A program made the position numbers and the translations under genes. This document shows positions 1-64,000 of a DNA stretch of 64,000 bases, piece by piece. This DNA comes from an uncultured Prevotellaceae bacterium (GTDB lineage: Bacteria; Bacteroidota; Bacteroidia; Bacteroidales; Bacteroidaceae): positions 1 through 64,000 of the forward strand of contig ONWA01000009.1 of the NCBI GenBank assembly GCA_900321425.1, given 5' to 3'. The number at the start of each line of letters is the position of its first letter. Position 1 is the first letter of the stretch. The notes under the pieces are model-generated. The model saw only the letters and a program-made list of their open reading frames with translations. It was not told the origin of the DNA and did not search any database.

Positions 1-84
1 GCCGTGAAGCGGCTGATGTATGGGAAGGCTGGCATTGAGCTATTGAAGAACAAACTTGTATTGGAACATGTACTTTTCAACTAA
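1..84 (+). pseudogene. Transposase C-terminal end, cut by the window edge
   Basis: The frame is open from base 1 to a TAA at 82-84 and encodes 27 residues containing RLMYGKAGIELLKNK. This resembles the C-terminal tail of ISL3-type (IS204/IS1001/IS1096/IS1165) transposases, which commonly end in a K/R-x-MYGRAxFxLLR stretch. Only the tail is visible, so whether the element is intact to the left cannot be judged. It fits the disturbed region that follows. Confidence 0.5.
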
Positions 85-138
85 ATTGCAGAAGAACCAC
101 CGAAATCAGGAAAAGACATAGCGTTGACAGTTTCTTTG

Positions 139-308
139 TGTTACAGATTACAGATTACAGTTTTATTTTAGACCAGTAAATAGGCACGAATGAAATTTAA
201 GAATTATATAATATATTATATATATTATATAATTCTTATTATATTTTATCATGATTTCTCATCCTGTACACCTACCCAGAAAAAAACTGTAATCTGTAAT
301 CTGTAACA
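139..308. repeat. Nested palindromic element with 26-bp inverted ends (MITE-like)
   Basis: The arms at 139-164 and 283-308 are perfect inverted repeats of 26 bp, each carrying a tandem 'acagatt' motif. Between them lies an AT-rich near-perfect palindrome at 198-238 with 18-bp arms. No ORF is inside. The layout fits a miniature inverted-repeat element or a very strong hairpin. It lies just behind the transposase tail, but its ends could not be matched to any IS. Confidence 0.55.
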
Positions 309-342
309 GACAAGCTTATGTGAGAAACTTTCGTAACTCATT

Positions 343-435
343 CTATTTCAGATGGATAATATCTTTCCGCCGTGTGGTCGGATTCTTGCTCTTGAAGTCA
401 TGTTTGATGGCATCAGCGAACACGCCAGCCTCCAT
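343..435 (-). CDS. Possible 30-aa hypothetical peptide or gene remnant
   Basis: A minus-strand ATG at 433-435 opens a 30-codon frame ending with TAG at 343-345. The product is basic (contains KSKNPTTRRKDIIHLK). No clear ribosome binding site precedes it and no family was recognised. It may be the tail of a lost gene. Low confidence. Confidence 0.2.
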   Translation of the reverse strand: MEAGVFADAIKHDFKSKNPTTRRKDIIHLK

Positions 436-574
436 TTTTCCTCTTTTTGGGTGTGTTTTAGTATAACAGAGGGACGGTTATGTTATACATAATGAAAGTC
501 GAAACAATCAAGTGCACTTTACTGGATGCAAAGTTAGGGAGAATTTCTGAAACTTCCAAATAAATGGTGAAATC

Positions 575-606
575 TTTGGTTTTTACAGATATTCTTTGTA
601 TTTTTG
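575..606 (+). promoter_or_regulatory. Bacteroidota promoter for the nuclease-like gene
   Basis: TTTG at 575-578 and TATTTTTG at 599-606, 20 nt apart, match the Bacteroidota -33/-7 format. Transcription should start near 611, about 20 nt before the ATG at 632. Confidence 0.55.
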
Positions 607-631
607 CAAACTGTTAACGGATTACATCGAT

Positions 632-1180
632 ATGAAGAACGACATACGACAGGAACTATTGAAACTTCAAGTCCTACAAGGTATTGACTTTGTAAGACAG
701 TTGAAGTTGATTGTATCTCGTAAGGAGTTCCGTCCACTTGGCACAGATCCTGAAATTTTTCTGGTTGGCGGTAAGGCTGACACTGACTATCCTCGCCTTC
801 TAGATGCTGCTAGGAAAGCTGTTGCTCTTGGCTATCGTGTCTATATGCTACCTAATCCGCACGGCATCCGTACCGCTGATTTCATTTTTGAGCGAAAAGG
901 TGTTTACAGGATGTACGATCTGAAGACCGTACACGGAAAAAGTTCTGTTGACACACAGCTTCTTGATTCCATTGGCCAAGCCAATCGCATACTGCTCAAT
1001 ATGACCTCTGATTATAATCCACGTATCCTTGCCAAAGATATACGTCGCTATTTTGAACGGAATTCCCAAGCCGTTGAGGTACTGATAATGAAGGGAGCAC
1101 GCACCATCTCAGTAATCCGCGAGGATACCCTTGGACAGTCATATATCAGGAACTTCATGATGAAGTACAGACAAAAATAA
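632..1180 (+). CDS. Small protein with a PD-(D/E)XK nuclease-like segment
   Basis: A 182-aa protein, taken from ATG 632 because the upstream TTG (596) lies inside the predicted promoter. The C-terminal half reads LPNPHGIRTADFIFERKG, then YDLKT, a D-x(n)-(D/E)-x-K arrangement like the tRNase toxin domains of CdiA/WapA type and the nuclease domains found in Bacteroidales prophage and conjugative proteins. The N-terminal 50 residues are helical with no signal peptide. No immunity gene or phage gene is adjacent, so this could be a stranded toxin domain or a nuclease of a decayed element. The family assignment rests on motif pattern only. Confidence 0.45.
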   Translation: MKNDIRQELLKLQVLQGIDFVRQLKLIVSRKEFRPLGTDPEIFLVGGKADTDYPRLLDAARKAVALGYRVYMLPNPHGIRTADFIFERKGVYRMYDLKTVHGKSSVDTQLLDSIGQANRILLNMTSDYNPRILAKDIRRYFERNSQAVEVLIMKGARTISVIREDTLGQSYIRNFMMKYRQK

Positions 1181-1284
1181 AGAGCTATCGCTGAACGACG
1201 GCTCTCTATAAAATTGGGCAGTATCGATAAAGCCTTACCCCACGCGGGATTCTACCCGGATAGCCAGAATAGTTATTCTGACGT
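1181..1284 (-). ncRNA. Candidate small structured RNA, about 100 nt
   Basis: A minus-strand promoter at 1287-1318 should start transcription near 1283. The transcript folds into CAGAAT/ATTCTG (4-nt loop), CGGG/CCCG (6-nt loop), and ends in an AGAGC/GCTCT hairpin (1201-1205 with 1181-1185) followed by a T-rich run on the minus strand, as expected of an intrinsic terminator. No ORF of useful length is inside. Its end touches the 3' end of the nuclease-like gene. The RNA was not recognised as a known family; a 6S-type or antisense role is possible but unproven. Confidence 0.4.
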
Positions 1285-1286
1285 TG

Positions 1287-1318
1287 CAAAGATAAGCGTT
1301 TAATTTCAATTTTGCAAG
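1287..1318 (-). promoter_or_regulatory. Minus-strand promoter for the candidate small RNA
   Basis: TATCTTTG lies at 1287-1294 on the minus strand, and a near-consensus CTTG at 1315-1318 lies 20 nt upstream. Confidence 0.45.
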
Positions 1319-1389
1319 GAAATCACCAAATATTTTAAGTTTTTAGGGGAAAATCGACTCATTATCAAAATCTTTTTATATATTTGTGA

Positions 1390-1701
1390 AGGCGTGGTTC
1401 GGCTATGAAGCCACCGATGACAGGATCTGGGAGGTGTGCCACCGTGCTCTCGTCGACGGCGAGCCGCAGGAGGGCTGGAACGAGCTGCCTATCCCCAGTC
1501 TCACGAGCTGCCTATCCCCAGTCTCTATCCGCTGAAGCACCGCGAGCTGCTACGGGCGATCGTCAGCGTGCAGTTGGGCATCAGTTTCTACAAGATAGAC
1601 CTGAAAGCCCTCGACAGCGCCTACAGCATCGCCTTCCCGACGAGTACTCCGATTAATAAGAGTAAGAAAAAAGTGAAAAGTGAAAATACTCTCCTGTCCT
1701 G
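1390..1701 (+). pseudogene. Gene remnant frameshifted by a 23-bp duplication
   Basis: Joining two frames across 1480-1525 gives one continuous product running WFGYEATDDRIWEVC ... GWNELPIPSLYPLKHRELL ... KIDLKALDSAY, ending at TGA 1699-1701. An exact 23-bp tandem duplication (1480-1502 and 1503-1525) shifts the frame, so the gene is dead as written. Removing one copy restores the frame. No proper start is visible: a promoter-like TATATTTG at about 1380-1388 runs straight into the coding frame, which suggests the 5' part was lost. No family recognised. Confidence 0.6.
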
Positions 1702-1728
1702 AGTTCCTAGCTGCCACCCACAAAAAAA

Positions 1729-1760
1729 GACGCAGGGGAAAATCTCCTGCGTCCTTTTAT
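1729..1760 (-). terminator. Intrinsic terminator behind the 53-aa gene
   Basis: GACGCAGG (1729-1736) pairs with CCTGCGTC (1746-1753); on the minus strand seven T follow the stem. Confidence 0.75.
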
Positions 1761-1787
1761 ATTGATTGAGGCTATGCCTCAGAAAAC

Positions 1788-1949
1788 TTACTCATCGAAG
1801 AAGCCTCTGCCTTGACGGCTTTCAGCCTCACCCGTTGCACCATCGTTGCTGACACTAACGTTAAGTCCATCACCACTGAGGCTACCCAAAAGCTTTTCAA
1901 CCTTCAGAGTAATACATTCTGTCTTGGGCTCAATATATGTTTTTTTCAT
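1788..1949 (-). CDS. 53-aa small acidic peptide behind a secreted protein
   Basis: ATG at 1947-1949, TAA at 1788-1790. The product starts MKKTYIEPKTECITL and ends in a Gly/Ser/Asp-rich tail (SGDGLNVSVSND, QGRGFFDE). It belongs by look to the small Bacteroidales proteins of pattern MKKxYxxPxxExxxL with a glycine-rich C-terminus and no known function. A strong AGGAGG lies 8 nt before the ATG, unusual in this phylum and a good sign of real translation. It begins 18 nt after the stop of the secreted protein gene and shares its terminator, so the two are almost surely one transcript. No signal peptide. Confidence 0.7.
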   Translation of the reverse strand: MKKTYIEPKTECITLKVEKLLGSLSGDGLNVSVSNDGATGEAESRQGRGFFDE

Positions 1950-1967
1950 TTCTGTGTCCTCCTTTAA

Positions 1968-3173
1968 TTATTTGATGATTACTTTCTTTCCATTCACAAT
2001 ATAGAGACCTTTGCTTGGGTTCATTACACGCTGACCATTCAGGTTGTAATACTCACGAGCGCCTTCTTTAACTGTCTCTGGGTTTACATCAACAGCCTCA
2101 ATACCTGTTGTTTCGTCTTCGCCATCAAACCTCAGTACACGAGACTCCCCCGTTGCAGGCACTTGAGCAGAAAGCTGAAGATAAGCCTTGTTTTCGCCTA
2201 CTTTCTGACCATTGGCTGCTTTGAAAGTATTGCCATTCAGGATATAGTTGTATTTGCCGCCAGTAACGCTTGCTAAGTTTCCGCCAGTACCAGCCTTGAA
2301 GGCATTGGTGCATGGCAGGTCTGCTCCTGAGCCGTAACCAAAACAATAAGTGGTACTAGCTGTACCTTTAATCAAGAAAGGATTTCCGTACTTTATTCCA
2401 GTAACATTATGAGCCTGGGCCCATGTTCCTTTGTCCTCAGCTACATAAGCGATACCACTTGTGATATCCAGATGTCCTGTGCTAACTGCCGTTGCATAGC
2501 CTGAAGTGTTAGTTTTTACAGCTTGACCACCATCAGTAGTCATTGTGGAAATATAGTATTTGTTATTACCTTGGTTTGCTGTTAAATCAACTGTTTGGGG
2601 ATTACTTTTGCCTTGATTAAATTGAACGTTAATTTCACCACGGTCTGTGTAAGTTCTGTATGTATAATCTCCGCCTGTGAATGAAGCACCGGGATAAGTA
2701 CCTAATAATTCTGTGCTACCTTTCCAGAGATAAATGTTAGACAACGTAACGCCATCAGCTTTATCTACAGAGAAATTATAGGTATAAACAGGCTTCTCTG
2801 TCAAATTATAATATTTCGTTCCAGATGTTTCTTCTTTAAATGTCAAATAATAAAATGAACCATCCTTTACAGATGAAATAGCTAAATCTACAGTTTTTTC
2901 ATTACCTGAATCGTAATTCTTATCAATGATAAAATGAGTTTGATTTGTGTCATCTAATGTTACCGTATAATAGGTTTCACCTTCAACAGTTATAGTTGTT
3001 ACTTTAACATCAGAATCGATGAACATATATTGTTCAGCACCAGTTGAGCCACCCCACTGCCAAGAGCGCATTTGTGGCCATAAACAATTGTTTTGTACGT
3101 AAATGGTTTTCGTAGCACTCGCCGTCATTACACACCCCGTTAACACGAGGAGAAGAGTAATTAATTTTTTCAT
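1968..3173 (-). CDS. Secreted protein with starch-binding-like repeats and a sorting tail
   Basis: A 401-aa protein. Residues 1-20 form a signal peptide (MKKLITLLLVLTGCVMTASA). The centre holds beta-rich segments such as IYLWKGSTELLGTYPGASF, like the CBM26-type starch-binding modules common in Prevotella secreted proteins. The C-terminus (YYNLNGQRV ... KGLYIVNGKKVIIK) is the Bacteroidales sorting tail associated with type IX secretion. No catalytic domain was recognised, so it is likely a surface or extracellular binding protein. It is followed by the 53-aa peptide gene and preceded by a leader of about 230 nt. Confidence 0.65.
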   Translation of the reverse strand: MKKLITLLLVLTGCVMTASATKTIYVQNNCLWPQMRSWQWGGSTGAEQYMFIDSDVKVTTITVEGETYYTVTLDDTNQTHFIIDKNYDSGNEKTVDLAISSVKDGSFYYLTFKEETSGTKYYNLTEKPVYTYNFSVDKADGVTLSNIYLWKGSTELLGTYPGASFTGGDYTYRTYTDRGEINVQFNQGKSNPQTVDLTANQGNNKYYISTMTTDGGQAVKTNTSGYATAVSTGHLDITSGIAYVAEDKGTWAQAHNVTGIKYGNPFLIKGTASTTYCFGYGSGADLPCTNAFKAGTGGNLASVTGGKYNYILNGNTFKAANGQKVGENKAYLQLSAQVPATGESRVLRFDGEDETTGIEAVDVNPETVKEGAREYYNLNGQRVMNPSKGLYIVNGKKVIIK

Positions 3174-3553
3174 ACGCTTTATTAATTTTAATTATAGTTA
3201 TAAGTTATCATCTATATGGGAGTCGTCTCTCGCGCGTACATATATGATTGAGGGGAGCCTCAATGATGGGGGGAACCTCAAATGTTTGGACACAAAAGAA
3301 CGGAATGACGAAGTACTGCTTCTCTCCTTTCCCACAAAAGTTTTTCGAGCCGCAACGCTCTGGTTTTAAGCTCTTTCGCCACCATAAAGATGACGAAGTG
3401 ATCAATTCGAGTACAAAAGTAGAAAAGTTTTCGTGAACCAACAAAAAATCTTCGCAAAATCTTACAATTTCTGCGCAAACAGCTGTGCAACAAAAAAGAG
3501 GGAAAAGAAGATCGTCGTGAAGTGATGGAGAATAGAAGAAAATCTTCCTATAA
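3174..3553. other. Gene-free stretch: long 5' leader and convergent side of trmH-like gene
   Basis: No credible gene is here. From about 3409 down to 3174 it is the minus-strand leader of the secreted protein gene. Inside the leader ATTGAGG and CCTCAAT (3247-3264) form a perfect 7-bp hairpin with a 4-nt loop, and GAGC/GCTC pairs occur further upstream. No known riboswitch was recognised. The rest (3450-3553) is AT-rich with no signal I can name. Confidence 0.5.
3414..3445 (-). promoter_or_regulatory. Promoter of the secreted protein gene
   Basis: On the minus strand TTTG (3442-3445) and TACTTTTG (3414-3421) are separated by 20 nt, a full match to the Bacteroidota consensus. It predicts a start near 3409 and a leader of about 235 nt. 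Confidence 0.65.
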
Positions 3554-4375
3554 TTATACTTTTTTATGATTTTCTGCTACTTGCCTCAGCTCCCAGAAGG
3601 CGACGGCAGAGGCGGCGGCAACGTTGAGCGAGTCGACCTGATGCGACATCGGGATGCGGACGGTATAGTCGGCATCACGAATCACCTGCTGAGGCAGTCC
3701 GTCGCCCTCAGTACCCAGGATGATAGCCAGACGAGGTTCCCGTTTCAGTTGGGGGTCGTCGATAGGGATAGAGGCATCGGTGAGCGCCATCGCCGCCGTA
3801 CGGAAACCGAGGGCACGGAGGTCGGCCACAGGATCGTCGATCCACGTCCAGGGCACGAGAAACACACTACCCATCGACACACGCACAGCACGACGGTTCA
3901 GGGGGTCGCAGGCATCACGCGTCAACAGTACGGCATCGATGCCCAAGGCAGCCGCAGAACGGAAGATCGCCCCAATATTCGTGGTGTCGGTGACCGCATC
4001 GATGACCGCTACCCTATGCGCATCACGACAGATGACGGCAGCCTCAGGCAACAGTGGGCGCTGCATGGCACAGAGCACCCCTCGCGTGAGGGTGTAGCCC
4101 GTGAGCTGCGCCAACAGCTCGCGTTCGCCAGTATAGATAGGAAGATGACGGCAACGGGCTACAATATCAGCCGCGTCGCCGTCAATATGTTTTCGTTCGC
4201 ACAATAAAGCAATGGGTTCGTAGCCCGCATCGAGAGCCACACGAATCACCTTCGGACTCTCCGCGATGAAGATGCCACGCTCCGCCTCCGTCGACTGGCG
4301 CAACTGAGCCTCCGTCAACTGACTGAAGAGCTGGGCACCTTCGTCGTATAGGGATGTGAGCGTGATCATCGGCAC
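3554..4375 (-). CDS. TrmH/SpoU-family RNA 2'-O-methyltransferase
   Basis: A 273-aa SPOUT methyltransferase. The N-terminal third (about 1-100) is a substrate-binding domain of SpoU type; the C-terminal part has the knotted-fold motifs VTDTTNIGAIFRSA (motif 1), LAIILGTEGDGLP (motif 2) and IPMSHQVDSLNVAAASAV (motif 3, with the SLNVxxAxA signature). It should methylate a ribose in tRNA or rRNA using S-adenosylmethionine; the exact target cannot be read. It starts 7 nt after typA and is probably co-transcribed with it. Confidence 0.85.
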   Translation of the reverse strand: MPMITLTSLYDEGAQLFSQLTEAQLRQSTEAERGIFIAESPKVIRVALDAGYEPIALLCERKHIDGDAADIVARCRHLPIYTGERELLAQLTGYTLTRGVLCAMQRPLLPEAAVICRDAHRVAVIDAVTDTTNIGAIFRSAAALGIDAVLLTRDACDPLNRRAVRVSMGSVFLVPWTWIDDPVADLRALGFRTAAMALTDASIPIDDPQLKREPRLAIILGTEGDGLPQQVIRDADYTVRIPMSHQVDSLNVAAASAVAFWELRQVAENHKKV

Positions 4376-4382
4376 AGCACGA

Positions 4383-6185
4383 CTACTCCTTGTTGGCCTT
4401 CTTACGCTCGTTGTGGTCGAGGATCACCTTACGCATACGCATCGACTGAGGCGTCACCTCCACCAGCTCATCCTCCTTGATATACTCCAGACACTCCTCG
4501 AGCGAGAGCACAGTCTTGGGGATGATACGCGCCTTCTCGTCGCTACCGCTGGCCCGCACGTTGGTGAGCTGCTTCGCCTTGGTGACATTGATGACGAGGT
4601 CGTTGTCGTGAACATGCTCGCCCACCACCTGACCAGCATACACCTCCTCGCCTGGGTCGATGAAGAACTTACCACGATCCTGCAGCTTGTCGATGGAATA
4701 GGCATAGGCCGTACCCGTCTCCATCGCGATCATCGAACCGTTGACACGACGCTCGATGTCGCCCTTGTAAGGCTGGTACTCCTTGAAGCGGTGCGCCATG
4801 ATCGCCTCGCCCTGTGAGGCGGTGAGCACATTGGTACGCAGACCGATGATGCCTCGCGAAGGGATATTAAACTCGATATTCGTGCGCTCCGCCTGACTCT
4901 CCATCGAGGTCATCTCTCCCTTACGGCGCGTCACCATATCAATCATCTTCGAAGCAAACTCCTCAGGCACGTTGATGGTGAGCTCCTCGATGGGCTCACA
5001 CTTCACCCCGTCGATCTCCTTATAGATCACCTGCGGCTGTCCCACCTGCAACTCATAGCCCTCGCGACGCATGGTCTCAATGAGCACGGAGAGATGGAGC
5101 ACACCACGTCCGCTGACAATCCAACGGTCGTTGGCATCCTCAAACTGCTCCACGCGCAGGGCGAGGTTCTTCTCCAGTTCCTTCTCCAGACGGTCGTTGA
5201 TGTGGCGCGAGGTCACAAACTTACCCTCCTTGCCGAAGAATGGCGAGTCGTTGATGGTGAAGAGCATCGACATCGTAGGCTCGTCGATGGCGATAGGCGG
5301 CAGCGGCTCAGGATTCTCCAGGTCGCAGATGGTATCTCCAATCTCAAACTTCTCCAGTCCGATGACGGCACAGATATCGCCACAGTCCACCTTGTCGATA
5401 CGGGAGTGCCCCATACCGTCGAAGGTGTGCAGCTCCTTGATCTTCGTCTTCTCCTTAGAGCCGTCACGATGACAGATAGTGACCTGCATACCGTCGGTGA
5501 GCTGTCCGCGATGAACGCGTCCTACGGCGATACGACCCGTATACGAGCTATAGTCGAGTGAGGTGATGAGCATCTGGGGTGTACCCGCTATCTGCTGGGG
5601 AGCAGGGATCACCTCTACGATCTTATCCAACAGGTAGGTGATATCCGTCGTAGGCTTCTGCCAGTCCTCGCCCATCCAACCGTTCTTGGCGGAGCCATAC
5701 ACCACAGGGAAGTCTAACTGGTCCTCCGTGGCGTTGAGCGAGAACATCAGGTCGAACACCATCTCGTAGACCTCCTCAGGGCGACAGTTGGGCTTGTCGA
5801 CCTTGTTGACCACCACGATGGGCTTCAGTCCGATCTCGAGAGCCTTCTGCAGCACGAAACGCGTCTGGGGCATCGGACCCTCGAAGGCGTCGACGAGCAA
5901 CAGACAGCCGTCGGCCATATTCAGCACACGCTCCACCTCACCGCCGAAGTCGGAGTGTCCTGGAGTATCGATGATATTGATCTTCGTTCCCTTCCAGTTG
6001 ATCGACACGTTCTTCGAGAGGATGGTGATGCCTCGTTCACGCTCCAAGTCGTTAGCATCGAGTACTTGGTTGCTCAGGTCCTGTCCCTCACGGAACAGGT
6101 TACCTGCCAGCATCATCTTGTCCACGAGTGTCGTCTTACCGTGGTCTACGTGTGCGATAATCGCAATATTCCTGATATCTTGCAT
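4383..6185 (-). CDS. typA: Ribosome-associated translational GTPase TypA/BipA
   Basis: 600 aa, normal length for the family. The N-terminus has the GTPase motifs AHVDHGKTT (G1), RGITI (G2), DTPGHSDF (G3) and NKVDK (G4), followed by the domain II, III and V region and the BipA-specific C-terminal domain. It binds the ribosome and assists assembly and stress-related translation. A strong promoter lies just upstream, back to back with that of rpsO. The trmH-like gene follows in the same direction. Confidence 0.97.
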
Positions 6186-6223
6186 ACCTATTATATATAT
6201 TACCTAAATTCATTATTCGGTTG

Positions 6224-6256
6224 CAAAGGTACGAATATTTATCGAAAAACTCCAAA
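6224..6256 (-). promoter_or_regulatory. Promoter of typA
   Basis: On the minus strand TTTG (6253-6256), 21 nt, TACCTTTG (6224-6231). Confidence 0.7.
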
Positions 6257-6260
6257 AAAA

Positions 6261-6292
6261 TTTGGTAGATTACACATTTATCTGTACCTTTG
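6261..6292 (+). promoter_or_regulatory. Promoter of rpsO
   Basis: TTTG (6261-6264), 20 nt, TACCTTTG (6285-6292). Its -33 box lies 4 nt from that of the typA promoter. The leader to the rpsO ATG is about 85 nt, long enough for autoregulation, though no specific fold was identified. Confidence 0.75.
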
Positions 6293-6380
6293 CAGCCGCA
6301 TTTGACGAAGTACCCCGTCTCTGATGAGGGCGGCAGGCTTCAGAAAGATGCCTATTTTTAACATTTTAATCATCAACATT

Positions 6381-6650
6381 ATGTATTTAGATCACGAAAA
6401 GAAAAAGGAGATCTTCGGACAGTACGGTCAGTCGACCACTGATACCGGATCAGTAGAGTCTCAGGTAGCCCTGTTCACCTATCGCATCAAGCACCTGACA
6501 GAGCACTTGAAGCAGAACCACAAGGACCACGTAACTGCTCGCAGCCTGACCATGATGGTAGGTAAGCGTCGTAAGTTGCTGAAGTACCTCTACAACAAAG
6601 ACATCAATCGCTATCGTGCGCTGATCAAAGCTCTCGGTCTGCGTAAATAA
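6381..6650 (+). CDS. rpsO: 30S ribosomal protein S15
   Basis: 89 aa, the expected S15 length, starting at ATG 6381 (MYLDHEKKKEIF). The conserved core DTGSVESQVALFTYRI and HKDHVTARSLTMMVGKRRKLLKYL is complete. S15 binds 16S rRNA in the platform of the small subunit. An upstream in-frame ATG at 6324 would add 19 residues foreign to the family and is rejected. A single-gene transcript with its own promoter and terminator. Confidence 0.97.
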   Translation: MYLDHEKKKEIFGQYGQSTTDTGSVESQVALFTYRIKHLTEHLKQNHKDHVTARSLTMMVGKRRKLLKYLYNKDINRYRALIKALGLRK

Positions 6651-6669
6651 GGAAAGACAACAAAAGAAA

Positions 6670-6700
6670 GAAAGCCTCGCAATTTGCGGGGCTTTCTTGT
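6670..6700 (+). terminator. rpsO terminator
   Basis: An 11-bp stem (6670-6680 with 6686-6696, one G-T pair) is followed by a T-rich run. It may also serve the converging GH28 gene. Confidence 0.8.
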
Positions 6701-6716
6701 TGTTAGGTCTGCTACC

Positions 6717-8219
6717 CTATTTCTCAATCGTGATATTGATATTCTCTTTCTTGATATTGACGGCGTTGGTGAACGTAGCATCCTGCTTGGCGATGATATA
6801 GATATCCTTCAGGGTGATACCGTCGATAGGCATCTCAGGCAGACCGTTGAACTCCATCGCACGTCCGGCTCCGTTGCAGCGCACATCCTCGATGTTGATA
6901 TTGCGGAAGATCGGTGTCTCCTCAGTCACAGGCATCTTCGTGGTGTTGTCGGGGTTGTCGCCATCGGCAATCATCTCTGCCACACTCTTGCCACCATAAT
7001 ACATATTGAAGGTGATGGCATCGGTCTTGATGTCGGTCATCGAGATATTCTCGATATAGATATTCTCCACGATACCACCACGACCACGCGTAGACTTGAA
7101 GCGCAAGCCGACGTCGGTGCCCAGGAACTGACAGTTGCGCACCTGGAAGTTCTTCACGCCGCCACTCATCTCTGAGCCAACCACGAAACCACCGTGACCA
7201 GCGAAGACGGTACAGCCGTCGACCACCACATTCTCGCAGGGGATGCCACGACGACGACCGTCGGCATCCTTACCGCTCTTGATACAGATACCATCGTCGC
7301 CAGCATCGAAACGAGAGTTGACGATGAGGGCATTCTTACACGACTCGAGGTCGAGGGCGTCGCCATTCTGCGCATAGGCAGGGTTGCGCACCAGCACATT
7401 GTCGATGATCACGTTCTCGCACATCAGCGGATGGAGGTTCCAGGCGGGGGAGTTCTGGAAGATGACACCCTTGAGCATCACGTTCTTACAGTTCACCAAG
7501 CTGATCATCACAGGACGAAGGAAACGCTTGTACTGGTTCCACTCTTCCTCTGACGATGCCTTCACCACGTTCATATCCGCCTTAGCCTCCGCCTGAGCAT
7601 AACCCTCGCTGGGCACCCAGTAGTCTTTCTTGCTCACCACACTGCCTGGAATCTGCAACAGCGACTTCCAGTGGCTGGCGGTCACCTTGCTCTTCTTCAC
7701 AGGACGCCAGTACTGTCCGTTGCCGTCGATGACACCACGACCCGTGATGGCGATATTCGTGGCACCGTTGGCACTCAGCGGAGACTGACAGCGGCGAGTG
7801 TCGAGACCCTCGAACGAGGTAGAGATGATGGGATAGAGCGACTCGTCGGCAGCAAACTGGATGACGGCACCCATCTTCAGGTGGAGATTGATATTACTCT
7901 TGAGCACGATAGGACCCGTGAGCCATACGCCAGAGGGAACAATCAGCTTGCCACCACCCTTCTGGGAGAGAGCATCGATGGCCTTCGCAAAGGCTTCCGT
8001 ACACAACTGGGAGCCATTGCCCACAGCGCCGAAGTCGGCGAGGTTCACATGGTTGTCGGGAAACTCAGGAGCCTTCACCTCAGGCATACTGAAGGGCAGG
8101 TCCTTGGTGTACTTCTGATAAGGATTTGCTTGCTTACAACACTTCGAGGGATGGTCCTCGGCTTGTGCACCCACTGCCATCAGCATCATGGCGCACAGGG
8201 TCAGGATTGTTTTCTTCAT
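6717..8219 (-). CDS. Glycoside hydrolase family 28 (polygalacturonase-type pectinase)
   Basis: 500 aa with a signal peptide (residues 1-20, ending VGAQA). The fold is a right-handed beta-helix with the GH28 catalytic signatures in order: QNGDALDLESC (usual NxD), FDAGDDGICIKSG (two acidic residues), FAGHGGFVVGSEMSGG (GHG) and LRFKSTRGRGG (RxK). GH28 enzymes hydrolyse galacturonan or rhamnogalacturonan. No sorting tail is seen, so it is probably periplasmic. It is divergent from the membrane AraC regulator and next to the CE12-CE8 esterase, all pointing to pectin breakdown. Confidence 0.92.
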   Translation of the reverse strand: MKKTILTLCAMMLMAVGAQAEDHPSKCCKQANPYQKYTKDLPFSMPEVKAPEFPDNHVNLADFGAVGNGSQLCTEAFAKAIDALSQKGGGKLIVPSGVWLTGPIVLKSNINLHLKMGAVIQFAADESLYPIISTSFEGLDTRRCQSPLSANGATNIAITGRGVIDGNGQYWRPVKKSKVTASHWKSLLQIPGSVVSKKDYWVPSEGYAQAEAKADMNVVKASSEEEWNQYKRFLRPVMISLVNCKNVMLKGVIFQNSPAWNLHPLMCENVIIDNVLVRNPAYAQNGDALDLESCKNALIVNSRFDAGDDGICIKSGKDADGRRRGIPCENVVVDGCTVFAGHGGFVVGSEMSGGVKNFQVRNCQFLGTDVGLRFKSTRGRGGIVENIYIENISMTDIKTDAITFNMYYGGKSVAEMIADGDNPDNTTKMPVTEETPIFRNINIEDVRCNGAGRAMEFNGLPEMPIDGITLKDIYIIAKQDATFTNAVNIKKENINITIEK

Positions 8220-8274
8220 TGCGTTTTTAGTTTGATTGATTTGTTTCTGGGGGCTAAGTTACGAAAAAAATCGG

Positions 8275-8298
8275 AAATCACACATCTATTTGTGATTT
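8275..8298. promoter_or_regulatory. Inverted repeat in the GH28/regulator divergent region
   Basis: AAATCACA (8275-8282) and TGTGATTT (8291-8298) are perfect inverted arms with an 8-nt spacer. The repeat ends 6 nt before the TATATTTG box (8305-8312) of the regulator gene, so a bound protein would block or assist that promoter. A candidate operator. Confidence 0.4.
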
Positions 8299-8304
8299 TT
8301 TCAC

Positions 8305-8312
8305 TATATTTG
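8305..8312 (+). promoter_or_regulatory. -7 box of the membrane AraC regulator
   Basis: TATATTTG ends 5 nt before the ATG at 8318, so the message should be leaderless or nearly so. No consensus TTTG is found 19-21 nt upstream, which suits an activator-dependent promoter. Confidence 0.45.
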
Positions 8313-8317
8313 CCCAC

Positions 8318-10777
8318 ATGAAACGAATTCTATACACCATACTGAGCGTGATAATCCTCGCCACCACAGTGAGGGCTCAGCCTATTTGTACGATGACCTG
8401 CTACAACGAGGACAACGGGATGTCGTCTGGCCACATCACCCAGATGCTACAGGACCGTCAGGGGATGATTTGGTTTGCCACCTGGAACGGACTCGAACGC
8501 TTCGACGGTTATGAGTTCACCAACTTCAAGTCGCATACCGGCGACGGCTGTGACATCGCCAACGACCGTCTGCGCGATATCCGACTCGCCGACAACGATG
8601 ATATCTACTGCAGGATTGACAACGGGTGGTATATCTTCCACCAGGACAACGGACGGTTTGAGAAAGTCAGTCCCGTTGAATTCAAGCAACTCTCCCAGTC
8701 GTTTGAGGGTCGACAGACAAAAGGGGTACGCGGACAGGAGATCGTTCACCAGGACGCACACGGCTACCAATGGGTGATCGACACCCAGGGACAGCTCTAC
8801 TATCAGACAGGCAAGGAGCGTACGGCCTATCCGATACAGGTGCCGGCAAAAGACATATACTATTACTACTCCGACCAGCAGAAGAACCTGTGGCTCATCA
8901 GCTTCAGTACGGTATATAAACTGACGTTCGACCATAAGCCAGGCAGACTCTTCCCACTGGAGCGCCCTGCGGAGGTGCGCTGTCTGTTCCTCGACCGACA
9001 GTCGCGCTACTGGATAGCCACCAAGGACGACAAGACCGTCAGCGTGTATGACCGGAAGAACCAACGGTTGGGCTACCTGACCCCACAAGGCACACTCACC
9101 CCTCATTACACCTCGTTTGGCAAAGCCGTCTACAGCATGGCCGACACAGACGACGGTCACCTGTGGCTGGGTACCAAACCCAACGGACTCTTCCGTCTGA
9201 CACCCGCTATGGACCAGATAGAACAGTTCTTGCCCGAGGAGAGTGTGTACGATATCAAACAAGACCCTGCGGGTCATCTGTGGATCGCCACACTGGGAGG
9301 CGGACTCTACTGTTTCGTTGACGCCAACAGCGAGAAGCCGAAGATACGACATGCGTTCAAGGCCGTGAATGCCACCTTCCCCTCACAGATACGCTTCCTG
9401 CATATCACCAACGACGGCATCCTGCTGGCCGCTACGACGGAGGGACTGCTCGTGGGGAAGATTGACGAGGTGAGACCCGAGAAGACCGTGTTCCGTCTGC
9501 ATCAGCGCGACCCCAGAAGAGTGGGAAGCCTGAGCAGCAACTCCACGATGGACATCCTCGAAGATCATAACCAACAGTTCTATGTGAGTACGGAGAGTGG
9601 CGGCATCAACCGCAGCAAGACCAACGACCTACTCCATGAGACACTCGACTTCAAATACTATAACGAGGAGTCGGGCATGATCTCCGATATCGCACAGTCG
9701 ATGATCGAGTACCAGAACACCATCTGGATTCTCAGCAGCAATAAACTGATGACGCTCCGTCCAAGAGAGAAAAACGCATCGGGATACCTCGACTGGCATT
9801 TCTTCAAGGAGAGCTACCACTTCTCGGAAGCCCACCCCATCCAACGGCCTGACGGCAACTGGCTGTTCCCCCTCACACAGGGGGCACTGCTACTGGAGGA
9901 GCATGACTTCCAGAGAGCCTCCTACCAGCCACCCATCGTCCTGACCGGCATCGATATCCAAGGCGGTGAACCCCGCTGGACCGTCAGTCGTATGGAGACA
10001 CTCGAACTGAACCCTGAGGAGCGTAGCGTTACTGTGTACTTCGCAGCCCTCGACTACGAAGGAGGGGCCTCCATCAGCTATGCCTTCAAGATGGACGACG
10101 AGAAAGAATGGAACTATATCGGACATAACCGTGCCGCCTCGTTTGCCAGTCTGAAACCAGGCACCTATCACCTGCAGATACGCTCTACCGACAGTAACGG
10201 TATGTGGGCAGACAATATCCGTACACTCACCATCGAGGTGAAACCCACCTTCTGGGAGGCGTGGTACGGACAACTGCTCATCCTACTGATGACTATCGCA
10301 GTCGTCGCCATCATTTTCCACACCTATTTATATATAAAGAAGCTGAAAAGACAGCAACGGGAAACCCTCGAGGCCTATCTCACCCTGCTCAACACCCAGC
10401 CGCAGACAGCACCTGCCGTACCATCGGCACAGGCTCCTGCCACCCAGCTCAACACAGAGGACGAGGCTTTTATGTCGAGGGTGATGACCTTCGTGGAGGC
10501 CCATCTGGGCGATGCCGACGTCAATATCGGAGACATGGCCGAGGCAGCAGCCACCAGTAAGTCGGGACTGAACAGGAAGATGAAGTCACTGACGGGTCTG
10601 ACACCTGCCGACTTCATGCGCGAGGCACGTATCAAACGAGCCTGTCAGCTGTTGAAATCATCAGAGACAGCTGTCGCCGATATCGCCTACCAGTGCGGCT
10701 TCACCGATCCCAAGTATTTCAGCAAGTGCTTCAGGAACACCCTGGGCTGTTCGCCGTCGGAATACCGTCTGAGATAG
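8318..10777 (+). CDS. Transmembrane sensor fused directly to an AraC DNA-binding domain
   Basis: 819 aa: signal peptide (1-20), a periplasmic beta-propeller of regulator-type repeats (GMIWFATWNGLERFDG near 50, GHLWLGTKPNGLFRL, GHLWIATLGGGLY), a Y_Y_Y domain (about 535-635), one membrane helix (about 648-668, LLILLMTIAVVAIIF), a linker, then an AraC helix-turn-helix at the C-terminus (GDMAEAAATSKSGLNRKM ... IAYQCGFTDPKYFSKCFR). This is the layout of Bacteroides hybrid two-component systems but with no histidine kinase and no receiver domain between helix and AraC part. It probably senses pectin fragments and controls the flanking GH28 and CE12-CE8 genes. Confidence 0.88.
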   Translation: MKRILYTILSVIILATTVRAQPICTMTCYNEDNGMSSGHITQMLQDRQGMIWFATWNGLERFDGYEFTNFKSHTGDGCDIANDRLRDIRLADNDDIYCRIDNGWYIFHQDNGRFEKVSPVEFKQLSQSFEGRQTKGVRGQEIVHQDAHGYQWVIDTQGQLYYQTGKERTAYPIQVPAKDIYYYYSDQQKNLWLISFSTVYKLTFDHKPGRLFPLERPAEVRCLFLDRQSRYWIATKDDKTVSVYDRKNQRLGYLTPQGTLTPHYTSFGKAVYSMADTDDGHLWLGTKPNGLFRLTPAMDQIEQFLPEESVYDIKQDPAGHLWIATLGGGLYCFVDANSEKPKIRHAFKAVNATFPSQIRFLHITNDGILLAATTEGLLVGKIDEVRPEKTVFRLHQRDPRRVGSLSSNSTMDILEDHNQQFYVSTESGGINRSKTNDLLHETLDFKYYNEESGMISDIAQSMIEYQNTIWILSSNKLMTLRPREKNASGYLDWHFFKESYHFSEAHPIQRPDGNWLFPLTQGALLLEEHDFQRASYQPPIVLTGIDIQGGEPRWTVSRMETLELNPEERSVTVYFAALDYEGGASISYAFKMDDEKEWNYIGHNRAASFASLKPGTYHLQIRSTDSNGMWADNIRTLTIEVKPTFWEAWYGQLLILLMTIAVVAIIFHTYLYIKKLKRQQRETLEAYLTLLNTQPQTAPAVPSAQAPATQLNTEDEAFMSRVMTFVEAHLGDADVNIGDMAEAAATSKSGLNRKMKSLTGLTPADFMREARIKRACQLLKSSETAVADIAYQCGFTDPKYFSKCFRNTLGCSPSEYRLR

Positions 10778-10795
10778 GGGTGAAAAAATCGTCAG

Positions 10796-10830
10796 AGAGG
10801 GGTGACTTTTGTGTCATCCCTCTATTTTGG
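10796..10830 (+). terminator. Terminator after the AraC regulator
   Basis: AGAGGGGTGAC pairs with GTCATCCCTCT (11 bp with one G-T pair, 6-nt loop), followed by ATTTTGG. Confidence 0.65.
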
Positions 10831-10886
10831 TGCTTTTCTGCTCCCTGATTTGCAATTTTTTCCACCAATAGCTGAAGAATTCTTCC

Positions 10887-10894
10887 TAATTTTG
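10887..10894 (+). promoter_or_regulatory. -7 box of the CE12-CE8 esterase gene
   Basis: TAATTTTG lies about 60 nt upstream of the ATG. There is no TTTG at the usual distance, which suggests activation by a regulator such as the neighbouring AraC protein. Confidence 0.4.
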
Positions 10895-10955
10895 CAACGT
10901 GAACAATCGGCTTTTTACAAACTACAATTAATATATTTAAACTAAAAACGAACGT

Positions 10956-13900
10956 ATGAAACAGAAATTCAAGCTATGGTCACTGTTAGTGACGATGATC
11001 GTAGGCTTCGTGCTGAGCGCTGGTGCGGCCAAGAAGGTACACACCCTGGGCGACTCGACGATGGCTCCCTACGATGAGAACACAGAGGCCAAACGAGGCT
11101 GGGGAATGTACTTCGGTAACTTCCTCACCAACGGATGGGAGTCGATCAACTACGCCAAGGGCGGACGCGACTCGCGAGGCGGTTTCAATGAGTTATGGAA
11201 GAATGCCGAGAAAGCTGTGGAGGCGGGCGACTATGTGCTCATCCAGTTTGCCCACAATGACGGGAAGTACAATGGTATCGACAACCTGGAGCTCCAGCAG
11301 TACTATACCGACAAGGGCGATGATACCAATGCCGCTGCCGTGAAGAAAGACGGACGAGGAACAACCCCCTCGACGACGTACAAAGCGTGTCTGACGGATA
11401 TCATCAATGCCGTGAAGGCCAAAGGGGCTACCCCTATCCTCGTATCGGCGGTGTCACGTTGCTACTTCGGCAGTGACGGTAAGATCACACGAGCCGGTCG
11501 TCATGACTTAGGCGACAAATACGACGCCATCATTGACAATACCATCAAGACCGGACTGAAGGTGGATGCTGACGACCACTCGATGGACTATAGCTACCAG
11601 ATGAAGCAACTGGCTACAGAGCTGGGCGTGGTGTTCATCGATATGACAACAGCCACCAAGGACCTCTATGAGGACTATGGCGCTGACAAATGTCATGATG
11701 CGCTGTTCTGTGAGGGCGACAACACCCACTATAACCTGACTGGTGCGCTGATGGCAGCACGCCTGTGCGCACAACTCCTAAAAGAACAGAATATCCTCGC
11801 TGACGCTATCGAGATACCCACCGACCTGTCGGTTACGCCTTCGAAGGCTGAGATCGGCGACGTCTACGTGGGACAGTCGGGCACGAAGGAGCTCACCCTC
11901 ACTGGCTTAGGACTGGAACCAGCTACCGGTACCATCACCATCAACGCCTCTGAAGGTATCCTGCTGTCTACCGACAAGCAGAACTGGCAGACGGCACTGG
12001 AGGTGAACTACGAGAGCGGAACGGTCATCAAGACTTTCTATGCCAAGGTGAACGCTACCGCCACAGGACTGTTTAATGGTACGGTGACCGCCACGATGGG
12101 CGACAGGCAGGCGACTGCCGACGTGACGATGAACGCCATCGAACTGGGTGGTGGCGATCCGTTCAGCGCCACCTGGGCACTGACGGCTAACGACGATGCC
12201 GCTGTCGACGGCAAGGCCACAGCCGCTGCCGCCAAGGTGGAGGGTATGGTGAAATATGGCAATAACGCCCAGAAGGGTATCATGGTGAGCACCAGCGAGG
12301 GCGGCGCATGGGTGAAGGCCGAGGACGACTCGCCCAACCAGTATGTGCAGTTTACGGTAACCGCTCCTGACGGACAGAAGCTCGACATCAACCACATCGC
12401 CATGAAGGTGGGTGGTCACGGTGGAGGTGGTATGCGCTGTCATGTGTACTATTCTACCGACGGCTTCGTCACCCGTACAGGAATCTATGCACCTGCGTCA
12501 ATGAGTAGCGGTGTGATGAACGACGTCGACGTGACGCCTGTCATCAAACTCGAGGAGGGCGACCAGCTGCAGATTCGCGTCTATCCCTGGTACACCAGTA
12601 CCGCCACAGGTAAGTGGCTCTGCATCTCTGATGTACTGGTAGGGGGACAGTCGAAGGATGCCGCTGGCGTGAATATCCCAGGTACTATCACCTACAAACT
12701 CGATAAGGGAGGACTGGCCGACAACGATGATGATGCGATCATGAATCCTACAGAACTGAGTGCCGGCTTCGCTGGCAAGAAATGGAGCTACGACGGTAGC
12801 AACGAGAAGGTGGTCATCGAGGGCACAACCTTCAATGGCGCTACTGGCGACACCAAGATGATGCAGCTGAGATATAACGCAGCTACCACTGAGACGCTGT
12901 CGACGACGGCAAACGACGACTGTACCGTCACCCTGACCCTCACCCCAGAGGACGGCTTCAGCTTCATCCCATCAAGAGTGACCTTCCTCGCAGGTAAGTT
13001 CAACTCAGGCAATCCTCACCTCACCTTTGCTGTAGAGGCAGGCAACAAGAAAGAGACGCTGAAGGACAACGTAGAGATCAATCGCAGTAAGACCACCCCA
13101 CGTGTGGATCCCACACCGTTCAATGAAGAGCTGACAGGCTATACGGCTACAGCCGACGCCCCCCTGAAGTTACACTTCTCGTTCCTCAACGTACAGGGCA
13201 CCCGTTCGGCTGGTATCGCCAACCTCGTCGTCGAGGGTACGCTCGTAGGCGCTGCCGCACAGGTAACGAAATATGCGCTCACCACACAGGTACTTCCTTC
13301 TACGGAGGCAGGAAGCATCAGTCGCGATCCTGACATGGAAATGTACAAGGAGGGATCTACCGTCACCCTGAAGGCCACAAAGAACTTCGGCTATCAGTTT
13401 AAGGAGTGGCAGGACGCCACAGGTGCTACTGTCAGCACTGATGCCCAGACCACCGTCACGATGGATGCTGAGAAGACGATGAAAGCCGTCTTCGAACAGA
13501 TACCCGTCTATACCGTCAAGACACTGGTCACCAACGACGCAGAGCGCGACGGACTGGGTAGTATCACCCTATCTCCCAATGAACACAATGGAAAATATGA
13601 GGCAGGCACGAAGATCACCGCTACTGCCCATGAAACAAAGATTCTGAAGTTCCTCAGCTGGACCGATCAGAACGACAATGCCGCTGCAGGCACAGAGCGT
13701 GAGCTCACCGTCAGTGGCGATATGACCCTCGTGGCCAGCTACGAGGTGCAAGACTTCATCGCTGTGTTCGACGCCAGCACGACGGCGGCGTATGCGACAC
13801 AGGGCTCCTATCCTTTCGCAGCCGACCTGACGTGGGATGCTAACCGCAATGCGAAGGTATCGGTAGTCAAGCAGAGCGACGGTTCACTGGTGACAGGCAC

Positions 13901-16112
13901 CAACGCCACACCAGTAGTCCGCAACCGAGCCAACAGTGGTGTGCTCACCACCCTGAGTGGTGTGTTCCAGAATGGATATAACACAGCTGAGGTTGCTTGG
14001 CAGTACCAGTTCTCTACCGTAGGATTCACGTCGGCAAAGTTTGAGGCAGATATGGCTGCCAAGAATGCCGCTACCAAGAACTGGAAGGCAGAGATTTCCA
14101 CCAACGGAACCGACTTCGCGGCACTTGGTGACAGCTGGGCTGTTACAGCCAACACGCTGACACCACTGAGTTTCCAACTGCCTGATGAAGCCATCGGCAA
14201 AGAGACCGTCTATGTACGCATCATGGGTACAGGCGATGAGCTGTTGTCTGACAAGTATAAGTTCGACGCAGGAACCTCTGCAGAAGGACTGGCCTATGCC
14301 ACGAATTCAGAGAGTCAGGTTGGTAATGTCTACATCCTCGGCGAGGCTGTCGTGGAAAAGGATGAGGAGGCACCCAAGCTCGTCAGCACCATCCCTGCCA
14401 ACGGTACAGAGAATGTGAGTGCCACAGGTAAGATCACCATCAGCTTCGACGAGCGTATCGAGTCGGCCAACAGCAACGGTGCCGTCACCCTGGGCGACGA
14501 GGTACTGCAACCCGCATGGAGCAGTAAGTCGGTATCGTTCGAGTACAAACAGCTCGACTACAACCAGTCGTACACCTTCACAATGCCTGCCAACTACGTA
14601 CAAGACAAATCAGGCAACAAATACGGCGAGGCGATCACCTTCACCTTCACGACCATGAACCGTCCTGAGGTGGAGAAAGGACTCTACGACGCTACCGTCG
14701 CAAGCGTCGATGAGCTGGTGGCTGCCATCAACACAGCCAACAATCGTGCCGACAAGAGCACCCGCTATCGTATCTTCATCAAGAAAGGTACCTATAAGAT
14801 GCCTAAGGGTGCCATGAAGCACTATATCCACCAGAACAACGAGAGGACGATTACTTACTGGGAAGGCGATCTGCCCGATCCTATCACCTATATCAAGGCG
14901 CCCAATATCTCGTTCATTGGTGAGAATCGTGACGAGACCATCATCACACAGGATATCTCCAACGATAAAGATATGCTGTTCGAGGGAGGCTTTGGTACCG
15001 TACACAAGTATGAGCAGATAGGCTATAGCGAAGTATTCCAGCTCGAGAGTACAGCCACCGCGACCTACTTCCAAGACCTGACAATCAAGAGTGGTATCAA
15101 CGACAAACTGGGACGTAACCTGGCCGTTCATGACAAATCGACCAAGACCGTCTACAAGAATACCGTCCTCTACGGCTATCAGGACACCTGGACCAGCAAC
15201 AACCAGAATGGTGTGTACTACTTCGAGGGTGGTGTTGTTCGCGGATGTACGGACTACCTCTGTGGAAAGGGCGATGCTTACTTCAATGGTGTGGAACTGC
15301 GTCAGGTGAAAGGCGGCTATGCTGCTGTTCCGTCCACTCCCAAGAATATCGGATGGGTATTCAAGGACTGTACCTTCAATGGCGACGGCGATGGCGTTGA
15401 CGGTTCCTTCACCCTGGGTCGTCCTTGGGGGAAGGGCACACCAGTAGCCGTCTTCATCGACACCAAGATGAACGTAACGCCAAAGGCTATCGGCTGGGAA
15501 GAGATGAGTGGCGGTTGGCCTGCACGCTTCGCAGAGTACAACTCGATGTCGGAAAGCGGCTATCCTGTGGATTTGTCGAATCGTAAGACCGTCTTTGCTT
15601 CCACACATAACAACAATCCTGAGCTCACTGCAGATGAGGCAAACGAATATAGTGATATGAGCAGAATGTTCAGTGACTGGCAGCCTACCCTGCTCACAGA
15701 AGAGGCTCCTGCTGTCACCGACGTGGTGCTCGACGGTAATATCCTCTCATGGACAGGCAACAGCTACGCCCTGCTCTATGCCATCTGCATCAACGACGAG
15801 GTGGCCGCCACGACGACAGAGACATCGTATGACATCAGTTCGCTGAAACCGGCTGCGTCGCGTGGCAACGCACCCAGCGCTACTCCTGTATTCTCCGTAC
15901 GTGCCGCTAATGCGATGGGTGGCTTGAGTGCTCCTGTTATCGCCCAGGATCCTACTGGCATCAGCGAGATCAACACCAACGACGCAACGACCATCTCCAC
16001 AGAAATCTTCACCGCCGACGGAAAGCGTGTGAGCACCTTGCATCATGGTATCAATATCGTACGCTACAAGATGGCCAACGGTTCTGTCAAGACTGTGAAA
16101 GTTATGAGATAG
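10956..16112 (+). CDS. Giant bifunctional pectin esterase: CE12 acetylesterase plus CE8 methylesterase
   Basis: 1718 aa, secreted. After a signal peptide (1-24), residues 27-280 form an SGNH rhamnogalacturonan acetylesterase (CE12): LGDSTMAPY with Ser34, FAHND with Asn101, GDNTHYN with Asp255 and His258. The middle (about 290-1235) is a string of beta modules, including InlB-like repeats near 770-930 (YQFKEWQDATGATV) and a SbsA-type Ig domain (IPANGTENVSATGKI). Residues 1240-1640 are a CE8 pectin methylesterase with YGYQDTW, GCTDYLCGKGDAYF and LGRPWG. The end (IFTADGKRVSTL ... GSVKTVKVMR) is a type IX-style sorting tail. It should remove acetyl and methyl esters so that GH28 can cut the backbone. 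Confidence 0.9.
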   Translation: MKQKFKLWSLLVTMIVGFVLSAGAAKKVHTLGDSTMAPYDENTEAKRGWGMYFGNFLTNGWESINYAKGGRDSRGGFNELWKNAEKAVEAGDYVLIQFAHNDGKYNGIDNLELQQYYTDKGDDTNAAAVKKDGRGTTPSTTYKACLTDIINAVKAKGATPILVSAVSRCYFGSDGKITRAGRHDLGDKYDAIIDNTIKTGLKVDADDHSMDYSYQMKQLATELGVVFIDMTTATKDLYEDYGADKCHDALFCEGDNTHYNLTGALMAARLCAQLLKEQNILADAIEIPTDLSVTPSKAEIGDVYVGQSGTKELTLTGLGLEPATGTITINASEGILLSTDKQNWQTALEVNYESGTVIKTFYAKVNATATGLFNGTVTATMGDRQATADVTMNAIELGGGDPFSATWALTANDDAAVDGKATAAAAKVEGMVKYGNNAQKGIMVSTSEGGAWVKAEDDSPNQYVQFTVTAPDGQKLDINHIAMKVGGHGGGGMRCHVYYSTDGFVTRTGIYAPASMSSGVMNDVDVTPVIKLEEGDQLQIRVYPWYTSTATGKWLCISDVLVGGQSKDAAGVNIPGTITYKLDKGGLADNDDDAIMNPTELSAGFAGKKWSYDGSNEKVVIEGTTFNGATGDTKMMQLRYNAATTETLSTTANDDCTVTLTLTPEDGFSFIPSRVTFLAGKFNSGNPHLTFAVEAGNKKETLKDNVEINRSKTTPRVDPTPFNEELTGYTATADAPLKLHFSFLNVQGTRSAGIANLVVEGTLVGAAAQVTKYALTTQVLPSTEAGSISRDPDMEMYKEGSTVTLKATKNFGYQFKEWQDATGATVSTDAQTTVTMDAEKTMKAVFEQIPVYTVKTLVTNDAERDGLGSITLSPNEHNGKYEAGTKITATAHETKILKFLSWTDQNDNAAAGTERELTVSGDMTLVASYEVQDFIAVFDASTTAAYATQGSYPFAADLTWDANRNAKVSVVKQSDGSLVTGTNATPVVRNRANSGVLTTLSGVFQNGYNTAEVAWQYQFSTVGFTSAKFEADMAAKNAATKNWKAEISTNGTDFAALGDSWAVTANTLTPLSFQLPDEAIGKETVYVRIMGTGDELLSDKYKFDAGTSAEGLAYATNSESQVGNVYILGEAVVEKDEEAPKLVSTIPANGTENVSATGKITISFDERIESANSNGAVTLGDEVLQPAWSSKSVSFEYKQLDYNQSYTFTMPANYVQDKSGNKYGEAITFTFTTMNRPEVEKGLYDATVASVDELVAAINTANNRADKSTRYRIFIKKGTYKMPKGAMKHYIHQNNERTITYWEGDLPDPITYIKAPNISFIGENRDETIITQDISNDKDMLFEGGFGTVHKYEQIGYSEVFQLESTATATYFQDLTIKSGINDKLGRNLAVHDKSTKTVYKNTVLYGYQDTWTSNNQNGVYYFEGGVVRGCTDYLCGKGDAYFNGVELRQVKGGYAAVPSTPKNIGWVFKDCTFNGDGDGVDGSFTLGRPWGKGTPVAVFIDTKMNVTPKAIGWEEMSGGWPARFAEYNSMSESGYPVDLSNRKTVFASTHNNNPELTADEANEYSDMSRMFSDWQPTLLTEEAPAVTDVVLDGNILSWTGNSYALLYAICINDEVAATTTETSYDISSLKPAASRGNAPSATPVFSVRAANAMGGLSAPVIAQDPTGISEINTNDATTISTEIFTADGKRVSTLHHGINIVRYKMANGSVKTVKVMR

Positions 16113-16135
16113 ATTATTATAGTTTTAGTTAGTTA

Positions 16136-16172
16136 AGGGTGCTCACGTCGAGAGACGCAGGCACCCTTTTTT
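16136..16172 (+). terminator. Terminator after the CE12-CE8 gene
   Basis: AGGGTGC (16136-16142) pairs with GCACCCT (16161-16167), followed by a T run. The folK operon converges here. Confidence 0.7.
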
Positions 16173-16180
16173 GGACGGCA

Positions 16181-16630
16181 TCAGTCAAGTATCTCGCGCA
16201 GGGGAATCATCACGAAGTCGCGCTCGTACATCAGAGGATGAGGAATCTTCAGGTCGGGCTCATCGACAATAAGGTCGTCATAGAGCAGGATATCGATATC
16301 GATAGGACGGTCGTGATAAGAGGTGAGAGGTGAGAGGTGAGAGGTAAGAGGTCTCTTGGTGGCGTGTTCCAGGGTCTTTCCTAAGTCGCGCTCGATCTGT
16401 TGGGTAAGGGACAGTACCTCACGAGGGGTCTTGTTGGTGGCACAACACACAGCAGCATTGAGGAAAGGGTGAGCAGACTCGAATCCCCAGGGCTCCGTCT
16501 CGATGAGTGATGAACAGCGTAGCACCTCTCCTACCCGTTCGCCGATGAGACGGATAGCCTCCTGAATCACTGTCGCTCGGTCGCCGAGATTGGCGCCGAG
16601 CGACAAGTATACTTGATGTTTCTTCATCAT
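16181..16630 (-). CDS. folK: Dihydropteridine pyrophosphokinase (HPPK)
   Basis: 149 aa. HPPK transfers pyrophosphate from ATP to 6-hydroxymethyl-dihydropterin in folate synthesis. Family motifs are SLGANLGDR, ETEPWGFESAHPFLNAAV and HDRPIDIDILLYDD followed by IPHPLMYERDFVMIPL. Just before HDRPIDID the protein carries LTSHLSPLTS, a segment absent from typical HPPKs and encoded by a heptamer repeat (16319-16350) that is also found in tsaE. Last gene of the ftsX-to-folK operon, following queA after 6 nt. Confidence 0.93.
   Translation of the reverse strand: MMKKHQVYLSLGANLGDRATVIQEAIRLIGERVGEVLRCSSLIETEPWGFESAHPFLNAAVCCATNKTPREVLSLTQQIERDLGKTLEHATKRPLTSHLSPLTSYHDRPIDIDILLYDDLIVDEPDLKIPHPLMYERDFVMIPLREILD
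16319..16350. repeat. 32-bp heptamer repeat inside folK
   Basis: Four tandem heptamers (three AGGTGAG, then AGGTAAG) flanked by AG on each side. The same 32 bp, with one difference, lie in tsaE at 55072-55103 in the same orientation and reading frame. Confidence 0.85.
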
Positions 16631-16636
16631 GAGGAA

Positions 16637-17749
16637 TCAATCGTCGACGATCAGCAGGGCATCGCCATAACAGCCAAACTGGAAACCCTCGCGGACGGCC
16701 TTGCGATAAGCGTCCATCACAATATCATAACCACCAAAGGCAGCGGTGAGCATGAGCATGGTGGACTCAGGATGGTAGAAGTTGGTGACCATCGCATTAC
16801 ACATTCCAAAGTCGTAGGGAGGGAAGATGAACTTATTGGTCCATCCGTCGAACTCCTTCAGCATACCGTCGGTACCTACGGCCGTCTCTGTAGCTCGCAT
16901 CGTAGAGAAGCCTACAGCACAAACACGATGACCATTGGCCTTCGACTCGTTAACGATGTCGCACGCCTCACGACCGATAATCACCTGCTCAGAGTTCATC
17001 TTATGTTTGGTGAGGTCCTCGACCTCGATACCATCGAAACAACCCAGGCTGCAATGGAGGGTGATAAAGGCGGAATTGATGCCGCGTATCTCCATCATCT
17101 TCATCAACTCACGACTGAAGTGCAGACCAGTGGCAGGAGCAGTAACGGCACCCTCGTTCTTGGCATAGATGGTCTGGAAATTCTCCATGTCGATATCCTC
17201 CACAGGACGACGGTCTACGATATAATGAGGCAGCGGAGCAGAACCCAAGGCAAACAGCTCGCGTTTGAACTCATCGTGAGGACAGTCGTAGAGGAAACGA
17301 AGCGTACGTCCACGACTGGTGGTATTGTCGATGACCTCAGCCACCATCGGACCATTCTCCTCAAAGAACAGTTTGTTGCCGATACGAATCTTACGGGCTG
17401 GTTCCACGAGCACATCCCACAGACGCAGCTCCTCGTTGAGCTCACGCAACAGGAACACTTCGATCTTAGCATCGGTCTTCTCCTTCGTACCATAGAGACG
17501 AGCTGGGAACACCTTCGTGTCGTTGAAAACAAAAGTATCGCCATCATCGAAATAATCGACGATATTACGGAAGTTCAATGACGGTGATGACTCGATGGAC
17601 TGACTCTTACGGTGGATGACCATCAGTCGGCACTCATCACGACGATAGATCTTCTCTTCCGTACCATCCTCGTTCTGGAAGGTACGGTGGGTGGGCTCTA
17701 AGGCAATCTGGCTCTCAGGGAGCTTGAATTTAAACTGTGATAGCTTCAT
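16637..17749 (-). CDS. queA: tRNA preQ1(34) S-adenosylmethionine ribosyltransferase-isomerase
   Basis: 370 aa, near the usual length. QueA moves the ribosyl part of S-adenosylmethionine to preQ1 in tRNA to form epoxyqueuosine. Recognisable segments are DGDTFVFNDTKVFPARLYG at the N-terminal side, NEGAVTAPATGLHFS, LHCSLGCFDGIEVEDL and the C-terminal TNFYHPESTMLMLTAAFGG. It lies between truB and folK as is usual in Bacteroidales. Confidence 0.96.
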   Translation of the reverse strand: MKLSQFKFKLPESQIALEPTHRTFQNEDGTEEKIYRRDECRLMVIHRKSQSIESSPSLNFRNIVDYFDDGDTFVFNDTKVFPARLYGTKEKTDAKIEVFLLRELNEELRLWDVLVEPARKIRIGNKLFFEENGPMVAEVIDNTTSRGRTLRFLYDCPHDEFKRELFALGSAPLPHYIVDRRPVEDIDMENFQTIYAKNEGAVTAPATGLHFSRELMKMMEIRGINSAFITLHCSLGCFDGIEVEDLTKHKMNSEQVIIGREACDIVNESKANGHRVCAVGFSTMRATETAVGTDGMLKEFDGWTNKFIFPPYDFGMCNAMVTNFYHPESTMLMLTAAFGGYDIVMDAYRKAVREGFQFGCYGDALLIVDD

Positions 17750-17773
17750 ATCTGTAAATTATCGTTGTCAAAG

Positions 17774-18475
17774 TTATTTTTCGAGTGTCTGACCATCGAG
17801 CCAGACAGGGAACTCATCGAAGGTGAGACAGTCATGGATGCTCACATCGCCCACCCTCGTCCTACAGAGGGCAGTGAGGTAGGCACCACTATTAAGGGCA
17901 CAGCCGATGTCGCGTGCCAGCGAACGGATATAGGTTCCTTTACCACACGCCACACGGATGCTCATCTGCATCGTAGCTGGGTCGAAAGCTGTCAGTTCGA
18001 TCTCGTCGATACGTACAGGCTTAGCTGCAAGCTCCACCTGTTCACCCTTACGCGCCATCTTGTAGGCACGATGACCATCGACCATCACCGCCGAGAAGAG
18101 GGGTGGCACCTGCATGATATCACCCACAAACTGAGGTAGCGTGGTCTCGATCAGCTCACGCGTGATATGCGTGGTAGGATAGGTGGCGTCGACCTCGTGT
18201 TCCATATCATAACTGGGTGTGGTGGCACCCAACTGGAGGGTAGCCGTATATTCCTTCGTATGCTGTTGGAGACGTTCTATCTGTTTGGTGGCCCTACCCG
18301 TACAGAGGATGAGCACACCCGTCGCCAAGGGATCGAGCGTACCTGCATGACCCATCTTCACCCGTTTCACCCCCACCTTTTTCGAGACGAGATAACGGAT
18401 ATGTGCCAATGCCCCAAAGCTCGACATACGATAGGGCTTGTTGATATAGAAATAAGCTCCCTCTGTCAGATTCAT
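17774..18475 (-). CDS. truB: tRNA pseudouridine(55) synthase
   Basis: 233 aa from the ATG at 18473-18475, which leaves 1 nt after the uppP stop; the in-frame ATG at 18493 would overlap uppP and adds no family residues. Motifs: VKMGHAGTLDPLATGVL with the catalytic Asp, PPLFSAVMVDGHRAYKMAR, and CGKGTYIRSLARDIG. It converts U55 to pseudouridine in the T-loop of tRNAs. Confidence 0.95.
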   Translation of the reverse strand: MNLTEGAYFYINKPYRMSSFGALAHIRYLVSKKVGVKRVKMGHAGTLDPLATGVLILCTGRATKQIERLQQHTKEYTATLQLGATTPSYDMEHEVDATYPTTHITRELIETTLPQFVGDIMQVPPLFSAVMVDGHRAYKMARKGEQVELAAKPVRIDEIELTAFDPATMQMSIRVACGKGTYIRSLARDIGCALNSGAYLTALCRTRVGDVSIHDCLTFDEFPVWLDGQTLEK

Positions 18476-18476
18476 G

Positions 18477-19334
18477 TTAGTCGACCATTGCAAGTGAATG
18501 TCCTGTCAGCAACAGGATGATGATGACACCTCCCACGATGATGCGGTAGATACCAAAAGCCTTGAAACCGTATTTCGTCAGGAAACTGACAAACCACTTC
18601 ATGGCAAACAGTGCTACGACAAAAGCAACCACGCAGCCCAACAGTAGCATGGTGATATTATGTGGAGTAGCCCATGCAGCATCCTCTTTCAGCAGGTCGA
18701 GTAAGTCGAGTAATGTCGCTCCTGCCATCGTGGGGACAGCCAAGAAGAACGAGAACTCGGCAGCACGTTTGCGAGTGAGCCCTTGTGTCATACCACCAAC
18801 GATGGTGGCCATCGAACGGGAGACACCAGGAATCACGGAGATACACTGATAGAGACCAATCTTAAAGGCACGCGACTCGTTGACCTTATTCTCATCACTG
18901 CCCTTATTGAACAACTTGTCGCAATAGAGCATGAAGATACCTCCCACCACCAACATGATAGCTACCACCTCGACACTGTCGAGCAGCCAGTCGAGCAAGC
19001 CCGACTTCTTAGCCAGCAGTCCGATAACGACGGCAGGCAACACTCCTACGATCAAGAGCCAGTAGAACGAGAAACGGTGCTTCAGCTTCTGCCAGGCGCT
19101 GCTACCTGCAGGCGCTGGGGTGTTATCAAACTGAAAGAAACGTTTCCAGTACAGACAGACCACAGAGAGGATGGCACCAAACTGGATGATAAAGGTGAAC
19201 GCATGCACGAAAGGATCACCCTGGGGAACATTCAACAGGTTCTGCGTGATGATCATGTGACCTGTAGAAGATACGGGCAGGAACTCCGTCAGTCCCTCAA
19301 CGATAGCGATGATAACGGTTTCTATCCAATCCAT
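18477..19334 (-). CDS. uppP: Undecaprenyl-diphosphatase
   Basis: 285 aa, polytopic membrane protein. It dephosphorylates undecaprenyl pyrophosphate to recycle the lipid carrier of cell wall and surface glycan synthesis. Motifs GLTEFLPVSSTGHMI near residue 15 and VIPGVSRSMATI near 165 mark the BacA/UppP family. It sits between the DUF3098 gene (2-nt gap) and truB (1-nt gap), so translation is likely coupled. Confidence 0.95.
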   Translation of the reverse strand: MDWIETVIIAIVEGLTEFLPVSSTGHMIITQNLLNVPQGDPFVHAFTFIIQFGAILSVVCLYWKRFFQFDNTPAPAGSSAWQKLKHRFSFYWLLIVGVLPAVVIGLLAKKSGLLDWLLDSVEVVAIMLVVGGIFMLYCDKLFNKGSDENKVNESRAFKIGLYQCISVIPGVSRSMATIVGGMTQGLTRKRAAEFSFFLAVPTMAGATLLDLLDLLKEDAAWATPHNITMLLLGCVVAFVVALFAMKWFVSFLTKYGFKAFGIYRIIVGGVIIILLLTGHSLAMVD

Positions 19335-19336
19335 AG

Positions 19337-19573
19337 TTATCCTTCTTGGGTGTCTTTGGGTTTATACATAACAGCACCAATCATCGACAGGAAGCCTACC
19401 AGACAAACGACGGGAGCTACCTTGATACGACGGGCACTGAAGATATCGGGCTGATAAGCGTCGGCAGTAGAGCCAGGACCCGCCATCAGGATAAAACCCA
19501 ACACCACTACAGCCATACCGACAATCAGCAGGATGTAGTTCATACGGGTAAATGCAAAATTTCTCTTATCCAT
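19337..19573 (-). CDS. DUF3098 small membrane protein
   Basis: 78 aa with two predicted membrane helices (YILLIVGMAVVVLGFILM and KVAPVVCLVGFLSMIGAVMY). The core PDIFSARRIKVAPVVCL is characteristic of DUF3098. It is regularly placed between ftsX and uppP in Bacteroidales, which suggests a role at the cell envelope, but its function is not known. Confidence 0.85.
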   Translation of the reverse strand: MDKRNFAFTRMNYILLIVGMAVVVLGFILMAGPGSTADAYQPDIFSARRIKVAPVVCLVGFLSMIGAVMYKPKDTQEG

Positions 19574-19585
19574 GATTTCTCTTCT

Positions 19586-20467
19586 TTAGATCTTATACAA
19601 TTCACCAGCCTTCATCCTGAGGAAACGGTTGACGGCCAGATAGGAACACAGCATCGTGATGAGCACACCAAAGAGCAGAACCGCAGCACCTGTGATGGCC
19701 AGTTCCTTCCAAGTAACCAGTACCAACAAACCCGGCTCGTACTCACAGAAAGCATAGAAGCAACCTCCCAATACCGACAGAGCGATGAAAGCAGCGATGA
19801 TGCCTACGGTCACACCACGACGGAGGAACGGTCTTCTGATAAAGCCCCACGAGGCACCCACCAGTTTCATCGTATGGATGATGAAACGACGGGAGTAGAT
19901 ACTCAGACGTACCGTATTGCTGATGAGCGAGAACGATACGAAGGTGAGTAACACAGCAAGCACCAGAAGAACGATGCTCACCTTACGCAGATTGACATTC
20001 ACCTTATCCATCAAGTCTTCCTGATAGGCGACATCCGATACACGTGCATCCTTCGTCAGCTCCTTCGCTATCCAGCGCAGAGAGTCGCGGTTGGCATAGT
20101 CGGCATTCAACTGTATCTCGAGCGTAGCCACAAAGGGGTTGAAGCCTAAGAACTCGGAGGGATCACTACCCATCGCCTCACACTGCTCCTTCTTGGCCTG
20201 GTCCTTACTGATATAGTCGATATTCTTAGAATACGGACGATGATACAGGTAACGACAATAGAGATGGGCATCGTTCACCGTTACACTGTCGCGCAACATC
20301 ACCGTCACCGTCAGGTTCTCTTTCACATGACGCGAAAGGTTGTCGGCAGTAAGTACTGAGAAAACGATCATTCCCAACAAAACAAGTACCATTGAGGTAC
20401 TGATACAAAGCGTTACCATCTGCATGCCGAAAGGCTTGCCTGCTACTGTTTTTCTTTTCTTTCCCAT
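19586..20467 (-). CDS. ftsX: Cell division protein FtsX
   Basis: 293 aa from the ATG at 20465-20467 (MGKKRKTVAG); a TTG 8 codons upstream is less likely. One N-terminal helix (VTLCISTSMVLVLLGMIVF), a periplasmic loop (about 55-165), then three C-terminal helices of the FtsX/MacB permease type. With the ATPase FtsE (not in the window) it controls peptidoglycan hydrolysis at the septum. First gene of the operon running to folK. Confidence 0.92.
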   Translation of the reverse strand: MGKKRKTVAGKPFGMQMVTLCISTSMVLVLLGMIVFSVLTADNLSRHVKENLTVTVMLRDSVTVNDAHLYCRYLYHRPYSKNIDYISKDQAKKEQCEAMGSDPSEFLGFNPFVATLEIQLNADYANRDSLRWIAKELTKDARVSDVAYQEDLMDKVNVNLRKVSIVLLVLAVLLTFVSFSLISNTVRLSIYSRRFIIHTMKLVGASWGFIRRPFLRRGVTVGIIAAFIALSVLGGCFYAFCEYEPGLLVLVTWKELAITGAAVLLFGVLITMLCSYLAVNRFLRMKAGELYKI

Positions 20468-20499
20468 TTCCTTTAGGACATGATACACCAAAGTTGGCG

Positions 20500-20530
20500 C
20501 AAAATTAATACAATTTGGCCGATTTCCAAA
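20500..20530 (-). promoter_or_regulatory. Promoter of the ftsX operon
   Basis: On the minus strand TTTG (20527-20530), 19 nt, TAATTTTG (20500-20507). Confidence 0.65.
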
Positions 20531-20545
20531 GAATTTTTCGATTTA

Positions 20546-20577
20546 TTTGGCAATTTGTCAATTTATCCGTACCTTCG
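20546..20577 (+). promoter_or_regulatory. Promoter of the radical SAM gene
   Basis: TTTG (20546-20549), 20 nt, TACCTTCG (20570-20577, one mismatch). It ends 8 nt before the ATG, so the leader is only a few nucleotides. Confidence 0.6.
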
Positions 20578-20585
20578 CAGCCATT

Positions 20586-21350
20586 ATGAGTACAGTTATT
20601 TATCCCTCACCCATCTTCGGACCCGTACACAGCCGTCGACTGGGTGTCTCACTCGGCATCAATCTGTTGCCTGGCGACGGAAAGGTGTGCTCCTTCGACT
20701 GCATCTACTGCGAATGTGGCTTCAATGCCGACCACAGGGCGCACCAGAAGATGCCTACCCGCGAGGAGGTAGCAGCAGCGCTGGAGAAGCGGTTGCAGGC
20801 AATGTGTGCAGAAGGACAGCTACCTGATGTACTGACCTTCGCTGGCAATGGTGAGCCTACCGCCAATCCGCAGTTTGCTGAGATTATCGATGATACCATC
20901 CGTCTGCGCGACCGTTACTGTCCAAAGGCGAAGGTGTCTGTACTGAGTAACTCGACCTTCATCCACCGTCCATCGGTGCATGACGCCCTGATGCGCGTAG
21001 ACAACAATATCCTGAAGCTCGACACTGTCGATGCAGCCTATATACAAAAGGTGGATCGTCCAGTGGGCAACTATGATGTGCAACAGATCATCGAGGGACT
21101 GAAGCGTTTTCACGGGCACGTCATCATCCAGACGATGTTCATGAAGGGAGATGGTACCGACAATACAGGCGACGAGTATGTGGGTCCTTGGTTGGAGGCT
21201 GTCAAGGAGATTACGCCTCAGCAGGTGATGATCTACACCATCGACCGTGAGACACCTGACAAACTCCTGCAGAAGGCTACCCATGAGGAGTTAGATCATA
21301 TCCGCGACAGGGTGATTGCAGCAGGCATCCCCTGTCAGGCATCCTACTAA
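20586..21350 (+). CDS. Radical SAM protein
   Basis: 254 aa from ATG 20586; the longer frame begins inside the promoter. The motif CSFDCIYCECG near residue 36 is the CxxxCxxC cluster that binds a 4Fe-4S centre and S-adenosylmethionine, followed by FAGNGEPTANP, a GE-type motif. It resembles the stand-alone COG0731-type radical SAM proteins; the substrate is unknown. No partner gene is co-directional; a ferredoxin gene converges on it and could supply electrons, though that is only inference. Confidence 0.85.
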   Translation: MSTVIYPSPIFGPVHSRRLGVSLGINLLPGDGKVCSFDCIYCECGFNADHRAHQKMPTREEVAAALEKRLQAMCAEGQLPDVLTFAGNGEPTANPQFAEIIDDTIRLRDRYCPKAKVSVLSNSTFIHRPSVHDALMRVDNNILKLDTVDAAYIQKVDRPVGNYDVQQIIEGLKRFHGHVIIQTMFMKGDGTDNTGDEYVGPWLEAVKEITPQQVMIYTIDRETPDKLLQKATHEELDHIRDRVIAAGIPCQASY

Positions 21351-21389
21351 AGAAAAGATGTCTGCAGCGAATGTACAGACACAAAAAAA

Positions 21390-21412
21390 GGTGCTTCTCG
21401 CGAAGCACCCTA
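21390..21412. terminator. Bidirectional terminator between radical SAM and ferredoxin genes
   Basis: GGTGCTTC (21390-21397) pairs with GAAGCACC (21402-21409). An A run precedes it and a T-rich run follows, so it can work on both strands. Confidence 0.75.
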
Positions 21413-21431
21413 TTCATTTTCAGAATATCCC

Positions 21432-21602
21432 TTAAGCAGGCAGACTGATAGCCTCAGATGGGCAAACATCAGCACATGTGCCGCACTCTGTGCAAGCGTC
21501 AGGATTGATTGAATACTTGTCACCCTCAGAGATTGCTCCTGCTGGACACTCATCGATACATGTACCGCATGCGATACAGTCGTCACCAATTACGTAAGCC
21601 AT
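21432..21602 (-). CDS. Ferredoxin, 2[4Fe-4S]
   Basis: A 56-aa protein, ATG at 21600-21602 and TAA at 21432-21434. Two CxxCxxCxxxCP clusters are complete: CIACGTCIDECP and CTECGTCADVCP. It is a bacterial-type low-potential electron carrier, cytoplasmic, as expected in an anaerobe. A TACCTTTG box (21646-21653, minus strand) lies 44 nt upstream. Converges with the radical SAM gene. Confidence 0.95.
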   Translation of the reverse strand: MAYVIGDDCIACGTCIDECPAGAISEGDKYSINPDACTECGTCADVCPSEAISLPA

Positions 21603-21765
21603 AATTATAAATGTTTAAAATTAAAAATACCAATAAATGATGATGCAAAGGTAAACAAAAAATTTATATATTACCTAATTTTTGGGAGATATTTTTTATA
21701 ATTTATACGCTGTCGAAATAAAAATCTATATAATAAGAACGTTACTTTTCCGTTATTAACCATAT

Positions 21766-22509
21766 ATGAAAAGAATAGCAACAATTATCACGATGTGCGC
21801 CGTCACCTTAGGAATGGTGGCACAAGAGCTTAAGGTACAGAATAAGCCCTATATTGATTTCCGTCCCTTACATTTCGGTATCCTCGTGGGTATGAACTTC
21901 CAGGATATCGAGTTTCAGAATGTAGGTATGCAGACCGTCACCCTCGAGGACGGCACACAGGTGGAACAGTTGATTACCTGTGATGCCGACAAATGGAACC
22001 CTGGTTTCAACGTGGGTGTGCTGGCCGACCTGCGACTGGGAAAACACTTCTCCCTTCGTCTGTCGCCCAGTATGTTCTTTGGTGCCAAACATCTGGTATT
22101 CCGTAACTTCAACGAGCTCGACGAGTTGGGTAATCCCATGGAGATAACACAGGACCTAAAGAATACCTACTTGGCATTCCCCCTGCACCTGAAGATGTCG
22201 GCAGAACGTTTCAACAACTACCGTCCTTACATCACGGCAGGTATCAACTATATGGTAAACCTGACTGGCAAGGATCAGGATATCATCCAACTCAAACGTA
22301 CCGATTTCTTGGTAGAGGTGGGTATCGGCTGCGATTTCTACCTGCGTTACTTCAAACTCATCCCAGAGTTGAAGTTCTGCTATAGCTTAGGCAACAGTCT
22401 GGATACCAACCATCCTAACGAACTGACAGATGTCAACAAACGGGTGTTTGCGACATCTGTCGATAAGAGCAGGAACCAGATGTTCGTCTTTACGCTTTAT
22501 TTCGAGTAG
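21766..22509 (+). CDS. porT: Type IX secretion protein PorT
   Basis: 247 aa with a signal peptide (about 1-20) and an outer-membrane beta-barrel. Typical PorT/SprT segments are present: DFRPLHFGILVGMNFQD, WNPGFNVGVLADLRLGKHFSLRLSP and a C-terminal aromatic residue before the end (FVFTLYFE). PorT is needed for export of proteins with a C-terminal sorting domain. Its last 13 bp overlap the end of the convergent metallophosphatase gene. Confidence 0.88.
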   Translation: MKRIATIITMCAVTLGMVAQELKVQNKPYIDFRPLHFGILVGMNFQDIEFQNVGMQTVTLEDGTQVEQLITCDADKWNPGFNVGVLADLRLGKHFSLRLSPSMFFGAKHLVFRNFNELDELGNPMEITQDLKNTYLAFPLHLKMSAERFNNYRPYITAGINYMVNLTGKDQDIIQLKRTDFLVEVGIGCDFYLRYFKLIPELKFCYSLGNSLDTNHPNELTDVNKRVFATSVDKSRNQMFVFTLYFE

Positions 22510-23354
22510 AGGTCGACCACCAGTTTCCCTACAAGTGCGGCGTGCTTGCCGTTCTGGTCGTCAGCCACCTGTTTGCCGTCGAGGTTCTTCAAGTATTGCA
22601 CCTCTTTCATAAACGTGTGCGAGTGTCCACCCAGCACGATGTCAATGCCTCGTGTGTCTGGGATGAGTTCCTCATCGGAGTAGTCGGAGATATCCCATCC
22701 TAGGTGCGATAGACAGATGACCACATCGCATTTCTCCTGATTTCTGAGAATGTCCACCATCTTCCTCGTCACTTCAGCAGGGTTGAGGTATTTCACACCT
22801 ACACAGTTTTTTCCTGATACCAGTCCCTGTAGTTTGGCTCCCAGTCCGAAGACGCCTACCCTCACCCCGTTGCGCTTCAGCACGACATAGGGTTTGACAA
22901 GACCTTCGCACACCGTTCCTGTGAAGTCGTAGTTGGCACAGACGATGGGGAATTTGGCCATCTTGAAGACACGAGCCATATTCTCGAGTCCGAAGTCGAA
23001 CTCATGGTTGCCGATGGTCACCGCATCATAGCCCATCCTGTTCATCAGTCCTATCTCCACATCGCCTTTGAACATGGTGTAGTAGGACGATCCCTGCGAG
23101 AAGTCGCCGCTGTCAAACAGCAACAGGTTTTTCGGATGTTCCTTCCGCTGTTCCTTAATCATCGCAATTCTCCTGATAAATCCTCCTCTGCCAGCGATGG
23201 CCGTATCAGCCAACAACTCCTTCAGGGGTAGGATACAACTATGGGTATCGTTGGTATGCAGGATCACCAACTGCTTATGTTTCTTCGCCTCTGCCCCTGT
23301 CGCTACGACGAGCAGCAGCATGATCAGCCATATATATCTCTTCATCTTCTTCAT
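22497..23354 (-). CDS. Metallophosphatase domain of a 5'-nucleotidase/UshA-type enzyme
   Basis: 285 aa with a signal peptide (1-24). The calcineurin-like metal motifs are complete: ILHTNDTHS, DSGDFSQG, GNHEFDFG and LGGHSHT. This is only the N-terminal catalytic half of UshA-type nucleotidases; the substrate-binding half is encoded just upstream (23371-24135). The two products probably form one periplasmic enzyme that strips phosphate from nucleotides or related compounds. Confidence 0.9.
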   Translation of the reverse strand: MKKMKRYIWLIMLLLVVATGAEAKKHKQLVILHTNDTHSCILPLKELLADTAIAGRGGFIRRIAMIKEQRKEHPKNLLLFDSGDFSQGSSYYTMFKGDVEIGLMNRMGYDAVTIGNHEFDFGLENMARVFKMAKFPIVCANYDFTGTVCEGLVKPYVVLKRNGVRVGVFGLGAKLQGLVSGKNCVGVKYLNPAEVTRKMVDILRNQEKCDVVICLSHLGWDISDYSDEELIPDTRGIDIVLGGHSHTFMKEVQYLKNLDGKQVADDQNGKHAALVGKLVVDLYSK

Positions 23355-23370
23355 GTCTGTCCTCCTTTCC

Positions 23371-24135
23371 TTATCTTACAACAATCCTTCCTTCTATCTT
23401 CGCATCCACCACTTCACCCATCTTCTGCTTCTCCTTGAAGTAGTTGACGATGATATAGCGTGTGTTGTTACTATCCTCCGTAGGCGACACGATATCTGTC
23501 CCGTCCCGGAAGGCCGTCATCTTATCGTTGCCCTGCAACAGATAGTCGATTGTCGTCACCCGATAGCTGGCAGCAGGATCAATCTCCTTGCCATGCAGAC
23601 GGACGGATACGAGCTGGTGATCTTTGGTGATGACCATCTCCACACCTTTACTCACACCCTCGCCACCTGTCTGCGCCATCTGTTGGAAGAGCTCCAGCAG
23701 TTTGGCTCCTGAGAGGGTGATGAAACAGATCTTATTCTCAAACGGTGCCACATCGAGCACATCGCCGTAGGTCACCTCGCCTTTGGTGAGTGCCGCACGG
23801 ATGCCACCCATGTTATACACGCCCAGAACAGGTTGTTCGTTGTAGAACTTACCTGCCCACACAAGGATGTCGGCCAAGAGGTTCGAGAGTTTGCTTTCTG
23901 GTCTGTCGGCTACCATATCGCAGGCCACCACGCCCACCACAGGTCCCATGACACTGTCTACCTGTTGTTTGTAGGGAGCAAGGAAGGTCAACGCCTCTTG
24001 ATCGAGGGCAGCGTCGTAGCGTTTGTCAACGATCACCCTACTGCCCTTCACGTCTGCCATCTGATAGTGGGTTGTGCAGGATGTCGTCAACAGCAACAGT
24101 GCCAGACATCCTTTCCATAATCGTATTTTTTTCAT
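23371..24135 (-). CDS. Lipoprotein with the 5'-nucleotidase C-terminal domain
   Basis: 254 aa. A lipobox (LLLTTSC, Cys20) makes it a lipoprotein. The rest matches the substrate-binding domain of 5'-nucleotidases: ESKLSNLLADIL, YNMGGIRAALTKGEVTYGDVLDVAPFEN and YRVTTIDYLLQGNDKMTAF. No metal-binding phosphatase motifs. It sits 16 nt before the catalytic half on the same transcript. Anchoring this half could hold the soluble half at the membrane. Confidence 0.88.
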   Translation of the reverse strand: MKKIRLWKGCLALLLLTTSCTTHYQMADVKGSRVIVDKRYDAALDQEALTFLAPYKQQVDSVMGPVVGVVACDMVADRPESKLSNLLADILVWAGKFYNEQPVLGVYNMGGIRAALTKGEVTYGDVLDVAPFENKICFITLSGAKLLELFQQMAQTGGEGVSKGVEMVITKDHQLVSVRLHGKEIDPAASYRVTTIDYLLQGNDKMTAFRDGTDIVSPTEDSNNTRYIIVNYFKEKQKMGEVVDAKIEGRIVVR

Positions 24136-24158
24136 GATTGGTTAGTATATATTTGTGG

Positions 24159-24190
24159 CAAAAATAAGAAAAAATGCCCAAATACGCAAA
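24159..24190 (-). promoter_or_regulatory. Promoter of the two-gene 5'-nucleotidase operon
   Basis: On the minus strand TTTG (24187-24190), 20 nt, TATTTTTG (24159-24166). Confidence 0.6.
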
Positions 24191-24229
24191 AAATATCTCC
24201 AAAAAGTTGTGTATTTCTTCAGTTCTTCG

Positions 24230-24237
24230 TAATTTTG
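24230..24237 (+). promoter_or_regulatory. -7 box of rplS
   Basis: TAATTTTG, with a GTTG near the -33 position. The leader to the rplS ATG is about 85 nt, GC-richer than its surroundings and long enough for a ribosomal protein autoregulatory fold. I did not resolve one. Confidence 0.5.
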
Positions 24238-24329
24238 CAGCCGCTTTCCGCGTAATCGCTGGCAGGAAGTAACGTGTTGCCTGTTATGTTGCGTAGGAAC
24301 GATACAACAAATTTAATTATTAAGTAACA

Positions 24330-24692
24330 ATGGATTTAATTAAAGTTGCTGAAGAAGCATTTGCAACCGGCAAGAAGTTCCCAGAGTTCAAGGCTGGTGA
24401 CACCATCACTGTCGCTTACAAAATTATCGAGGGTACAAAGGAGCGTATTCAGCTCTACCGTGGTGTTGTGATCAAGATCGTAGGTCATGGTGAGAAGAAG
24501 CGTTTCACTGTTCGTAAGATGTCTGGTACTATTGGTGTAGAGCGTATCTTCCCTATCGAGTCACCAAACATCGACAGCATCGAAGTCAACAAGGTTGGTA
24601 AGGTTCGTCGCGCTAAGCTTTACTATCTGCGCAAGCTCACAGGTAAGGCTGCTCGTATCAAGGAGAAGCGCACTGCTGTGGTTAGCGAGTAA
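24330..24692 (+). CDS. rplS: 50S ribosomal protein L19
   Basis: 120 aa, the normal length. Conserved L19 segments: [56 protein letters not shown] and [19 protein letters not shown]19 lies at the 30S-50S interface. Single-gene transcript, ended by a hairpin at 24712-24740. Confidence 0.97.
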
Positions 24693-24711
24693 TCACCGTA
24701 CCTGCACAACA

Positions 24712-24742
24712 TAAAGAAGGAGTCGTTACGACCCCTTCTTTT
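24712..24742 (+). terminator. rplS terminator
   Basis: AAGAAGG pairs with CCTTCTT with a partly paired inner stem, followed by eight T. Confidence 0.7.
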
Positions 24743-24762
24743 TTTTGTTGCCCATCCGTCGC

Positions 24763-24960
24763 CTATCGCTTATGTCGGTTGGCGCGCTGCTCACGATACT
24801 TCGCTTTCTGACGGGCAGAGCCTGAGCCGTGAGCTCCTGTGATATATTTCTTTTTCTTCGCCTTGGTTTTCACCTTGTCGTCCTCCTTCTTCGGTCCTCC
24901 CCCTCGTCCGAAGGAGATACCGTTTTCGAGGATACTCTGAAAATCGTCGTCCTTACCCAT
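24763..24960 (-). CDS. Small basic hypothetical protein
   Basis: 65 aa: an acidic N-terminus (MGKDDDFQSILENG) and a lysine/arginine-rich C-terminus (KTKAKKKKYITG ... RQKAKYREQRANRHKR). Such charge suggests nucleic acid binding. It lies 12 nt after the purH-type gene and is probably co-transcribed. No known domain. Confidence 0.6.
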   Translation of the reverse strand: MGKDDDFQSILENGISFGRGGGPKKEDDKVKTKAKKKKYITGAHGSGSARQKAKYREQRANRHKR

Positions 24961-24972
24961 AGGATTCTTTTT

Positions 24973-26157
24973 TTAATGATGGAACAACCTTACACCTGTG
25001 AACGCCATCGCGATACCATACTTATCACACGTCATGATGACATGGTCATCACGTACTGAACCGCCTGCCTGGGCGATATACTCTACGCCACTCTTATGGG
25101 CTCGTTCGATATTGTCGCCAAAGGGGAAGAAGGCGTCCGATCCGAGTGCCACCTTCGTATTCTTGGCTATCCACGCTTTCTTCTCCTCCATCGTCAGCAC
25201 CTCAGGCTTCTGGGTGAAGAACTGCTCCCAGGTGCCGTCGCGCAGCACATCATCATGATCCTCAGAGATATACACATCGATGGTATTGTCGCGGTCGGCT
25301 CTGCGGATACCCTCCTTAAAAGGCAGGTTCATCACCTTCGGACACTGGCGTAACCACCAGATATCTGCCTTGTTACCTGCCAGACGTGTACAGTGGATAC
25401 GGCTCTGCTGTCCGGCTCCGATACCAATGGCCTGTCCGTCCTTCACATAACATACGCTATTCGACTGGGTATACTTCAGGGTGATAAGAGCGATGATAAG
25501 GTCGCGCTTGGCCTCCTGTGTGAAGGTCTTGTTCTGTGTAGGGATATTCTCAAACAGGGCAGGATCATCGAGTTTGATCTCGTTACGTCCCTGTTCGAAG
25601 GTAATGCCATACACCTGTTTGCGCTCGATGGGCTCAGGCTGATAGGTAGGGTCTATTTTGATGACATTATACGTACCCTTGCGCTTGTCTTTCAGGATGT
25701 CGATAGCCTCTGGGGTGAAATCGGGTGCGATGACACCATCACTCACCTCACGCTTCAACAAAAGGGCAGTCGTAGCGTCGCAGGGATCACTCAGTGCCAC
25801 AAAGTCACCATACGACGACATACGGTCGGCGCCACGTGCACGAGCGTAGGCACAGGCAATCGGACTCTCGTCCAGTCCCTGGATATCATCCACGAAGTAG
25901 ATCTTCTTCAGGGTGTCGTCCAGTGGCAGTCCTACGGCAGCACCAGCAGGACTCACGTGCTTGAACGAGGCAGCGGCAGGCAGTCCTGTAGCCGCCTTCA
26001 GCTCCTTCACCAGCTGCCAGGCGTTGAATGCATCCAGGAAATTGATATATCCAGGACGACCGTTGATGACTTCGATAGGTAACTCGCCTTCCGTCATGAA
26101 GATGCGCGAAGGCTTCTGGTTCGGATTACATCCGTACTTGAGTGCTAATTCTTTCAT
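24973..26157 (-). CDS. purH: AICAR transformylase, monofunctional PurH
   Basis: 394 aa. It contains only the formyltransferase half of PurH (AICAR + 10-formyl-THF to FAICAR), with KHVSPAGAAVG, SDPCDATTA and the C-terminal GSDAFFPFGDNIERAHKSGVEY and QAGGSVRDDHVIMTCD. The IMP cyclohydrolase domain that makes up the first 200 residues of the usual bifunctional protein is missing and no other cyclohydrolase is in the window, so the last step to IMP must be encoded elsewhere. The -7 box TACCTTTG is at 26193-26200 on the minus strand. Confidence 0.9.
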   Translation of the reverse strand: MKELALKYGCNPNQKPSRIFMTEGELPIEVINGRPGYINFLDAFNAWQLVKELKAATGLPAAASFKHVSPAGAAVGLPLDDTLKKIYFVDDIQGLDESPIACAYARARGADRMSSYGDFVALSDPCDATTALLLKREVSDGVIAPDFTPEAIDILKDKRKGTYNVIKIDPTYQPEPIERKQVYGITFEQGRNEIKLDDPALFENIPTQNKTFTQEAKRDLIIALITLKYTQSNSVCYVKDGQAIGIGAGQQSRIHCTRLAGNKADIWWLRQCPKVMNLPFKEGIRRADRDNTIDVYISEDHDDVLRDGTWEQFFTQKPEVLTMEEKKAWIAKNTKVALGSDAFFPFGDNIERAHKSGVEYIAQAGGSVRDDHVIMTCDKYGIAMAFTGVRLFHH

Positions 26158-26266
26158 TGTTAATGATCAAAGAGGGGTTGGTTTGTTGGGTGCAAAGGTA
26201 ATCATTTTTATTCATATAAAGATGATTTTCCCCACGAATTTGCGGTCGAAAAACGAAGAACCGTGA

Positions 26267-27916
26267 TTAATAGGTGGAGATCATCCGCACATCGTCCTCG
26301 AAGCGATCCTTGGCGAGGGCTCTCGCCTTGAGCTTTGAGCGATAGGTATAGATGGTGGAGAGGCTGGAGCGCAGGATATCGGCAATCTTCTGGTTATCGG
26401 TGATATTCAGACGGATGAGGGCCAGCACGCGCAACTCCGTGGTGAGCCGATCAGAGCGGTCGCCCATATCAAACTGCTCGCCTGGCAGCATCAGCTTATT
26501 GATTTCTGTGATGAAGTCAGGATAGATATTCAGGAAGGCGGTATCGAAATTCTGGTAGAACAGTCGGACGCCCTCGTTGGTGAAGGTGGCACTCTTCAGT
26601 TGGGCATAGAGCTCCTCCAACTTACGGTCGCGTGCCAACCTGTTCAGCTGTCGGTTGCGCTCCTCGCCACGCTCTATCAGGTTACTGCTCAGTTCGAGGA
26701 ATCGTCCGATATACTCGTCTTTGATACGGTTGCTCTCCTTCATTTGTGTGTTCATCGACTGGATCTCCTGGTTATGGCGCATGAGCTCTTCGTTCATCTT
26801 ACTGATACGCTCGTTGGCGATACGTCGTTTCTTGATGAGCGAGAGGGTGTAAATGATGGTAACTAATAATAATAAGGTGATGACGGAGAGCACTGTCAAC
26901 AGGATAGAGGTGCGTCGCTGTGCCTGTTCGCGCTGCAGGTCGTAGGCCTGTGTGATGAGGGGCGACAGACGGGCCGTCTGCATACTACGCAGTCGACTGC
27001 CATACAGCTGTGCGTCCTTGCTGGCTGCCAGGAGATAGGCATACGCTCGTTCGAAATCACCACGTTCCATGAGGATACAAGCGAGCTCACGCAGGGAGTT
27101 GTTCTCAAGGATGGCACCACGCACATCACTGATGGCACTGAGCAGATAATAGTACTCTTGCTGCTCAGGCACCTTTTTCTTGGCGTAGAAATAAGCCAGC
27201 GTACTGGTGATGATACTATAGTGACGATCGCCCTGACGATAGCGTCGCAACAGGTCTTCGAGCAGACGGATGCCCTCATCAATCTTTCCCCGCTCTCCCA
27301 ACTGGGTGGCACGGTTGAACACATCATCATAGGAACCACGGGGAGCAAGTTGCAGAATCTGGTCACGATGATGCAGCAGACTGTCCATATAATCCTGATA
27401 GAACGGAGAGTGTTCGGCCATCTCCGAACGATAGAGACTGAGTTCGGCACACTGGTTGTAATAAGCCACCTGGTTGTCGACGGAGAGCTGTCTCAGGGGA
27501 ATCCTCTGGAGCATCTGACTGGCTTTGTCGAACAGTCCCGATACAGCGAGGATATGTGCCATACGGATCATGCTGGCGGCAATAGAGTCGGGATGGTGGA
27601 GCATCTGGGGACCCTCTACGTTCTGACGGATATAGTACAGGGCGGAATCGAAATTGAAAGCCAGGTACTCGTCGTAGAGCTGGTTGTTGACATGAAAACG
27701 CTGCTCTGGGGTGAGATGCAACTGTTTCAACCCCTCCTGATAGGTACGGATATGCTGTTTCTTCTCTTCGATGATGGTCGACTGATGGTCCAGCAGACTA
27801 TCGAGGGTCGTATAGAGACTGTCGACGGTGGGGGTTGGCGTCGTAGCCACAATGGGCACCTGTATTCCCGTCAGAAGCAGGACCGTCAGGAACAGTAGTC
27901 GTATCGTCTGTTTCAT
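26267..27916 (-). CDS. DUF6377 membrane regulator with TPR sensor and LuxR-like HTH
   Basis: 549 aa from the ATG at 27914-27916, 27 nt after the promoter. Signal peptide (1-25), TPR-type helical repeats (about 40-325), one membrane helix (SILLTVLSVITLLLLVTIIYTLSLI), a coiled coil (ERISKMNEELMRHNQEIQSM), then a C-terminal helix-turn-helix (ELRVLALIRLNITDNQKIADIL ... STIYTYRSKLKARAL). This is the DUF6377 architecture of Bacteroidales. It is divergent from the GH97/SGNH operon and may control it. Confidence 0.82.
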   Translation of the reverse strand: MKQTIRLLFLTVLLLTGIQVPIVATTPTPTVDSLYTTLDSLLDHQSTIIEEKKQHIRTYQEGLKQLHLTPEQRFHVNNQLYDEYLAFNFDSALYYIRQNVEGPQMLHHPDSIAASMIRMAHILAVSGLFDKASQMLQRIPLRQLSVDNQVAYYNQCAELSLYRSEMAEHSPFYQDYMDSLLHHRDQILQLAPRGSYDDVFNRATQLGERGKIDEGIRLLEDLLRRYRQGDRHYSIITSTLAYFYAKKKVPEQQEYYYLLSAISDVRGAILENNSLRELACILMERGDFERAYAYLLAASKDAQLYGSRLRSMQTARLSPLITQAYDLQREQAQRRTSILLTVLSVITLLLLVTIIYTLSLIKKRRIANERISKMNEELMRHNQEIQSMNTQMKESNRIKDEYIGRFLELSSNLIERGEERNRQLNRLARDRKLEELYAQLKSATFTNEGVRLFYQNFDTAFLNIYPDFITEINKLMLPGEQFDMGDRSDRLTTELRVLALIRLNITDNQKIADILRSSLSTIYTYRSKLKARALAKDRFEDDVRMISTY

Positions 27917-27942
27917 TGTTTTAAGCGCATAGGTTTCGTCGG

Positions 27943-27974
27943 CAAAGATAAGCATTATTTTTGGAGTTCACAAA
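27943..27974 (-). promoter_or_regulatory. Promoter of the DUF6377 regulator
   Basis: On the minus strand TTTG (27971-27974), 20 nt, TATCTTTG (27943-27950). Confidence 0.7.
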
Positions 27975-28038
27975 AATTCACAAGATTTTTTCATGACATC
28001 ACTAAAATGGTTACAGTGTAGATTTGGGGTTTGTGAAC
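27966..28038. promoter_or_regulatory. Widely spaced inverted repeat between regulator and GH97 operon
   Basis: GTTCACAAA (27966-27974) and TTTGTGAAC (28030-28038) are perfect 9-bp inverted repeats 55 nt apart. The first covers the -33 box of the regulator promoter. They could be paired operator half-sites. Confidence 0.35.
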
Positions 28039-28114
28039 ATTTTGATTTTTTCGCCTCCATAAAAATGTAAAACACTCATAATCAATACTTTAATTTTTGA
28101 ATTACCTTGATATC

Positions 28115-28160
28115 ATCTTGGACAACTTGATAAGCTGACGAAATCGAACTAATTTTACAG
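28115..28160 (+). promoter_or_regulatory. Weak promoter of the GH97 operon
   Basis: CTTG, 20 nt, TAATTTTA near 28150: both boxes are one base off consensus, about 45 nt before the ATG. This fits a regulated promoter. Confidence 0.4.
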
Positions 28161-28196
28161 CCGCTAACAGAAAATAGAGAAAACTGAAAACTATAG

Positions 28197-30152
28197 ATGA
28201 AGATGAAGAAATTCGTATTGAGCATCGCAATCATCCTTTTTGAAGGAATCGTCTGTCAGGTCTTGGCAGACACGAAACCCGTCAAGGTGAGCTCACCCGA
28301 TGGTACCATCACCGTAGGCGTGGGTGTCAGAGACAACCAACCATATTATATAATTAGTCGCAACGGACAGGAAATCGTCACCCCGTCGCATCTCGGCTTC
28401 CAGCTCGACAAGGGAGTGTTGGGTGCCAACATGAAGATGACGGGCAAGCGTTTCGCCCAGAAAGACGAGACGTGGTCTGAGGTGTGGGGCGAGGAGGAAC
28501 TGGTACGCAACCACTACAACGAACTGACGGTATCCTTCGAGGAGAAGAAGGGAGACATCCGACAGATGGAGGTCGTCTTCCGCGTGTTCAACGACGGCGT
28601 GGGTTTCCGTTATGTCATCCCCAGCAAGCACAAAGGTAACAAGTATTGTTTGATGGACGAGTCGACCGAGATCACCTTGGCGCACGATGCCAAGGCTTGG
28701 TCGATTCCCAGCAACCGTACCGCCTACTTCGAGGGCATCTACACCCGTGATTTGCTGAGTCGCAAGGATACCGTCTGCACACCCCTGACCATCGAGTACG
28801 AGGACAACCTCTACCTCGCCATCCACGAGGCAGCGCTCGAGGACTATGCCACCCTCAACCTCACCCCTCGCACGGGTGAGAAGGGCGGCATCCGACTGTT
28901 GGCAGCCCTCACTCCCTGGCGTAGTGGGGTGAAGGTGTATGCAGAAGGAGAGCTGAAGACGCCCTGGCGCACACTGACCATCGCCAGTACACCAGGGGAG
29001 CTGATGACCTCACGACTGATGCTCAACCTCAACGAGCCCTCGAAGATCAAGGACACCTCATGGATAGAGCCGATGGGTCCCACTCACGGAGCAACCACAC
29101 AAAATGTCAAGAGATATATTGATTTCGCAGCACGTCACGGTTTCAGTGGCGTGCTGGCAGAGGGGTGGAACCCTGGCTGGGGACGAGGTGAGCGCATCAC
29201 CTACCTGAAGGCCTATCCCGACTTCGACATCGAAGAGGTGTGCCGCTATGCCCTGTCGAAGGATGTGCGGTTCATCGGACATACGGAGACATGGGGCAAC
29301 GCCCAACTGTTGGAGAAGGAGATGGACGAGGCCTTCGCCTGGTATCACCAGCTGGGCATCCGTGTGGTGAAGACAGGCTACGTAGGACAGTATCTCGACG
29401 GTAAGGAACTGGCGAAGTCGCAGTATGGCATCCGCCACTATCGTAAGGTCATCGAGACAGCTGCGAAGCACCAGATCATGATCGACAACCACGAGCCGGC
29501 GATGCCTACAGGCATCCAGCGCACATGGCCTAACCTGATGACACAGGAGGGTGTGCGAGGACAGGAGTATAACGCCTGGGACGTGAGAGGCGGCAACCCA
29601 CCGGCTCACACCACCACCCTACCGTTCACACGCTGTCTGGCGGGTCCTACCGACTTCACACCTGCCATCTTCAACTTCTCCGAGGTGGTGAAGGGTACAC
29701 ACCCACACTCCACACTCGCCAAACAACTGGGTGAGTTTGTGGTCATCTACAGTCCTCTGCAGATGGCTGCCGATGCCATCGAGAACTACGAGGGACAGCC
29801 TGCGCTGACCTTCATCGAGAGCTGTCCGACAACCTGGAGCCGTACCCTCGTGCCCCACGGTGAGATCGGTAAGTATGTGACGGTGGCACGCAAGGAGCGT
29901 GGCGGCGACAACTGGTTCGTGGGAAGCATCACCAACGAGGAGGCACGTGAGCTCACACTGGCACTCGACTTCCTCGACAAGGACGCACGCTATCGTGCCG
30001 TCATCTACGAGGACGGCCCTGATGCCGACTACGAGACCAACCCCTACCCGATGACCATCCGACAGGTGGAGGTAGACTGCAACAGTAGCCTGCGTCTCCG
30101 TCTGGCACGCAGTGGTGGGGCTGCCATCCGAATAGAGAAACTAACACATTGA
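28197..30152 (+). CDS. Glycoside hydrolase family 97 (SusB-like alpha-glucosidase type)
   Basis: 651 aa with a signal peptide (1-25). The N-terminal beta-sandwich (about 30-290) is followed by the barrel: TSWIEPMGPTHGATTQNV, FSGVLAEGWNPGW, IDNHEPAMPTGIQRTWPNL and GVRGQEYNAW (Glu candidates for catalysis), then a C-terminal beta domain. At the site where retaining GH97 alpha-galactosidases have the nucleophile Asp this protein reads VVKTGYVGQYL; from memory SusB has Gly there, which would make this an inverting alpha-glucosidase. Followed after 33 nt by the SGNH gene. Confidence 0.9.
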   Translation: MKMKKFVLSIAIILFEGIVCQVLADTKPVKVSSPDGTITVGVGVRDNQPYYIISRNGQEIVTPSHLGFQLDKGVLGANMKMTGKRFAQKDETWSEVWGEEELVRNHYNELTVSFEEKKGDIRQMEVVFRVFNDGVGFRYVIPSKHKGNKYCLMDESTEITLAHDAKAWSIPSNRTAYFEGIYTRDLLSRKDTVCTPLTIEYEDNLYLAIHEAALEDYATLNLTPRTGEKGGIRLLAALTPWRSGVKVYAEGELKTPWRTLTIASTPGELMTSRLMLNLNEPSKIKDTSWIEPMGPTHGATTQNVKRYIDFAARHGFSGVLAEGWNPGWGRGERITYLKAYPDFDIEEVCRYALSKDVRFIGHTETWGNAQLLEKEMDEAFAWYHQLGIRVVKTGYVGQYLDGKELAKSQYGIRHYRKVIETAAKHQIMIDNHEPAMPTGIQRTWPNLMTQEGVRGQEYNAWDVRGGNPPAHTTTLPFTRCLAGPTDFTPAIFNFSEVVKGTHPHSTLAKQLGEFVVIYSPLQMAADAIENYEGQPALTFIESCPTTWSRTLVPHGEIGKYVTVARKERGGDNWFVGSITNEEARELTLALDFLDKDARYRAVIYEDGPDADYETNPYPMTIRQVEVDCNSSLRLRLARSGGAAIRIEKLTH

Positions 30153-30185
30153 TATATATAGTAACCATTAACTAAAAAAGACATC

Positions 30186-33100
30186 ATGAAAAAAGTTTTA
30201 TTTCTGATTCTGATGGCTGTAGGCCTCATCCAGATGGCCAAAGCCGATGAGAAGGGATTCGTGTTGACGCCAACCAACAACACGGTCACGGAGAACTTCG
30301 ATGGGATGTGGGACGCAACCCAACAAACCGCTACATTAACGATGCCATCAGGTTGGCGCATCGATCGCCAACTGAGCGCCCCACGCATGGTGGGAGCCTA
30401 CAGCAGTGGCGCTACCTCCGTCATGTACGAAGGTGGTGTCAGTCTGGCTTCCAACGCAAAGAACGGCACTTGGAACTTCGGTTCCAGTGCCACCCCATCC
30501 GACCGTTCTGTCGGTGGTCTCTCCACGACTGTCGATGGTGGTACGCGTTGCGTGAGTGTGATGACACAGCTCACCAACGGAGGTACGGAGCCCATCAACC
30601 AGCTCACCATCAGCTACGATATCGAAAAGTATCGTAAGGGTGACAACCCTGAGGGCTTCACCGTACAGATGTACTACTCTAACGATGGTACGACATGGGT
30701 GAAGGCGGGCGACGACTTCAAGACCGACTTCGCCAAGGACGATGCCACCGCTGGTGCAGCTGTCGTGCCAATCTCTACGACATCCGTCAGTGCCAAACAG
30801 CTGACGCTGACAACGTCAACCGCAGTGGCTGTGGGCAGTTCCATCTATCTGGCTTGGAACATCACCGTGAGCGGCGGCACATCACCCAACAAGGCGATGG
30901 GTCTGGCACTCGACAACATCAGCATCGCAGCAGCCTTTGGTGCCCCACAGGCTGATCCTGAGCCCATCCACCCACCATTCGTCGCATCAGGCATCTACCT
31001 GCGTGGCGAAGTCAACGGCTGGGGAGCTACCACCGAATGGGAGTTCTCGAAGGAGAGCGACGACACCTACGTACTCTACGACAAGCAGATGTCGGGTGCC
31101 TTCAAGGTGGCCGATGCCAGCTGGAGCAGTACCTGCAACTACGGTTCCAACGGCTCAGCCATCATGAACGATACCCCCTATGCGCTGGTGCTGGGAACAA
31201 ACGACAACATCAGCTGTGGCGAGAACTTCGACTGCCAGCGCATCGTGCTGACCATCAACGACACGGGGGCTACGCTGCTGCTGGAGAGCAAACAGGTAGA
31301 CCCAGGCGAGCCTTCCGTCCTCACGAAGGTAGTGCTGATGCCTGCCAATACCACCCTCGTACCTAAGGTACCTGAGAAGGTGAAGATTCTCTCGCTGAAC
31401 AACAGTCTGATTCACTATAGCGACCAGCCGGCGATGTTCAACACCATCGCTGCCGCCATGGGCAAGGATGCCACATGGACGAAGCACACCCTACTGGGTA
31501 AGTCGCTGAAAACCCACTGGGACGAGGGTGACGGACTGGCCGAGGACGGTAATCCGAGTGCGAAGATGCTCGTACGCACAGAGGCATGGTCGCACATCAT
31601 CCTCCAGGAGCAGAGCAGTCTGCCTCGCACCAATATCGAGCAGTTCCGCAGCAATATCAAACAGTGGGTGGATTATATCCGCGAATACTGTCCGAACCCC
31701 AACGCCGTCATTATCATGCCAATGAACTGGGCGTACAGCGGCGACTGGGCGAACTTCACCGCCTTCAACAAGAAATTCTATGATAACTACCTGAACGTAG
31801 CGCGTGAGATGGGTGTCACCATCTGTCCTGTGGGCGTAGCCTACCAGCAGGTGTTCAACGACAAGGGCAGCGAGGGTATCGCTCCTTGGTTCCTCGACGA
31901 TCGTCATCCTACTGATATGTCGGCCTATATGGCGGCTTGTATGGAGTATGGACTCATCTTCGGTGAGGATCCTACCACCATCACCACCCATCCTACTACC
32001 ATCACCGACAGTCAGGCTGCAGAGATGCGTGCCTACGCAGCGGGTGCCCTGAACAGCTTCACGAACATCGTGGATCACACAGCAGGCAAGGTACGTTATC
32101 AGGCAGTGGCCTTCGACCAGTATGACAAGGAGATGGAAGGACCGACTGATTTCGCCTATAGCGTCACGGGCGGTGGCACACTCGACGCCAGTCATGTGTT
32201 TACTAGCAACGGCACAGAGGACGAGTATCAAGTGAAGGCCGACAACGCACAGTATAATACTGTTGCCAACCTCAAGGTGGCTCATGCCTTGACGGAGGTC
32301 ATCACCTTCCCCGCCATCGAACTGAATGGCGACAAGCTGTCGGCGGAGGAGAACTTCAACGCGATGGGCACAGCGGCTGATGCCACACTGCCTGTTGCTT
32401 GGCGCATCGACCGTCAGACATCGGCACCTCGTACGTTGGGCCGCTATGATGCTGCACAGGACAAGACGATGTATGCCGGTGGTGTCAGTCTGCCATCAAA
32501 CGCAAAGAACGGCATCTGGAACTTCGGCGACAACAGCGAAGCCGACCGTGCCTTGGGAGGTATCAGCACAGGAGTAGCCGACGGTACCCGTTGCGTAAAC
32601 GTCTATACCCACCTGATGAATACAGGAAAGAAGGACTTGGTGAATCTCGCCATCAGCTACGACGTGGAGAAATACCGCAAGGGTAACAACGCTGCCGGCT
32701 TCACCGTACAGATGTACTACTCTGTCGACGGTCGCAACTGGACATCGGCGGGCGACGACTTCAAGACAACCTTCGAGCCCGATGCCGCTACGGAGGGCTA
32801 TGCCACCGTACCTGGTGACACGAAGGCCGTGAGTGCCGTCCTCGACACGAAGATGGAGCCAGGCGTCGACTTCTACCTGGCATGGAATATCACCGTCACC
32901 TCAGGCACCAATGCCGCTGGTGCCATGGCGCTGGCCATCGATAACTTCAAGATTTCTGCTGAACTGGAACCCGTACCCACTGCCAAGCACTATATCTACG
33001 TCATCGACGAGACAGGCTACCCCACCCTGGGACTCTATGCCTATGCCGACGGTCTGCTTAAACTCTTCGGAGAATGGCCTGGTGAGAGAAGTGTCGACGA

Positions 33101-33419
33101 GAAGGTTATCGGCGGCGAGACTTATAAGGTATTCCTCCTGGATGCGGAGAGTGGCACACACAACCTCATCTTCAACAACTGGAACAACGGTCTGCAGCTG
33201 CCCGACTATACCATCACCGCCAATCGCGACTACTACTTCCGTGTTACCAGCACTACCGTCACTGAGGTGACTCCTACCGCCATCCACTCAATCACCCAGC
33301 AGGATAAGGTAAGCAGTCCCTTCGTCTACGACCTCCAAGGCCGTAAGGTAGGCACCACCAACACCTCCCTGCCCAAGGGCATCTATATCAAGAACGGCAA
33401 GAAGTATCTGGTACGCTGA
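30186..33419 (+). CDS. Secreted SGNH hydrolase (DUF4886-like) with duplicated flanking domain
   Basis: 1077 aa. Signal peptide (1-20); repeat domain A (about 30-255); a beta module (about 262-375); an SGNH/DUF4886-like hydrolase (about 395-620) with LSLNNSLIHY near Ser407, VIIMPMNWAYSG and DDRHPTDMSAYMA near His577; repeat domain B (about 715-930); a CBM26-like starch-binding module (LGLYAYADGLLKLFGEWPG, about 935-1020); and a sorting tail (VYDLQGRKVG ... GIYIKNGKKYLVR). Domains A and B share WRIDRQ-SAPR, GGVSL-SNAKNG-WNFG and EKYRKG-N--GFTVQMYYS. Likely an extracellular esterase working on the GH97 substrate. Confidence 0.8.
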   Translation: MKKVLFLILMAVGLIQMAKADEKGFVLTPTNNTVTENFDGMWDATQQTATLTMPSGWRIDRQLSAPRMVGAYSSGATSVMYEGGVSLASNAKNGTWNFGSSATPSDRSVGGLSTTVDGGTRCVSVMTQLTNGGTEPINQLTISYDIEKYRKGDNPEGFTVQMYYSNDGTTWVKAGDDFKTDFAKDDATAGAAVVPISTTSVSAKQLTLTTSTAVAVGSSIYLAWNITVSGGTSPNKAMGLALDNISIAAAFGAPQADPEPIHPPFVASGIYLRGEVNGWGATTEWEFSKESDDTYVLYDKQMSGAFKVADASWSSTCNYGSNGSAIMNDTPYALVLGTNDNISCGENFDCQRIVLTINDTGATLLLESKQVDPGEPSVLTKVVLMPANTTLVPKVPEKVKILSLNNSLIHYSDQPAMFNTIAAAMGKDATWTKHTLLGKSLKTHWDEGDGLAEDGNPSAKMLVRTEAWSHIILQEQSSLPRTNIEQFRSNIKQWVDYIREYCPNPNAVIIMPMNWAYSGDWANFTAFNKKFYDNYLNVAREMGVTICPVGVAYQQVFNDKGSEGIAPWFLDDRHPTDMSAYMAACMEYGLIFGEDPTTITTHPTTITDSQAAEMRAYAAGALNSFTNIVDHTAGKVRYQAVAFDQYDKEMEGPTDFAYSVTGGGTLDASHVFTSNGTEDEYQVKADNAQYNTVANLKVAHALTEVITFPAIELNGDKLSAEENFNAMGTAADATLPVAWRIDRQTSAPRTLGRYDAAQDKTMYAGGVSLPSNAKNGIWNFGDNSEADRALGGISTGVADGTRCVNVYTHLMNTGKKDLVNLAISYDVEKYRKGNNAAGFTVQMYYSVDGRNWTSAGDDFKTTFEPDAATEGYATVPGDTKAVSAVLDTKMEPGVDFYLAWNITVTSGTNAAGAMALAIDNFKISAELEPVPTAKHYIYVIDETGYPTLGLYAYADGLLKLFGEWPGERSVDEKVIGGETYKVFLLDAESGTHNLIFNNWNNGLQLPDYTITANRDYYFRVTSTTVTEVTPTAIHSITQQDKVSSPFVYDLQGRKVGTTNTSLPKGIYIKNGKKYLVR

Positions 33420-33472
33420 TAGCAGGTTGCTTCATCAAGAGAACCTGATCACAGGTTGACAACCACACAACA

Positions 33473-33500
33473 AAGGGGCGCCCATCAGGACGCCCCTTCG
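33473..33500. terminator. Terminator between SGNH gene and DUF349 gene
   Basis: AAGGGGCG (33473-33480) pairs with CGCCCCTT (33491-33498). The two genes converge here. Confidence 0.7.
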
Positions 33501-33522
33501 CTATATCAATCCTTTTTGATTG

Positions 33523-35421
33523 TTATTCTTTGTTCTTCGCATCGATGGCCTTGATCTTCTCGCGCACAAGGTTCAGATCATCTTTGAGCTTCTGCACCTT
33601 GCGGTTCATCTCGTCAATCAGGCTGTTGCCTTTCTTGGAAGAGGCGTTCAAGAAACCGAGGTTGTTCTCGTAGGTCTGCACCTCCTGCTTGATGGCATCA
33701 TACTGACGAAGCAGACGGGCACGCTCGTTGTCGATGGCATTCTCGCCACGCTCAGCCAAATTCTTGAGGTTGTCCTTGAACTTGTTGAGACGGCGCTTTG
33801 CTACCCCGATATTCAGTTCCTTATAGATACGGTCGAGCACCTCGTGATACTCCTTGTACACCTTGTCCTTCTCCTTGAAGGGCACATGACCGATGGCCTG
33901 GTACTCGTCGACCAGCAGGTGCAGTTTCTCCTGAAGGTCGTCGCCGGTATCCTGCAGGAGCGCCTTGAGCTGTTCGATGACGGCACGTTTCTTCTCGAGG
34001 TTCTCATGCTCCTCGCCACGCTGTCCGGCAGTAGCCTCGTTGCGTGCCTCGAAGAAATGGTTGCAGGCACCCATAAACTCCTCCCACAGCTGGTCGCCCA
34101 GTTTCTTGGGCACCACACCGATGGTCTTCCACTCCTTCTGCAGGGCAATGAGCTTATCGCCAGTGGAGCGCCACTCGGTAGAGTCCTTGAGGGCGTTGGC
34201 CTTCTCGATAAGCGCACGTTTCTTGTCGGCATTCTCCTTGAAGGTATCCTTGAGGTTCTTGAAATACTCTGCCTTACGGGCGAAGAAACTGTCGCAGGCG
34301 GCACGGAAGCGCTCAAAGATCTTCACGTTCATCTTCTGTGGAGCGAAACCGATGGTCTTCCACTCCGACTGGATATCGATGATCTCCTTGGTATGTTTCT
34401 CCCAGTCGGCACCACCCTTGTTCTCCTCGGCAGCGATAGCCTCTACCTTCTCGCAGAGCGCCGTCTTACGGGTGAGGTTCTCCTCCTCCTTGGCACGGAT
34501 ATCGTCGAAATGCTGCTGATGGCGCTTGTTGATGACAGACGAGGCCGTCTTGAAACGGTTCCATATCTCCTCACGCAGTTCCTTGGCCACAGGACCGATC
34601 TCACGGAACTCCTGATGGAGCTTCTGTAACTGGTGGAAGGCGCTGATAATATCCGTCTCATCGGCCAGCTTCTCGGCAGCCTCGCAGAGACGGGTCTTCA
34701 ACTCTAGGTTCTTCTTGAAATCGTACTCACGTGCCTCGCTGTTGAGCTTCAGCAGGTCGTAGAACTGCTCGACATACAACTGGTAGTTACGCCACAGCTC
34801 GTTGGCCTTCTCTGCTGGCACGTTCTTGATCTCTTTCCATTCCTCCTGGAGAGTCTTGAATTCCTTGAAGGATTTATTGGCCTCCTCGGGTGAGGTGACC
34901 ATCGCCTTGATCTTCTCAATGATATCTAGCTTCTTTTTGAGGTTGGCCTCCTTCTCTGCCTCCATCTCCTTGAACACCTGGGCACGACGCTCCTTGATGA
35001 GTCCCATCTCCGCCTTAAAAGCGCTCTCCTGCTCATCAGGCAGAATCTGGTAGGCCTCAGGATCGCCACCATTGTCGATGTAGAGCTTGAGGGCAGCCTC
35101 GCGCTCAGCGATATGGAGCTTGTAGAAGGTAGTCTTCAGGTAGTCGACCTCGTCCTTCTGCGGCATCTCCTCACCGTGGGCCAGTTCCTTCACACGCTCG
35201 AGCACCTCCTGCTTGGAGGTATACACCTTACGCTCAGGAGTCGCTGCCTCGGTTGTCGGCACCTCTGGAGCCTCAGCCGTCGCTGCTGTCTCCTCCTCCG
35301 TTTGTTCGTTTACTACTTCAGGAGCTTCAGCATCCTGTTTCACCTCTTCAGCTGGAGTATCCACCACGGGAGTGTTCTCGTTCTTCTCCAACTCTAAAGC
35401 CTTGTCTTGAGAGTCCATCAT
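33523..35421 (-). CDS. DUF349 repeat protein
   Basis: 632 aa, soluble, highly charged and almost wholly helical. An acidic low-complexity N-terminus (1-70, rich in Glu, Ala, Thr) is followed by at least four DUF349-type repeats with the pattern L-x-x-EWK-x-IG-x-V/AP and LWEEFMGACNHFFEARN. Function unknown; the related domain in E. coli YhgF-like contexts gives no clear hint. A TAAGTTTG box lies at 35484-35491 on the minus strand. Confidence 0.85.
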   Translation of the reverse strand: MMDSQDKALELEKNENTPVVDTPAEEVKQDAEAPEVVNEQTEEETAATAEAPEVPTTEAATPERKVYTSKQEVLERVKELAHGEEMPQKDEVDYLKTTFYKLHIAEREAALKLYIDNGGDPEAYQILPDEQESAFKAEMGLIKERRAQVFKEMEAEKEANLKKKLDIIEKIKAMVTSPEEANKSFKEFKTLQEEWKEIKNVPAEKANELWRNYQLYVEQFYDLLKLNSEAREYDFKKNLELKTRLCEAAEKLADETDIISAFHQLQKLHQEFREIGPVAKELREEIWNRFKTASSVINKRHQQHFDDIRAKEEENLTRKTALCEKVEAIAAEENKGGADWEKHTKEIIDIQSEWKTIGFAPQKMNVKIFERFRAACDSFFARKAEYFKNLKDTFKENADKKRALIEKANALKDSTEWRSTGDKLIALQKEWKTIGVVPKKLGDQLWEEFMGACNHFFEARNEATAGQRGEEHENLEKKRAVIEQLKALLQDTGDDLQEKLHLLVDEYQAIGHVPFKEKDKVYKEYHEVLDRIYKELNIGVAKRRLNKFKDNLKNLAERGENAIDNERARLLRQYDAIKQEVQTYENNLGFLNASSKKGNSLIDEMNRKVQKLKDDLNLVREKIKAIDAKNKE

Positions 35422-35544
35422 TTAACTTGATTAGTTATTGATTTTAGTACTACGATGCTAGGCACCGTCAATAGATTAGGCGACAAACTTAGTAAAAAAT
35501 ACTGAATCTACCTAATTTTTTGGTTATTTTTTTTTATTTGATGC

Positions 35545-36471
35545 TTAAACGAGCCGTTTGTGACGGAAAATCCACCAGCAAAGGAAGGATACACCCACCG
35601 ACAAGATGATGGCAAAGATGAAGCCCCACGAGCTGTTCTCCATGCCGTTGATGAGGTTCATGCCGAAGAGTGAGGCGATGAGTGTGGGGAACATCATGAT
35701 GATGGTGACGGACGTCAGCGTACGCATCACCGTATTCATGTTGTTGTTGATAATACTCTGATAGGTATCCATCGTCGACTCCAAGATGTTGGAGTAGATA
35801 TTCGCCGTCTCGCGTGCCTGCGACATCTCGATGTTTACATCCTCGATGAGGTCGGCATCCAACTCGTCGATCTGCAACTTGAACTTCAGTTTCGAGAGCA
35901 GCGTCTCATTACCACGAATGGAAGTGACGAAATAGGTCAGCGAGTCCTGCAGGCGCGACAGACCGATGAGCGACTCGTTGTTCACCTCACGATCGAGGTT
36001 GCGCTTGGCTTTCTCAATCAGCATATTGATCTGCTTGAGGCGTTTCAGATACCATACGGCAGAGCTGAGGAACAGACGGAAGATCATATCGACATAGTCG
36101 GTGAATCCCTCGTTACGACGCTGCTGGAAGGAGACAAAGTCGATCATCATATTCGTCTCGTAATAGCACACCGTGATGGTGACATCGCGCTTATGGATGA
36201 TACCCAAAGGCACAGTGGTATAGGGGGTACGGCTGCGCACCTCCTTGACGTAGGGAATACGGAGGATGATGAGCATCCATCCGTCGTCGTACTCATAACG
36301 CGCACGCTCGTCGGTATCGCTGATGTCCGACAGGAAATAGTCGGGGATATTGAACTGCTCTTCCAGCATCTGCTGGTCTTCTTCGGTTGGACACGTCATC
36401 TGTATCCAACAATTGGGCTGCCACTCCTGAATGGGGTTCAGACCGCCTTGGGTATTCCAGTATGTCTTCAT
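35545..36471 (-). CDS. corA: CorA-family divalent metal transporter
   Basis: 308 aa. A large cytoplasmic N-terminal domain, a long helix, then two membrane helices at the end (LTSVTIIMMFPTLIASLF and WGFIFAIILSVGVSFLCWWIF) with the signature GMN (FGMNLINGMEN) between them. CorA forms pentameric Mg2+ channels. Unusual feature: a leader of about 150 nt with a mini-ORF and alternative hairpins. Confidence 0.92.
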   Translation of the reverse strand: MKTYWNTQGGLNPIQEWQPNCWIQMTCPTEEDQQMLEEQFNIPDYFLSDISDTDERARYEYDDGWMLIILRIPYVKEVRSRTPYTTVPLGIIHKRDVTITVCYYETNMMIDFVSFQQRRNEGFTDYVDMIFRLFLSSAVWYLKRLKQINMLIEKAKRNLDREVNNESLIGLSRLQDSLTYFVTSIRGNETLLSKLKFKLQIDELDADLIEDVNIEMSQARETANIYSNILESTMDTYQSIINNNMNTVMRTLTSVTIIMMFPTLIASLFGMNLINGMENSSWGFIFAIILSVGVSFLCWWIFRHKRLV

Positions 36472-36620
36472 TTTGCTAATCCGTGTTTAATGCACTGTTC
36501 ATGCATAATCCATAAAACTCGAGGCAAGAGGATTAGCGGTCTTGCCTACTATCCTCCGGCCTAACACTTGTAACTATTCGCCGGGTAATCGTCCATTTTT
36601 TTTTTGAATTTTTTGTTTAT
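36472..36620 (-). promoter_or_regulatory. corA 5' leader with 11-codon ORF and alternative hairpins
   Basis: On the minus strand the leader encodes MDDYPANSYKC and stops. Then AGGCAAGA/TCTTGCCT (8 bp, 10-nt loop) and GAGGAT/ATCCTC compete, since their right arms overlap by 2 nt. This resembles attenuator-type control of Mg2+ transporters, but the known Mg2+ riboswitch families were not recognised. Confidence 0.35.
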
Positions 36621-36626
36621 CGGTTG

Positions 36627-36658
36627 CAAAGATAAATAAAAAACGCAGATTCGCCAAA
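36627..36658 (-). promoter_or_regulatory. Promoter of corA
   Basis: On the minus strand TTTG (36655-36658), 20 nt, TATCTTTG (36627-36634). The -33 box lies in the loop of the upstream NRPS terminator. Confidence 0.65.
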
Positions 36659-36677
36659 CAAATCTGCGTTTTTTTCT
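36640..36677. terminator. Terminator of the NRPS operon
   Basis: AAACGCAGATT and AATCTGCGTTT form an 11-bp stem with A and T runs on both sides, so it can act in both directions. Confidence 0.8.
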
Positions 36678-36724
36678 ATCTCTGAGAGGATTTACACTCT
36701 CTGCAGAATCATTCCACTGAGCCT

Positions 36725-39700
36725 TTACTCGAAGAAGTAGAAGCCAGCAATCACCTGGAAGAAGCGGTCGACATAATCCCATGAGGTTGGCGACCACTGG
36801 AAGCCCATACGATACAGCACTTGCATGGTGTAGTCGTTGACCTCCTGTACTGAGAGCGCCTCCTGTCCATGGGTCAGGTCGCTATACGCCACGATACTCT
36901 GCAGGCGCTCGGCCTTCTGAGGATCGGCGGTCACCTCGTCGAGCGTCTTCAGATACTCGTCCATCTCTACCATCCGCACAGGTGTACCCACAGAAGCCAA
37001 CTCGCCAAGGACATCGCCCAGGAACACGTTGTGGTTGTTGTAGGGATGGAACATACAACACTCACGTGGTGTGGTGGACAACAGTCGGATGGCATGCGCC
37101 ACCTCGTTGATGGGCGAGAACTCCACAGGATCGGTAAAGCTACTGTAAGGACAGCAGCCCAACAGGCTATAGGCACGCATCCTACCAGCGAAGCTGTTGG
37201 TACGGAAGTTCACCTGGAACTCACCATCGGTACTGCGGGCGGCAAGGTTGCCCACTCGCATCACCTTACCCACGAGTCCCTTCGTGGCAACGGCATCGAG
37301 GACGATACGCTCAGAGATGTACTTCGAGAGCGTATATTGGTTGCCCAGATACTGGTTCTTGAACAGCTGCTGCTCAGTGAGGAAGGCAGCTTCGGCCGAC
37401 TCGCCATGCGTCAGGAAACCACCAACGCTGACGGTAGACACCTGAATCAGTTTGGCGCCCGTCTTCAGACAGAGGTCCACACAACGCTGCGTACCGTCGA
37501 TATTCACGCGCTCGATATCGTTATCCTTAGAGAAGTGTTTCACGATAGCGGCACAGTTGATAACGGTGGTCAGGTCAGCATCGCCACAGATGGCGCAGAG
37601 GTCGTCCGTAACATCGCCTTTGATCACACGCAGACGACCACTCTCGAAGAGATCATTGAAGGAAGAAGCGAAATAGTAATACAGGAGCGTCTGCAGACGT
37701 TTCTGTGCTCCCTCCTGACTCTCAGAACGTACCAGACAGGTGATCGTCGTGGCGTCGGAGTTGATGAGTTCATACACCAGGTGGATACCTAGGAATCCTG
37801 TGGCACCCGTCAGTAGCACATGACCTAACGCGAGGGGTGTTCCCTGCATGAAGGCATCCAACGTACCACCTGTCAGCACCTTGTCGATAGCGGTATAGTC
37901 GAAGTCCTTCACCTCCGACTCCAGCGTACCACTCGTCTCAGCCTGTCCGCCATTCAACAGCGTGGCAATCTGTCGAGGTGTAGGATTATCGAAAACATCG
38001 CCATAGGCTAGATGGTGTCCGATCTTATCCACATCGATGATCAGACGAGTGACAACGAGTGACGTACCACCCAATTCGAAGAAGTCATCAGTAGCACCTA
38101 CACGTTCCACTTGCAGGATGTTCGCGAAGATCTCACAGAGCTGTTTCTCCAGTTCGCCTGTTGGTGCCACATATTCCGTGGTGACAGACAGTTCAGGTTC
38201 AGGCAGTGCCTTCATATCGGTCTTGCCACTGGGGGTGGTAGGCATCTTGTCGAGTTGTAGGTAGGCCGTAGGAACCATATACTGTGTCAGACTCTTACCA
38301 ATCTCCACCTTCAACTCGTCGATGTCTACGGGATGGTTAGCGGTGAAGTATGCACAGAGATGTTCCTTACCGTTAATCTTACGGATCATCACTACCACCT
38401 GTCCGATACCCTCCTGTTGGGCAATCACACTCTCAATCTCTCCCAGTTCGATACGTAATCCGCGCAGCTTTACCTGGTTGTCGGTACGTCCCAGGATGCT
38501 GACGTAGCCGTGGTCGTCCCAACGCGCATAGTCGCCTGAGCGATACAACGTAGGATCGAGCGTATCGCCAGTGTCAAACGGATTGGGGATGAAAGCCTCA
38601 CGGGTCTTGTCTGGCAGATTGTTATATCCCAAACCTACCTGTGCGCCACCAATCAGCAGTTCGCCAACGACACCCACCGGCAGACGGTTCATATCGGCAT
38701 CAACGATGTATTCTGTGACATTCACCAACGGACGACCGATGGTAACGTGGTCTTCGTGAGTCACCTCGTGACTGTTGCTCTCCACCGTCGTCTCAGTAGG
38801 ACCGAAACTGTTGAAGAGATGACCCTTCATGGTCTTTTGCAGTTCACGCAACTGACTGTCGGAGAATTTCTCGCCACCTAGCTCGATGATGCGGCAACCA
38901 GCGAGTGCCTGACGGAAGACATCCGACTCGTAGAGCTGCATCAGACGAGAGGGCGTGCCCTGGAACATACCCACGTGGTTCTCAATCATAAACTGAGCCA
39001 GCAGGATGGGGTCATTGGTCATCTCGTCGCTGGCTAATGCCAGAGTGAGACCGTTGTATAAGGGGATACCGATTTCCTCGACAGAGGCGTCGAAGGAGAT
39101 GGTAGCCAGTCCGAGGATACACTCCACCTCCTGCATCACCGTCCAGTTGCGAAAGTTGAGCGGATGGGCAAAGAGCTCGTTACAGATACCACTATGATGG
39201 AGCATCACACCCTTAGGACGCCCTGTAGAGCCTGATGTATAGATAATGTATGCAAGATCACTACCTTCTTGTGGGATGGCAGGGTTGGATGTCTTCTCGC
39301 ATTGCAGCAGCTCCTCGATGTTAAGGGCTTTCTCCAACACCTTGACACTTCCCTCGCCTGCCTGCGTCTTCAGGTTCGCCAGGTTCTCATCGTCCGTAAC
39401 GATATAGGCCGCCTCGCTATCCTCAAGGATCAATTTGATACGGTCAGCAGGATAGTGCGGATCGCAGGGGATATACGCTGCACCAGCTTTCATGATACCA
39501 AACATCGTAAAGATCAGGCGACTGGTACGCGGCAGTAACATCGCCACACGATCACCCCGTTTCACACCATGTGCGATGAGGGCATGAGCCACACGGTTCA
39601 TCTCCGCATTCACCTGACGGAAGGTAAACGTTCCGTCGCAAGCCACCAGCGCTTTGGCATCGGGCTTCTGTTCGGCATTCGCCTCAACAGCCTGATGGAA

Positions 39701-42700
39701 CAGACGGGTGGGCACGTCGGCTGTGCCAGCCAGACGGAACGAATCAACCAGTCGCAACTGCTCGTCGCTGAGCATGGACACCTTGAGCAGACTACCCTTC
39801 GGCGCCTCCATGAAATGCTTCAGAACGCTGAGGAACGACTCGGCAAACCCTGCTATCGTCTTCTCACTATAGAAGGCATCATCGTACTCCAGACAGACGA
39901 CAGGTTGCCCGTTCTGCTGGATAATGATGATATCGAGCTTCTGTTTCGGCACATCCACCTCCAACGACTGGATGGCGATCTTCTCGCCACCAATGGTATG
40001 CTCTTCAAACACCCCCAACTGATACGTGTAGGTCGTATTGGCAGAGAAATCATAGTCGGCAGCAATACGCGCAAAAGGATACTGTTCGTGGCGCATCGTC
40101 TGCTCGAGATCCTGACTCGTGCGACGGATGAAATCCTCTACACTCTGTTCCTTTACAAATCCAGCCAACGGCAAGGTATTGACAAACATACCTGTCGTGT
40201 CGGACAGACGGAGGTTGGAACGTCCATTGCTGATGGTGGAGATATACACATGACGACTGTTGGTATAGCGTGACAGCGTGTAGTAAGACACAGCAAGCAT
40301 CATACTGGCTGGTGTCACATTCAACTGCTTACAGAACTCCTCCACTTTGGTAAAATCGAAAGGACGAACCACCTGTGCCACATGACCGTGAGCCTCACTG
40401 GGTGTGAAATCGTCAGTCAGTTCGGTACAACCCTCACACTCCTTCATCACCTCAGCAAAATAAGCCTTAGCCTCTTGGTATGCATCGCTACCCTCCGCCT
40501 GACGTTGTTCCTGTGAGAACTGCAGGAAACCTAAGCGCTCGCTCTCCAAGGTTTTCCCGTCAAGGACGTCGCATAGCTGATGGGCAAACAAGTCGAAGGA
40601 AGCACCATCGAAGATGAGGTGATGCACATCCATCAAGACAGCCACACGCTTCTCCGTCTGCACCACTTCCATGCGGTAGAGCGGACCACGCTCCAAGTGG
40701 AAAGGCAGGATGAATTGCTGCTGATAGGTGCTCAGCTCCTCTTCCGTCATTTCACGACGGCTCACCTGAGGCTCCATATCAGCATCGCACACCTGAATGA
40801 CATCATCGCCCTGAGTCTCGAAATGGATATTAAAGGCAGGATGGGCATTGATCAACTGTTTCAGTGCCTGTTCCACATGGTCACCATCTATACCCTTTGG
40901 AAAGGTGAGGAGCGTAGGGAGATTATAGGTTGTGTCAAGCGGATGCTTCATACACTCATAGTAGACACCCAACTGGGCATAATTGAGCGGAGCAGACGCG
41001 ATAGCATCCGTCGCTGACGCTTCACGATTGTTGGCAGCAGCCCTAGAGCCAGGAGTCATGAGTCCTTTCAGAATCTCGTTCTCGATATCCTGAAGGGTGA
41101 TGGTCTTCGCCATCGACTTCGCATCCAGTTCGATGCCATAGCGCTTGTTGACCTCTACCGCCAGTTTCATGGCAGTAATAGAGGTAAGTCCAGCACGTCC
41201 CAGCACGGTAGCAACGCCAAAGTCACTATTGCCCACCAGCTTGGAGATGATGGCGTGAAGGTCTTTCTCCAACACGTTCAATGGGTGCTGCTCCGACTGT
41301 TGCGAGTCGGTAGCCGCAGACCGAACAGGCTTTGGAAGGGCACGCTTGTCCACCTTATGGTTCTGGTTCAGTGGAATCGCATCAATCTGCATCGTCACCT
41401 CAGGCACCATATACGGTGGTTTCTTTTCAGAGACAAAGGCGTTCAGCGCCTCCACATCGACAGGAGCGTCGCTCACTACATAGGCAGCGATGTACTTGCC
41501 TGCACCTTCGCCTTCCGTATCGAAAGCATGAACGGTGGCGTCCTTGATACCAGGGAATTCACGGATCACAGCCTCCACCTCCTTCAGTTCAACACGGAAG
41601 CCGCGAATCTTCACCATACCGTCGCGACGACCTACGAACACCAGTTCGCCATCCTCACGTCGACGAACGATATCGCCCGTCTTGAAGATACGTCCCTGTG
41701 TGTCGTCCTCCATGACTTTCTGGGCAGTCAGCTCAGGGGCATTCAGGTATCCACGACAAACCTGTGGACCCAACACCCATAGCTCACCCTCTTCGCCAAC
41801 GGCAGCAGTGCGTCCATCAGCCGTCATCACAGCCAATGTCGTTTCGCCTAAAGGAGTGCCTATCACAGACTGTTCCTCACGCTGGGTCAGATAATGACCA
41901 GCAATACTTGTACACTCAGAACTGCCGTAGAAGTTGGCCATACGGATATGCTTGGGTGGTGTCAAAGGCGGGAGTGCCTCACCACCGCAGCTGAGTACCT
42001 CCAGCGAAGTGTCCTCATCCATATTGCCAGCAAACTGGAAGGCCATCATGGTGGTCATGAAGAGATGGGTAATTTTCTCCTTGCGGATATACGCCTTGAG
42101 CCGTTCCATATCATATCGCTCAGCATTATCGAGGATATGTACAGTAGCACCTAAGGAAAGGGCTCCCCACGTCTCGACGACAGTAGGTACAAAACCGAAG
42201 CTGGCATAATTAGCCACTCGGCTTCCAGTCTTCATCCCTAAGAACTGGGCGAAGGGCACAGACGAAGCGGCGACGTTACGCTGTTCCAGCATCACACCCT
42301 TGGGCTGTCCTGTGGTTCCTGAGGTATAGACCAGCATCAAAAGTCCTGCCGGATCAGGGTCTGCCAAAGGCTGGGTAGCTTTTGGCAACTGCGTCAAATC
42401 CTTCGTCAGGACGACGGGCGCAGTGACATCACCTAACAGGGGAAGCAGTTCCTCGTCAGCGATCAGCAGTTTGGCGTTGGCGTCATGAATCATGTAGTTC
42501 AAACGCTCCTTGGGGTACGTAGGATCGAGGGGCTGATAGGCACAGCCAGCCTTGAGTACGCCCAGAGGTGCGATAACCATCCACTCGCAACGAGGAATCA
42601 GGACACTCACAACATCTTCAGTGCCAAGCCCCTTTGATGCGACAAAGGCAGCAATACGGTCGCTAAGTTCATCTACTTCGGCATAAGTGTACTTTTTGCC

Positions 42701-42808
42701 TTGATATACTACCGCAAGATGTTCAGGCGTTGCTTGCGCCTGCTGACGGAACAATGCCGCAACGGTCTGTTGCGACTGTCGCTGTTTGCTAGATGTGTTT
42801 GTGTCCAT
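36725..42808 (-). CDS. Two-module nonribosomal peptide synthetase with reductase release (A-T-C-A-T-R)
   Basis: 2027 aa. A1 (about 15-495): YTSGTTGQPKG, NFYGSSE, FKTGD, KIRGFRVELKE, KVDKRAL. T1 (about 510-580): GLTSI, Ser543 for phosphopantetheine. C (about 606-1010): HHLIFDG at 729-735. A2 (about 1035-1535): YTSGSTGRPKG, SFDASVEE, NSFGPTET, YRSGD, SGKTDMKAL. T2 (about 1550-1615): ELGGTSLVV, Ser1583. R (about 1660-2027): LTGATGFLG, and YTLSK with Tyr1825 and Lys1829. It should join two building blocks and release an aldehyde (or alcohol or cyclic product) with NAD(P)H. A1 lacks the Asp that holds the alpha-amino group. Last gene of the operon with pepD. Confidence 0.93.
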   Translation of the reverse strand: MDTNTSSKQRQSQQTVAALFRQQAQATPEHLAVVYQGKKYTYAEVDELSDRIAAFVASKGLGTEDVVSVLIPRCEWMVIAPLGVLKAGCAYQPLDPTYPKERLNYMIHDANAKLLIADEELLPLLGDVTAPVVLTKDLTQLPKATQPLADPDPAGLLMLVYTSGTTGQPKGVMLEQRNVAASSVPFAQFLGMKTGSRVANYASFGFVPTVVETWGALSLGATVHILDNAERYDMERLKAYIRKEKITHLFMTTMMAFQFAGNMDEDTSLEVLSCGGEALPPLTPPKHIRMANFYGSSECTSIAGHYLTQREEQSVIGTPLGETTLAVMTADGRTAAVGEEGELWVLGPQVCRGYLNAPELTAQKVMEDDTQGRIFKTGDIVRRREDGELVFVGRRDGMVKIRGFRVELKEVEAVIREFPGIKDATVHAFDTEGEGAGKYIAAYVVSDAPVDVEALNAFVSEKKPPYMVPEVTMQIDAIPLNQNHKVDKRALPKPVRSAATDSQQSEQHPLNVLEKDLHAIISKLVGNSDFGVATVLGRAGLTSITAMKLAVEVNKRYGIELDAKSMAKTITLQDIENEILKGLMTPGSRAAANNREASATDAIASAPLNYAQLGVYYECMKHPLDTTYNLPTLLTFPKGIDGDHVEQALKQLINAHPAFNIHFETQGDDVIQVCDADMEPQVSRREMTEEELSTYQQQFILPFHLERGPLYRMEVVQTEKRVAVLMDVHHLIFDGASFDLFAHQLCDVLDGKTLESERLGFLQFSQEQRQAEGSDAYQEAKAYFAEVMKECEGCTELTDDFTPSEAHGHVAQVVRPFDFTKVEEFCKQLNVTPASMMLAVSYYTLSRYTNSRHVYISTISNGRSNLRLSDTTGMFVNTLPLAGFVKEQSVEDFIRRTSQDLEQTMRHEQYPFARIAADYDFSANTTYTYQLGVFEEHTIGGEKIAIQSLEVDVPKQKLDIIIIQQNGQPVVCLEYDDAFYSEKTIAGFAESFLSVLKHFMEAPKGSLLKVSMLSDEQLRLVDSFRLAGTADVPTRLFHQAVEANAEQKPDAKALVACDGTFTFRQVNAEMNRVAHALIAHGVKRGDRVAMLLPRTSRLIFTMFGIMKAGAAYIPCDPHYPADRIKLILEDSEAAYIVTDDENLANLKTQAGEGSVKVLEKALNIEELLQCEKTSNPAIPQEGSDLAYIIYTSGSTGRPKGVMLHHSGICNELFAHPLNFRNWTVMQEVECILGLATISFDASVEEIGIPLYNGLTLALASDEMTNDPILLAQFMIENHVGMFQGTPSRLMQLYESDVFRQALAGCRIIELGGEKFSDSQLRELQKTMKGHLFNSFGPTETTVESNSHEVTHEDHVTIGRPLVNVTEYIVDADMNRLPVGVVGELLIGGAQVGLGYNNLPDKTREAFIPNPFDTGDTLDPTLYRSGDYARWDDHGYVSILGRTDNQVKLRGLRIELGEIESVIAQQEGIGQVVVMIRKINGKEHLCAYFTANHPVDIDELKVEIGKSLTQYMVPTAYLQLDKMPTTPSGKTDMKALPEPELSVTTEYVAPTGELEKQLCEIFANILQVERVGATDDFFELGGTSLVVTRLIIDVDKIGHHLAYGDVFDNPTPRQIATLLNGGQAETSGTLESEVKDFDYTAIDKVLTGGTLDAFMQGTPLALGHVLLTGATGFLGIHLVYELINSDATTITCLVRSESQEGAQKRLQTLLYYYFASSFNDLFESGRLRVIKGDVTDDLCAICGDADLTTVINCAAIVKHFSKDNDIERVNIDGTQRCVDLCLKTGAKLIQVSTVSVGGFLTHGESAEAAFLTEQQLFKNQYLGNQYTLSKYISERIVLDAVATKGLVGKVMRVGNLAARSTDGEFQVNFRTNSFAGRMRAYSLLGCCPYSSFTDPVEFSPINEVAHAIRLLSTTPRECCMFHPYNNHNVFLGDVLGELASVGTPVRMVEMDEYLKTLDEVTADPQKAERLQSIVAYSDLTHGQEALSVQEVNDYTMQVLYRMGFQWSPTSWDYVDRFFQVIAGFYFFE

Positions 42809-42819
42809 AGGTTTTGTGT

Positions 42820-44280
42820 TTATTTTAGGGGTATATCCTCAAGTGTCTTCTTCAGCAACTCCCAGAAGGGAGCTACCGTCTCAATGAGGGCACGCTCCGT
42901 AGTGGTGTGCGGCGACTTCATCGTAGGTCCGAGACTGACGACGTCGAGCCAGGGGTACTTGCCCAGAATGACAGAGCACTCCAGTCCTGCATGATCCACC
43001 TGGATGATACCGTCCTTGTCAAACAGGTCCTTATACTCTTTTAGTAGGAGGTGAAGAATCTCAGAATCAGGATTGGGATCCCATCCGCCATAGCTACCAG
43101 CTGTCTCCACCTTCATGCCCGCCATATTGAAACAGCTCTCGAGCATGGTCACCACATAGTCTTTCATATCCTCACGACTGGAGCGTGCCAGGATCTTGAG
43201 GGAAGCCTTACCCTCACCGATATTGATGATGGCGAGGTTGCTGGAGGTCTCTACGACACTGGGATAGGCAGGGATAAAACGGATGACACCATCGTGACAA
43301 GCGTAGATGGCATCGATGAGGTTATCCTGGATCTCTACAGGCACCTCCTTCTTGGGTGTCTCCACCTCTTCTACGATAACCTCGATGCCCTGTGGTTCGA
43401 TGAGCTTGAACTCGTCATTGAACGTCTCTTTCCAGTCGGCGGCGATTTCCTGCAAGGCAGCGATATTCTCCTTCGGCAGCGTCAGCACAGCCTCAGCCTT
43501 GAAGGGGATGGCGTTACGCATATTGCCACCATTCCATGAGGCCAGACGAGCCTCCGTCTCAGCGATGGCCTCGCGTACAACCTGCACGAGCAGTTTGTTG
43601 GCATTGCCACGACCCTCATTGATTTCCAGTCCACTGTGTCCACCACGCAGATTCTTGATGGTCACACGTACAGCAGCATCGTCGGCATCAGTATCCACCT
43701 CCTGATAGTCGAGGGTGGCGGTCACGTCAATACCTCCTGCGGAGCCGATGACGAACTTACCCCAATGCTCAGAGTCGAGGTTCATCAGGATGTCGCCTTC
43801 CAATTCACCCTCAGGGAGTCCGTTGGCACCAAACATACCCGTCTCCTCATCGGCAGTAATCAGCGCGTTGATAGGACCGTGCTTTAAGGTCTTATCCTCC
43901 ATGATAGCCATGATGGCTGCTACACCCAGACCGTTATCGGCTCCAAGTGTAGTACCTTTCGCCTTCACCCACTCACCGTCAATCCAGGGTTGGATGGGAT
44001 CGGTCTCGAAGCAATGGGTACTCTCTGGTGTCTTCTGCGGCACCATATCCATGTGAGCCTGCAGGATGACACCCTTACGGTTCTCCATACCAGGAGATGC
44101 GGGCTTGCGCATCACGATGTTATCGGCAGGATCCTTAAAGGCCTCCACACCTACCTGCTTGGCGAAATCGAGCAGGAACTGTTGTACTTTCTCCAGATGT
44201 CCTGAAGGACGTGGAACTTGTGTGAGTGCATAGAAATTCTTCCAGATGCACTGTGGGTTTAGATTTTGAATTTCATTCAT
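42820..44280 (-). CDS. pepD: Aminoacyl-histidine dipeptidase PepD (M20C)
   Basis: 486 aa, normal length. Cytoplasmic zinc dipeptidase. Metal and catalytic motifs: LQAHMDMVPQ, GTTLGADNGLGVAA, ALITADEETGMFG, LNLDSE-type ILMNLDSEHWG, and the C-terminal DHAGLECSVI and SPHTTTERALIE. It cleaves Xaa-His and related dipeptides. It starts 3 nt after the YbhN-like gene and ends 11 nt before the NRPS gene, so it shares their transcript. Confidence 0.95.
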   Translation of the reverse strand: MNEIQNLNPQCIWKNFYALTQVPRPSGHLEKVQQFLLDFAKQVGVEAFKDPADNIVMRKPASPGMENRKGVILQAHMDMVPQKTPESTHCFETDPIQPWIDGEWVKAKGTTLGADNGLGVAAIMAIMEDKTLKHGPINALITADEETGMFGANGLPEGELEGDILMNLDSEHWGKFVIGSAGGIDVTATLDYQEVDTDADDAAVRVTIKNLRGGHSGLEINEGRGNANKLLVQVVREAIAETEARLASWNGGNMRNAIPFKAEAVLTLPKENIAALQEIAADWKETFNDEFKLIEPQGIEVIVEEVETPKKEVPVEIQDNLIDAIYACHDGVIRFIPAYPSVVETSSNLAIINIGEGKASLKILARSSREDMKDYVVTMLESCFNMAGMKVETAGSYGGWDPNPDSEILHLLLKEYKDLFDKDGIIQVDHAGLECSVILGKYPWLDVVSLGPTMKSPHTTTERALIETVAPFWELLKKTLEDIPLK

Positions 44281-44283
44281 ATC

Positions 44284-45285
44284 CTATTTCTGTTTTAGGT
44301 TGATTCTTCGAGTAAACGACAAGGCTGCCCATCCATAAATGCCCAAGGCGACCACCAATAAGGTCTGTACGGTATGGACGATCAGTACGAAATAGAGCGC
44401 CTGCACATCAGCGATACCGTATAGGATGAGCATCGTCTTCACAGAGAAATGCCAAGGGCCTGCTCCATTCGGCGTAGGCACGATAACAGCGATGGAACCC
44501 ACGATAAAAGTGACGAGCGCACACCCCACCCCTAAGTCTTTCGTGAAATCGAAACAGAAGAAGGTGAGGTAGTAGTGCAGGAAGTAACTGAGCCATATCG
44601 ACAGGGTAAAGAAGATGAACAGCGGAATATTACGAACGCCCTTTAGGGAGATGACACCCTGCCAGATGCCACGAATGGTGGTCTTCACCTTATTATAGAA
44701 TGACAGTCTACGTAGGAGGATGTGCAACAGGATCAAGATGGCAACGATACAGACGGCACTCACGAAATAGCCCGTCAGCGAGAACCTGTTGAGAATGGTG
44801 TCGATACTCGTCCCTGTGCGTTCAAAGAACGTGCCAAAGGTACTCATCTCCAACAGGAGGACGATGGCAGTGATGCCCATCACCAACAGGGTGTCGATAG
44901 CGCGCTCAGTCACCACCGTACCCAGGGCCTTGGAAAAAGAGATACCATCGTAACGCTTGAGGATACCACAACGCGTGAACTCACCCACACGAGGGATGAT
45001 CAGCGAGACGGCATAGGAGACGAAGATGGCATGCAGACTAACCGATGTACGGGGTTTCTCTCCCATCGGCTCTAAGGTCTGATGCCAGCGCCAACCACGA
45101 AACATCTGGGCGAGGATACCAAAAGGGAAAGACAGCAACATCCACGTCCAGTCCATCTCATCGGTCATCACGTGCTGAATCTGTCGCCAGTCCTCACCAC
45201 GATACATCCAATAGAGGATGGTGCCACCCAAGACGAGAGGCATCAAAATCTTGAAGAGAATATTTGCCAATCTTCTGATTTCCAT
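44284..45285 (-). CDS. YbhN/UPF0104-family flippase-like membrane protein
   Basis: 333 aa, about eight membrane helices. It has the lysylphosphatidylglycerol synthase membrane-domain features: SLIIPRVGEFTRCGILKRY near 93-111, GTVVTERAIDTLLVM, and VPTPNGAGPWHFS near 270. Family members move or act on lipids; the substrate here is unknown. First gene of the operon with pepD and the NRPS. The promoter ends 6 nt from the ATG, so the message is predicted leaderless. Confidence 0.85.
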   Translation of the reverse strand: MEIRRLANILFKILMPLVLGGTILYWMYRGEDWRQIQHVMTDEMDWTWMLLSFPFGILAQMFRGWRWHQTLEPMGEKPRTSVSLHAIFVSYAVSLIIPRVGEFTRCGILKRYDGISFSKALGTVVTERAIDTLLVMGITAIVLLLEMSTFGTFFERTGTSIDTILNRFSLTGYFVSAVCIVAILILLHILLRRLSFYNKVKTTIRGIWQGVISLKGVRNIPLFIFFTLSIWLSYFLHYYLTFFCFDFTKDLGVGCALVTFIVGSIAVIVPTPNGAGPWHFSVKTMLILYGIADVQALYFVLIVHTVQTLLVVALGIYGWAALSFTRRINLKQK

Positions 45286-45290
45286 GAATG

Positions 45291-45322
45291 CAAAGGTACA
45301 ATTTACAACTTAAATAAACAAA
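45291..45322 (-). promoter_or_regulatory. Promoter of the YbhN-pepD-NRPS operon
   Basis: On the minus strand TTTG (45319-45322), 20 nt, TACCTTTG (45291-45298): full consensus. No other promoter was seen before pepD or the NRPS gene. Confidence 0.75.
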
Positions 45323-45449
45323 AGAAACGGCAGTTTTTTTACACTTTGATATCACATTTCCAGAACTACTTACTTTTTGTTCACTTTTTCCTGCATGATT
45401 GATTCTTGTCAATAGTTACGTTCTCCATGATCATTTTTTGGCGTAAATC

Positions 45450-45481
45450 TTTGGCTGTGTGCGAAAACAGTCGTACTTTTG
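45450..45481 (+). promoter_or_regulatory. Promoter of the 30-aa peptide gene
   Basis: TTTG (45450-45453), 20 nt, TACTTTTG (45474-45481): full consensus. Start expected near 45486. Confidence 0.75.
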
Positions 45482-45560
45482 CATCGTCAAAAAGAGGTTT
45501 TAGGATCTCTTGAGGTAAAGAAGATTGTTAGGATAATAAAGTTAAGAAAGGAAAAAGAAA

Positions 45561-45653
45561 ATGACAAACGTATTGATTATTGTATGTACAATCGCTGCCA
45601 TTTGCACCGTTGAGACGATGGTGATCAGCAGCAGAACGAGAACGAACGACTAA
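45561..45653 (+). CDS. 30-aa single-helix membrane peptide on its own transcript
   Basis: ATG 45561, TAA 45651-45653. The product begins MTNVLIIVCTIAAICTV, a hydrophobic helix with two Cys, and ends in a polar basic tail (SSRTRTND). AAGGA lies 8 nt before the ATG. A full promoter (45450-45481), a leader of about 75 nt with an AAGAG/CTCTT hairpin, and a terminator (45672-45704) frame it, so it is an independent transcript of about 215 nt. Size and layout resemble type I toxins or regulatory membrane peptides. No homologue recognised; the RNA itself might be the functional product. Confidence 0.6.
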   Translation: MTNVLIIVCTIAAICTVETMVISSRTRTND

Positions 45654-45673
45654 GCGTTTTAACCCATATAAAG

Positions 45674-45714
45674 GGAGCAGGAGCACAACAGTCATGTTGC
45701 GCTCCGCTTTTTTT
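45674..45714 (+). terminator. Terminator of the 30-aa peptide transcript
   Basis: GGAGCACAAC pairs with GTTGCGCTCC (one mismatch, 6-nt loop), followed by GC and seven T. Confidence 0.75.
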
Positions 45715-45748
45715 ATGCGTACATCGTTCGTATCTCAAAAAAAATGCG

Positions 45749-45756
45749 TACTTTTG
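45749..45756 (+). promoter_or_regulatory. -7 box of ksgA
   Basis: TACTTTTG ends 4 nt before the GTG start codon, so a leaderless message with GTG as the first codon is predicted. The -33 region is poor. Confidence 0.5.
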
Positions 45757-45760
45757 TGGC

Positions 45761-46594
45761 GTGAAGCAAGTAAAACCCAAGAAGAACCTCGGTCAGCACT
45801 TCCTGATCGACCTGAATATCGCCCGCAGCATCGCAGACACAGTGGATGCCTGTCCTGATCTCCCTGTGCTAGAAGTAGGACCAGGTATGGGTGTGATGAC
45901 ACAGTATCTGGTGGAGAAACCCCGTCCTATCAAGGTGGTGGAGATCGACCGTGAGAGTGTAGCCTATCTGCAAGACCATTTTGGTGGGAAGGTACTGGAA
46001 CAGCGTGGAGAGAAGAAAGACTTCGACAGCGAGAGTTGGATTATCTCTGCCGATTTCTTGCAAATGGACCTGACGAAAGTGTTTGACGGACAGCCGTTCG
46101 TACTCACAGGCAACTATCCTTACGATATCTCCTCACAGATCTTCTTCAAGATGCTCGACAACAAAGACCTTATTCCTTGTTGCACAGGAATGATTCAGCG
46201 TGAGGTAGCTCAGCGTATCGCCTCGGCACCAGGCACAAAGGCCTATGGTATTCTGAGTGTACTGATACAGGCTTGGTATCATGTGGAATATCTGTTCACC
46301 GTCGACGAGAACGTGTTCAATCCCCCACCCAAGGTGAAGTCGGCTGTCATCCGAATGACGCGCAATGAGGTGACTGACTTAGGATGCGACGAGCAATTAT
46401 TTAAGAGAGTGGTGAAGACGGTCTTCAACCAGCGACGGAAAATGCTTCGCGTCTCCTTGCGACAACTGTTCACCCAAGAGCATCCTGCACCAGAGGATTT
46501 CTTCCAGCAGGAGCTGATGACGAAACGTCCTGAACAACTCACCATCGCACAGTTTGTGGAGCTCACCAATCTGGTCGCTACTGCTTTAGCATGA
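45761..46594 (+). CDS. ksgA: 16S rRNA dimethyladenosine transferase
   Basis: 277 aa from GTG 45761. It dimethylates A1518 and A1519 near the 3' end of 16S rRNA. Motifs: KKNLGQHFLID, VLEVGPGMGVMTQYL (S-adenosylmethionine binding), VVEIDRES, and GNYPYDISSQIF (catalytic NxPY). The C-terminal PPPKVKSAVIRM is also typical. The GTG sits at the predicted transcription start. Confidence 0.96.
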   Translation: MKQVKPKKNLGQHFLIDLNIARSIADTVDACPDLPVLEVGPGMGVMTQYLVEKPRPIKVVEIDRESVAYLQDHFGGKVLEQRGEKKDFDSESWIISADFLQMDLTKVFDGQPFVLTGNYPYDISSQIFFKMLDNKDLIPCCTGMIQREVAQRIASAPGTKAYGILSVLIQAWYHVEYLFTVDENVFNPPPKVKSAVIRMTRNEVTDLGCDEQLFKRVVKTVFNQRRKMLRVSLRQLFTQEHPAPEDFFQQELMTKRPEQLTIAQFVELTNLVATALA

Positions 46595-46608
46595 TCATCG
46601 TTGATTAA

Positions 46609-46692
46609 GAGAAGTAGTACCTCTATGAGCGAGAAGTAGTATCTCTATGAGCGAGAAGTAGTATCTCTGACAGCGAGAAGTATTATCGCTTA
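46609..46692. repeat. 22-bp tandem repeats between ksgA and tadA
   Basis: Three full 22-bp units (46609-46630, 46631-46652, 46653-46674) and a partial fourth that runs into the 3' end of tadA. Units differ at 1-3 positions. Each unit starts GAGAAGTAGTA and includes a short inverted repeat (GAGA...TCTC). Confidence 0.8.
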
Positions 46693-47126
46693 TTCTGGAA
46701 AAACTCCTGCATGAGTGTACGACATTCCTCCTCCAAGACCCCACCCGTCACTGTCGTCTTGGGATGAAGGGCATGAGGTGCAAAGTCATGATACCCCCGT
46801 TTCTCATCAGTAGCCCCATAGACAACACGTGAGATCTGTGCCCATCCCAGCGCACCAGCACACATCGTACAGGGCTCCACCGTCACGTAGAGGGTACAGT
46901 CAGTGAGGTACTTCCCCCCTAAGGTATTGGCAGCAGCTGTGATGGCTTGCATCTCTGCATGGGCAGTCACATCATTCAGCGCCTCTGTGAGGTTGTGCGC
47001 CCTACTGATCACCCGATCCTTACACACCACAACAGCACCAATAGGTATCTCACCGGCTTGCATCGCAAGTTCCGCCTCGTCTAAGGCTTTGCGCATATAA
47101 AACTCGTCTTTCTTCTGTTCTTCCAT
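46683..47126 (-). CDS. tadA: tRNA adenosine(34) deaminase
   Basis: 147 aa. Zinc deaminase motifs HAEMQAI (His and proton-shuttle Glu) and EPCTMCAGAL (two Cys). It converts A34 to inosine in tRNA-Arg(ACG). The TAATTTTG box (47131-47138, minus strand) ends 4 nt before the ATG, so a leaderless message is predicted. Its last bases overlap the tandem repeat. Confidence 0.95.
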   Translation of the reverse strand: MEEQKKDEFYMRKALDEAELAMQAGEIPIGAVVVCKDRVISRAHNLTEALNDVTAHAEMQAITAAANTLGGKYLTDCTLYVTVEPCTMCAGALGWAQISRVVYGATDEKRGYHDFAPHALHPKTTVTGGVLEEECRTLMQEFFQNKR

Positions 47127-47252
47127 GGTGCAAAATTACGAATAGTCGAGCGAAAAACCAAATTTATTTGAGGTTTTCCGAGACTGAGTAATTTCGGCGA
47201 AGCCAAAGTTACGAAAAACGAGTGAAATGCAAAAGAATTGCTATTTTTTTTC

Positions 47253-47260
47253 TAACTTTG
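47253..47260 (+). promoter_or_regulatory. -7 box of birA
   Basis: TAACTTTG ends 4 nt before the GTG start of birA. Confidence 0.45.
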
Positions 47261-47264
47261 CAAC

Positions 47265-47969
47265 GTGGATTGGAAAATCATTCATCTGGACGAAACCGAC
47301 TCTACCAACCGTTGGCTACGAGCGCAACAGGGGGAAGAGGATATCGTAGTGACAACCGACTACCAGTCGGCTGGTCGTGGGTGTGGTACCAACAGTTGGG
47401 AGAGTGAGCGAGGAAAAAACCTGTTGTTCTCTGTGCGCTGTCATCCCACAGACATTCCTGCCAACCGTCAGTTCGTCATCTCTGAAGCTATCGCACTCGC
47501 CATCAGCGACAATCTCATCACATATATGGATAAGGTCAGTGTGAAATGGCCCAATGATATCTATGTAGACAATCGTAAGATCTGTGGTATCCTCATCGAG
47601 AATCGTCTGACGGGGACGCACATCAAAGACTGTATCATCGGCATCGGACTGAATGTGAACCAACAACACTTCGTAAGTGATGCACCCAACCCCGTATCGT
47701 TGTGCCAACTGTTGGGACATGAGGTCGACAGAGAGGCGCTACTACACGATATCCTCCGTCGATTCTGCGACAACCTGACACACTGGGAGTCGTTGCACGA
47801 TACCTATTGCGCCCTACTCTATCGACGCGAAGGATTCCATCGCTATGAGGATCAGAATGGAATTCTTGAGGCGAAACTGGTGACGGTTACGCCCAATGGT
47901 CGTCTGGTATTAGAGGAACATAACGGACAACAGCGTTCGTATGCCTTCAAAGAAGTGAAGTTCAAATAA
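47265..47969 (+). CDS. birA: Biotin-[acetyl-CoA-carboxylase] ligase
   Basis: 234 aa from GTG 47265. Catalytic domain only, without the DNA-binding domain of E. coli BirA, so it is a plain ligase. Motifs: LDETDSTNRWL, SAGRGCGTNSWES (biotinyl-AMP loop), SVKWPNDIYVDNRKICGILIE and GIGLNVNQ. It attaches biotin to carboxylase carrier proteins. pyrH follows after 50 nt. Confidence 0.94.
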   Translation: MDWKIIHLDETDSTNRWLRAQQGEEDIVVTTDYQSAGRGCGTNSWESERGKNLLFSVRCHPTDIPANRQFVISEAIALAISDNLITYMDKVSVKWPNDIYVDNRKICGILIENRLTGTHIKDCIIGIGLNVNQQHFVSDAPNPVSLCQLLGHEVDREALLHDILRRFCDNLTHWESLHDTYCALLYRREGFHRYEDQNGILEAKLVTVTPNGRLVLEEHNGQQRSYAFKEVKFK

Positions 47970-48019
47970 CTAATAACCGTTATACAATATAAAACAATAA
48001 ACATTAAACAATAATCGAT

Positions 48020-48730
48020 ATGGCAAGATTTAAGAGAATTCTCCTGAAACTGAGTGGAGAGAGTCTGATGGGACAGCAAGGTTACGGTATTGATCCTGAA
48101 CGTCTGAGTGACTATGCACGTCAGATTAAGGAAGTGAGTGAGATGGGTGTTCAGATCGGCATCGTGATTGGTGGTGGTAACATCTTCCGCGGACTGAGTG
48201 GTTCACAGAAAGGGTTCGACCGTGTGAAGGGCGACCAGATGGGTATGTGTGCCACCGTCATCAACTCACTGGCATTGAGTAGCGCCTTAGGAGCTATTGG
48301 TGTGAAGAACAAGGTGATGACGGCTATCCGTATGGAACCCATCGGCGAGTTCTACACCAAATGGAAAGCGATAGAGGCTATGGAACAGGGATGTGTGTGC
48401 ATCTTCTCTGCTGGAACAGGTAACCCCTACTTCACCACTGATACAGGATCATCCTTGCGAGGCATCGAGATCGAGGCCGACGTGATGCTGAAGGGTACTC
48501 GTGTGGATGGTGTCTACACAGCCGATCCAGAGAAAGACCCCACCGCCACAAAATTTGAGGATATCACCTATCAGGAGGTACTCAACAGAGGACTGAAGGT
48601 GATGGACCTCACAGCCATCTGTATGTGTAACGACAACAAACTGCCTATCTATGTGTTCAACATGGATATCGTGGGAAATCTGAAGAAAGTGATGGATGGT
48701 GAGCCTATCGGCACACTGGTACATAGCTAA
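48020..48730 (+). CDS. pyrH: UMP kinase
   Basis: 236 aa, standard length for the hexameric bacterial enzyme (UMP + ATP to UDP). Motifs: ILLKLSGESLMG, GIVIGGGNIFRG, GTGNPYFTTDT and DGVYTADPEKDP. Likely co-transcribed with birA. It converges with the DUF4834 gene with 2 nt between stops. Confidence 0.97.
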   Translation: MARFKRILLKLSGESLMGQQGYGIDPERLSDYARQIKEVSEMGVQIGIVIGGGNIFRGLSGSQKGFDRVKGDQMGMCATVINSLALSSALGAIGVKNKVMTAIRMEPIGEFYTKWKAIEAMEQGCVCIFSAGTGNPYFTTDTGSSLRGIEIEADVMLKGTRVDGVYTADPEKDPTATKFEDITYQEVLNRGLKVMDLTAICMCNDNKLPIYVFNMDIVGNLKKVMDGEPIGTLVHS

Positions 48731-48732
48731 TA

Positions 48733-49122
48733 TCAATCAGTGACCTCGGAGAACTCGACATATTCGCCTTCTCCGTCGTCATAGATTTTCTTGTTGTTTT
48801 CCTTGGGGGTACGGTGATCAATGATGACCGTACCTTCTTTTGTAGTCGTACTCTTCGGCTGTTCCTTTTGCGTTTTCTTTTCCCAACCGTAGTTGTCAAC
48901 ACTATCGAAGTAGTTCTTGTCGAAGACCACCTTCTCCTCAGTGTAATTATCTGACTTCTGGGAATAACGACGGAAATAAGCATCGTTCTCCTCATCGCGC
49001 TGATTCTCCATGTGCTGCTTCATCCTACGGAAAGTTCTGAAAATCACATTCGTAATCATCAAGACTACGACGACCAATACGATGAAGACAAACAACAGTA
49101 TTGTTAATATTCCCTTGAGCAT
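48733..49122 (-). CDS. DUF4834-like membrane-anchored protein
   Basis: 129 aa: one N-terminal membrane helix (ILTILLFVFIVLVVVVLMI) and a charged, probably disordered C-terminal part ending EGEYVEFSEVTD. Similar short proteins follow pssA in Bacteroidales. Function unknown. Third gene of the psd-pssA operon (12-nt gap). Confidence 0.75.
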   Translation of the reverse strand: MLKGILTILLFVFIVLVVVVLMITNVIFRTFRRMKQHMENQRDEENDAYFRRYSQKSDNYTEEKVVFDKNYFDSVDNYGWEKKTQKEQPKSTTTKEGTVIIDHRTPKENNKKIYDDGEGEYVEFSEVTD

Positions 49123-49134
49123 AAAATCGACGGA

Positions 49135-49812
49135 TTAGTTACGGCTTTTTGTAATGACAGACAGGACGACATACCACAAAATCACAACAGCAATGCCTGG
49201 TATGCCAAACAACAGCAATAGAGGGATACAGGAGAGGATAAAGATATATTTGATCTCATTACCTTTCCATCCCCAAGTCTTGAATTTGAGGGCAAACATA
49301 GGAATCTCTGAGACGAGCAGATAACAACTGTAGAAGAGCGATGCAAGCACATACCACTCCCATCCTACAAAATACGTATGACTCTGCGAAATTCCCACCA
49401 CCAACGCTCCCCAGAACAGGGCATTGGCTGGTGTGGGTAGTCCGATAAATCCCAGTGTCTGACGCTCATCAAGATTGAACTTCGCCAGTCGGATGGCTGA
49501 GAAAGCAACCATCACAAAAGCTAAGAAGGGGAGATAAGGAAGATGTGAAGGTAAAGTACAGAGATAACTGAACACGATGGCCGACGGCGCGAAACCAAAG
49601 GTGATACAGTCGGCGAGTGAGTCGAGTTCCTTACCAATGGGTGAGGACACGTGCAACAGACGGGCAACCATCCCATCGAAGAAATCGAAGACGGCTCCTA
49701 CGACAATCATCAATAGCGCCCACTCAAACTTATTCTGGAAAGCCAGATAAGTAGCGATGCAACCCGATATCAGGTTCAGACACGTTATCGTGTTAGGAAT
49801 ATGCTTTTTCAT
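49135..49812 (-). CDS. pssA: CDP-diacylglycerol-serine O-phosphatidyltransferase
   Basis: 225 aa, about six membrane helices. The CDP-alcohol phosphotransferase signature DG-x2-AR-x8-G-x3-D-x3-D is complete (FFDGMVARLLHVSSPIG, then KELDSLAD). It makes phosphatidylserine from CDP-diacylglycerol and serine; the adjacent psd gene converts it to phosphatidylethanolamine. Confidence 0.95.
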   Translation of the reverse strand: MKKHIPNTITCLNLISGCIATYLAFQNKFEWALLMIVVGAVFDFFDGMVARLLHVSSPIGKELDSLADCITFGFAPSAIVFSYLCTLPSHLPYLPFLAFVMVAFSAIRLAKFNLDERQTLGFIGLPTPANALFWGALVVGISQSHTYFVGWEWYVLASLFYSCYLLVSEIPMFALKFKTWGWKGNEIKYIFILSCIPLLLLFGIPGIAVVILWYVVLSVITKSRN

Positions 49813-49822
49813 ACACTCACCG

Positions 49823-50512
49823 TTATGACAATTTGGCTATCACCGTCTGGTCGCCCACCGTAGGCTGTCCGATAGCAATACGGGGTTTGGCATCCAACGG
49901 CAGGAACACGTCAACACGCGAACCGAGTTTGATAAAGCCCATATGCTCGTCGATGAAACAATACTCGTCTTCTTTGGCATAGGTCACAATACGACGGGCT
50001 ACTGCTCCAGCAATCTGACGAACTAATATCTCATGACCGTCAGGCGTCTCTATCAGCACATCAGCATGCTCATTCTCCTCACTGGCCTTTGGCAACCACG
50101 CCTTATGGTAATTACCATTCTGGTGATGCACCAGCTTCACCTTTCCCTCAACGGGGAACCAGTTGGCATGCACATTAAACGGACTCATAAAGATACTGAT
50201 CATCAGTCGTTTGTCGTGGAAGTATTCGTTCTCATCCACTTCCTCTACTACCACAATCTTACCATCAGCAGGTGCCACAACCATCTTGTCAGTGTCACCA
50301 TTGAAATAACGGATAGGACAGCGATAGAAGTTGAGGGCTGTCATCCACGCAAAACCAAAGACAGCAACGAAGATCCAGAATGGAATAGTAGTATCTAAGA
50401 CAAACCACAGGATGAGTGCAATGAGAATCAACACGATAGCACTGAGCGTCAGTTCATTGATTCCCTCACGATGTATTCTTATCTTTTTTAGCTTCTTGAT
50501 TCTTTTTCCCAT
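49823..50512 (-). CDS. psd: Phosphatidylserine decarboxylase
   Basis: 229 aa. Membrane helices near residues 22-62 precede the enzyme domain. The self-cleavage site is in [15 protein letters not shown] (Gly-Ser, giving the pyruvoyl alpha chain). This is the short Psd type common in Bacteroidales. First gene of psd-pssA-DUF4834. Confidence 0.95.
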
Positions 50513-50535
50513 GGTTAGTAAATCATAATCAATTG

Positions 50536-50567
50536 CAAAGGTACGTTTTTTTTACGTATAACACAAA
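50536..50567 (-). promoter_or_regulatory. Promoter of the psd operon
   Basis: On the minus strand TTTG (50564-50567), 20 nt, TACCTTTG (50536-50543). Confidence 0.7.
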
Positions 50568-50583
50568 CTTTTTGGCGTTTTCT

Positions 50584-50615
50584 TTTGGAGATATCATTTT
50601 TTAGACGTAACTTTA
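50584..50615 (+). promoter_or_regulatory. Promoter of dnaE
   Basis: TTTG (50584-50587), 20 nt, TAACTTTA (50608-50615, last base off consensus). Confidence 0.6.
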
Positions 50616-50646
50616 CGCCTCCAAATCCAACAATCACAGATATTTC

Positions 50647-53600
50647 ATGGAAGATTTCATACATTTACACGTTCACACCTATTACTCTATATTAGACGGA
50701 CAATCGAGCATACAGCGCCTGGTGGACAAAGCCATCGGCAATGGTATGAAAGGTATGGCTGTCACCGATCACGGAGATATGTTTGGTATCAAAGAATTCT
50801 TTGACTACTGCTGCAAGGTAAACGGAAAGAGAAAGAAGGAAGAACTGGAACCGTTTAAGCCCATCTTCGGCTGTGAGATGTATGTATCACGCTATGGTTC
50901 CAAACTACTCAAAGACGACAAGAAACACCAGAGTGGTTACCACCTGATTGTGCTGGCCAAGAACTATCAAGGATATAAGAACCTCATCAAACTGGTGAGT
51001 CGTTCGTGGGTTGACGGTTTCTATATGCGTCCTCGTACCGACCGTGAGGATCTGGAGAAGTTCCATGAAGGTCTGATTGTCTGCTCTGCCTGTATCGCTG
51101 GTGAGGTTCCTGCCAAAATTCTGAAAGGTGACATCGCAGGAGCCCGTGAGGCGGTGGAGTGGTACAAACGGGTATTTGGTGAGGATTACTATCTGGAACT
51201 TCAACGCCACGAGGTGAAAGACCCTACCCAACGTGCCAATCGCGAGACGTTCCCCTTGCAACAAAGGGCGAATGCCGTACTGATAGAACTGGCGAAGGAG
51301 TATGGCATCAAACTCATCTGTAGCAACGATGCCCACTTCGTGGATCAGGAGAATGCAGAAGCTCACGACCACCTGCTCTGTCTGGCGACGGGTAAGGATC
51401 TCGACGACCCCACACGAATGTTGTACTCCAAACAAGAGTGGTTCAAGACACGTGAGGAGATGAACGAGGTCTTTGCGGATATCCCTGAGGCGCTATCGAA
51501 CACCTTAGAGATTCTCGACAAGGTGGAGATGTACAGCATCGACCACGACCCTATCATGCCTTTCTTCCCTATCCCTGAGTCGTTTGGTACTGAAGAACAG
51601 TGGCGACAGCATTTCTCTGAGGAACAGCTCTACGAGGAGTTCACTCGCGATGAGAACGGAGAGAACCCGTTGTCGCGTGAGGAGGGAGAGAAGAAAATCA
51701 AGAAGCTGGGAGGCTACGACAAACTCTATCGTATCAAGTTCGAGGCCGACTATCTGGCAGAACTGGCCTATAAGGGAGCACGACAGCGCTACTCTCCTGA
51801 TGAGGAGTTACAGATCACAAAGGTGGAGGTAGACACAGGCGACGCTGGTTCCTCTTACACCATCCTTCATTCTTCATTACCCAAAGAGATCGACGACCGC
51901 ATCCGTTTCGAGCTACATATCATGAAGACGATGGGATTCCCTGGTTACTTTCTTATCGTACAGGACTTCATCAACTCTGCCCGCGATGAACTGGGCGTGA
52001 TGGTAGGACCTGGACGTGGTTCGGCTGCCGGTAGTGTGGTGGCCTATTGTCTGGGTATCACCAAGATCGACCCTCTGAAGTACGACTTGCTGTTTGAGCG
52101 TTTCCTCAACCCCGACCGTATCTCACTGCCTGATATCGATACCGACTTTGATGACGACGGACGCGGAAAGGTGCTCAAATGGGTAGAGGACAAATATGGT
52201 CATGAGAACTGCGCACATATCATCACCTACGCCACGATGGCCACGAAGAACTCCATCAAGGATGTGGCTCGTGTAGAGAAGGTGTCGATAGCGGAGTCGA
52301 ACGCCCTCTGTAAGGCTATTCCCGACCGTCTGCCTGACGGGATGAAGATGAATCTCCCCAATGCCATCAAATGTACGCCTGAGCTGCGTGAGGCAGAAGC
52401 CTCTAACGATATCAAGCTGGCGAACACCATCAAATATGCGAAGATGCTGGAGGGCACCGTACGTGGAACAGGTATCCACGCCTGCGGCTTCATTATCTGT
52501 CGCGACCCTATCAGCGACTGGGTTCCTGTATCCACTGCCGACGACCCCGACTTCAAGGACACAAAGACGAACTGTACCCAATACGACGGACACGTCATTG
52601 AGTCGACAGGACTCATCAAGATGGACTTCCTGGGACTGAAGACGCTGTCGGAGTTGAAGGAGGCCTGTGCCAATATCAAGATCACAAGGGGTATCGATGT
52701 CGACTTGGATCATATCCCCATCGACGACCCTAAGACCTACGAGCTCTACCAACAGGGACGCACCATCGGCACGTTCCAGTTTGAGTCTAGTGGTATGCAA
52801 AAATACCTGCGTGAGCTCCACCCCACCGTTTTCGAGGATCTCATTGCGATGAACGCCCTCTACCGTCCAGGTCCTATGGACTATATCCCTTCCTTCATCG
52901 CCCGCAAGAACGGACGCGAGGAAATCAAATACGATATCCCCTGCATGGAGAAATACCTGAAGGACACCTATGGTATTACGGTGTATCAGGAGCAGGTGAT
53001 GTTGCTGTCGCGACAGTTGGCCGACTTCACCCGTGGTGAGAGTGACGCCCTACGTAAGGCAATGGGTAAGAAGAAGAAGGATATCGTCGACGCCATGAAG
53101 CCGAAGTTCATCGAAGGTGGAAAGCGGAATGGTCACGACGAGAAGGTGCTGGACAAGATATGGGCCGACTGGGAGAAATTCGCCTCTTATGCCTTCAATA
53201 AGTCGCACGCTGCTTGTTACTCGTGGGTGGCTTACCAGACAGCCTATCTGAAAGCCAACTACCCTGCAGAGTTTATGGCAGCCATCATGAGTCGTCGTCG
53301 CGATCAGATTACGGAGATCACCAAACTGATGGACGAGTGTAAGGCGATGGGTATTGCCACCTTAGGACCTGATGTCAACGAGTCGTACCAGAAGTTTGGT
53401 GTGAACAAGAAAGGCGAGATTCGTTTTGGTCTTGCTGCCATCAAGGGTATGGGCGACGGTGTCGCTGAGGCCATCATCCAAGAGCGTGAGGCCAACGGTC
53501 CCTATCAATCGATCTACGATTTCGCCCAACGTGTCAATATGTCAGCCGTCAACAGGAAAGCCTTCGAGGCGTTGGCTCTCAGCGGCGGTTTCGACAGTTT

Positions 53601-54435
53601 CGGCATCCGTAGGGAGGAGTTCTTTGCCACCAACACCAAGGGTGAGGTGTTCATCGACACCCTGTTGCGCTATGGTCAGAAATACCAGTCGGAACAACAA
53701 GAGATGCGCAACTCGCTCTTTGGTGGAGAGAATGCGGTGGAGATTGCTACGCCCAAGATTCCTGATACCGATATCAGGTGGAGCGATATCGAACGCCTGA
53801 ACAAGGAGCGCGAGCTGGTAGGCATCTACCTCTCTGCCCACCCGTTGGACGAATATAAGATTGTGCTCGACAACCTCTGTAATACCCACTGTGCCGAATT
53901 GTCAGACGTCAAGCAGCTGGCCGACCGCGACCCAGTGGTACTGGGTGGTATCGTCACAGGCGTACGGACGGGATTCACCAAGACAGGTAAGCCCTTTGGT
54001 ATTGTCACCATCGAGGACTATGATGGTACGGGTGAACTGCCACTCTTCGGCGAGGAATGGGGGGCGCACAGCGGTATGTTCACACCTGGCGCCTCTGTCT
54101 ATCTCACAGGAAGAGCACAACAGCGCTGGGGCAACAACAAGGATGTCATCGACCTGAAGATCGCTTCTGTGGAGTATCTGCAGACCATCAAGGAGAAAGC
54201 CATCGACCGTATCACCATCACAATGAATACCGACGAGCTGGATGACCAGATCGTAGCAGAACTGTCAGAGCTCATCGACGAGTATCCTGGTTCTACCAAA
54301 CTATTCTTCCGTCTGAGGGACTCGCAAGGAAAGCATCATGTGCTGTTGAAGAGTACCAACAAGACGTTGGATATCCGCAACAGTCTGATTAACTATATCG
54401 ACGAGCATTCAGCCCTCGACTATCAGATCAACTGA
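50647..54435 (+). CDS. dnaE: DNA polymerase III alpha subunit
   Basis: 1262 aa, replicative polymerase. PHP domain at the N-terminus (HLHVHTYYSILDGQSS), polymerase core with MVGPGRGSAAGSVVAYCLG and PDIDTDFDDDGRGKV (catalytic Asp residues), the HACGFIICRDPI region, finger motifs (YQEQVMLLSRQLADFTRGESDALRKAMGKKK), a helix-hairpin-helix and an OB domain (VVLGGIVTGVRTGFTKTG). Near residue 405 there is a short TILHSSLPKE stretch encoded by a repeat-like sequence that looks like a small in-frame insertion. Followed by trxA. Confidence 0.97.
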   Translation: MEDFIHLHVHTYYSILDGQSSIQRLVDKAIGNGMKGMAVTDHGDMFGIKEFFDYCCKVNGKRKKEELEPFKPIFGCEMYVSRYGSKLLKDDKKHQSGYHLIVLAKNYQGYKNLIKLVSRSWVDGFYMRPRTDREDLEKFHEGLIVCSACIAGEVPAKILKGDIAGAREAVEWYKRVFGEDYYLELQRHEVKDPTQRANRETFPLQQRANAVLIELAKEYGIKLICSNDAHFVDQENAEAHDHLLCLATGKDLDDPTRMLYSKQEWFKTREEMNEVFADIPEALSNTLEILDKVEMYSIDHDPIMPFFPIPESFGTEEQWRQHFSEEQLYEEFTRDENGENPLSREEGEKKIKKLGGYDKLYRIKFEADYLAELAYKGARQRYSPDEELQITKVEVDTGDAGSSYTILHSSLPKEIDDRIRFELHIMKTMGFPGYFLIVQDFINSARDELGVMVGPGRGSAAGSVVAYCLGITKIDPLKYDLLFERFLNPDRISLPDIDTDFDDDGRGKVLKWVEDKYGHENCAHIITYATMATKNSIKDVARVEKVSIAESNALCKAIPDRLPDGMKMNLPNAIKCTPELREAEASNDIKLANTIKYAKMLEGTVRGTGIHACGFIICRDPISDWVPVSTADDPDFKDTKTNCTQYDGHVIESTGLIKMDFLGLKTLSELKEACANIKITRGIDVDLDHIPIDDPKTYELYQQGRTIGTFQFESSGMQKYLRELHPTVFEDLIAMNALYRPGPMDYIPSFIARKNGREEIKYDIPCMEKYLKDTYGITVYQEQVMLLSRQLADFTRGESDALRKAMGKKKKDIVDAMKPKFIEGGKRNGHDEKVLDKIWADWEKFASYAFNKSHAACYSWVAYQTAYLKANYPAEFMAAIMSRRRDQITEITKLMDECKAMGIATLGPDVNESYQKFGVNKKGEIRFGLAAIKGMGDGVAEAIIQEREANGPYQSIYDFAQRVNMSAVNRKAFEALALSGGFDSFGIRREEFFATNTKGEVFIDTLLRYGQKYQSEQQEMRNSLFGGENAVEIATPKIPDTDIRWSDIERLNKERELVGIYLSAHPLDEYKIVLDNLCNTHCAELSDVKQLADRDPVVLGGIVTGVRTGFTKTGKPFGIVTIEDYDGTGELPLFGEEWGAHSGMFTPGASVYLTGRAQQRWGNNKDVIDLKIASVEYLQTIKEKAIDRITITMNTDELDDQIVAELSELIDEYPGSTKLFFRLRDSQGKHHVLLKSTNKTLDIRNSLINYIDEHSALDYQIN

Positions 54436-54502
54436 TTGGCATACTGTTTGCTGATACAATCATAACAAATATATCATTATTCACTCATAACACAATAGAA
54501 AA

Positions 54503-54817
54503 ATGGAAGTACAAGTAACAAGTGAGAATTTCGAGAGTTTGAAGAGTGGCAGCCTGCCCTTGGTGGTTGATTTCTGGGCTACATGGTGTGGTCCCTGCCG
54601 TATGGTGGGTCCTATCATCGAGGAGCTGGCCAAGGAGTACGACGGTAAGCTTACTGTTGGTAAGTGCGATGTGGAGGAGAACGACGACCTCGCTGCTGAG
54701 TTCGGCATCCGTAACATCCCTACCATCCTGTTCTTCAAGGACGGTGTGGTCGTTGACAAACTGGTAGGTGCTGTCTCTAAGGCTAAGATTGAAGAGAAGT
54801 TCCAGACACTCCTCTGA
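54503..54817 (+). CDS. trxA: Thioredoxin
   Basis: 104 aa. Active site WCGPC (VDFWATWCGPCRMVGP), cis-Pro loop IRNIPTILFF. Reduces disulphides in the cytoplasm. 67 nt after dnaE, probably read with it. Confidence 0.96.
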   Translation: MEVQVTSENFESLKSGSLPLVVDFWATWCGPCRMVGPIIEELAKEYDGKLTVGKCDVEENDDLAAEFGIRNIPTILFFKDGVVVDKLVGAVSKAKIEEKFQTLL

Positions 54818-54834
54818 TCCTCATCATCCGACAC

Positions 54835-54866
54835 AAAAAAGGCCACCTAAGAGGGTGGCTTTTTTG
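54835..54866. terminator. Bidirectional terminator between trxA and tsaE
   Basis: GCCACC (54842-54847) pairs with GGTGGC (54854-54859), with A and T runs on either side. Confidence 0.75.
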
Positions 54867-54873
54867 ATGCTTG

Positions 54874-55302
54874 TTATTCCATCGTGATCTTCCTGCTTCC
54901 GTCGGCGAGTGCTTCGATGGTCACTCGTACGGCATCCTCAGGCAACACCTCTTCGATGAGCTCTGGCCACTCGATGAAACAGAGATCGCCTGAATAGAAA
55001 TAATCCTCAAACCCCATATCATACACTTCCTCGAGTTTCTTGATACGGTAGAAGTCGAAGTGGTAGATCTTAGAGGTGAGAGGTGAGGGGTGAGAGGTAA
55101 GAGAATACTCATTGACGATAGCAAATGTAGGCGATGTGATGACATCGTCGACCCCCAGCTCTTCACATACGGCCTTGATAAAGGTGGTCTTTCCTGCTCC
55201 CATCTTCCCATAGAAGGCGAAGACGCTACGATCGCCTATCTGTTCCACAAACTGCTGCGCAGCCTCACGGATCTGCGCAATATCTTTGATAATGATTTCC
55301 AT
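54874..55302 (-). CDS. tsaE: tRNA threonylcarbamoyladenosine biosynthesis ATPase
   Basis: 142 aa. P-loop [14 protein letters not shown], then [10 protein letters not shown] and [10 protein letters not shown]. It drives the TsaBDE complex that makes t6A37 in tRNA. Between NEY and IYHFDF the protein carries [11 protein letters not shown], an extra stretch encoded by the same 32-bp heptamer repeat as in folK. Last gene of aroA-porW-porX-tsaE, 6 nt after porX. Confidence 0.95.
55072..55103. repeat. 32-bp heptamer repeat inside tsaE
   Basis: Four heptamers: AGGTGAG twice, GGGTGAG, AGGTAAG, with flanking AG. 31 of 32 bases match the copy in folK (16319-16350). Confidence 0.85.
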
Positions 55303-55308
55303 AATGCT

Positions 55309-56880
55309 CTAACTCCTTCTCTTTCCTGTCAACGTCACGATAGGAATAATCATTTCCTCCATCGAGATACCTCCATGCTGGAAGGTGTCCTTGTAGTAGG
55401 ATACATAATAATTATAATTGTTGGGATAGGCAAAGAACGCATCACCAGTGGCGAACACATAGCTCGTCGACAGGTTGGGCGACGGCAACTGTGCCGCCTT
55501 GGGATCTTTGATAACAAACAGGTCCTTGGCGTCGTAGCCCAGGTTCTTGCCCAGCTTATACCTCAGGTTCGTATTCGTATTGCGATCACCCACAATCTTC
55601 ACGGGTTTCGTACAACGGATACTGCCGTGATCGGTAGTCACAATCACCTGATAGTCGGTCTGTGCCAACATCCTGAAGAAGTCGGCAATGACAGAATGAC
55701 GGAACCACGAGAGGGTGATGCTACGATAGGCCGACTCGTTATTGGCGAGCTCGCGTACCATTCTACTCTCGGTACGGGCGTGACTCAACATATCGATGAA
55801 GTTGAACACCACCACATTCAGGTCGTTTCTCTCCAGATTCTTAAACTGTTGGATGAGCTTTTCGGCATCCGACGAGTTGTTCACCTTATGGTAGGAGAAC
55901 GTGTTCCGTTTCCTATAGCGCTCCAGCTGTGTCTGGATGAGTGGTTCCTCGTTCAGGTTCTTTCCTTCTTCCTCATCCTCGTCCACCCACAGGTCAGGAA
56001 ACATCTCCGCAATCTTATTGGGCAGAAGTCCTGAGAAGATAGCGTTACGGGCATACTGCGTCGCCGTAGGGAGGATGGAATAGTACAGGTCCTCGTCGAT
56101 ATCAAACTGGTTACCCAACTCGTGTGCAAGGGTGCGCCACTGGTCGTAGCGGAAGTTATCGAGTACCACGAGGAATACCTTCTTCCCTTCTGAGAGTATG
56201 GGGAATACCTTTTTCTTAAACACCTCAGGACTGAGCATCGGACGGTCGATATCGGGAGCAGTGGGAGCGAGTGCGTTAATCCAGTTCTGGTAGTTACTCT
56301 TCACAAACTTCGCAAAGCCGATATTCGCCTCTTCTTTCTGCATACTGAGCATCTCCGTCATCTGCGAGTCAGTGGAACTGAGTTCCAGTTCCCAGCGCAC
56401 CAGTTTCTTATACACGTCGATCCAGTCTTGCCACGTCCTACAGTCCATAATCTGTAGGGCAATCTGTTGGAAGCTCTGCTGATACTGACTCTGCGTCACC
56501 TCTGTCTCTATCTCCTTACGGTGGATATTCTTCTTGAGTGTCAGCAGGATCTGGTTGGGGTTAACGGGTTTGATCAGGTAGTCGGCAATCTTCTGTCCGA
56601 TGGCCTGTTCCATGATATGCTCCTCCTCACTCTTTGTCACCATCACCACAGGTGTGGCAGGTGATATCTCCTTGATGCGCTGCAGGGTCTCCAACCCCGT
56701 AAGACCAGGCATCATCTCGTCGAGCATGATGAGGTCGAAATTATGCTCTTTACACAGGTCGATGGCATCGGTGCCGTTGCTGGCTGTCATCACCTCATAT
56801 CCTTTCTTCTCGAGGAAGAGGATATGTGCCTTGAGTTGCTCTATCTCGTCGTCAACCCATAATAATAGTCCATTGCTCAT
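55309..56880 (-). CDS. porX: Type IX secretion regulator PorX
   Basis: 523 aa. Receiver domain (1-120) with the acidic pair VDDE, Asp54 (LIMLDEMMPG) as phosphoacceptor and the IKPVNPNQ region; then a PglZ/alkaline-phosphatase-type domain (about 200-520) with VVLDNFRYDQWR, LPTATQYARNAIFSGLLP and TTDHGSIR. PorX with PorY and a sigma factor controls type IX secretion genes; the PglZ domain has phosphodiesterase activity in characterised members. No DNA-binding domain. Lies between porW and tsaE. Confidence 0.93.
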   Translation of the reverse strand: MSNGLLLWVDDEIEQLKAHILFLEKKGYEVMTASNGTDAIDLCKEHNFDLIMLDEMMPGLTGLETLQRIKEISPATPVVMVTKSEEEHIMEQAIGQKIADYLIKPVNPNQILLTLKKNIHRKEIETEVTQSQYQQSFQQIALQIMDCRTWQDWIDVYKKLVRWELELSSTDSQMTEMLSMQKEEANIGFAKFVKSNYQNWINALAPTAPDIDRPMLSPEVFKKKVFPILSEGKKVFLVVLDNFRYDQWRTLAHELGNQFDIDEDLYYSILPTATQYARNAIFSGLLPNKIAEMFPDLWVDEDEEEGKNLNEEPLIQTQLERYRKRNTFSYHKVNNSSDAEKLIQQFKNLERNDLNVVVFNFIDMLSHARTESRMVRELANNESAYRSITLSWFRHSVIADFFRMLAQTDYQVIVTTDHGSIRCTKPVKIVGDRNTNTNLRYKLGKNLGYDAKDLFVIKDPKAAQLPSPNLSTSYVFATGDAFFAYPNNYNYYVSYYKDTFQHGGISMEEMIIPIVTLTGKRRS

Positions 56881-56895
56881 GTCTGTCCTTTCTTT

Positions 56896-59800
56896 TTAAT
56901 AGAAATCATCGTCGAACTCGATATCCCATGCTGGTGGCTCTGGCTCCTGTTGCTTGGGCTGCTCCTTCTTCGGCTCAGGTTTCTTGGCTGCTGGTTTCTG
57001 AGGAGCTGCTGGTTTCTGAGAAGTAGCTGCCTTCTTGGTTGTTTCCGACTTCTTGGCATTCTTCTCTTTCTTCGTGTTCTTTTCCTTCTTCGACGACTTA
57101 TCCTTTCTGACGGTTATCTCTTTCTTAGGCGACTTCTCTTTCTTCGAAGCCTTTTCCTTCTTCGATGGTTTCTCCTTCTTCAAGGCCTCTTCCGCCTGAG
57201 GATCCTCTGTCTTCTGAGGAGCATCAGCTTTCTTGGTTTCCTCCGTCTTAGCAGGTTTCTCGGCCTTTGCAGGTTCATCGGCCTTTGCTGGTTCATCGGT
57301 CTTTGCTGGGGCTTCTGTCTTCGCTGGCGTTTGTGGAGCGACAGGTGTTTCTACGGCAGGAGCATCCTCCGTGAAGAGTGGGTCTTCCTGTGGTTCATCC
57401 TGTCTGTTCGTCGGCACTGCCGGCAGATCCCATTCGTCGATATACTCCTGTTCCTGTGGCTGTCCCTGCTCCTCTTCCAGCTCTTCCTCCTCGTCGTCGA
57501 CATAATCCAGTTTCTCCGGCATATTCAACAGCGGCTGGGTGCTGATCTTCATCGGTGCGTAGGTCTTCAGGTAGAATTTCTCATACTCCTCGTAGCTGAA
57601 GCGTGTACCCACGAGTATACTGTTACTCTCGCTGATGATAATGGGTTTCGTACCCTTCAGTCGCACACCCATCAGTGGGTTCTTATACAACATACGTGCA
57701 TACTGCAGGGCCTCGTCGTAGCTGAGGAATCCGCTGACGATCATCCGATGGATCTCATCGACAGCATCGATATTGATCTCGAAGTTACGCACCAGGAAAT
57801 TGGTGAAGTTATACTTCGCCAGGTCGTAGAGCAACTGGTTCTCGTTCACGGAGTCAGGGTGATAGGTGAGCATGAACATGAACTTCTCGTCGCGTTTCTT
57901 GCTCAGCGTATCGGCCACCGTCGAATCGCTAGGTGCCAGTTTGATATCACGTTTCGACCAGAGGTCACCGATATCGAACTTTCCTCCGTGCAGTCGTCTG
58001 CCTTCCTGTACACCCTTGATGATCATACCTGCCAATGGCGACACCTCGCTCTGCGGATATTTCTCCACCACCTCGCGCATATTCTCCAGACACTTCTCCG
58101 CCTGTCCGTTGTTCAGCTCACTCAGTCCTTCGATGAAGATGAACTTGTCACGGTTGGCCCCCTGTGGGAAACGCTCTGCCGACAGTTGGGTGTTGGCGCT
58201 CACCTCACGGAAGCGGTCGGCCTTGAAGGCCTCGTAGGTAGCGGCATAGAGTGAGTCTTCGATATGGGCACCAAAACGTGCGTTCTCTGCATAATAGGGG
58301 TCGGCGAGCAGGATGGTCCACTCACTCTCCGGATGGTGTTTCTTCATGAGCTCGAGTGCCTCCTGTGCCTTTCCGTGTTCACCCTGTCGTGAGTAGAGCA
58401 GAAACAGGTGGTAGTACACCTCGTCCATGTGTTCATAGTCAGGATACTGGTTGGTGATGCGCACCAGGTGTTTCTCACTCAGTCGCAGGTGGTCGAGTTT
58501 ATCCTTGAAGATCACACCCGCATGGAAGAGTCCGTCGCTGATGACGGCATTGCTGGCTGCCTGCTGTTCCTCCGTAAATGGTATCTGTGCCAGATAGTAC
58601 TCTCGATTATGGGGGTCGCTAGCGGCCTCTGCCTCCTCTTTCTTTCTCTTCATCTCAGTAGAGTCCTGCACCACCTCTTCACTGGTCTCCGCCATACTGG
58701 TGGTATCGTTACTCTCTGTCGGATTGAGGTTCACGACGGTCTGGTTCACACGCTGCCAGTTGTCGGCATTCGGACGCTTACCCCACAGTCGTTGGAAGGT
58801 AGCCTTTCCCTGGTTGACGGCCACAGGGTTGTAGAAGTACCACTGTCCGTTGCCCTGTTGTATCTGCGCTCCTGGCGGTGGTGACAGGGTGGTATTGATT
58901 CTGTCGTCACCCCCTCGTTGCTGTTCGGCTTTCTCGGCATCGGCAGCGGCGGCTGCACGACGTTCTTCTCGCTCCTTTTTCTTCAGGGCGTCGATCACAC
59001 GGTCGATGGCTTTGTTACGCTCTGCCTCCGGCATCTTCGCCAACAGTTGCAGTGAGTCCTGCAGATGGATGGCGTCGGTATAGGGCACCAACTCGTCGAG
59101 GATCTTCGAGCGCTTCGAGAGTTGCTCGTAGTCAGGACGGTCCTGATCCAACAGTCCGATGGCCGCACCATAGCAGCGACGGGCGTCACTGAATTTCTCC
59201 AGTTCCCAGTACACATTACCCAACTTCAACAGCAGCACACCTTTCTCAATACCGCTGCGTGTGGCTTTCTCCACACCCTTCTCATAGGCGACAACGGCAT
59301 TCATCGTGTCTTTTTCCGTCAGGTAGATATTTCCGATGGCATAATACACCTGATCCAGGTATTCCGCATTATTGTCCGAACGGGCCATACGTCGCAGTTT
59401 ACTGATCATCTGCTTCGCCTGTCCTGGTGCCATCACCTCCGTTTGGGCGATACGGGCATTGAACGACAGCTGATAGGGAGGGTTGAGCTTCACCACCTTA
59501 TGATAGGCCTGTTCTGCCTCAGCACGATGCCCCAGCAACTGTTGCAACTGTCCCATGAGGAACCACTCACGTGCTTTCTGTTTCTTACGGGGCTCATGAC
59601 GGATCACCTTCCTCAGGTACTCCACCGCCTCCTCGTATTGCTGGGTGTGGATATAGTAGTCGGCGAGTGTATAGTCCCATGTCTTCACACTCTTATAGTG
59701 CAACGTATCCCTGCGCATACTACGGATCACGTCTTCGGCATCATAGAGCCAGCCGAGCTCCGTATAGCACTTGGCGAGCCAGGCTTGGGCCATACAGTGG

Positions 59801-60504
59801 ATGGCGGGCTGTGTGTGATACATACGCATCATATAGTTGAAGGTGGCGGCAGCCTCGTCGAACTCTCCCTTCTGGAACTGTGCCTTTCCCATCAGCAGCC
59901 AGGCGCGCCACAGGAAGGGGTTGTACTCCCTGCGTCCCAGCCACTCACGGTCCTTGGGTGTCTTCCGTCGGTCACCTTTCCACTCGGGTCGTTTCTTGAT
60001 ACTGAAGCGTTGGATACATTTCTGACTCTTCTCGATAGCTCTGTCGTAGTTCGCCTTTCCCAAGTCTTTATTGTCTTTGTTCGCCACAGGATAGAGGGGT
60101 AGCAGCTCCGTATAGTTATCCCTGTTGCCGCTCTCCTTCTCGAGGTTACCTTCGATGAAGGCCTGATTGCCGTTGAAATAGGTGTTATATCGGGTATTAA
60201 ACGCCTTCCACCAGCGCAGGGTGGCGGTATTCTTCTTCGAAGCACATCCGCTGAGCACCATCAGGGCGATGGTGAGCCACAGCCCGATGACCGCCTTCCG
60301 CTGACTGCCGCTGCTCTGCTGTTCTTTCTTTCGTTTCTCCTCCATCATACAGGCAATCTGACAACTGCCGTCGGCAGCCGAGCTACAGGAGGCGCAGTCG
60401 CCCTTGGGCATCACGGGTTCGTTGTCCTTGTCGCCCCATGAGAAGAGGGCGGCGAGGAGTCCCAGCACTCCGATGGCTGCTATGCTAATGAGGAAGAAGT
60501 TCAT
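56896..60504 (-). CDS. porW: PorW/SprE-like TPR lipoprotein of type IX secretion, with N-terminal extension
   Basis: 1202 aa. Residues 1-86 are an extension: a membrane helix, a Cys cluster (GDCASCSSAADGSCQIAC, 36-52) like FeoB-associated Cys-rich proteins, then a second hydrophobic stretch ending in a lipobox (VLSGC, Cys87). From there TPR repeats (about 190-480) and a large second half typical of PorW/SprE, ending in a Lys/Pro/Ala-rich low-complexity tail (about 1010-1180). Its ATG overlaps the aroA stop (ATGA), so 60504 is a real start, but an internal ATG at Met53 (60346-60348) would give a normal lipoprotein signal. Confidence 0.82.
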   Translation of the reverse strand: MNFFLISIAAIGVLGLLAALFSWGDKDNEPVMPKGDCASCSSAADGSCQIACMMEEKRKKEQQSSGSQRKAVIGLWLTIALMVLSGCASKKNTATLRWWKAFNTRYNTYFNGNQAFIEGNLEKESGNRDNYTELLPLYPVANKDNKDLGKANYDRAIEKSQKCIQRFSIKKRPEWKGDRRKTPKDREWLGRREYNPFLWRAWLLMGKAQFQKGEFDEAAATFNYMMRMYHTQPAIHCMAQAWLAKCYTELGWLYDAEDVIRSMRRDTLHYKSVKTWDYTLADYYIHTQQYEEAVEYLRKVIRHEPRKKQKAREWFLMGQLQQLLGHRAEAEQAYHKVVKLNPPYQLSFNARIAQTEVMAPGQAKQMISKLRRMARSDNNAEYLDQVYYAIGNIYLTEKDTMNAVVAYEKGVEKATRSGIEKGVLLLKLGNVYWELEKFSDARRCYGAAIGLLDQDRPDYEQLSKRSKILDELVPYTDAIHLQDSLQLLAKMPEAERNKAIDRVIDALKKKEREERRAAAAADAEKAEQQRGGDDRINTTLSPPPGAQIQQGNGQWYFYNPVAVNQGKATFQRLWGKRPNADNWQRVNQTVVNLNPTESNDTTSMAETSEEVVQDSTEMKRKKEEAEAASDPHNREYYLAQIPFTEEQQAASNAVISDGLFHAGVIFKDKLDHLRLSEKHLVRITNQYPDYEHMDEVYYHLFLLYSRQGEHGKAQEALELMKKHHPESEWTILLADPYYAENARFGAHIEDSLYAATYEAFKADRFREVSANTQLSAERFPQGANRDKFIFIEGLSELNNGQAEKCLENMREVVEKYPQSEVSPLAGMIIKGVQEGRRLHGGKFDIGDLWSKRDIKLAPSDSTVADTLSKKRDEKFMFMLTYHPDSVNENQLLYDLAKYNFTNFLVRNFEINIDAVDEIHRMIVSGFLSYDEALQYARMLYKNPLMGVRLKGTKPIIISESNSILVGTRFSYEEYEKFYLKTYAPMKISTQPLLNMPEKLDYVDDEEEELEEEQGQPQEQEYIDEWDLPAVPTNRQDEPQEDPLFTEDAPAVETPVAPQTPAKTEAPAKTDEPAKADEPAKAEKPAKTEETKKADAPQKTEDPQAEEALKKEKPSKKEKASKKEKSPKKEITVRKDKSSKKEKNTKKEKNAKKSETTKKAATSQKPAAPQKPAAKKPEPKKEQPKQQEPEPPAWDIEFDDDFY

Positions 60505-61760
60505 CGTGTCTCGTTCTCTTGGATGGTAAACTGTGCCTCTCTGAGGTGTTCCCAGAAGGCGGGATAGGATTTCGTCACCACCTCAGGGTGGTTGATGGTC
60601 AGCCCTGGTATCTTGATGGCAGCGGGGGCGAAGGCGAGGGCCATCCTGTGGTCCTCATAGGTGTCGATCACGGGCTGTGCGACGGTCTCACAGCGCTCTC
60701 CGTTCCACAGCAACTCACAGTCGTTGCGTGCCTCGATGACATAGCCCAACTTCCTCATCTCCGTCTTCAATGCCTCGATACGGTCGGTCTCCTTGATCTT
60801 CAGTGTCGAGAGTCCAGTGAAGTGGAAGGGGATATCCATCAGCGCACAGCCCACCACGAAGGTCTGTGCCAGGTCGGGCGAGTTCACGAAGTCGTAATCC
60901 AGTCGGGGCACATGGTGATGACTGCAGCGCAGGGTCACACTGGTGGGCTTGCCTTCTTCCTTCGAGGCGAAGGTGGTCTTCACGCCCAACAGACTGAAGA
61001 TATACTTCACCACCGAGTCGCCTTGCTTCGAGCCGTCCATCAGTCCCTCCAGTCGCACCTCAGCCTCAGGCTGATCCAACAGGGCAAGCATCTCATACCA
61101 GTAGGAAGCCGCCGACCAGTCGTTCTCTATCAGATAGCCGCGCTGACGGTAGGGTTGTGGGTTGACGGTGATCGTATTGTTACCTGTCCAGTCTGCCTGT
61201 GCGCCATATTCGCGCATCATCCACAGCGTCAGGTCGATATAGGGTCGTGAGATGACGTCGCCCGTCAGGTGCAGCTCCAGTCCTTTCTGGAACACAGGGG
61301 CCACCATCAGCAGGGCGGAGATATACTGTGAGCTCACGTTACCCGCAATCTCCAGCGTACCACCCATCAGTCGCTCGCCGGCGATGCGCAACGGGGGGAA
61401 TCCCTCCTCGCCTATATAGTCGATCTGGGCGCCCAGTCGTCGCAGCGCATCCACCAGTATACCGATAGGTCTGTGCTTCATGCGCTCCGTCCCCGTCAGC
61501 ACATGCTCTCCAGGGGTGGCAGCCAGATAGGCTGTCATGAAACGCATGGCGGTACCTGCCGCCTTGATATTGATCTCATAGGGCATCTCCCTCATCGCCT
61601 GGACAATCACATCGGTATCGTCGCAGTCCGACAGGTTTTTCAGCTGTTCTGCGCCACCAGCCAGCGCATGGATGATGAGCGCTCTGTTCGAGACGCTCTT
61701 CGATGCGGGCAGGTTGACAGTTGTGTTGAGCAGCGTTGGTGCTTCAAGGATATATTGCAT
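60501..61760 (-). CDS. aroA: 3-phosphoshikimate 1-carboxyvinyltransferase (EPSP synthase)
   Basis: 419 aa from the ATG at 61758-61760; the in-frame start at 61793 lies in the promoter. It joins PEP and shikimate 3-phosphate in aromatic amino acid synthesis. Motifs: PASKSVSNRALII, AGTAMRFMTAYLA, GNVSSQYISALLM, DWSAASYWYE, LKIKETDRIEALKTEM and YEDHRMALAFAP. The order of segments is complete. First gene of the operon with porW, porX and tsaE. Confidence 0.95.
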   Translation of the reverse strand: MQYILEAPTLLNTTVNLPASKSVSNRALIIHALAGGAEQLKNLSDCDDTDVIVQAMREMPYEINIKAAGTAMRFMTAYLAATPGEHVLTGTERMKHRPIGILVDALRRLGAQIDYIGEEGFPPLRIAGERLMGGTLEIAGNVSSQYISALLMVAPVFQKGLELHLTGDVISRPYIDLTLWMMREYGAQADWTGNNTITVNPQPYRQRGYLIENDWSAASYWYEMLALLDQPEAEVRLEGLMDGSKQGDSVVKYIFSLLGVKTTFASKEEGKPTSVTLRCSHHHVPRLDYDFVNSPDLAQTFVVGCALMDIPFHFTGLSTLKIKETDRIEALKTEMRKLGYVIEARNDCELLWNGERCETVAQPVIDTYEDHRMALAFAPAAIKIPGLTINHPEVVTKSYPAFWEHLREAQFTIQENETR

Positions 61761-61790
61761 TCGTGTACGTACGTTTTTATAAATAACACG

Positions 61791-61822
61791 CAAAGGTACA
61801 AATTATTATATGGACGGGCAAA
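61791..61822 (-). promoter_or_regulatory. Promoter of aroA-porW-porX-tsaE
   Basis: On the minus strand TTTG (61819-61822), 20 nt, TACCTTTG (61791-61798). Confidence 0.7.
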
Positions 61823-61866
61823 TTAGGTATGCAAAAGTTTCTAAAGAAAAAATAATCTGTGAAAAA

Positions 61867-61898
61867 TTTGCAGTTTTCAAAGATTGTGTGTACCTTTG
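61867..61898 (+). promoter_or_regulatory. Promoter of tRNA-Pro
   Basis: TTTG (61867-61870), 20 nt, TACCTTTG (61891-61898). Confidence 0.75.
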
Positions 61899-61930
61899 CA
61901 CCGCATTTCCGAAAAAGATGCATTCAGGAT

Positions 61931-62006
61931 CGGGATTTAGCGCAGTTGGTAGCGCACACGTCTGGGGGGCGCGAGGTCGCTGGTTCGAGTCCAGTAATCC
62001 CGACCA
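61931..62006 (+). tRNA. tRNA-Pro (anticodon GGG)
   Basis: Cloverleaf: acceptor CGGGATT/AATCCCG, D-stem GCGC/GCGC, anticodon loop CTGGGGG (GGG, reads CCC/CCU), T-stem GCTGG/CCAGT with loop TTCGAGT, discriminator A at 62003 and an encoded CCA at 62004-62006. The anticodon stem has one A-C mismatch (position 28-42). Its promoter is upstream and a terminator follows. Confidence 0.93.
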
Positions 62007-62012
62007 AAAGGA

Positions 62013-62049
62013 AAACGGGAGTTGTTGATTTTCAATAACTTCCGTTTTT
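62013..62049 (+). terminator. Terminator of tRNA-Pro
   Basis: AAACGG...AGTT pairs with AACT...CCGTTT around a short loop, followed by a T run. Confidence 0.6.
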
Positions 62050-62052
62050 GTT

Positions 62053-62125
62053 AAACACCTTTTTAAACACCTTTTCTCGCTTTTTTGATTTTCACGCAAC
62101 CAAGAATCAACTTTCACGCAACCAA
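62053..62125. repeat. Direct repeats just downstream of tRNA-Pro
   Basis: AAACACCTTTT occurs at 62053-62063 and 62066-62076; TTTCACGCAACCAA occurs at 62090-62103 and 62112-62125. Short direct repeats beside a tRNA 3' end are typical of integrase arm-binding sites. Confidence 0.45.
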
Positions 62126-62184
62126 AATAGTTCAAAGTTTACGATTTATTATATTTTATAAAGTTCACAGTCTTATTATTAAAA

Positions 62185-62224
62185 AATCACCCCAAATCAT
62201 ATCAAAAACGGTTTGGGATGATTC
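62185..62224 (-). terminator. Terminator of the BACON lipoprotein gene
   Basis: On the minus strand ATCATCCCAAA pairs with TTTGGGGTGAT, followed by six T. Confidence 0.75.
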
Positions 62225-62265
62225 GTGTTATACCATTAAATTATTTGTAACTCATATATAACTAC

Positions 62266-63411
62266 CTAAAAGTGCAATTCTCTAGATAGTGCATCCTTGT
62301 CTGAAACTTCATCGTTGGTTTGTGGCTGTGGGTGCCCATTTTGCACAATGGTAATAACAACTTCGTTATCATCGGTTGCTGTTACGGTTACTTTACATTC
62401 TCTACTTGAGGTAGATGTATTTGCTGTTGCATCTATCTTTATCTTTGGTGAACCACTTGAATAAGATTGCTTTGATGCTGTAAGCCATGATGCAGAGCTT
62501 GAAATCGTTGATATACTTGTTTTCAGACCGCTCAGTTCTATAGTCTTAGAACTAGCACTTGCATCCAAATTAACATCCATCATAGAGATTCCATTTTGAA
62601 CTACGGTTATAATAACCTCATTACCATCGGTTGCTGTTACCGTTACAGTGCAGTGTCTGCTAGAAATAGATGTATTCGCTGTTACTTGTAATTGTAACTT
62701 TGGTGAACCACTTGAATAAGACACCTTAGATGCTGTAAGCCATGATGCAGAACATGTTGCTGTTGATATGCTTGTCCTTAGATTGGTAAGTTCTATAGTC
62801 TGAGAATGAGCACTTGAACCTATACTAACATCCATATAGTATGTGGAGGGGCTGCTTGGCGTTCCACCACCACTACCGCTACTTTCTCCAAACATTAACT
62901 GTACAGTACCATTCAGTATATAAGTCTTACTGCCACTGCCAAATTTGAAAGACTCAAACTTGATAGTAATGTAGTCATTGTTCTTTTTGTCCGTGACAGT
63001 TGCAGAACCACTTACATAATTAATTTCTTCCTCGCCAAAGGATTCAAACTTAGGAGAGAAATCTTGCAATTTGCATCCATTTGTTAAGTCCTTATTGCCT
63101 TTCAAATGAATACAAAACATGTAATCATAATCATGCTTTCCGCTCTCAGCTTTTGCCAATGTCCCGCAAGGTAAGCTAAGTTTACCACTGTGTGTCGCCA
63201 AATCCCATGTGGATTTGTATGTAACATAGCTTCGATAGCCGTAGCAAGCATATTTGGCTCCGTTAATGTCCAATACGTCATAGATGGTCGTGGGATAAGG
63301 ATTGCCACCGCCACTGCCACTACTACTGCTCCCACCATCATCACCTCCACCGCATGAAGCCAATACCATAACGCACATAAGTGCCATTGCTAATAATATC
63401 TTTTCTTTCAT
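62266..63411 (-). CDS. Lipoprotein with two BACON domains
   Basis: 381 aa from the ATG at 63409-63411. Lipobox MVLASC (Cys20), then a Gly/Ser linker, an N-terminal beta domain (about 35-185), a second Gly/Ser linker and two BACON domains (about 195-285 and 286-370), each with the ASWLTASK core and VTVTATDxNEVxITxVQNG ending. The two repeats are very close to each other, so the duplication is recent. BACON domains occur in Bacteroidota surface proteins that bind glycans or mucin. It starts 7 nt after the upstream gene. Confidence 0.82.
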   Translation of the reverse strand: MKEKILLAMALMCVMVLASCGGGDDGGSSSSGSGGGNPYPTTIYDVLDINGAKYACYGYRSYVTYKSTWDLATHSGKLSLPCGTLAKAESGKHDYDYMFCIHLKGNKDLTNGCKLQDFSPKFESFGEEEINYVSGSATVTDKKNNDYITIKFESFKFGSGSKTYILNGTVQLMFGESSGSGGGTPSSPSTYYMDVSIGSSAHSQTIELTNLRTSISTATCSASWLTASKVSYSSGSPKLQLQVTANTSISSRHCTVTVTATDGNEVIITVVQNGISMMDVNLDASASSKTIELSGLKTSISTISSSASWLTASKQSYSSGSPKIKIDATANTSTSSRECKVTVTATDDNEVVITIVQNGHPQPQTNDEVSDKDALSRELHF

Positions 63412-63418
63412 AACCTTA

Positions 63419-64000
63419 TTATTTTCTGAATATTTTCTTGCCATTAACGATTACTATGCCCTTGTAGTTATTACCGACTCTCTGGCCACCAATGTTATAT
63501 TGAGCATCATTTGTTTGTCTCATATTTCTTTCTTCTACGATGTTGATTGATGTTGCATCATCACCTATCATCAACATTGATTCTCTACTTTGTATGCTAG
63601 ACTTTGGAAGAGCTAGCCATGCTTTTCCTCCCTCTATCGAGAATGGAGCTCCGTTCTCCGCTCCCCAATACCAACCAAGCTTATCGGCATTTGTCGTATT
63701 GGACTTTCCGTAAGACAACTTGTAATAGACATAGTTAGGATTGCCAGACGTGCTAACACCATTAACGTTGGATGTAATAGTTTGCTCATCACTTCCATGA
63801 AGCAAGTTGTCACCGCTATAAGAAGCACTCTCTGTAGTAGAGGATAAGGTATATGTTCCACTAGTTTTATCTTTGTTTACAAGCACAACAGGAACTCCTT
63901 TTGGAATGATGCCATTTTTATCTCCTTCTGCGATTGTTACGTATGATAATTTTCCAGAAGTATCAAGAGTTACGACTTGTGCGGATAGTCCCTCCGAAAG
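63419..64000 (-). CDS. C-terminal part of a secreted protein with sorting tail (cut by window end)
   Basis: The frame is open to base 64000, giving the last 193 residues. They contain IIPKGVPVVLVNKDKTSGTY, a beta-rich region, and end in the sorting tail YNIGGQRVGNNYKGIVIVNG followed by KKIFRK. Such proteins in Prevotella are secreted, often with leucine-rich or Ig-like repeats that would lie outside the window. Same transcript as the BACON lipoprotein. Confidence 0.75.
   Translation of the reverse strand, partial: LSEGLSAQVVTLDTSGKLSYVTIAEGDKNGIIPKGVPVVLVNKDKTSGTYTLSSTTESASYSGDNLLHGSDEQTITSNVNGVSTSGNPNYVYYKLSYGKSNTTNADKLGWYWGAENGAPFSIEGGKAWLALPKSSIQSRESMLMIGDDATSINIVEERNMRQTNDAQYNIGGQRVGNNYKGIVIVNGKKIFRK

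What the first reader, a model, noticed from the sequence alone, without database searches (positions are those of the whole stretch)
36725..42808. Stand-alone A-T-C-A-T-R nonribosomal peptide synthetase in a Prevotella-type genome
One 2027-aa protein holds two complete modules and a terminal reductase with intact core residues (Ser543, HHLIFDG, Ser1583, GATGFLG, Tyr1825/Lys1829). The sequence shows the domains; established NRPS knowledge says reductase release gives aldehydes, alcohols or cyclised imines and pyrazinones. Similar small NRPSs from gut anaerobes make protease-inhibiting dipeptide aldehydes. No phosphopantetheinyl transferase or exporter is next to it, so the product may stay in the cell or leave by diffusion.
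Basis: partly seen in the sequence, partly recalled or inferred. Interest (0 to 1): 0.85.

Follow-up and report, generated by a model that had tools for sequence, protein, structure and literature searches.

The report
Rumen Prevotella capped peptide-aldehyde synthetase
A Prevotella-like genome carries a one-gene, two-module peptide assembly-line enzyme whose first loading domain lacks the aspartate that normally grips an amino group, so it is predicted to make an acyl-capped amino-acid aldehyde, likely a protease inhibitor, rather than the cyclised dipeptides made by its best-known look-alike.

Summary
The chemistry needs revising. A1 has Val207 where amino-acid-loading A domains have Asp235. 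In 281 homologs a non-Asp residue there occurs in 66 of 106 first A domains of A-first proteins, 0 of 337 internal ones and 1 of 140 in C-first proteins, as expected if such domains load an amine-less acid that can only start a chain. Of 47 complete A-first two-module proteins, 44 have it. A2 has Glu at a position that binds the side chain in a Lys A domain. Best reading: likely an acyl-capped basic amino aldehyde, which could not close to a pyrazinone. Relatives are mosaics. The gene sits between pepD and a probable terminator; CorA follows pepD within 1.5 kb in 17 of 29 relatives, an NRPS in none. Lack of a phosphopantetheinyl transferase says little (assembly 74.7% complete). Substrates and product are untested; Val235 alone does not exclude an amino acid. 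New variant of a known kind.

The parts
36725..42808 (-). 2027-aa NRPS, A1-T1-C-A2-T2-R
   Evidence: ORF; Pfam domains; relatives of 2009-2066 aa at 83-87% identity with the same architecture
41324..42775 (-). A1 starter adenylation domain (residues ~12-495); pocket code V-P-V-F-L-C-F-S-I-K (Val207 at the Asp235 position)
   Evidence: alignments, motif positions, AlphaFold model pLDDT 82 with A-domain fold
42188..42190 (-). codon of Val207 (position 235 of the GrsA code)
   Evidence: alignment columns; index taken with the first three A1 offsets corrected by one residue
41039..41296 (-). T1 carrier domain, Ser543
39758..40993 (-). C condensation domain with HHLIFDG
   Evidence: PF00668
38189..39709 (-). 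A2 adenylation domain, code D-A-E-Q-I-L-S-V-E-K (Asp1240, Glu1244, Ser1334, Glu1343)
37934..38176 (-). T2 carrier domain, Ser1583
36728..37921 (-). R thioester reductase domain: GATGFLG, Thr1792-Tyr1825-Lys1829
   Evidence: closest solved relatives of T2-R are 6vtj (307 bits) and AusA R 4f6l (172 bits)
42809..42819 (-). 11-bp gap between pepD stop and NRPS start; no TAnnTTTG motif in the 200 bp upstream
42820..44280 (-). pepD-like M20 dipeptidase upstream of the insertion, a common gene of the genus (not a dedicated partner)
   Evidence: Pfam; matches at 65% identity or more, some partial, in 61 of 72 genomes of the genus
36638..36675 (-). probable intrinsic terminator, similar to one in pepD-CorA spacers of several relatives; here it follows the NRPS
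   Evidence: alignment of the window and 10 relatives, read by eye
36676..36724 (-). 49 nt after the NRPS stop without counterpart in the empty-site spacers; probably came with the insert
   Evidence: not seen by eye after the NRPS of eight relatives

Best explanation
The gene encodes an intact A-T-C-A-T-R peptide synthetase that likely joins an amine-less carboxylic acid, predicted to be loaded by A1, to one predicted basic amino acid (Lys, Orn or Arg) loaded by A2, and would release it through the R domain as an acyl-capped amino aldehyde. Shown by sequence: the domain order, intact catalytic residues, Val in place of Asp235 in A1, Glu at positions 239 and 331 of A2, purifying selection, the mosaic family, and the gene's place between pepD and a terminator-like hairpin where most relatives read have CorA next to pepD. 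Inferred: A1 takes a hydrophobic acid without an alpha-amine (short or branched fatty acid, or the keto/hydroxy analogue of a branched amino acid); C makes the amide; R does a two-electron NADPH reduction; the aldehyde has no free N-terminal amine, so it would not close to a dihydropyrazinone as AusA products do, and would stay an electrophile (or close through its own basic side chain), acting leupeptin-like on cysteine or serine proteases of neighbours. Expression would come by read-through from pepD; carrier priming would need a PPTase elsewhere in the genome.
For: (1) V207 at the Asp235 position. A review passage says Asp235 binds the alpha-amine, is a smaller aliphatic residue in two alpha-hydroxy-acid A domains, and is absent in the aryl-acid domain DhbE (PMC11253843 passages); another paper that keto-acid A domains typically have an aliphatic residue there (PMC10949194 passage). 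(2) Position rule in 281 homologs (window protein included): non-Asp235 in 66 of 106 first A domains of A-first proteins, 0 of 337 internal, 1 of 140 C-first first domains (Asn), 0 of 10 in proteins that begin inside a module. (3) The tree of 144 dereplicated A cores (18 non-Asp) needs 4 changes, at least 3 forced by starred branches, so the loss likely recurred; 17 of the 18 non-Asp rows are A-first starters. (4) 44 of 47 complete A-first two-module proteins have it, against 14 of 38 A-first three-module ones. (5) A2 has Glu at 239 and Ser at 322; in the Lys A domain Pls_A Glu217 binds the epsilon-amine with Thr and Ser, and in Arg/Tyr ApnA_A1 Glu204 and Ser243 orient the substrate (PMC11253843 passage; matching their numbering to position 239 is mine). 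(6) R domain intact. (7) dN/dS low in A1.
Against: McyG has Val at this position and is reported to activate L-Phe, so Val235 does not exclude an amino acid. Only 3 independent pairs are available on starred branches, so the phylogeny-corrected test of the position rule has no power. The homolog sets were all seeded with this protein (without A1), the lists are the best 120 of thousands, and the tree is a 'quick' one with warnings about long branches. 84 of 281 proteins were dropped as incomplete, and A pieces of 380 letters or fewer were not read. The A2 code has no printed match: a search with six recalled Lys/Orn/Arg codes found one paper, holding one Orn code (listing only, substrate labels recalled). 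The acyl substrate is not identified; R domains can also give alcohols. No product data.
Confidence: 0.55

Rival explanations
1. Conventional dipeptidyl aldehyde synthetase: A1 loads a hydrophobic alpha-amino acid despite Val235 (as McyG is reported to do), and the free-amine dipeptide aldehyde cyclises to a dihydropyrazinone/pyrazinone like the AusA products.
For: Same A-T-C-A-T-R order as AusA (PMC12153313 passage); the NCBIfam AusA model is the best hit, 977.9 bits; McyG precedent; the V/I-P starter clade groups with Asp235 A domains in the tree.
Against: Position rule: 0 of 337 internal A domains lack Asp235, hard to explain if Val235 domains loaded amino acids equally well; 44 of 47 complete A-first two-module proteins have the change. 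The AusA equivalog cut-off (2500) is missed.
Confidence: 0.25
2. Myxochelin- or siderophore-like: A1 loads an aryl acid (salicylate or dihydroxybenzoate), A2 lysine, R gives aldehyde or alcohol; the product binds iron.
For: MxcG (myxochelin synthetase) is among the NCBIfam hits (661.5 bits); A2 may take Lys; the aryl-acid domain DhbE also lacks Asp235.
Against: MxcG cut-off 2300 missed. A1 has the amino-acid-type A5 motif NFYGSSECT, not the motif QQVxFMAEGL given for aryl-acid domains in PMC11253843, and an apolar pocket without DhbE-type Asn235/Ser240. Aryl-acid biosynthesis genes were not searched for.
Confidence: 0.07
3. The R domain reduces by four electrons, so the final product is an acyl amino alcohol, not an aldehyde.
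For: Established knowledge: R domains do either; the sequence does not tell which.
Against: AusA, whose R domain is the second-closest in the PDB, releases the dipeptide aldehyde (PMC12153313 passage).
Confidence: 0.2
4. A silent or non-functional insertion, or an assembly artefact joining unrelated contigs at pepD.
For: Only 11 bp upstream and no TAnnTTTG motif in 200 bp, while 6 of 8 relatives have one between -150 and +60 of the first possible start; no PPTase found in the assembly.
Against: Both sides of the insert fit the native pepD-CorA spacer, which a single mis-join cannot give; frame intact and under purifying selection; 64 of 72 genomes of the genus have a PPTase.
Confidence: 0.07

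Closest known systems
AusA, aureusimine synthetase of Staphylococcus aureus
   Same: A1-T1-C-A2-T2-R order and reductive release (PMC12153313 passages); best NCBIfam hit; R domain second-closest in the PDB
   Different: 977.9 bits against a cut-off of 2500; AusA A1 loads L-Val and its dipeptide cyclises, whereas this A1 lacks Asp235; no AusB-type PPTase beside it; A2 predicted basic, not aromatic
Human-gut anaerobe NRPSs making dipeptide aldehydes/pyrazinones (Guo et al. 2017, recalled; seen only as cited in PMC12153313 passages)
   Same: Gut-type anaerobe host, small reductase-terminated NRPS
   Different: Predicted N-acyl cap from a non-amino-acid starter A domain instead of two amino acids
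T-R didomain structure 6vtj (Methanobrevibacter ruminantium by recall; the PDB name says only NRPS) and the mru0068/mru0351 NRPSs (PMC2812497 passages)
   Same: Closest solved T-R pair, 307 bits over 480 residues; rumen; a MatE pump beside both methanogen genes, as beside longer Prevotella relatives
   Different: Archaeal; two modules beginning with C (mru0068) or four modules (mru0351), each described in the text with a thioesterase end, though the legend of figure S8 speaks of a thioester reductase
Leupeptin (recalled)
   Same: Predicted product type: acyl-capped peptidyl aldehyde with a basic residue next to the aldehyde
   Different: Leupeptin is acetyl-Leu-Leu-argininal; this would carry one amino acid and another acyl cap

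Membership tests
Reductase-terminated NRPS | Terminal NAD(P)-binding R domain with GxxGxxG and Thr/Ser-Tyr-Lys after the last T domain | tested here: met
   PF07993 at 1666-1907; GATGFLG 1668, T1792, Y1825, K1829
AusA (aureusimine synthetase) | A-T-C-A-T-R architecture | tested here: met
   AusA order from PMC12153313
AusA (aureusimine synthetase) | NCBIfam NF047350 equivalog cut-off (2500 bits) | tested here: not met
   977.9 bits
AusA (aureusimine synthetase) | A1 that binds an alpha-amino acid through Asp235 | tested here: not met
   V207 at that position; that AusA A1 itself has Asp235 is recalled, not tested
AusA (aureusimine synthetase) | Partner PPTase (AusB, recalled as a PPTase) in the operon | tested here: not met
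   neighbours pepD, LPG_synthase_TM, CorA, DUF349; no PF01648 hit in the assembly
AusA (aureusimine synthetase) | Pyrazinone/dihydropyrazinone product | not testable with these tools
   needs expression and mass spectrometry
Aryl-acid A domain (DhbE/EntE type) | A5 motif QQVxFMAEGL in place of xNxYGPTE | tested here: not met
   NFYGSSECT in A1; motif from PMC11253843 passage
A domain for an amine-less acid (hydroxy/keto type) | Small or aliphatic residue in place of Asp235 | tested here: met
   rule from PMC10949194 and PMC11253843 passages
A domain for an amine-less acid (hydroxy/keto type) | KR domain for a keto-acid starter of a depsipeptide module | tested here: not met
   Pfam lists no separate reductase domain between A1 and T1; the NAD-binding type matches listed lie at 1663-1911
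Lys/Arg-type A domain | Acidic residue at 239 binding the basic side chain | tested here: inconclusive
   Glu1244 present; consistent with Pls_A and ApnA_A1, but no assay and no printed code match

The most novel reading that the evidence does not exclude
Rumen Bacteroidales share a combinatorial family of peptide-aldehyde synthetases in which starter A cores, whole modules and reductases are swapped, and which is built to avoid the pyrazinone fate: nearly all members cap the N-terminus, by a starter C domain or by a starter A domain that has lost Asp235, or else make tripeptides. The window's version makes a minimal leupeptin-like acyl-basic-amino aldehyde that blocks proteases of rumen protozoa or rival bacteria, and has been dropped into the pepD operon so that it is expressed with a housekeeping gene.
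Probability: 0.25. Interest if true: 0.75.

Novelty: new variant of a known kind. Interest (0 to 1): 0.55.

Why it matters
If right, the default guess for an A-T-C-A-T-R synthetase (dipeptide aldehyde that cyclises) fails for a rumen family, and one residue of the starter domain tells which members make stable capped aldehydes. Peptide aldehydes with a basic residue are classic trypsin/cathepsin inhibitors (recalled); protein breakdown and protozoal grazing in the rumen matter for nitrogen loss (recalled). PMC8241843 (passages) reports Prevotella NRPS clusters among 17 differentially expressed ones, 16 of which were higher in less feed-efficient steers; the passages name no products. The family is also a natural record of A-core, module and reductase exchange, useful for NRPS engineering.

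Tried and rejected
Functional link with pepD: rejected. pepD matches at 65% identity or more occur in 61 of 72 genomes of the genus (68 of 72 have some match at E <= 1e-50, 7 of them only a paralog at about 36-38%), and none of 29 same-genus loci has an NRPS match in the up to 1.5 kb read on either side.

Foreign composition as a sign of recent transfer: GC of the NRPS 53.2% (GC3 61.0%), pepD 52.7% (61.4%): no contrast.

Raw tally (113 of 119 genomes 'match') rejected as a count of the synthetase: many matches are single A domains of other enzymes. One-piece full-length matches within the genus are in 7 of 72 genomes (G000, G040, G019, G034, G036, G067, G009).

MAFFT columns for code positions 278 and 330/331 of A1-type domains were wrong and were re-read by hand from motifs (sequences); the first three A1 offsets printed are off by one (V207, P208, V211 are right).

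AlphaFold model of A1 and Foldseek: ordinary A-domain fold nearest LgrA and GrsA; does not name the acid. The genome-contig scan used only two peptide patterns, so its 14 loci are a part of what exists. Paper searches for Prevotella peptide aldehydes: none for 'Prevotella + peptide aldehyde + NRPS' or 'peptide aldehydes + gut bacteria + biosynthetic gene cluster + Prevotella'; most subscription papers are not held, and PMC9248904 and PMC7586950 were seen only as listings. 'leupeptin + rumen + protozoa + proteolysis' listed two papers, neither opened and neither on rumen protozoa by title, so the protozoa idea is recall only.
Full report
What is there. The ORF 36725-42808 (-) encodes 2027 aa without internal stops. 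Against four relatives at 83-85% identity dN/dS is about 0.03-0.2 in all six domains.

Where it lies. The assembly is G000, 74.7% complete, 68 contigs. Same-genus genome G040 has a contig of the same length (24,359) and ORF sizes as the record CAMKTS010000040.1, an uncultured Prevotella, so the genus is Prevotella-type by that link. The genome-contig scan, with two peptide patterns, gave 14 loci; L046 (Pedobacter, 24% identity) was dropped. Record titles of the closest name yak reticulum, sheep rumen, goat reticulum and the RUG series (RUG as rumen genomes is recalled). That the window itself is from a rumen is inferred from these. The order LPG_synthase_TM-pepD-CorA is native: among 29 same-genus loci read up to 1.5 kb around pepD, CorA lies downstream in 17 (about 1 kb away in L062) and an NRPS in none; the other 12 show DUF349 or no tested neighbour downstream. 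In the window the NRPS begins 11 bp after the pepD stop and ends before a hairpin-T-run that in several relatives follows pepD directly (by eye). It thus likely depends on read-through: no TAnnTTTG motif in 200 bp upstream, against 6 of 8 relatives with one between -150 and +60 of the first possible start (TAnnTTTG as the Bacteroidetes -7 motif is recalled). G040 has an empty pepD-CorA site (L051) and its own NRPS elsewhere.

A1 does not look like an amino-acid domain. The residue aligned with GrsA Asp235 is Val207, followed by Pro; the ten-residue code read by motif is V-P-V-F-L-C-F-S-I-K. Passages of PMC11355689, PMC11253843 and PMC10949194 say that Asp235 contacts the alpha-amine and is replaced by small or aliphatic residues in hydroxy- and keto-acid A domains; PMC11253843 also gives a counter-example, McyG (Val, L-Phe), and PMC10949194 a presumed keto-acid domain that keeps Asp235.

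A test of that reading. If such domains load acids without an alpha-amine, they can only sit first in a chain. In 281 homologs, the window protein included, from three searches (best 120 each) this holds: non-Asp in 66 of 106 first A domains of A-first proteins (59 V, 6 I, 1 M), 0 of 337 internal, 1 of 140 in C-first proteins (Asn), 0 of 10 in proteins beginning inside a module; the first 188 proteins alone gave 49 of 76, 0 of 274 and 1 of 112. A pieces of 380 letters or fewer were not read. The tree of 144 A cores dereplicated at 80% has 18 non-Asp rows, 17 of them A-first, and needs 4 changes, 3 forced by starred branches. It is a quick tree with long-branch warnings, and with only 3 independent pairs the corrected test cannot reach significance, so I treat the rule as strong but not phylogenetically proven.

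Hardly any free-amine dipeptide aldehydes. Of 197 complete reductase-ended proteins (84 of 281 dropped as truncated, without R or beginning inside a module), 112 are C-first (3 with one A domain), 58 A-first without Asp235 (44 two-module, 14 three-module), 24 A-first with Asp235 and three modules, and 3 A-first with Asp235 and two modules. One of these three, P0213, begins inside its A domain; P0272, which also has Asp235 and two modules, fell out, by elimination through the length filter. Within one search's own list, which was scored on T1-C-A2 and so was blind to A1, the figures are likewise 44 against 3 (52 complete proteins). The family thus seems to avoid the product that would close to a pyrazinone; that starter C domains add an acyl cap is established knowledge, not tested here.

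A2 and release. The A2 code D-A-E-Q-I-L-S-V-E-K has Glu1244 at position 239 and Glu1343 at 331. PMC11253843 describes Glu217 of the Lys domain Pls_A as salt-bridged to the epsilon-amine and Glu204 of ApnA_A1 (Arg/Tyr) as orienting the substrate (matching of numbering is mine). A basic residue is therefore likely, not shown. The same code occurs in all 20 relatives P0006-P0025 (83-87%) and in several three-module and C-first ones. The R domain is intact; whether it stops at the aldehyde is inferred.

A mosaic family. Per-domain identity to the window protein (P0001, 22 homologs compared): P0033 has A1 core 50% but A1 sub-domain 86%, C 82%, A2 core 94%, R 55%; P0047 has A1 core 73% but C 45% and A2 core 51%; P0002 (three modules) has A2 92-98%, R 83%. 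Starter cores, modules and reductases seem to be exchanged separately. L033 and L037 show it in place: nine flanking genes match at over 60% identity, yet one has a 2044-aa synthetase and the other a 3063-aa one plus a MATE pump. MATE homologs lie directly downstream in L037, L038, L040, L043 and L045, weaker ones (29-31% identity) directly upstream in L041 and L044; L039 has an RND trio. The two-module loci L033, L034, L036 and L042 show no exporter among the neighbours scanned (L042 only downstream; L035 matches L034 downstream).

PPTase. None by PF01648 in this assembly, but 64 of 72 genomes of the genus have one, so incompleteness is the likely cause.

A second synthetase. Contig C41 holds a C-A-T-R protein of 1433-1438 aa (code DAEGTGVDD, last position not covered), possibly a second route to capped amino aldehydes in the same cell.

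Verdict. Reductase-terminated NRPSs and A-T-C-A-T-R proteins are known; rumen Prevotella NRPSs are known in bulk (PMC8241843, passages). A family with a starter A domain that lost Asp235, predicted to give capped aldehydes, did not show in the listings, most of whose papers were not opened. I rate it a new variant of a known kind, with moderate interest until a product is seen.

Noticed in passing
window 36522-36596 (-), upstream of CorA 35545-36471: Conserved leader ORF MDDYPA[N/D/E]... (here MDDYPANSYKC*) in 16 of 17 CorA upstream regions checked (window and 16 relatives; L061 lacks it, L051 has ATA for ATG, L062 was left out), followed by a hairpin whose GCTAATCC could also pair with GGATTAGC just before the corA start: looks like an acidic/proline leader-peptide switch for Mg2+ uptake (MgtL analogy recalled). 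No Rfam match reaches its gathering score.
   Followed up: partly
G000:C41:20526-24821 (L077:8530-12831): Second NRPS of the same genome, one module C-A-T-R, downstream of a TonB-type outer-membrane protein gene and near a WYL-domain gene; only these neighbours were scanned.
   Followed up: partly
L033:7361-13495 and L037:6968-16159: Same chromosomal locus in two genomes (nine matching flanking genes), a 2044-aa synthetase in one, a 3063-aa one plus MATE pump in the other: in-place exchange.
   Followed up: partly
G019:C20 and G034:C61: A PPTase match lies about 2 kb and 12 kb from the NRPS match in these same-genus genomes.
   Followed up: no
P0087, P0139, P0259, P0280 (and P0160): Distant other kinds of non-Asp starter A domain (FYFVA-type and others) on different synthetases, apparently separate losses of Asp235; long branches make their place unsure.
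   Followed up: partly
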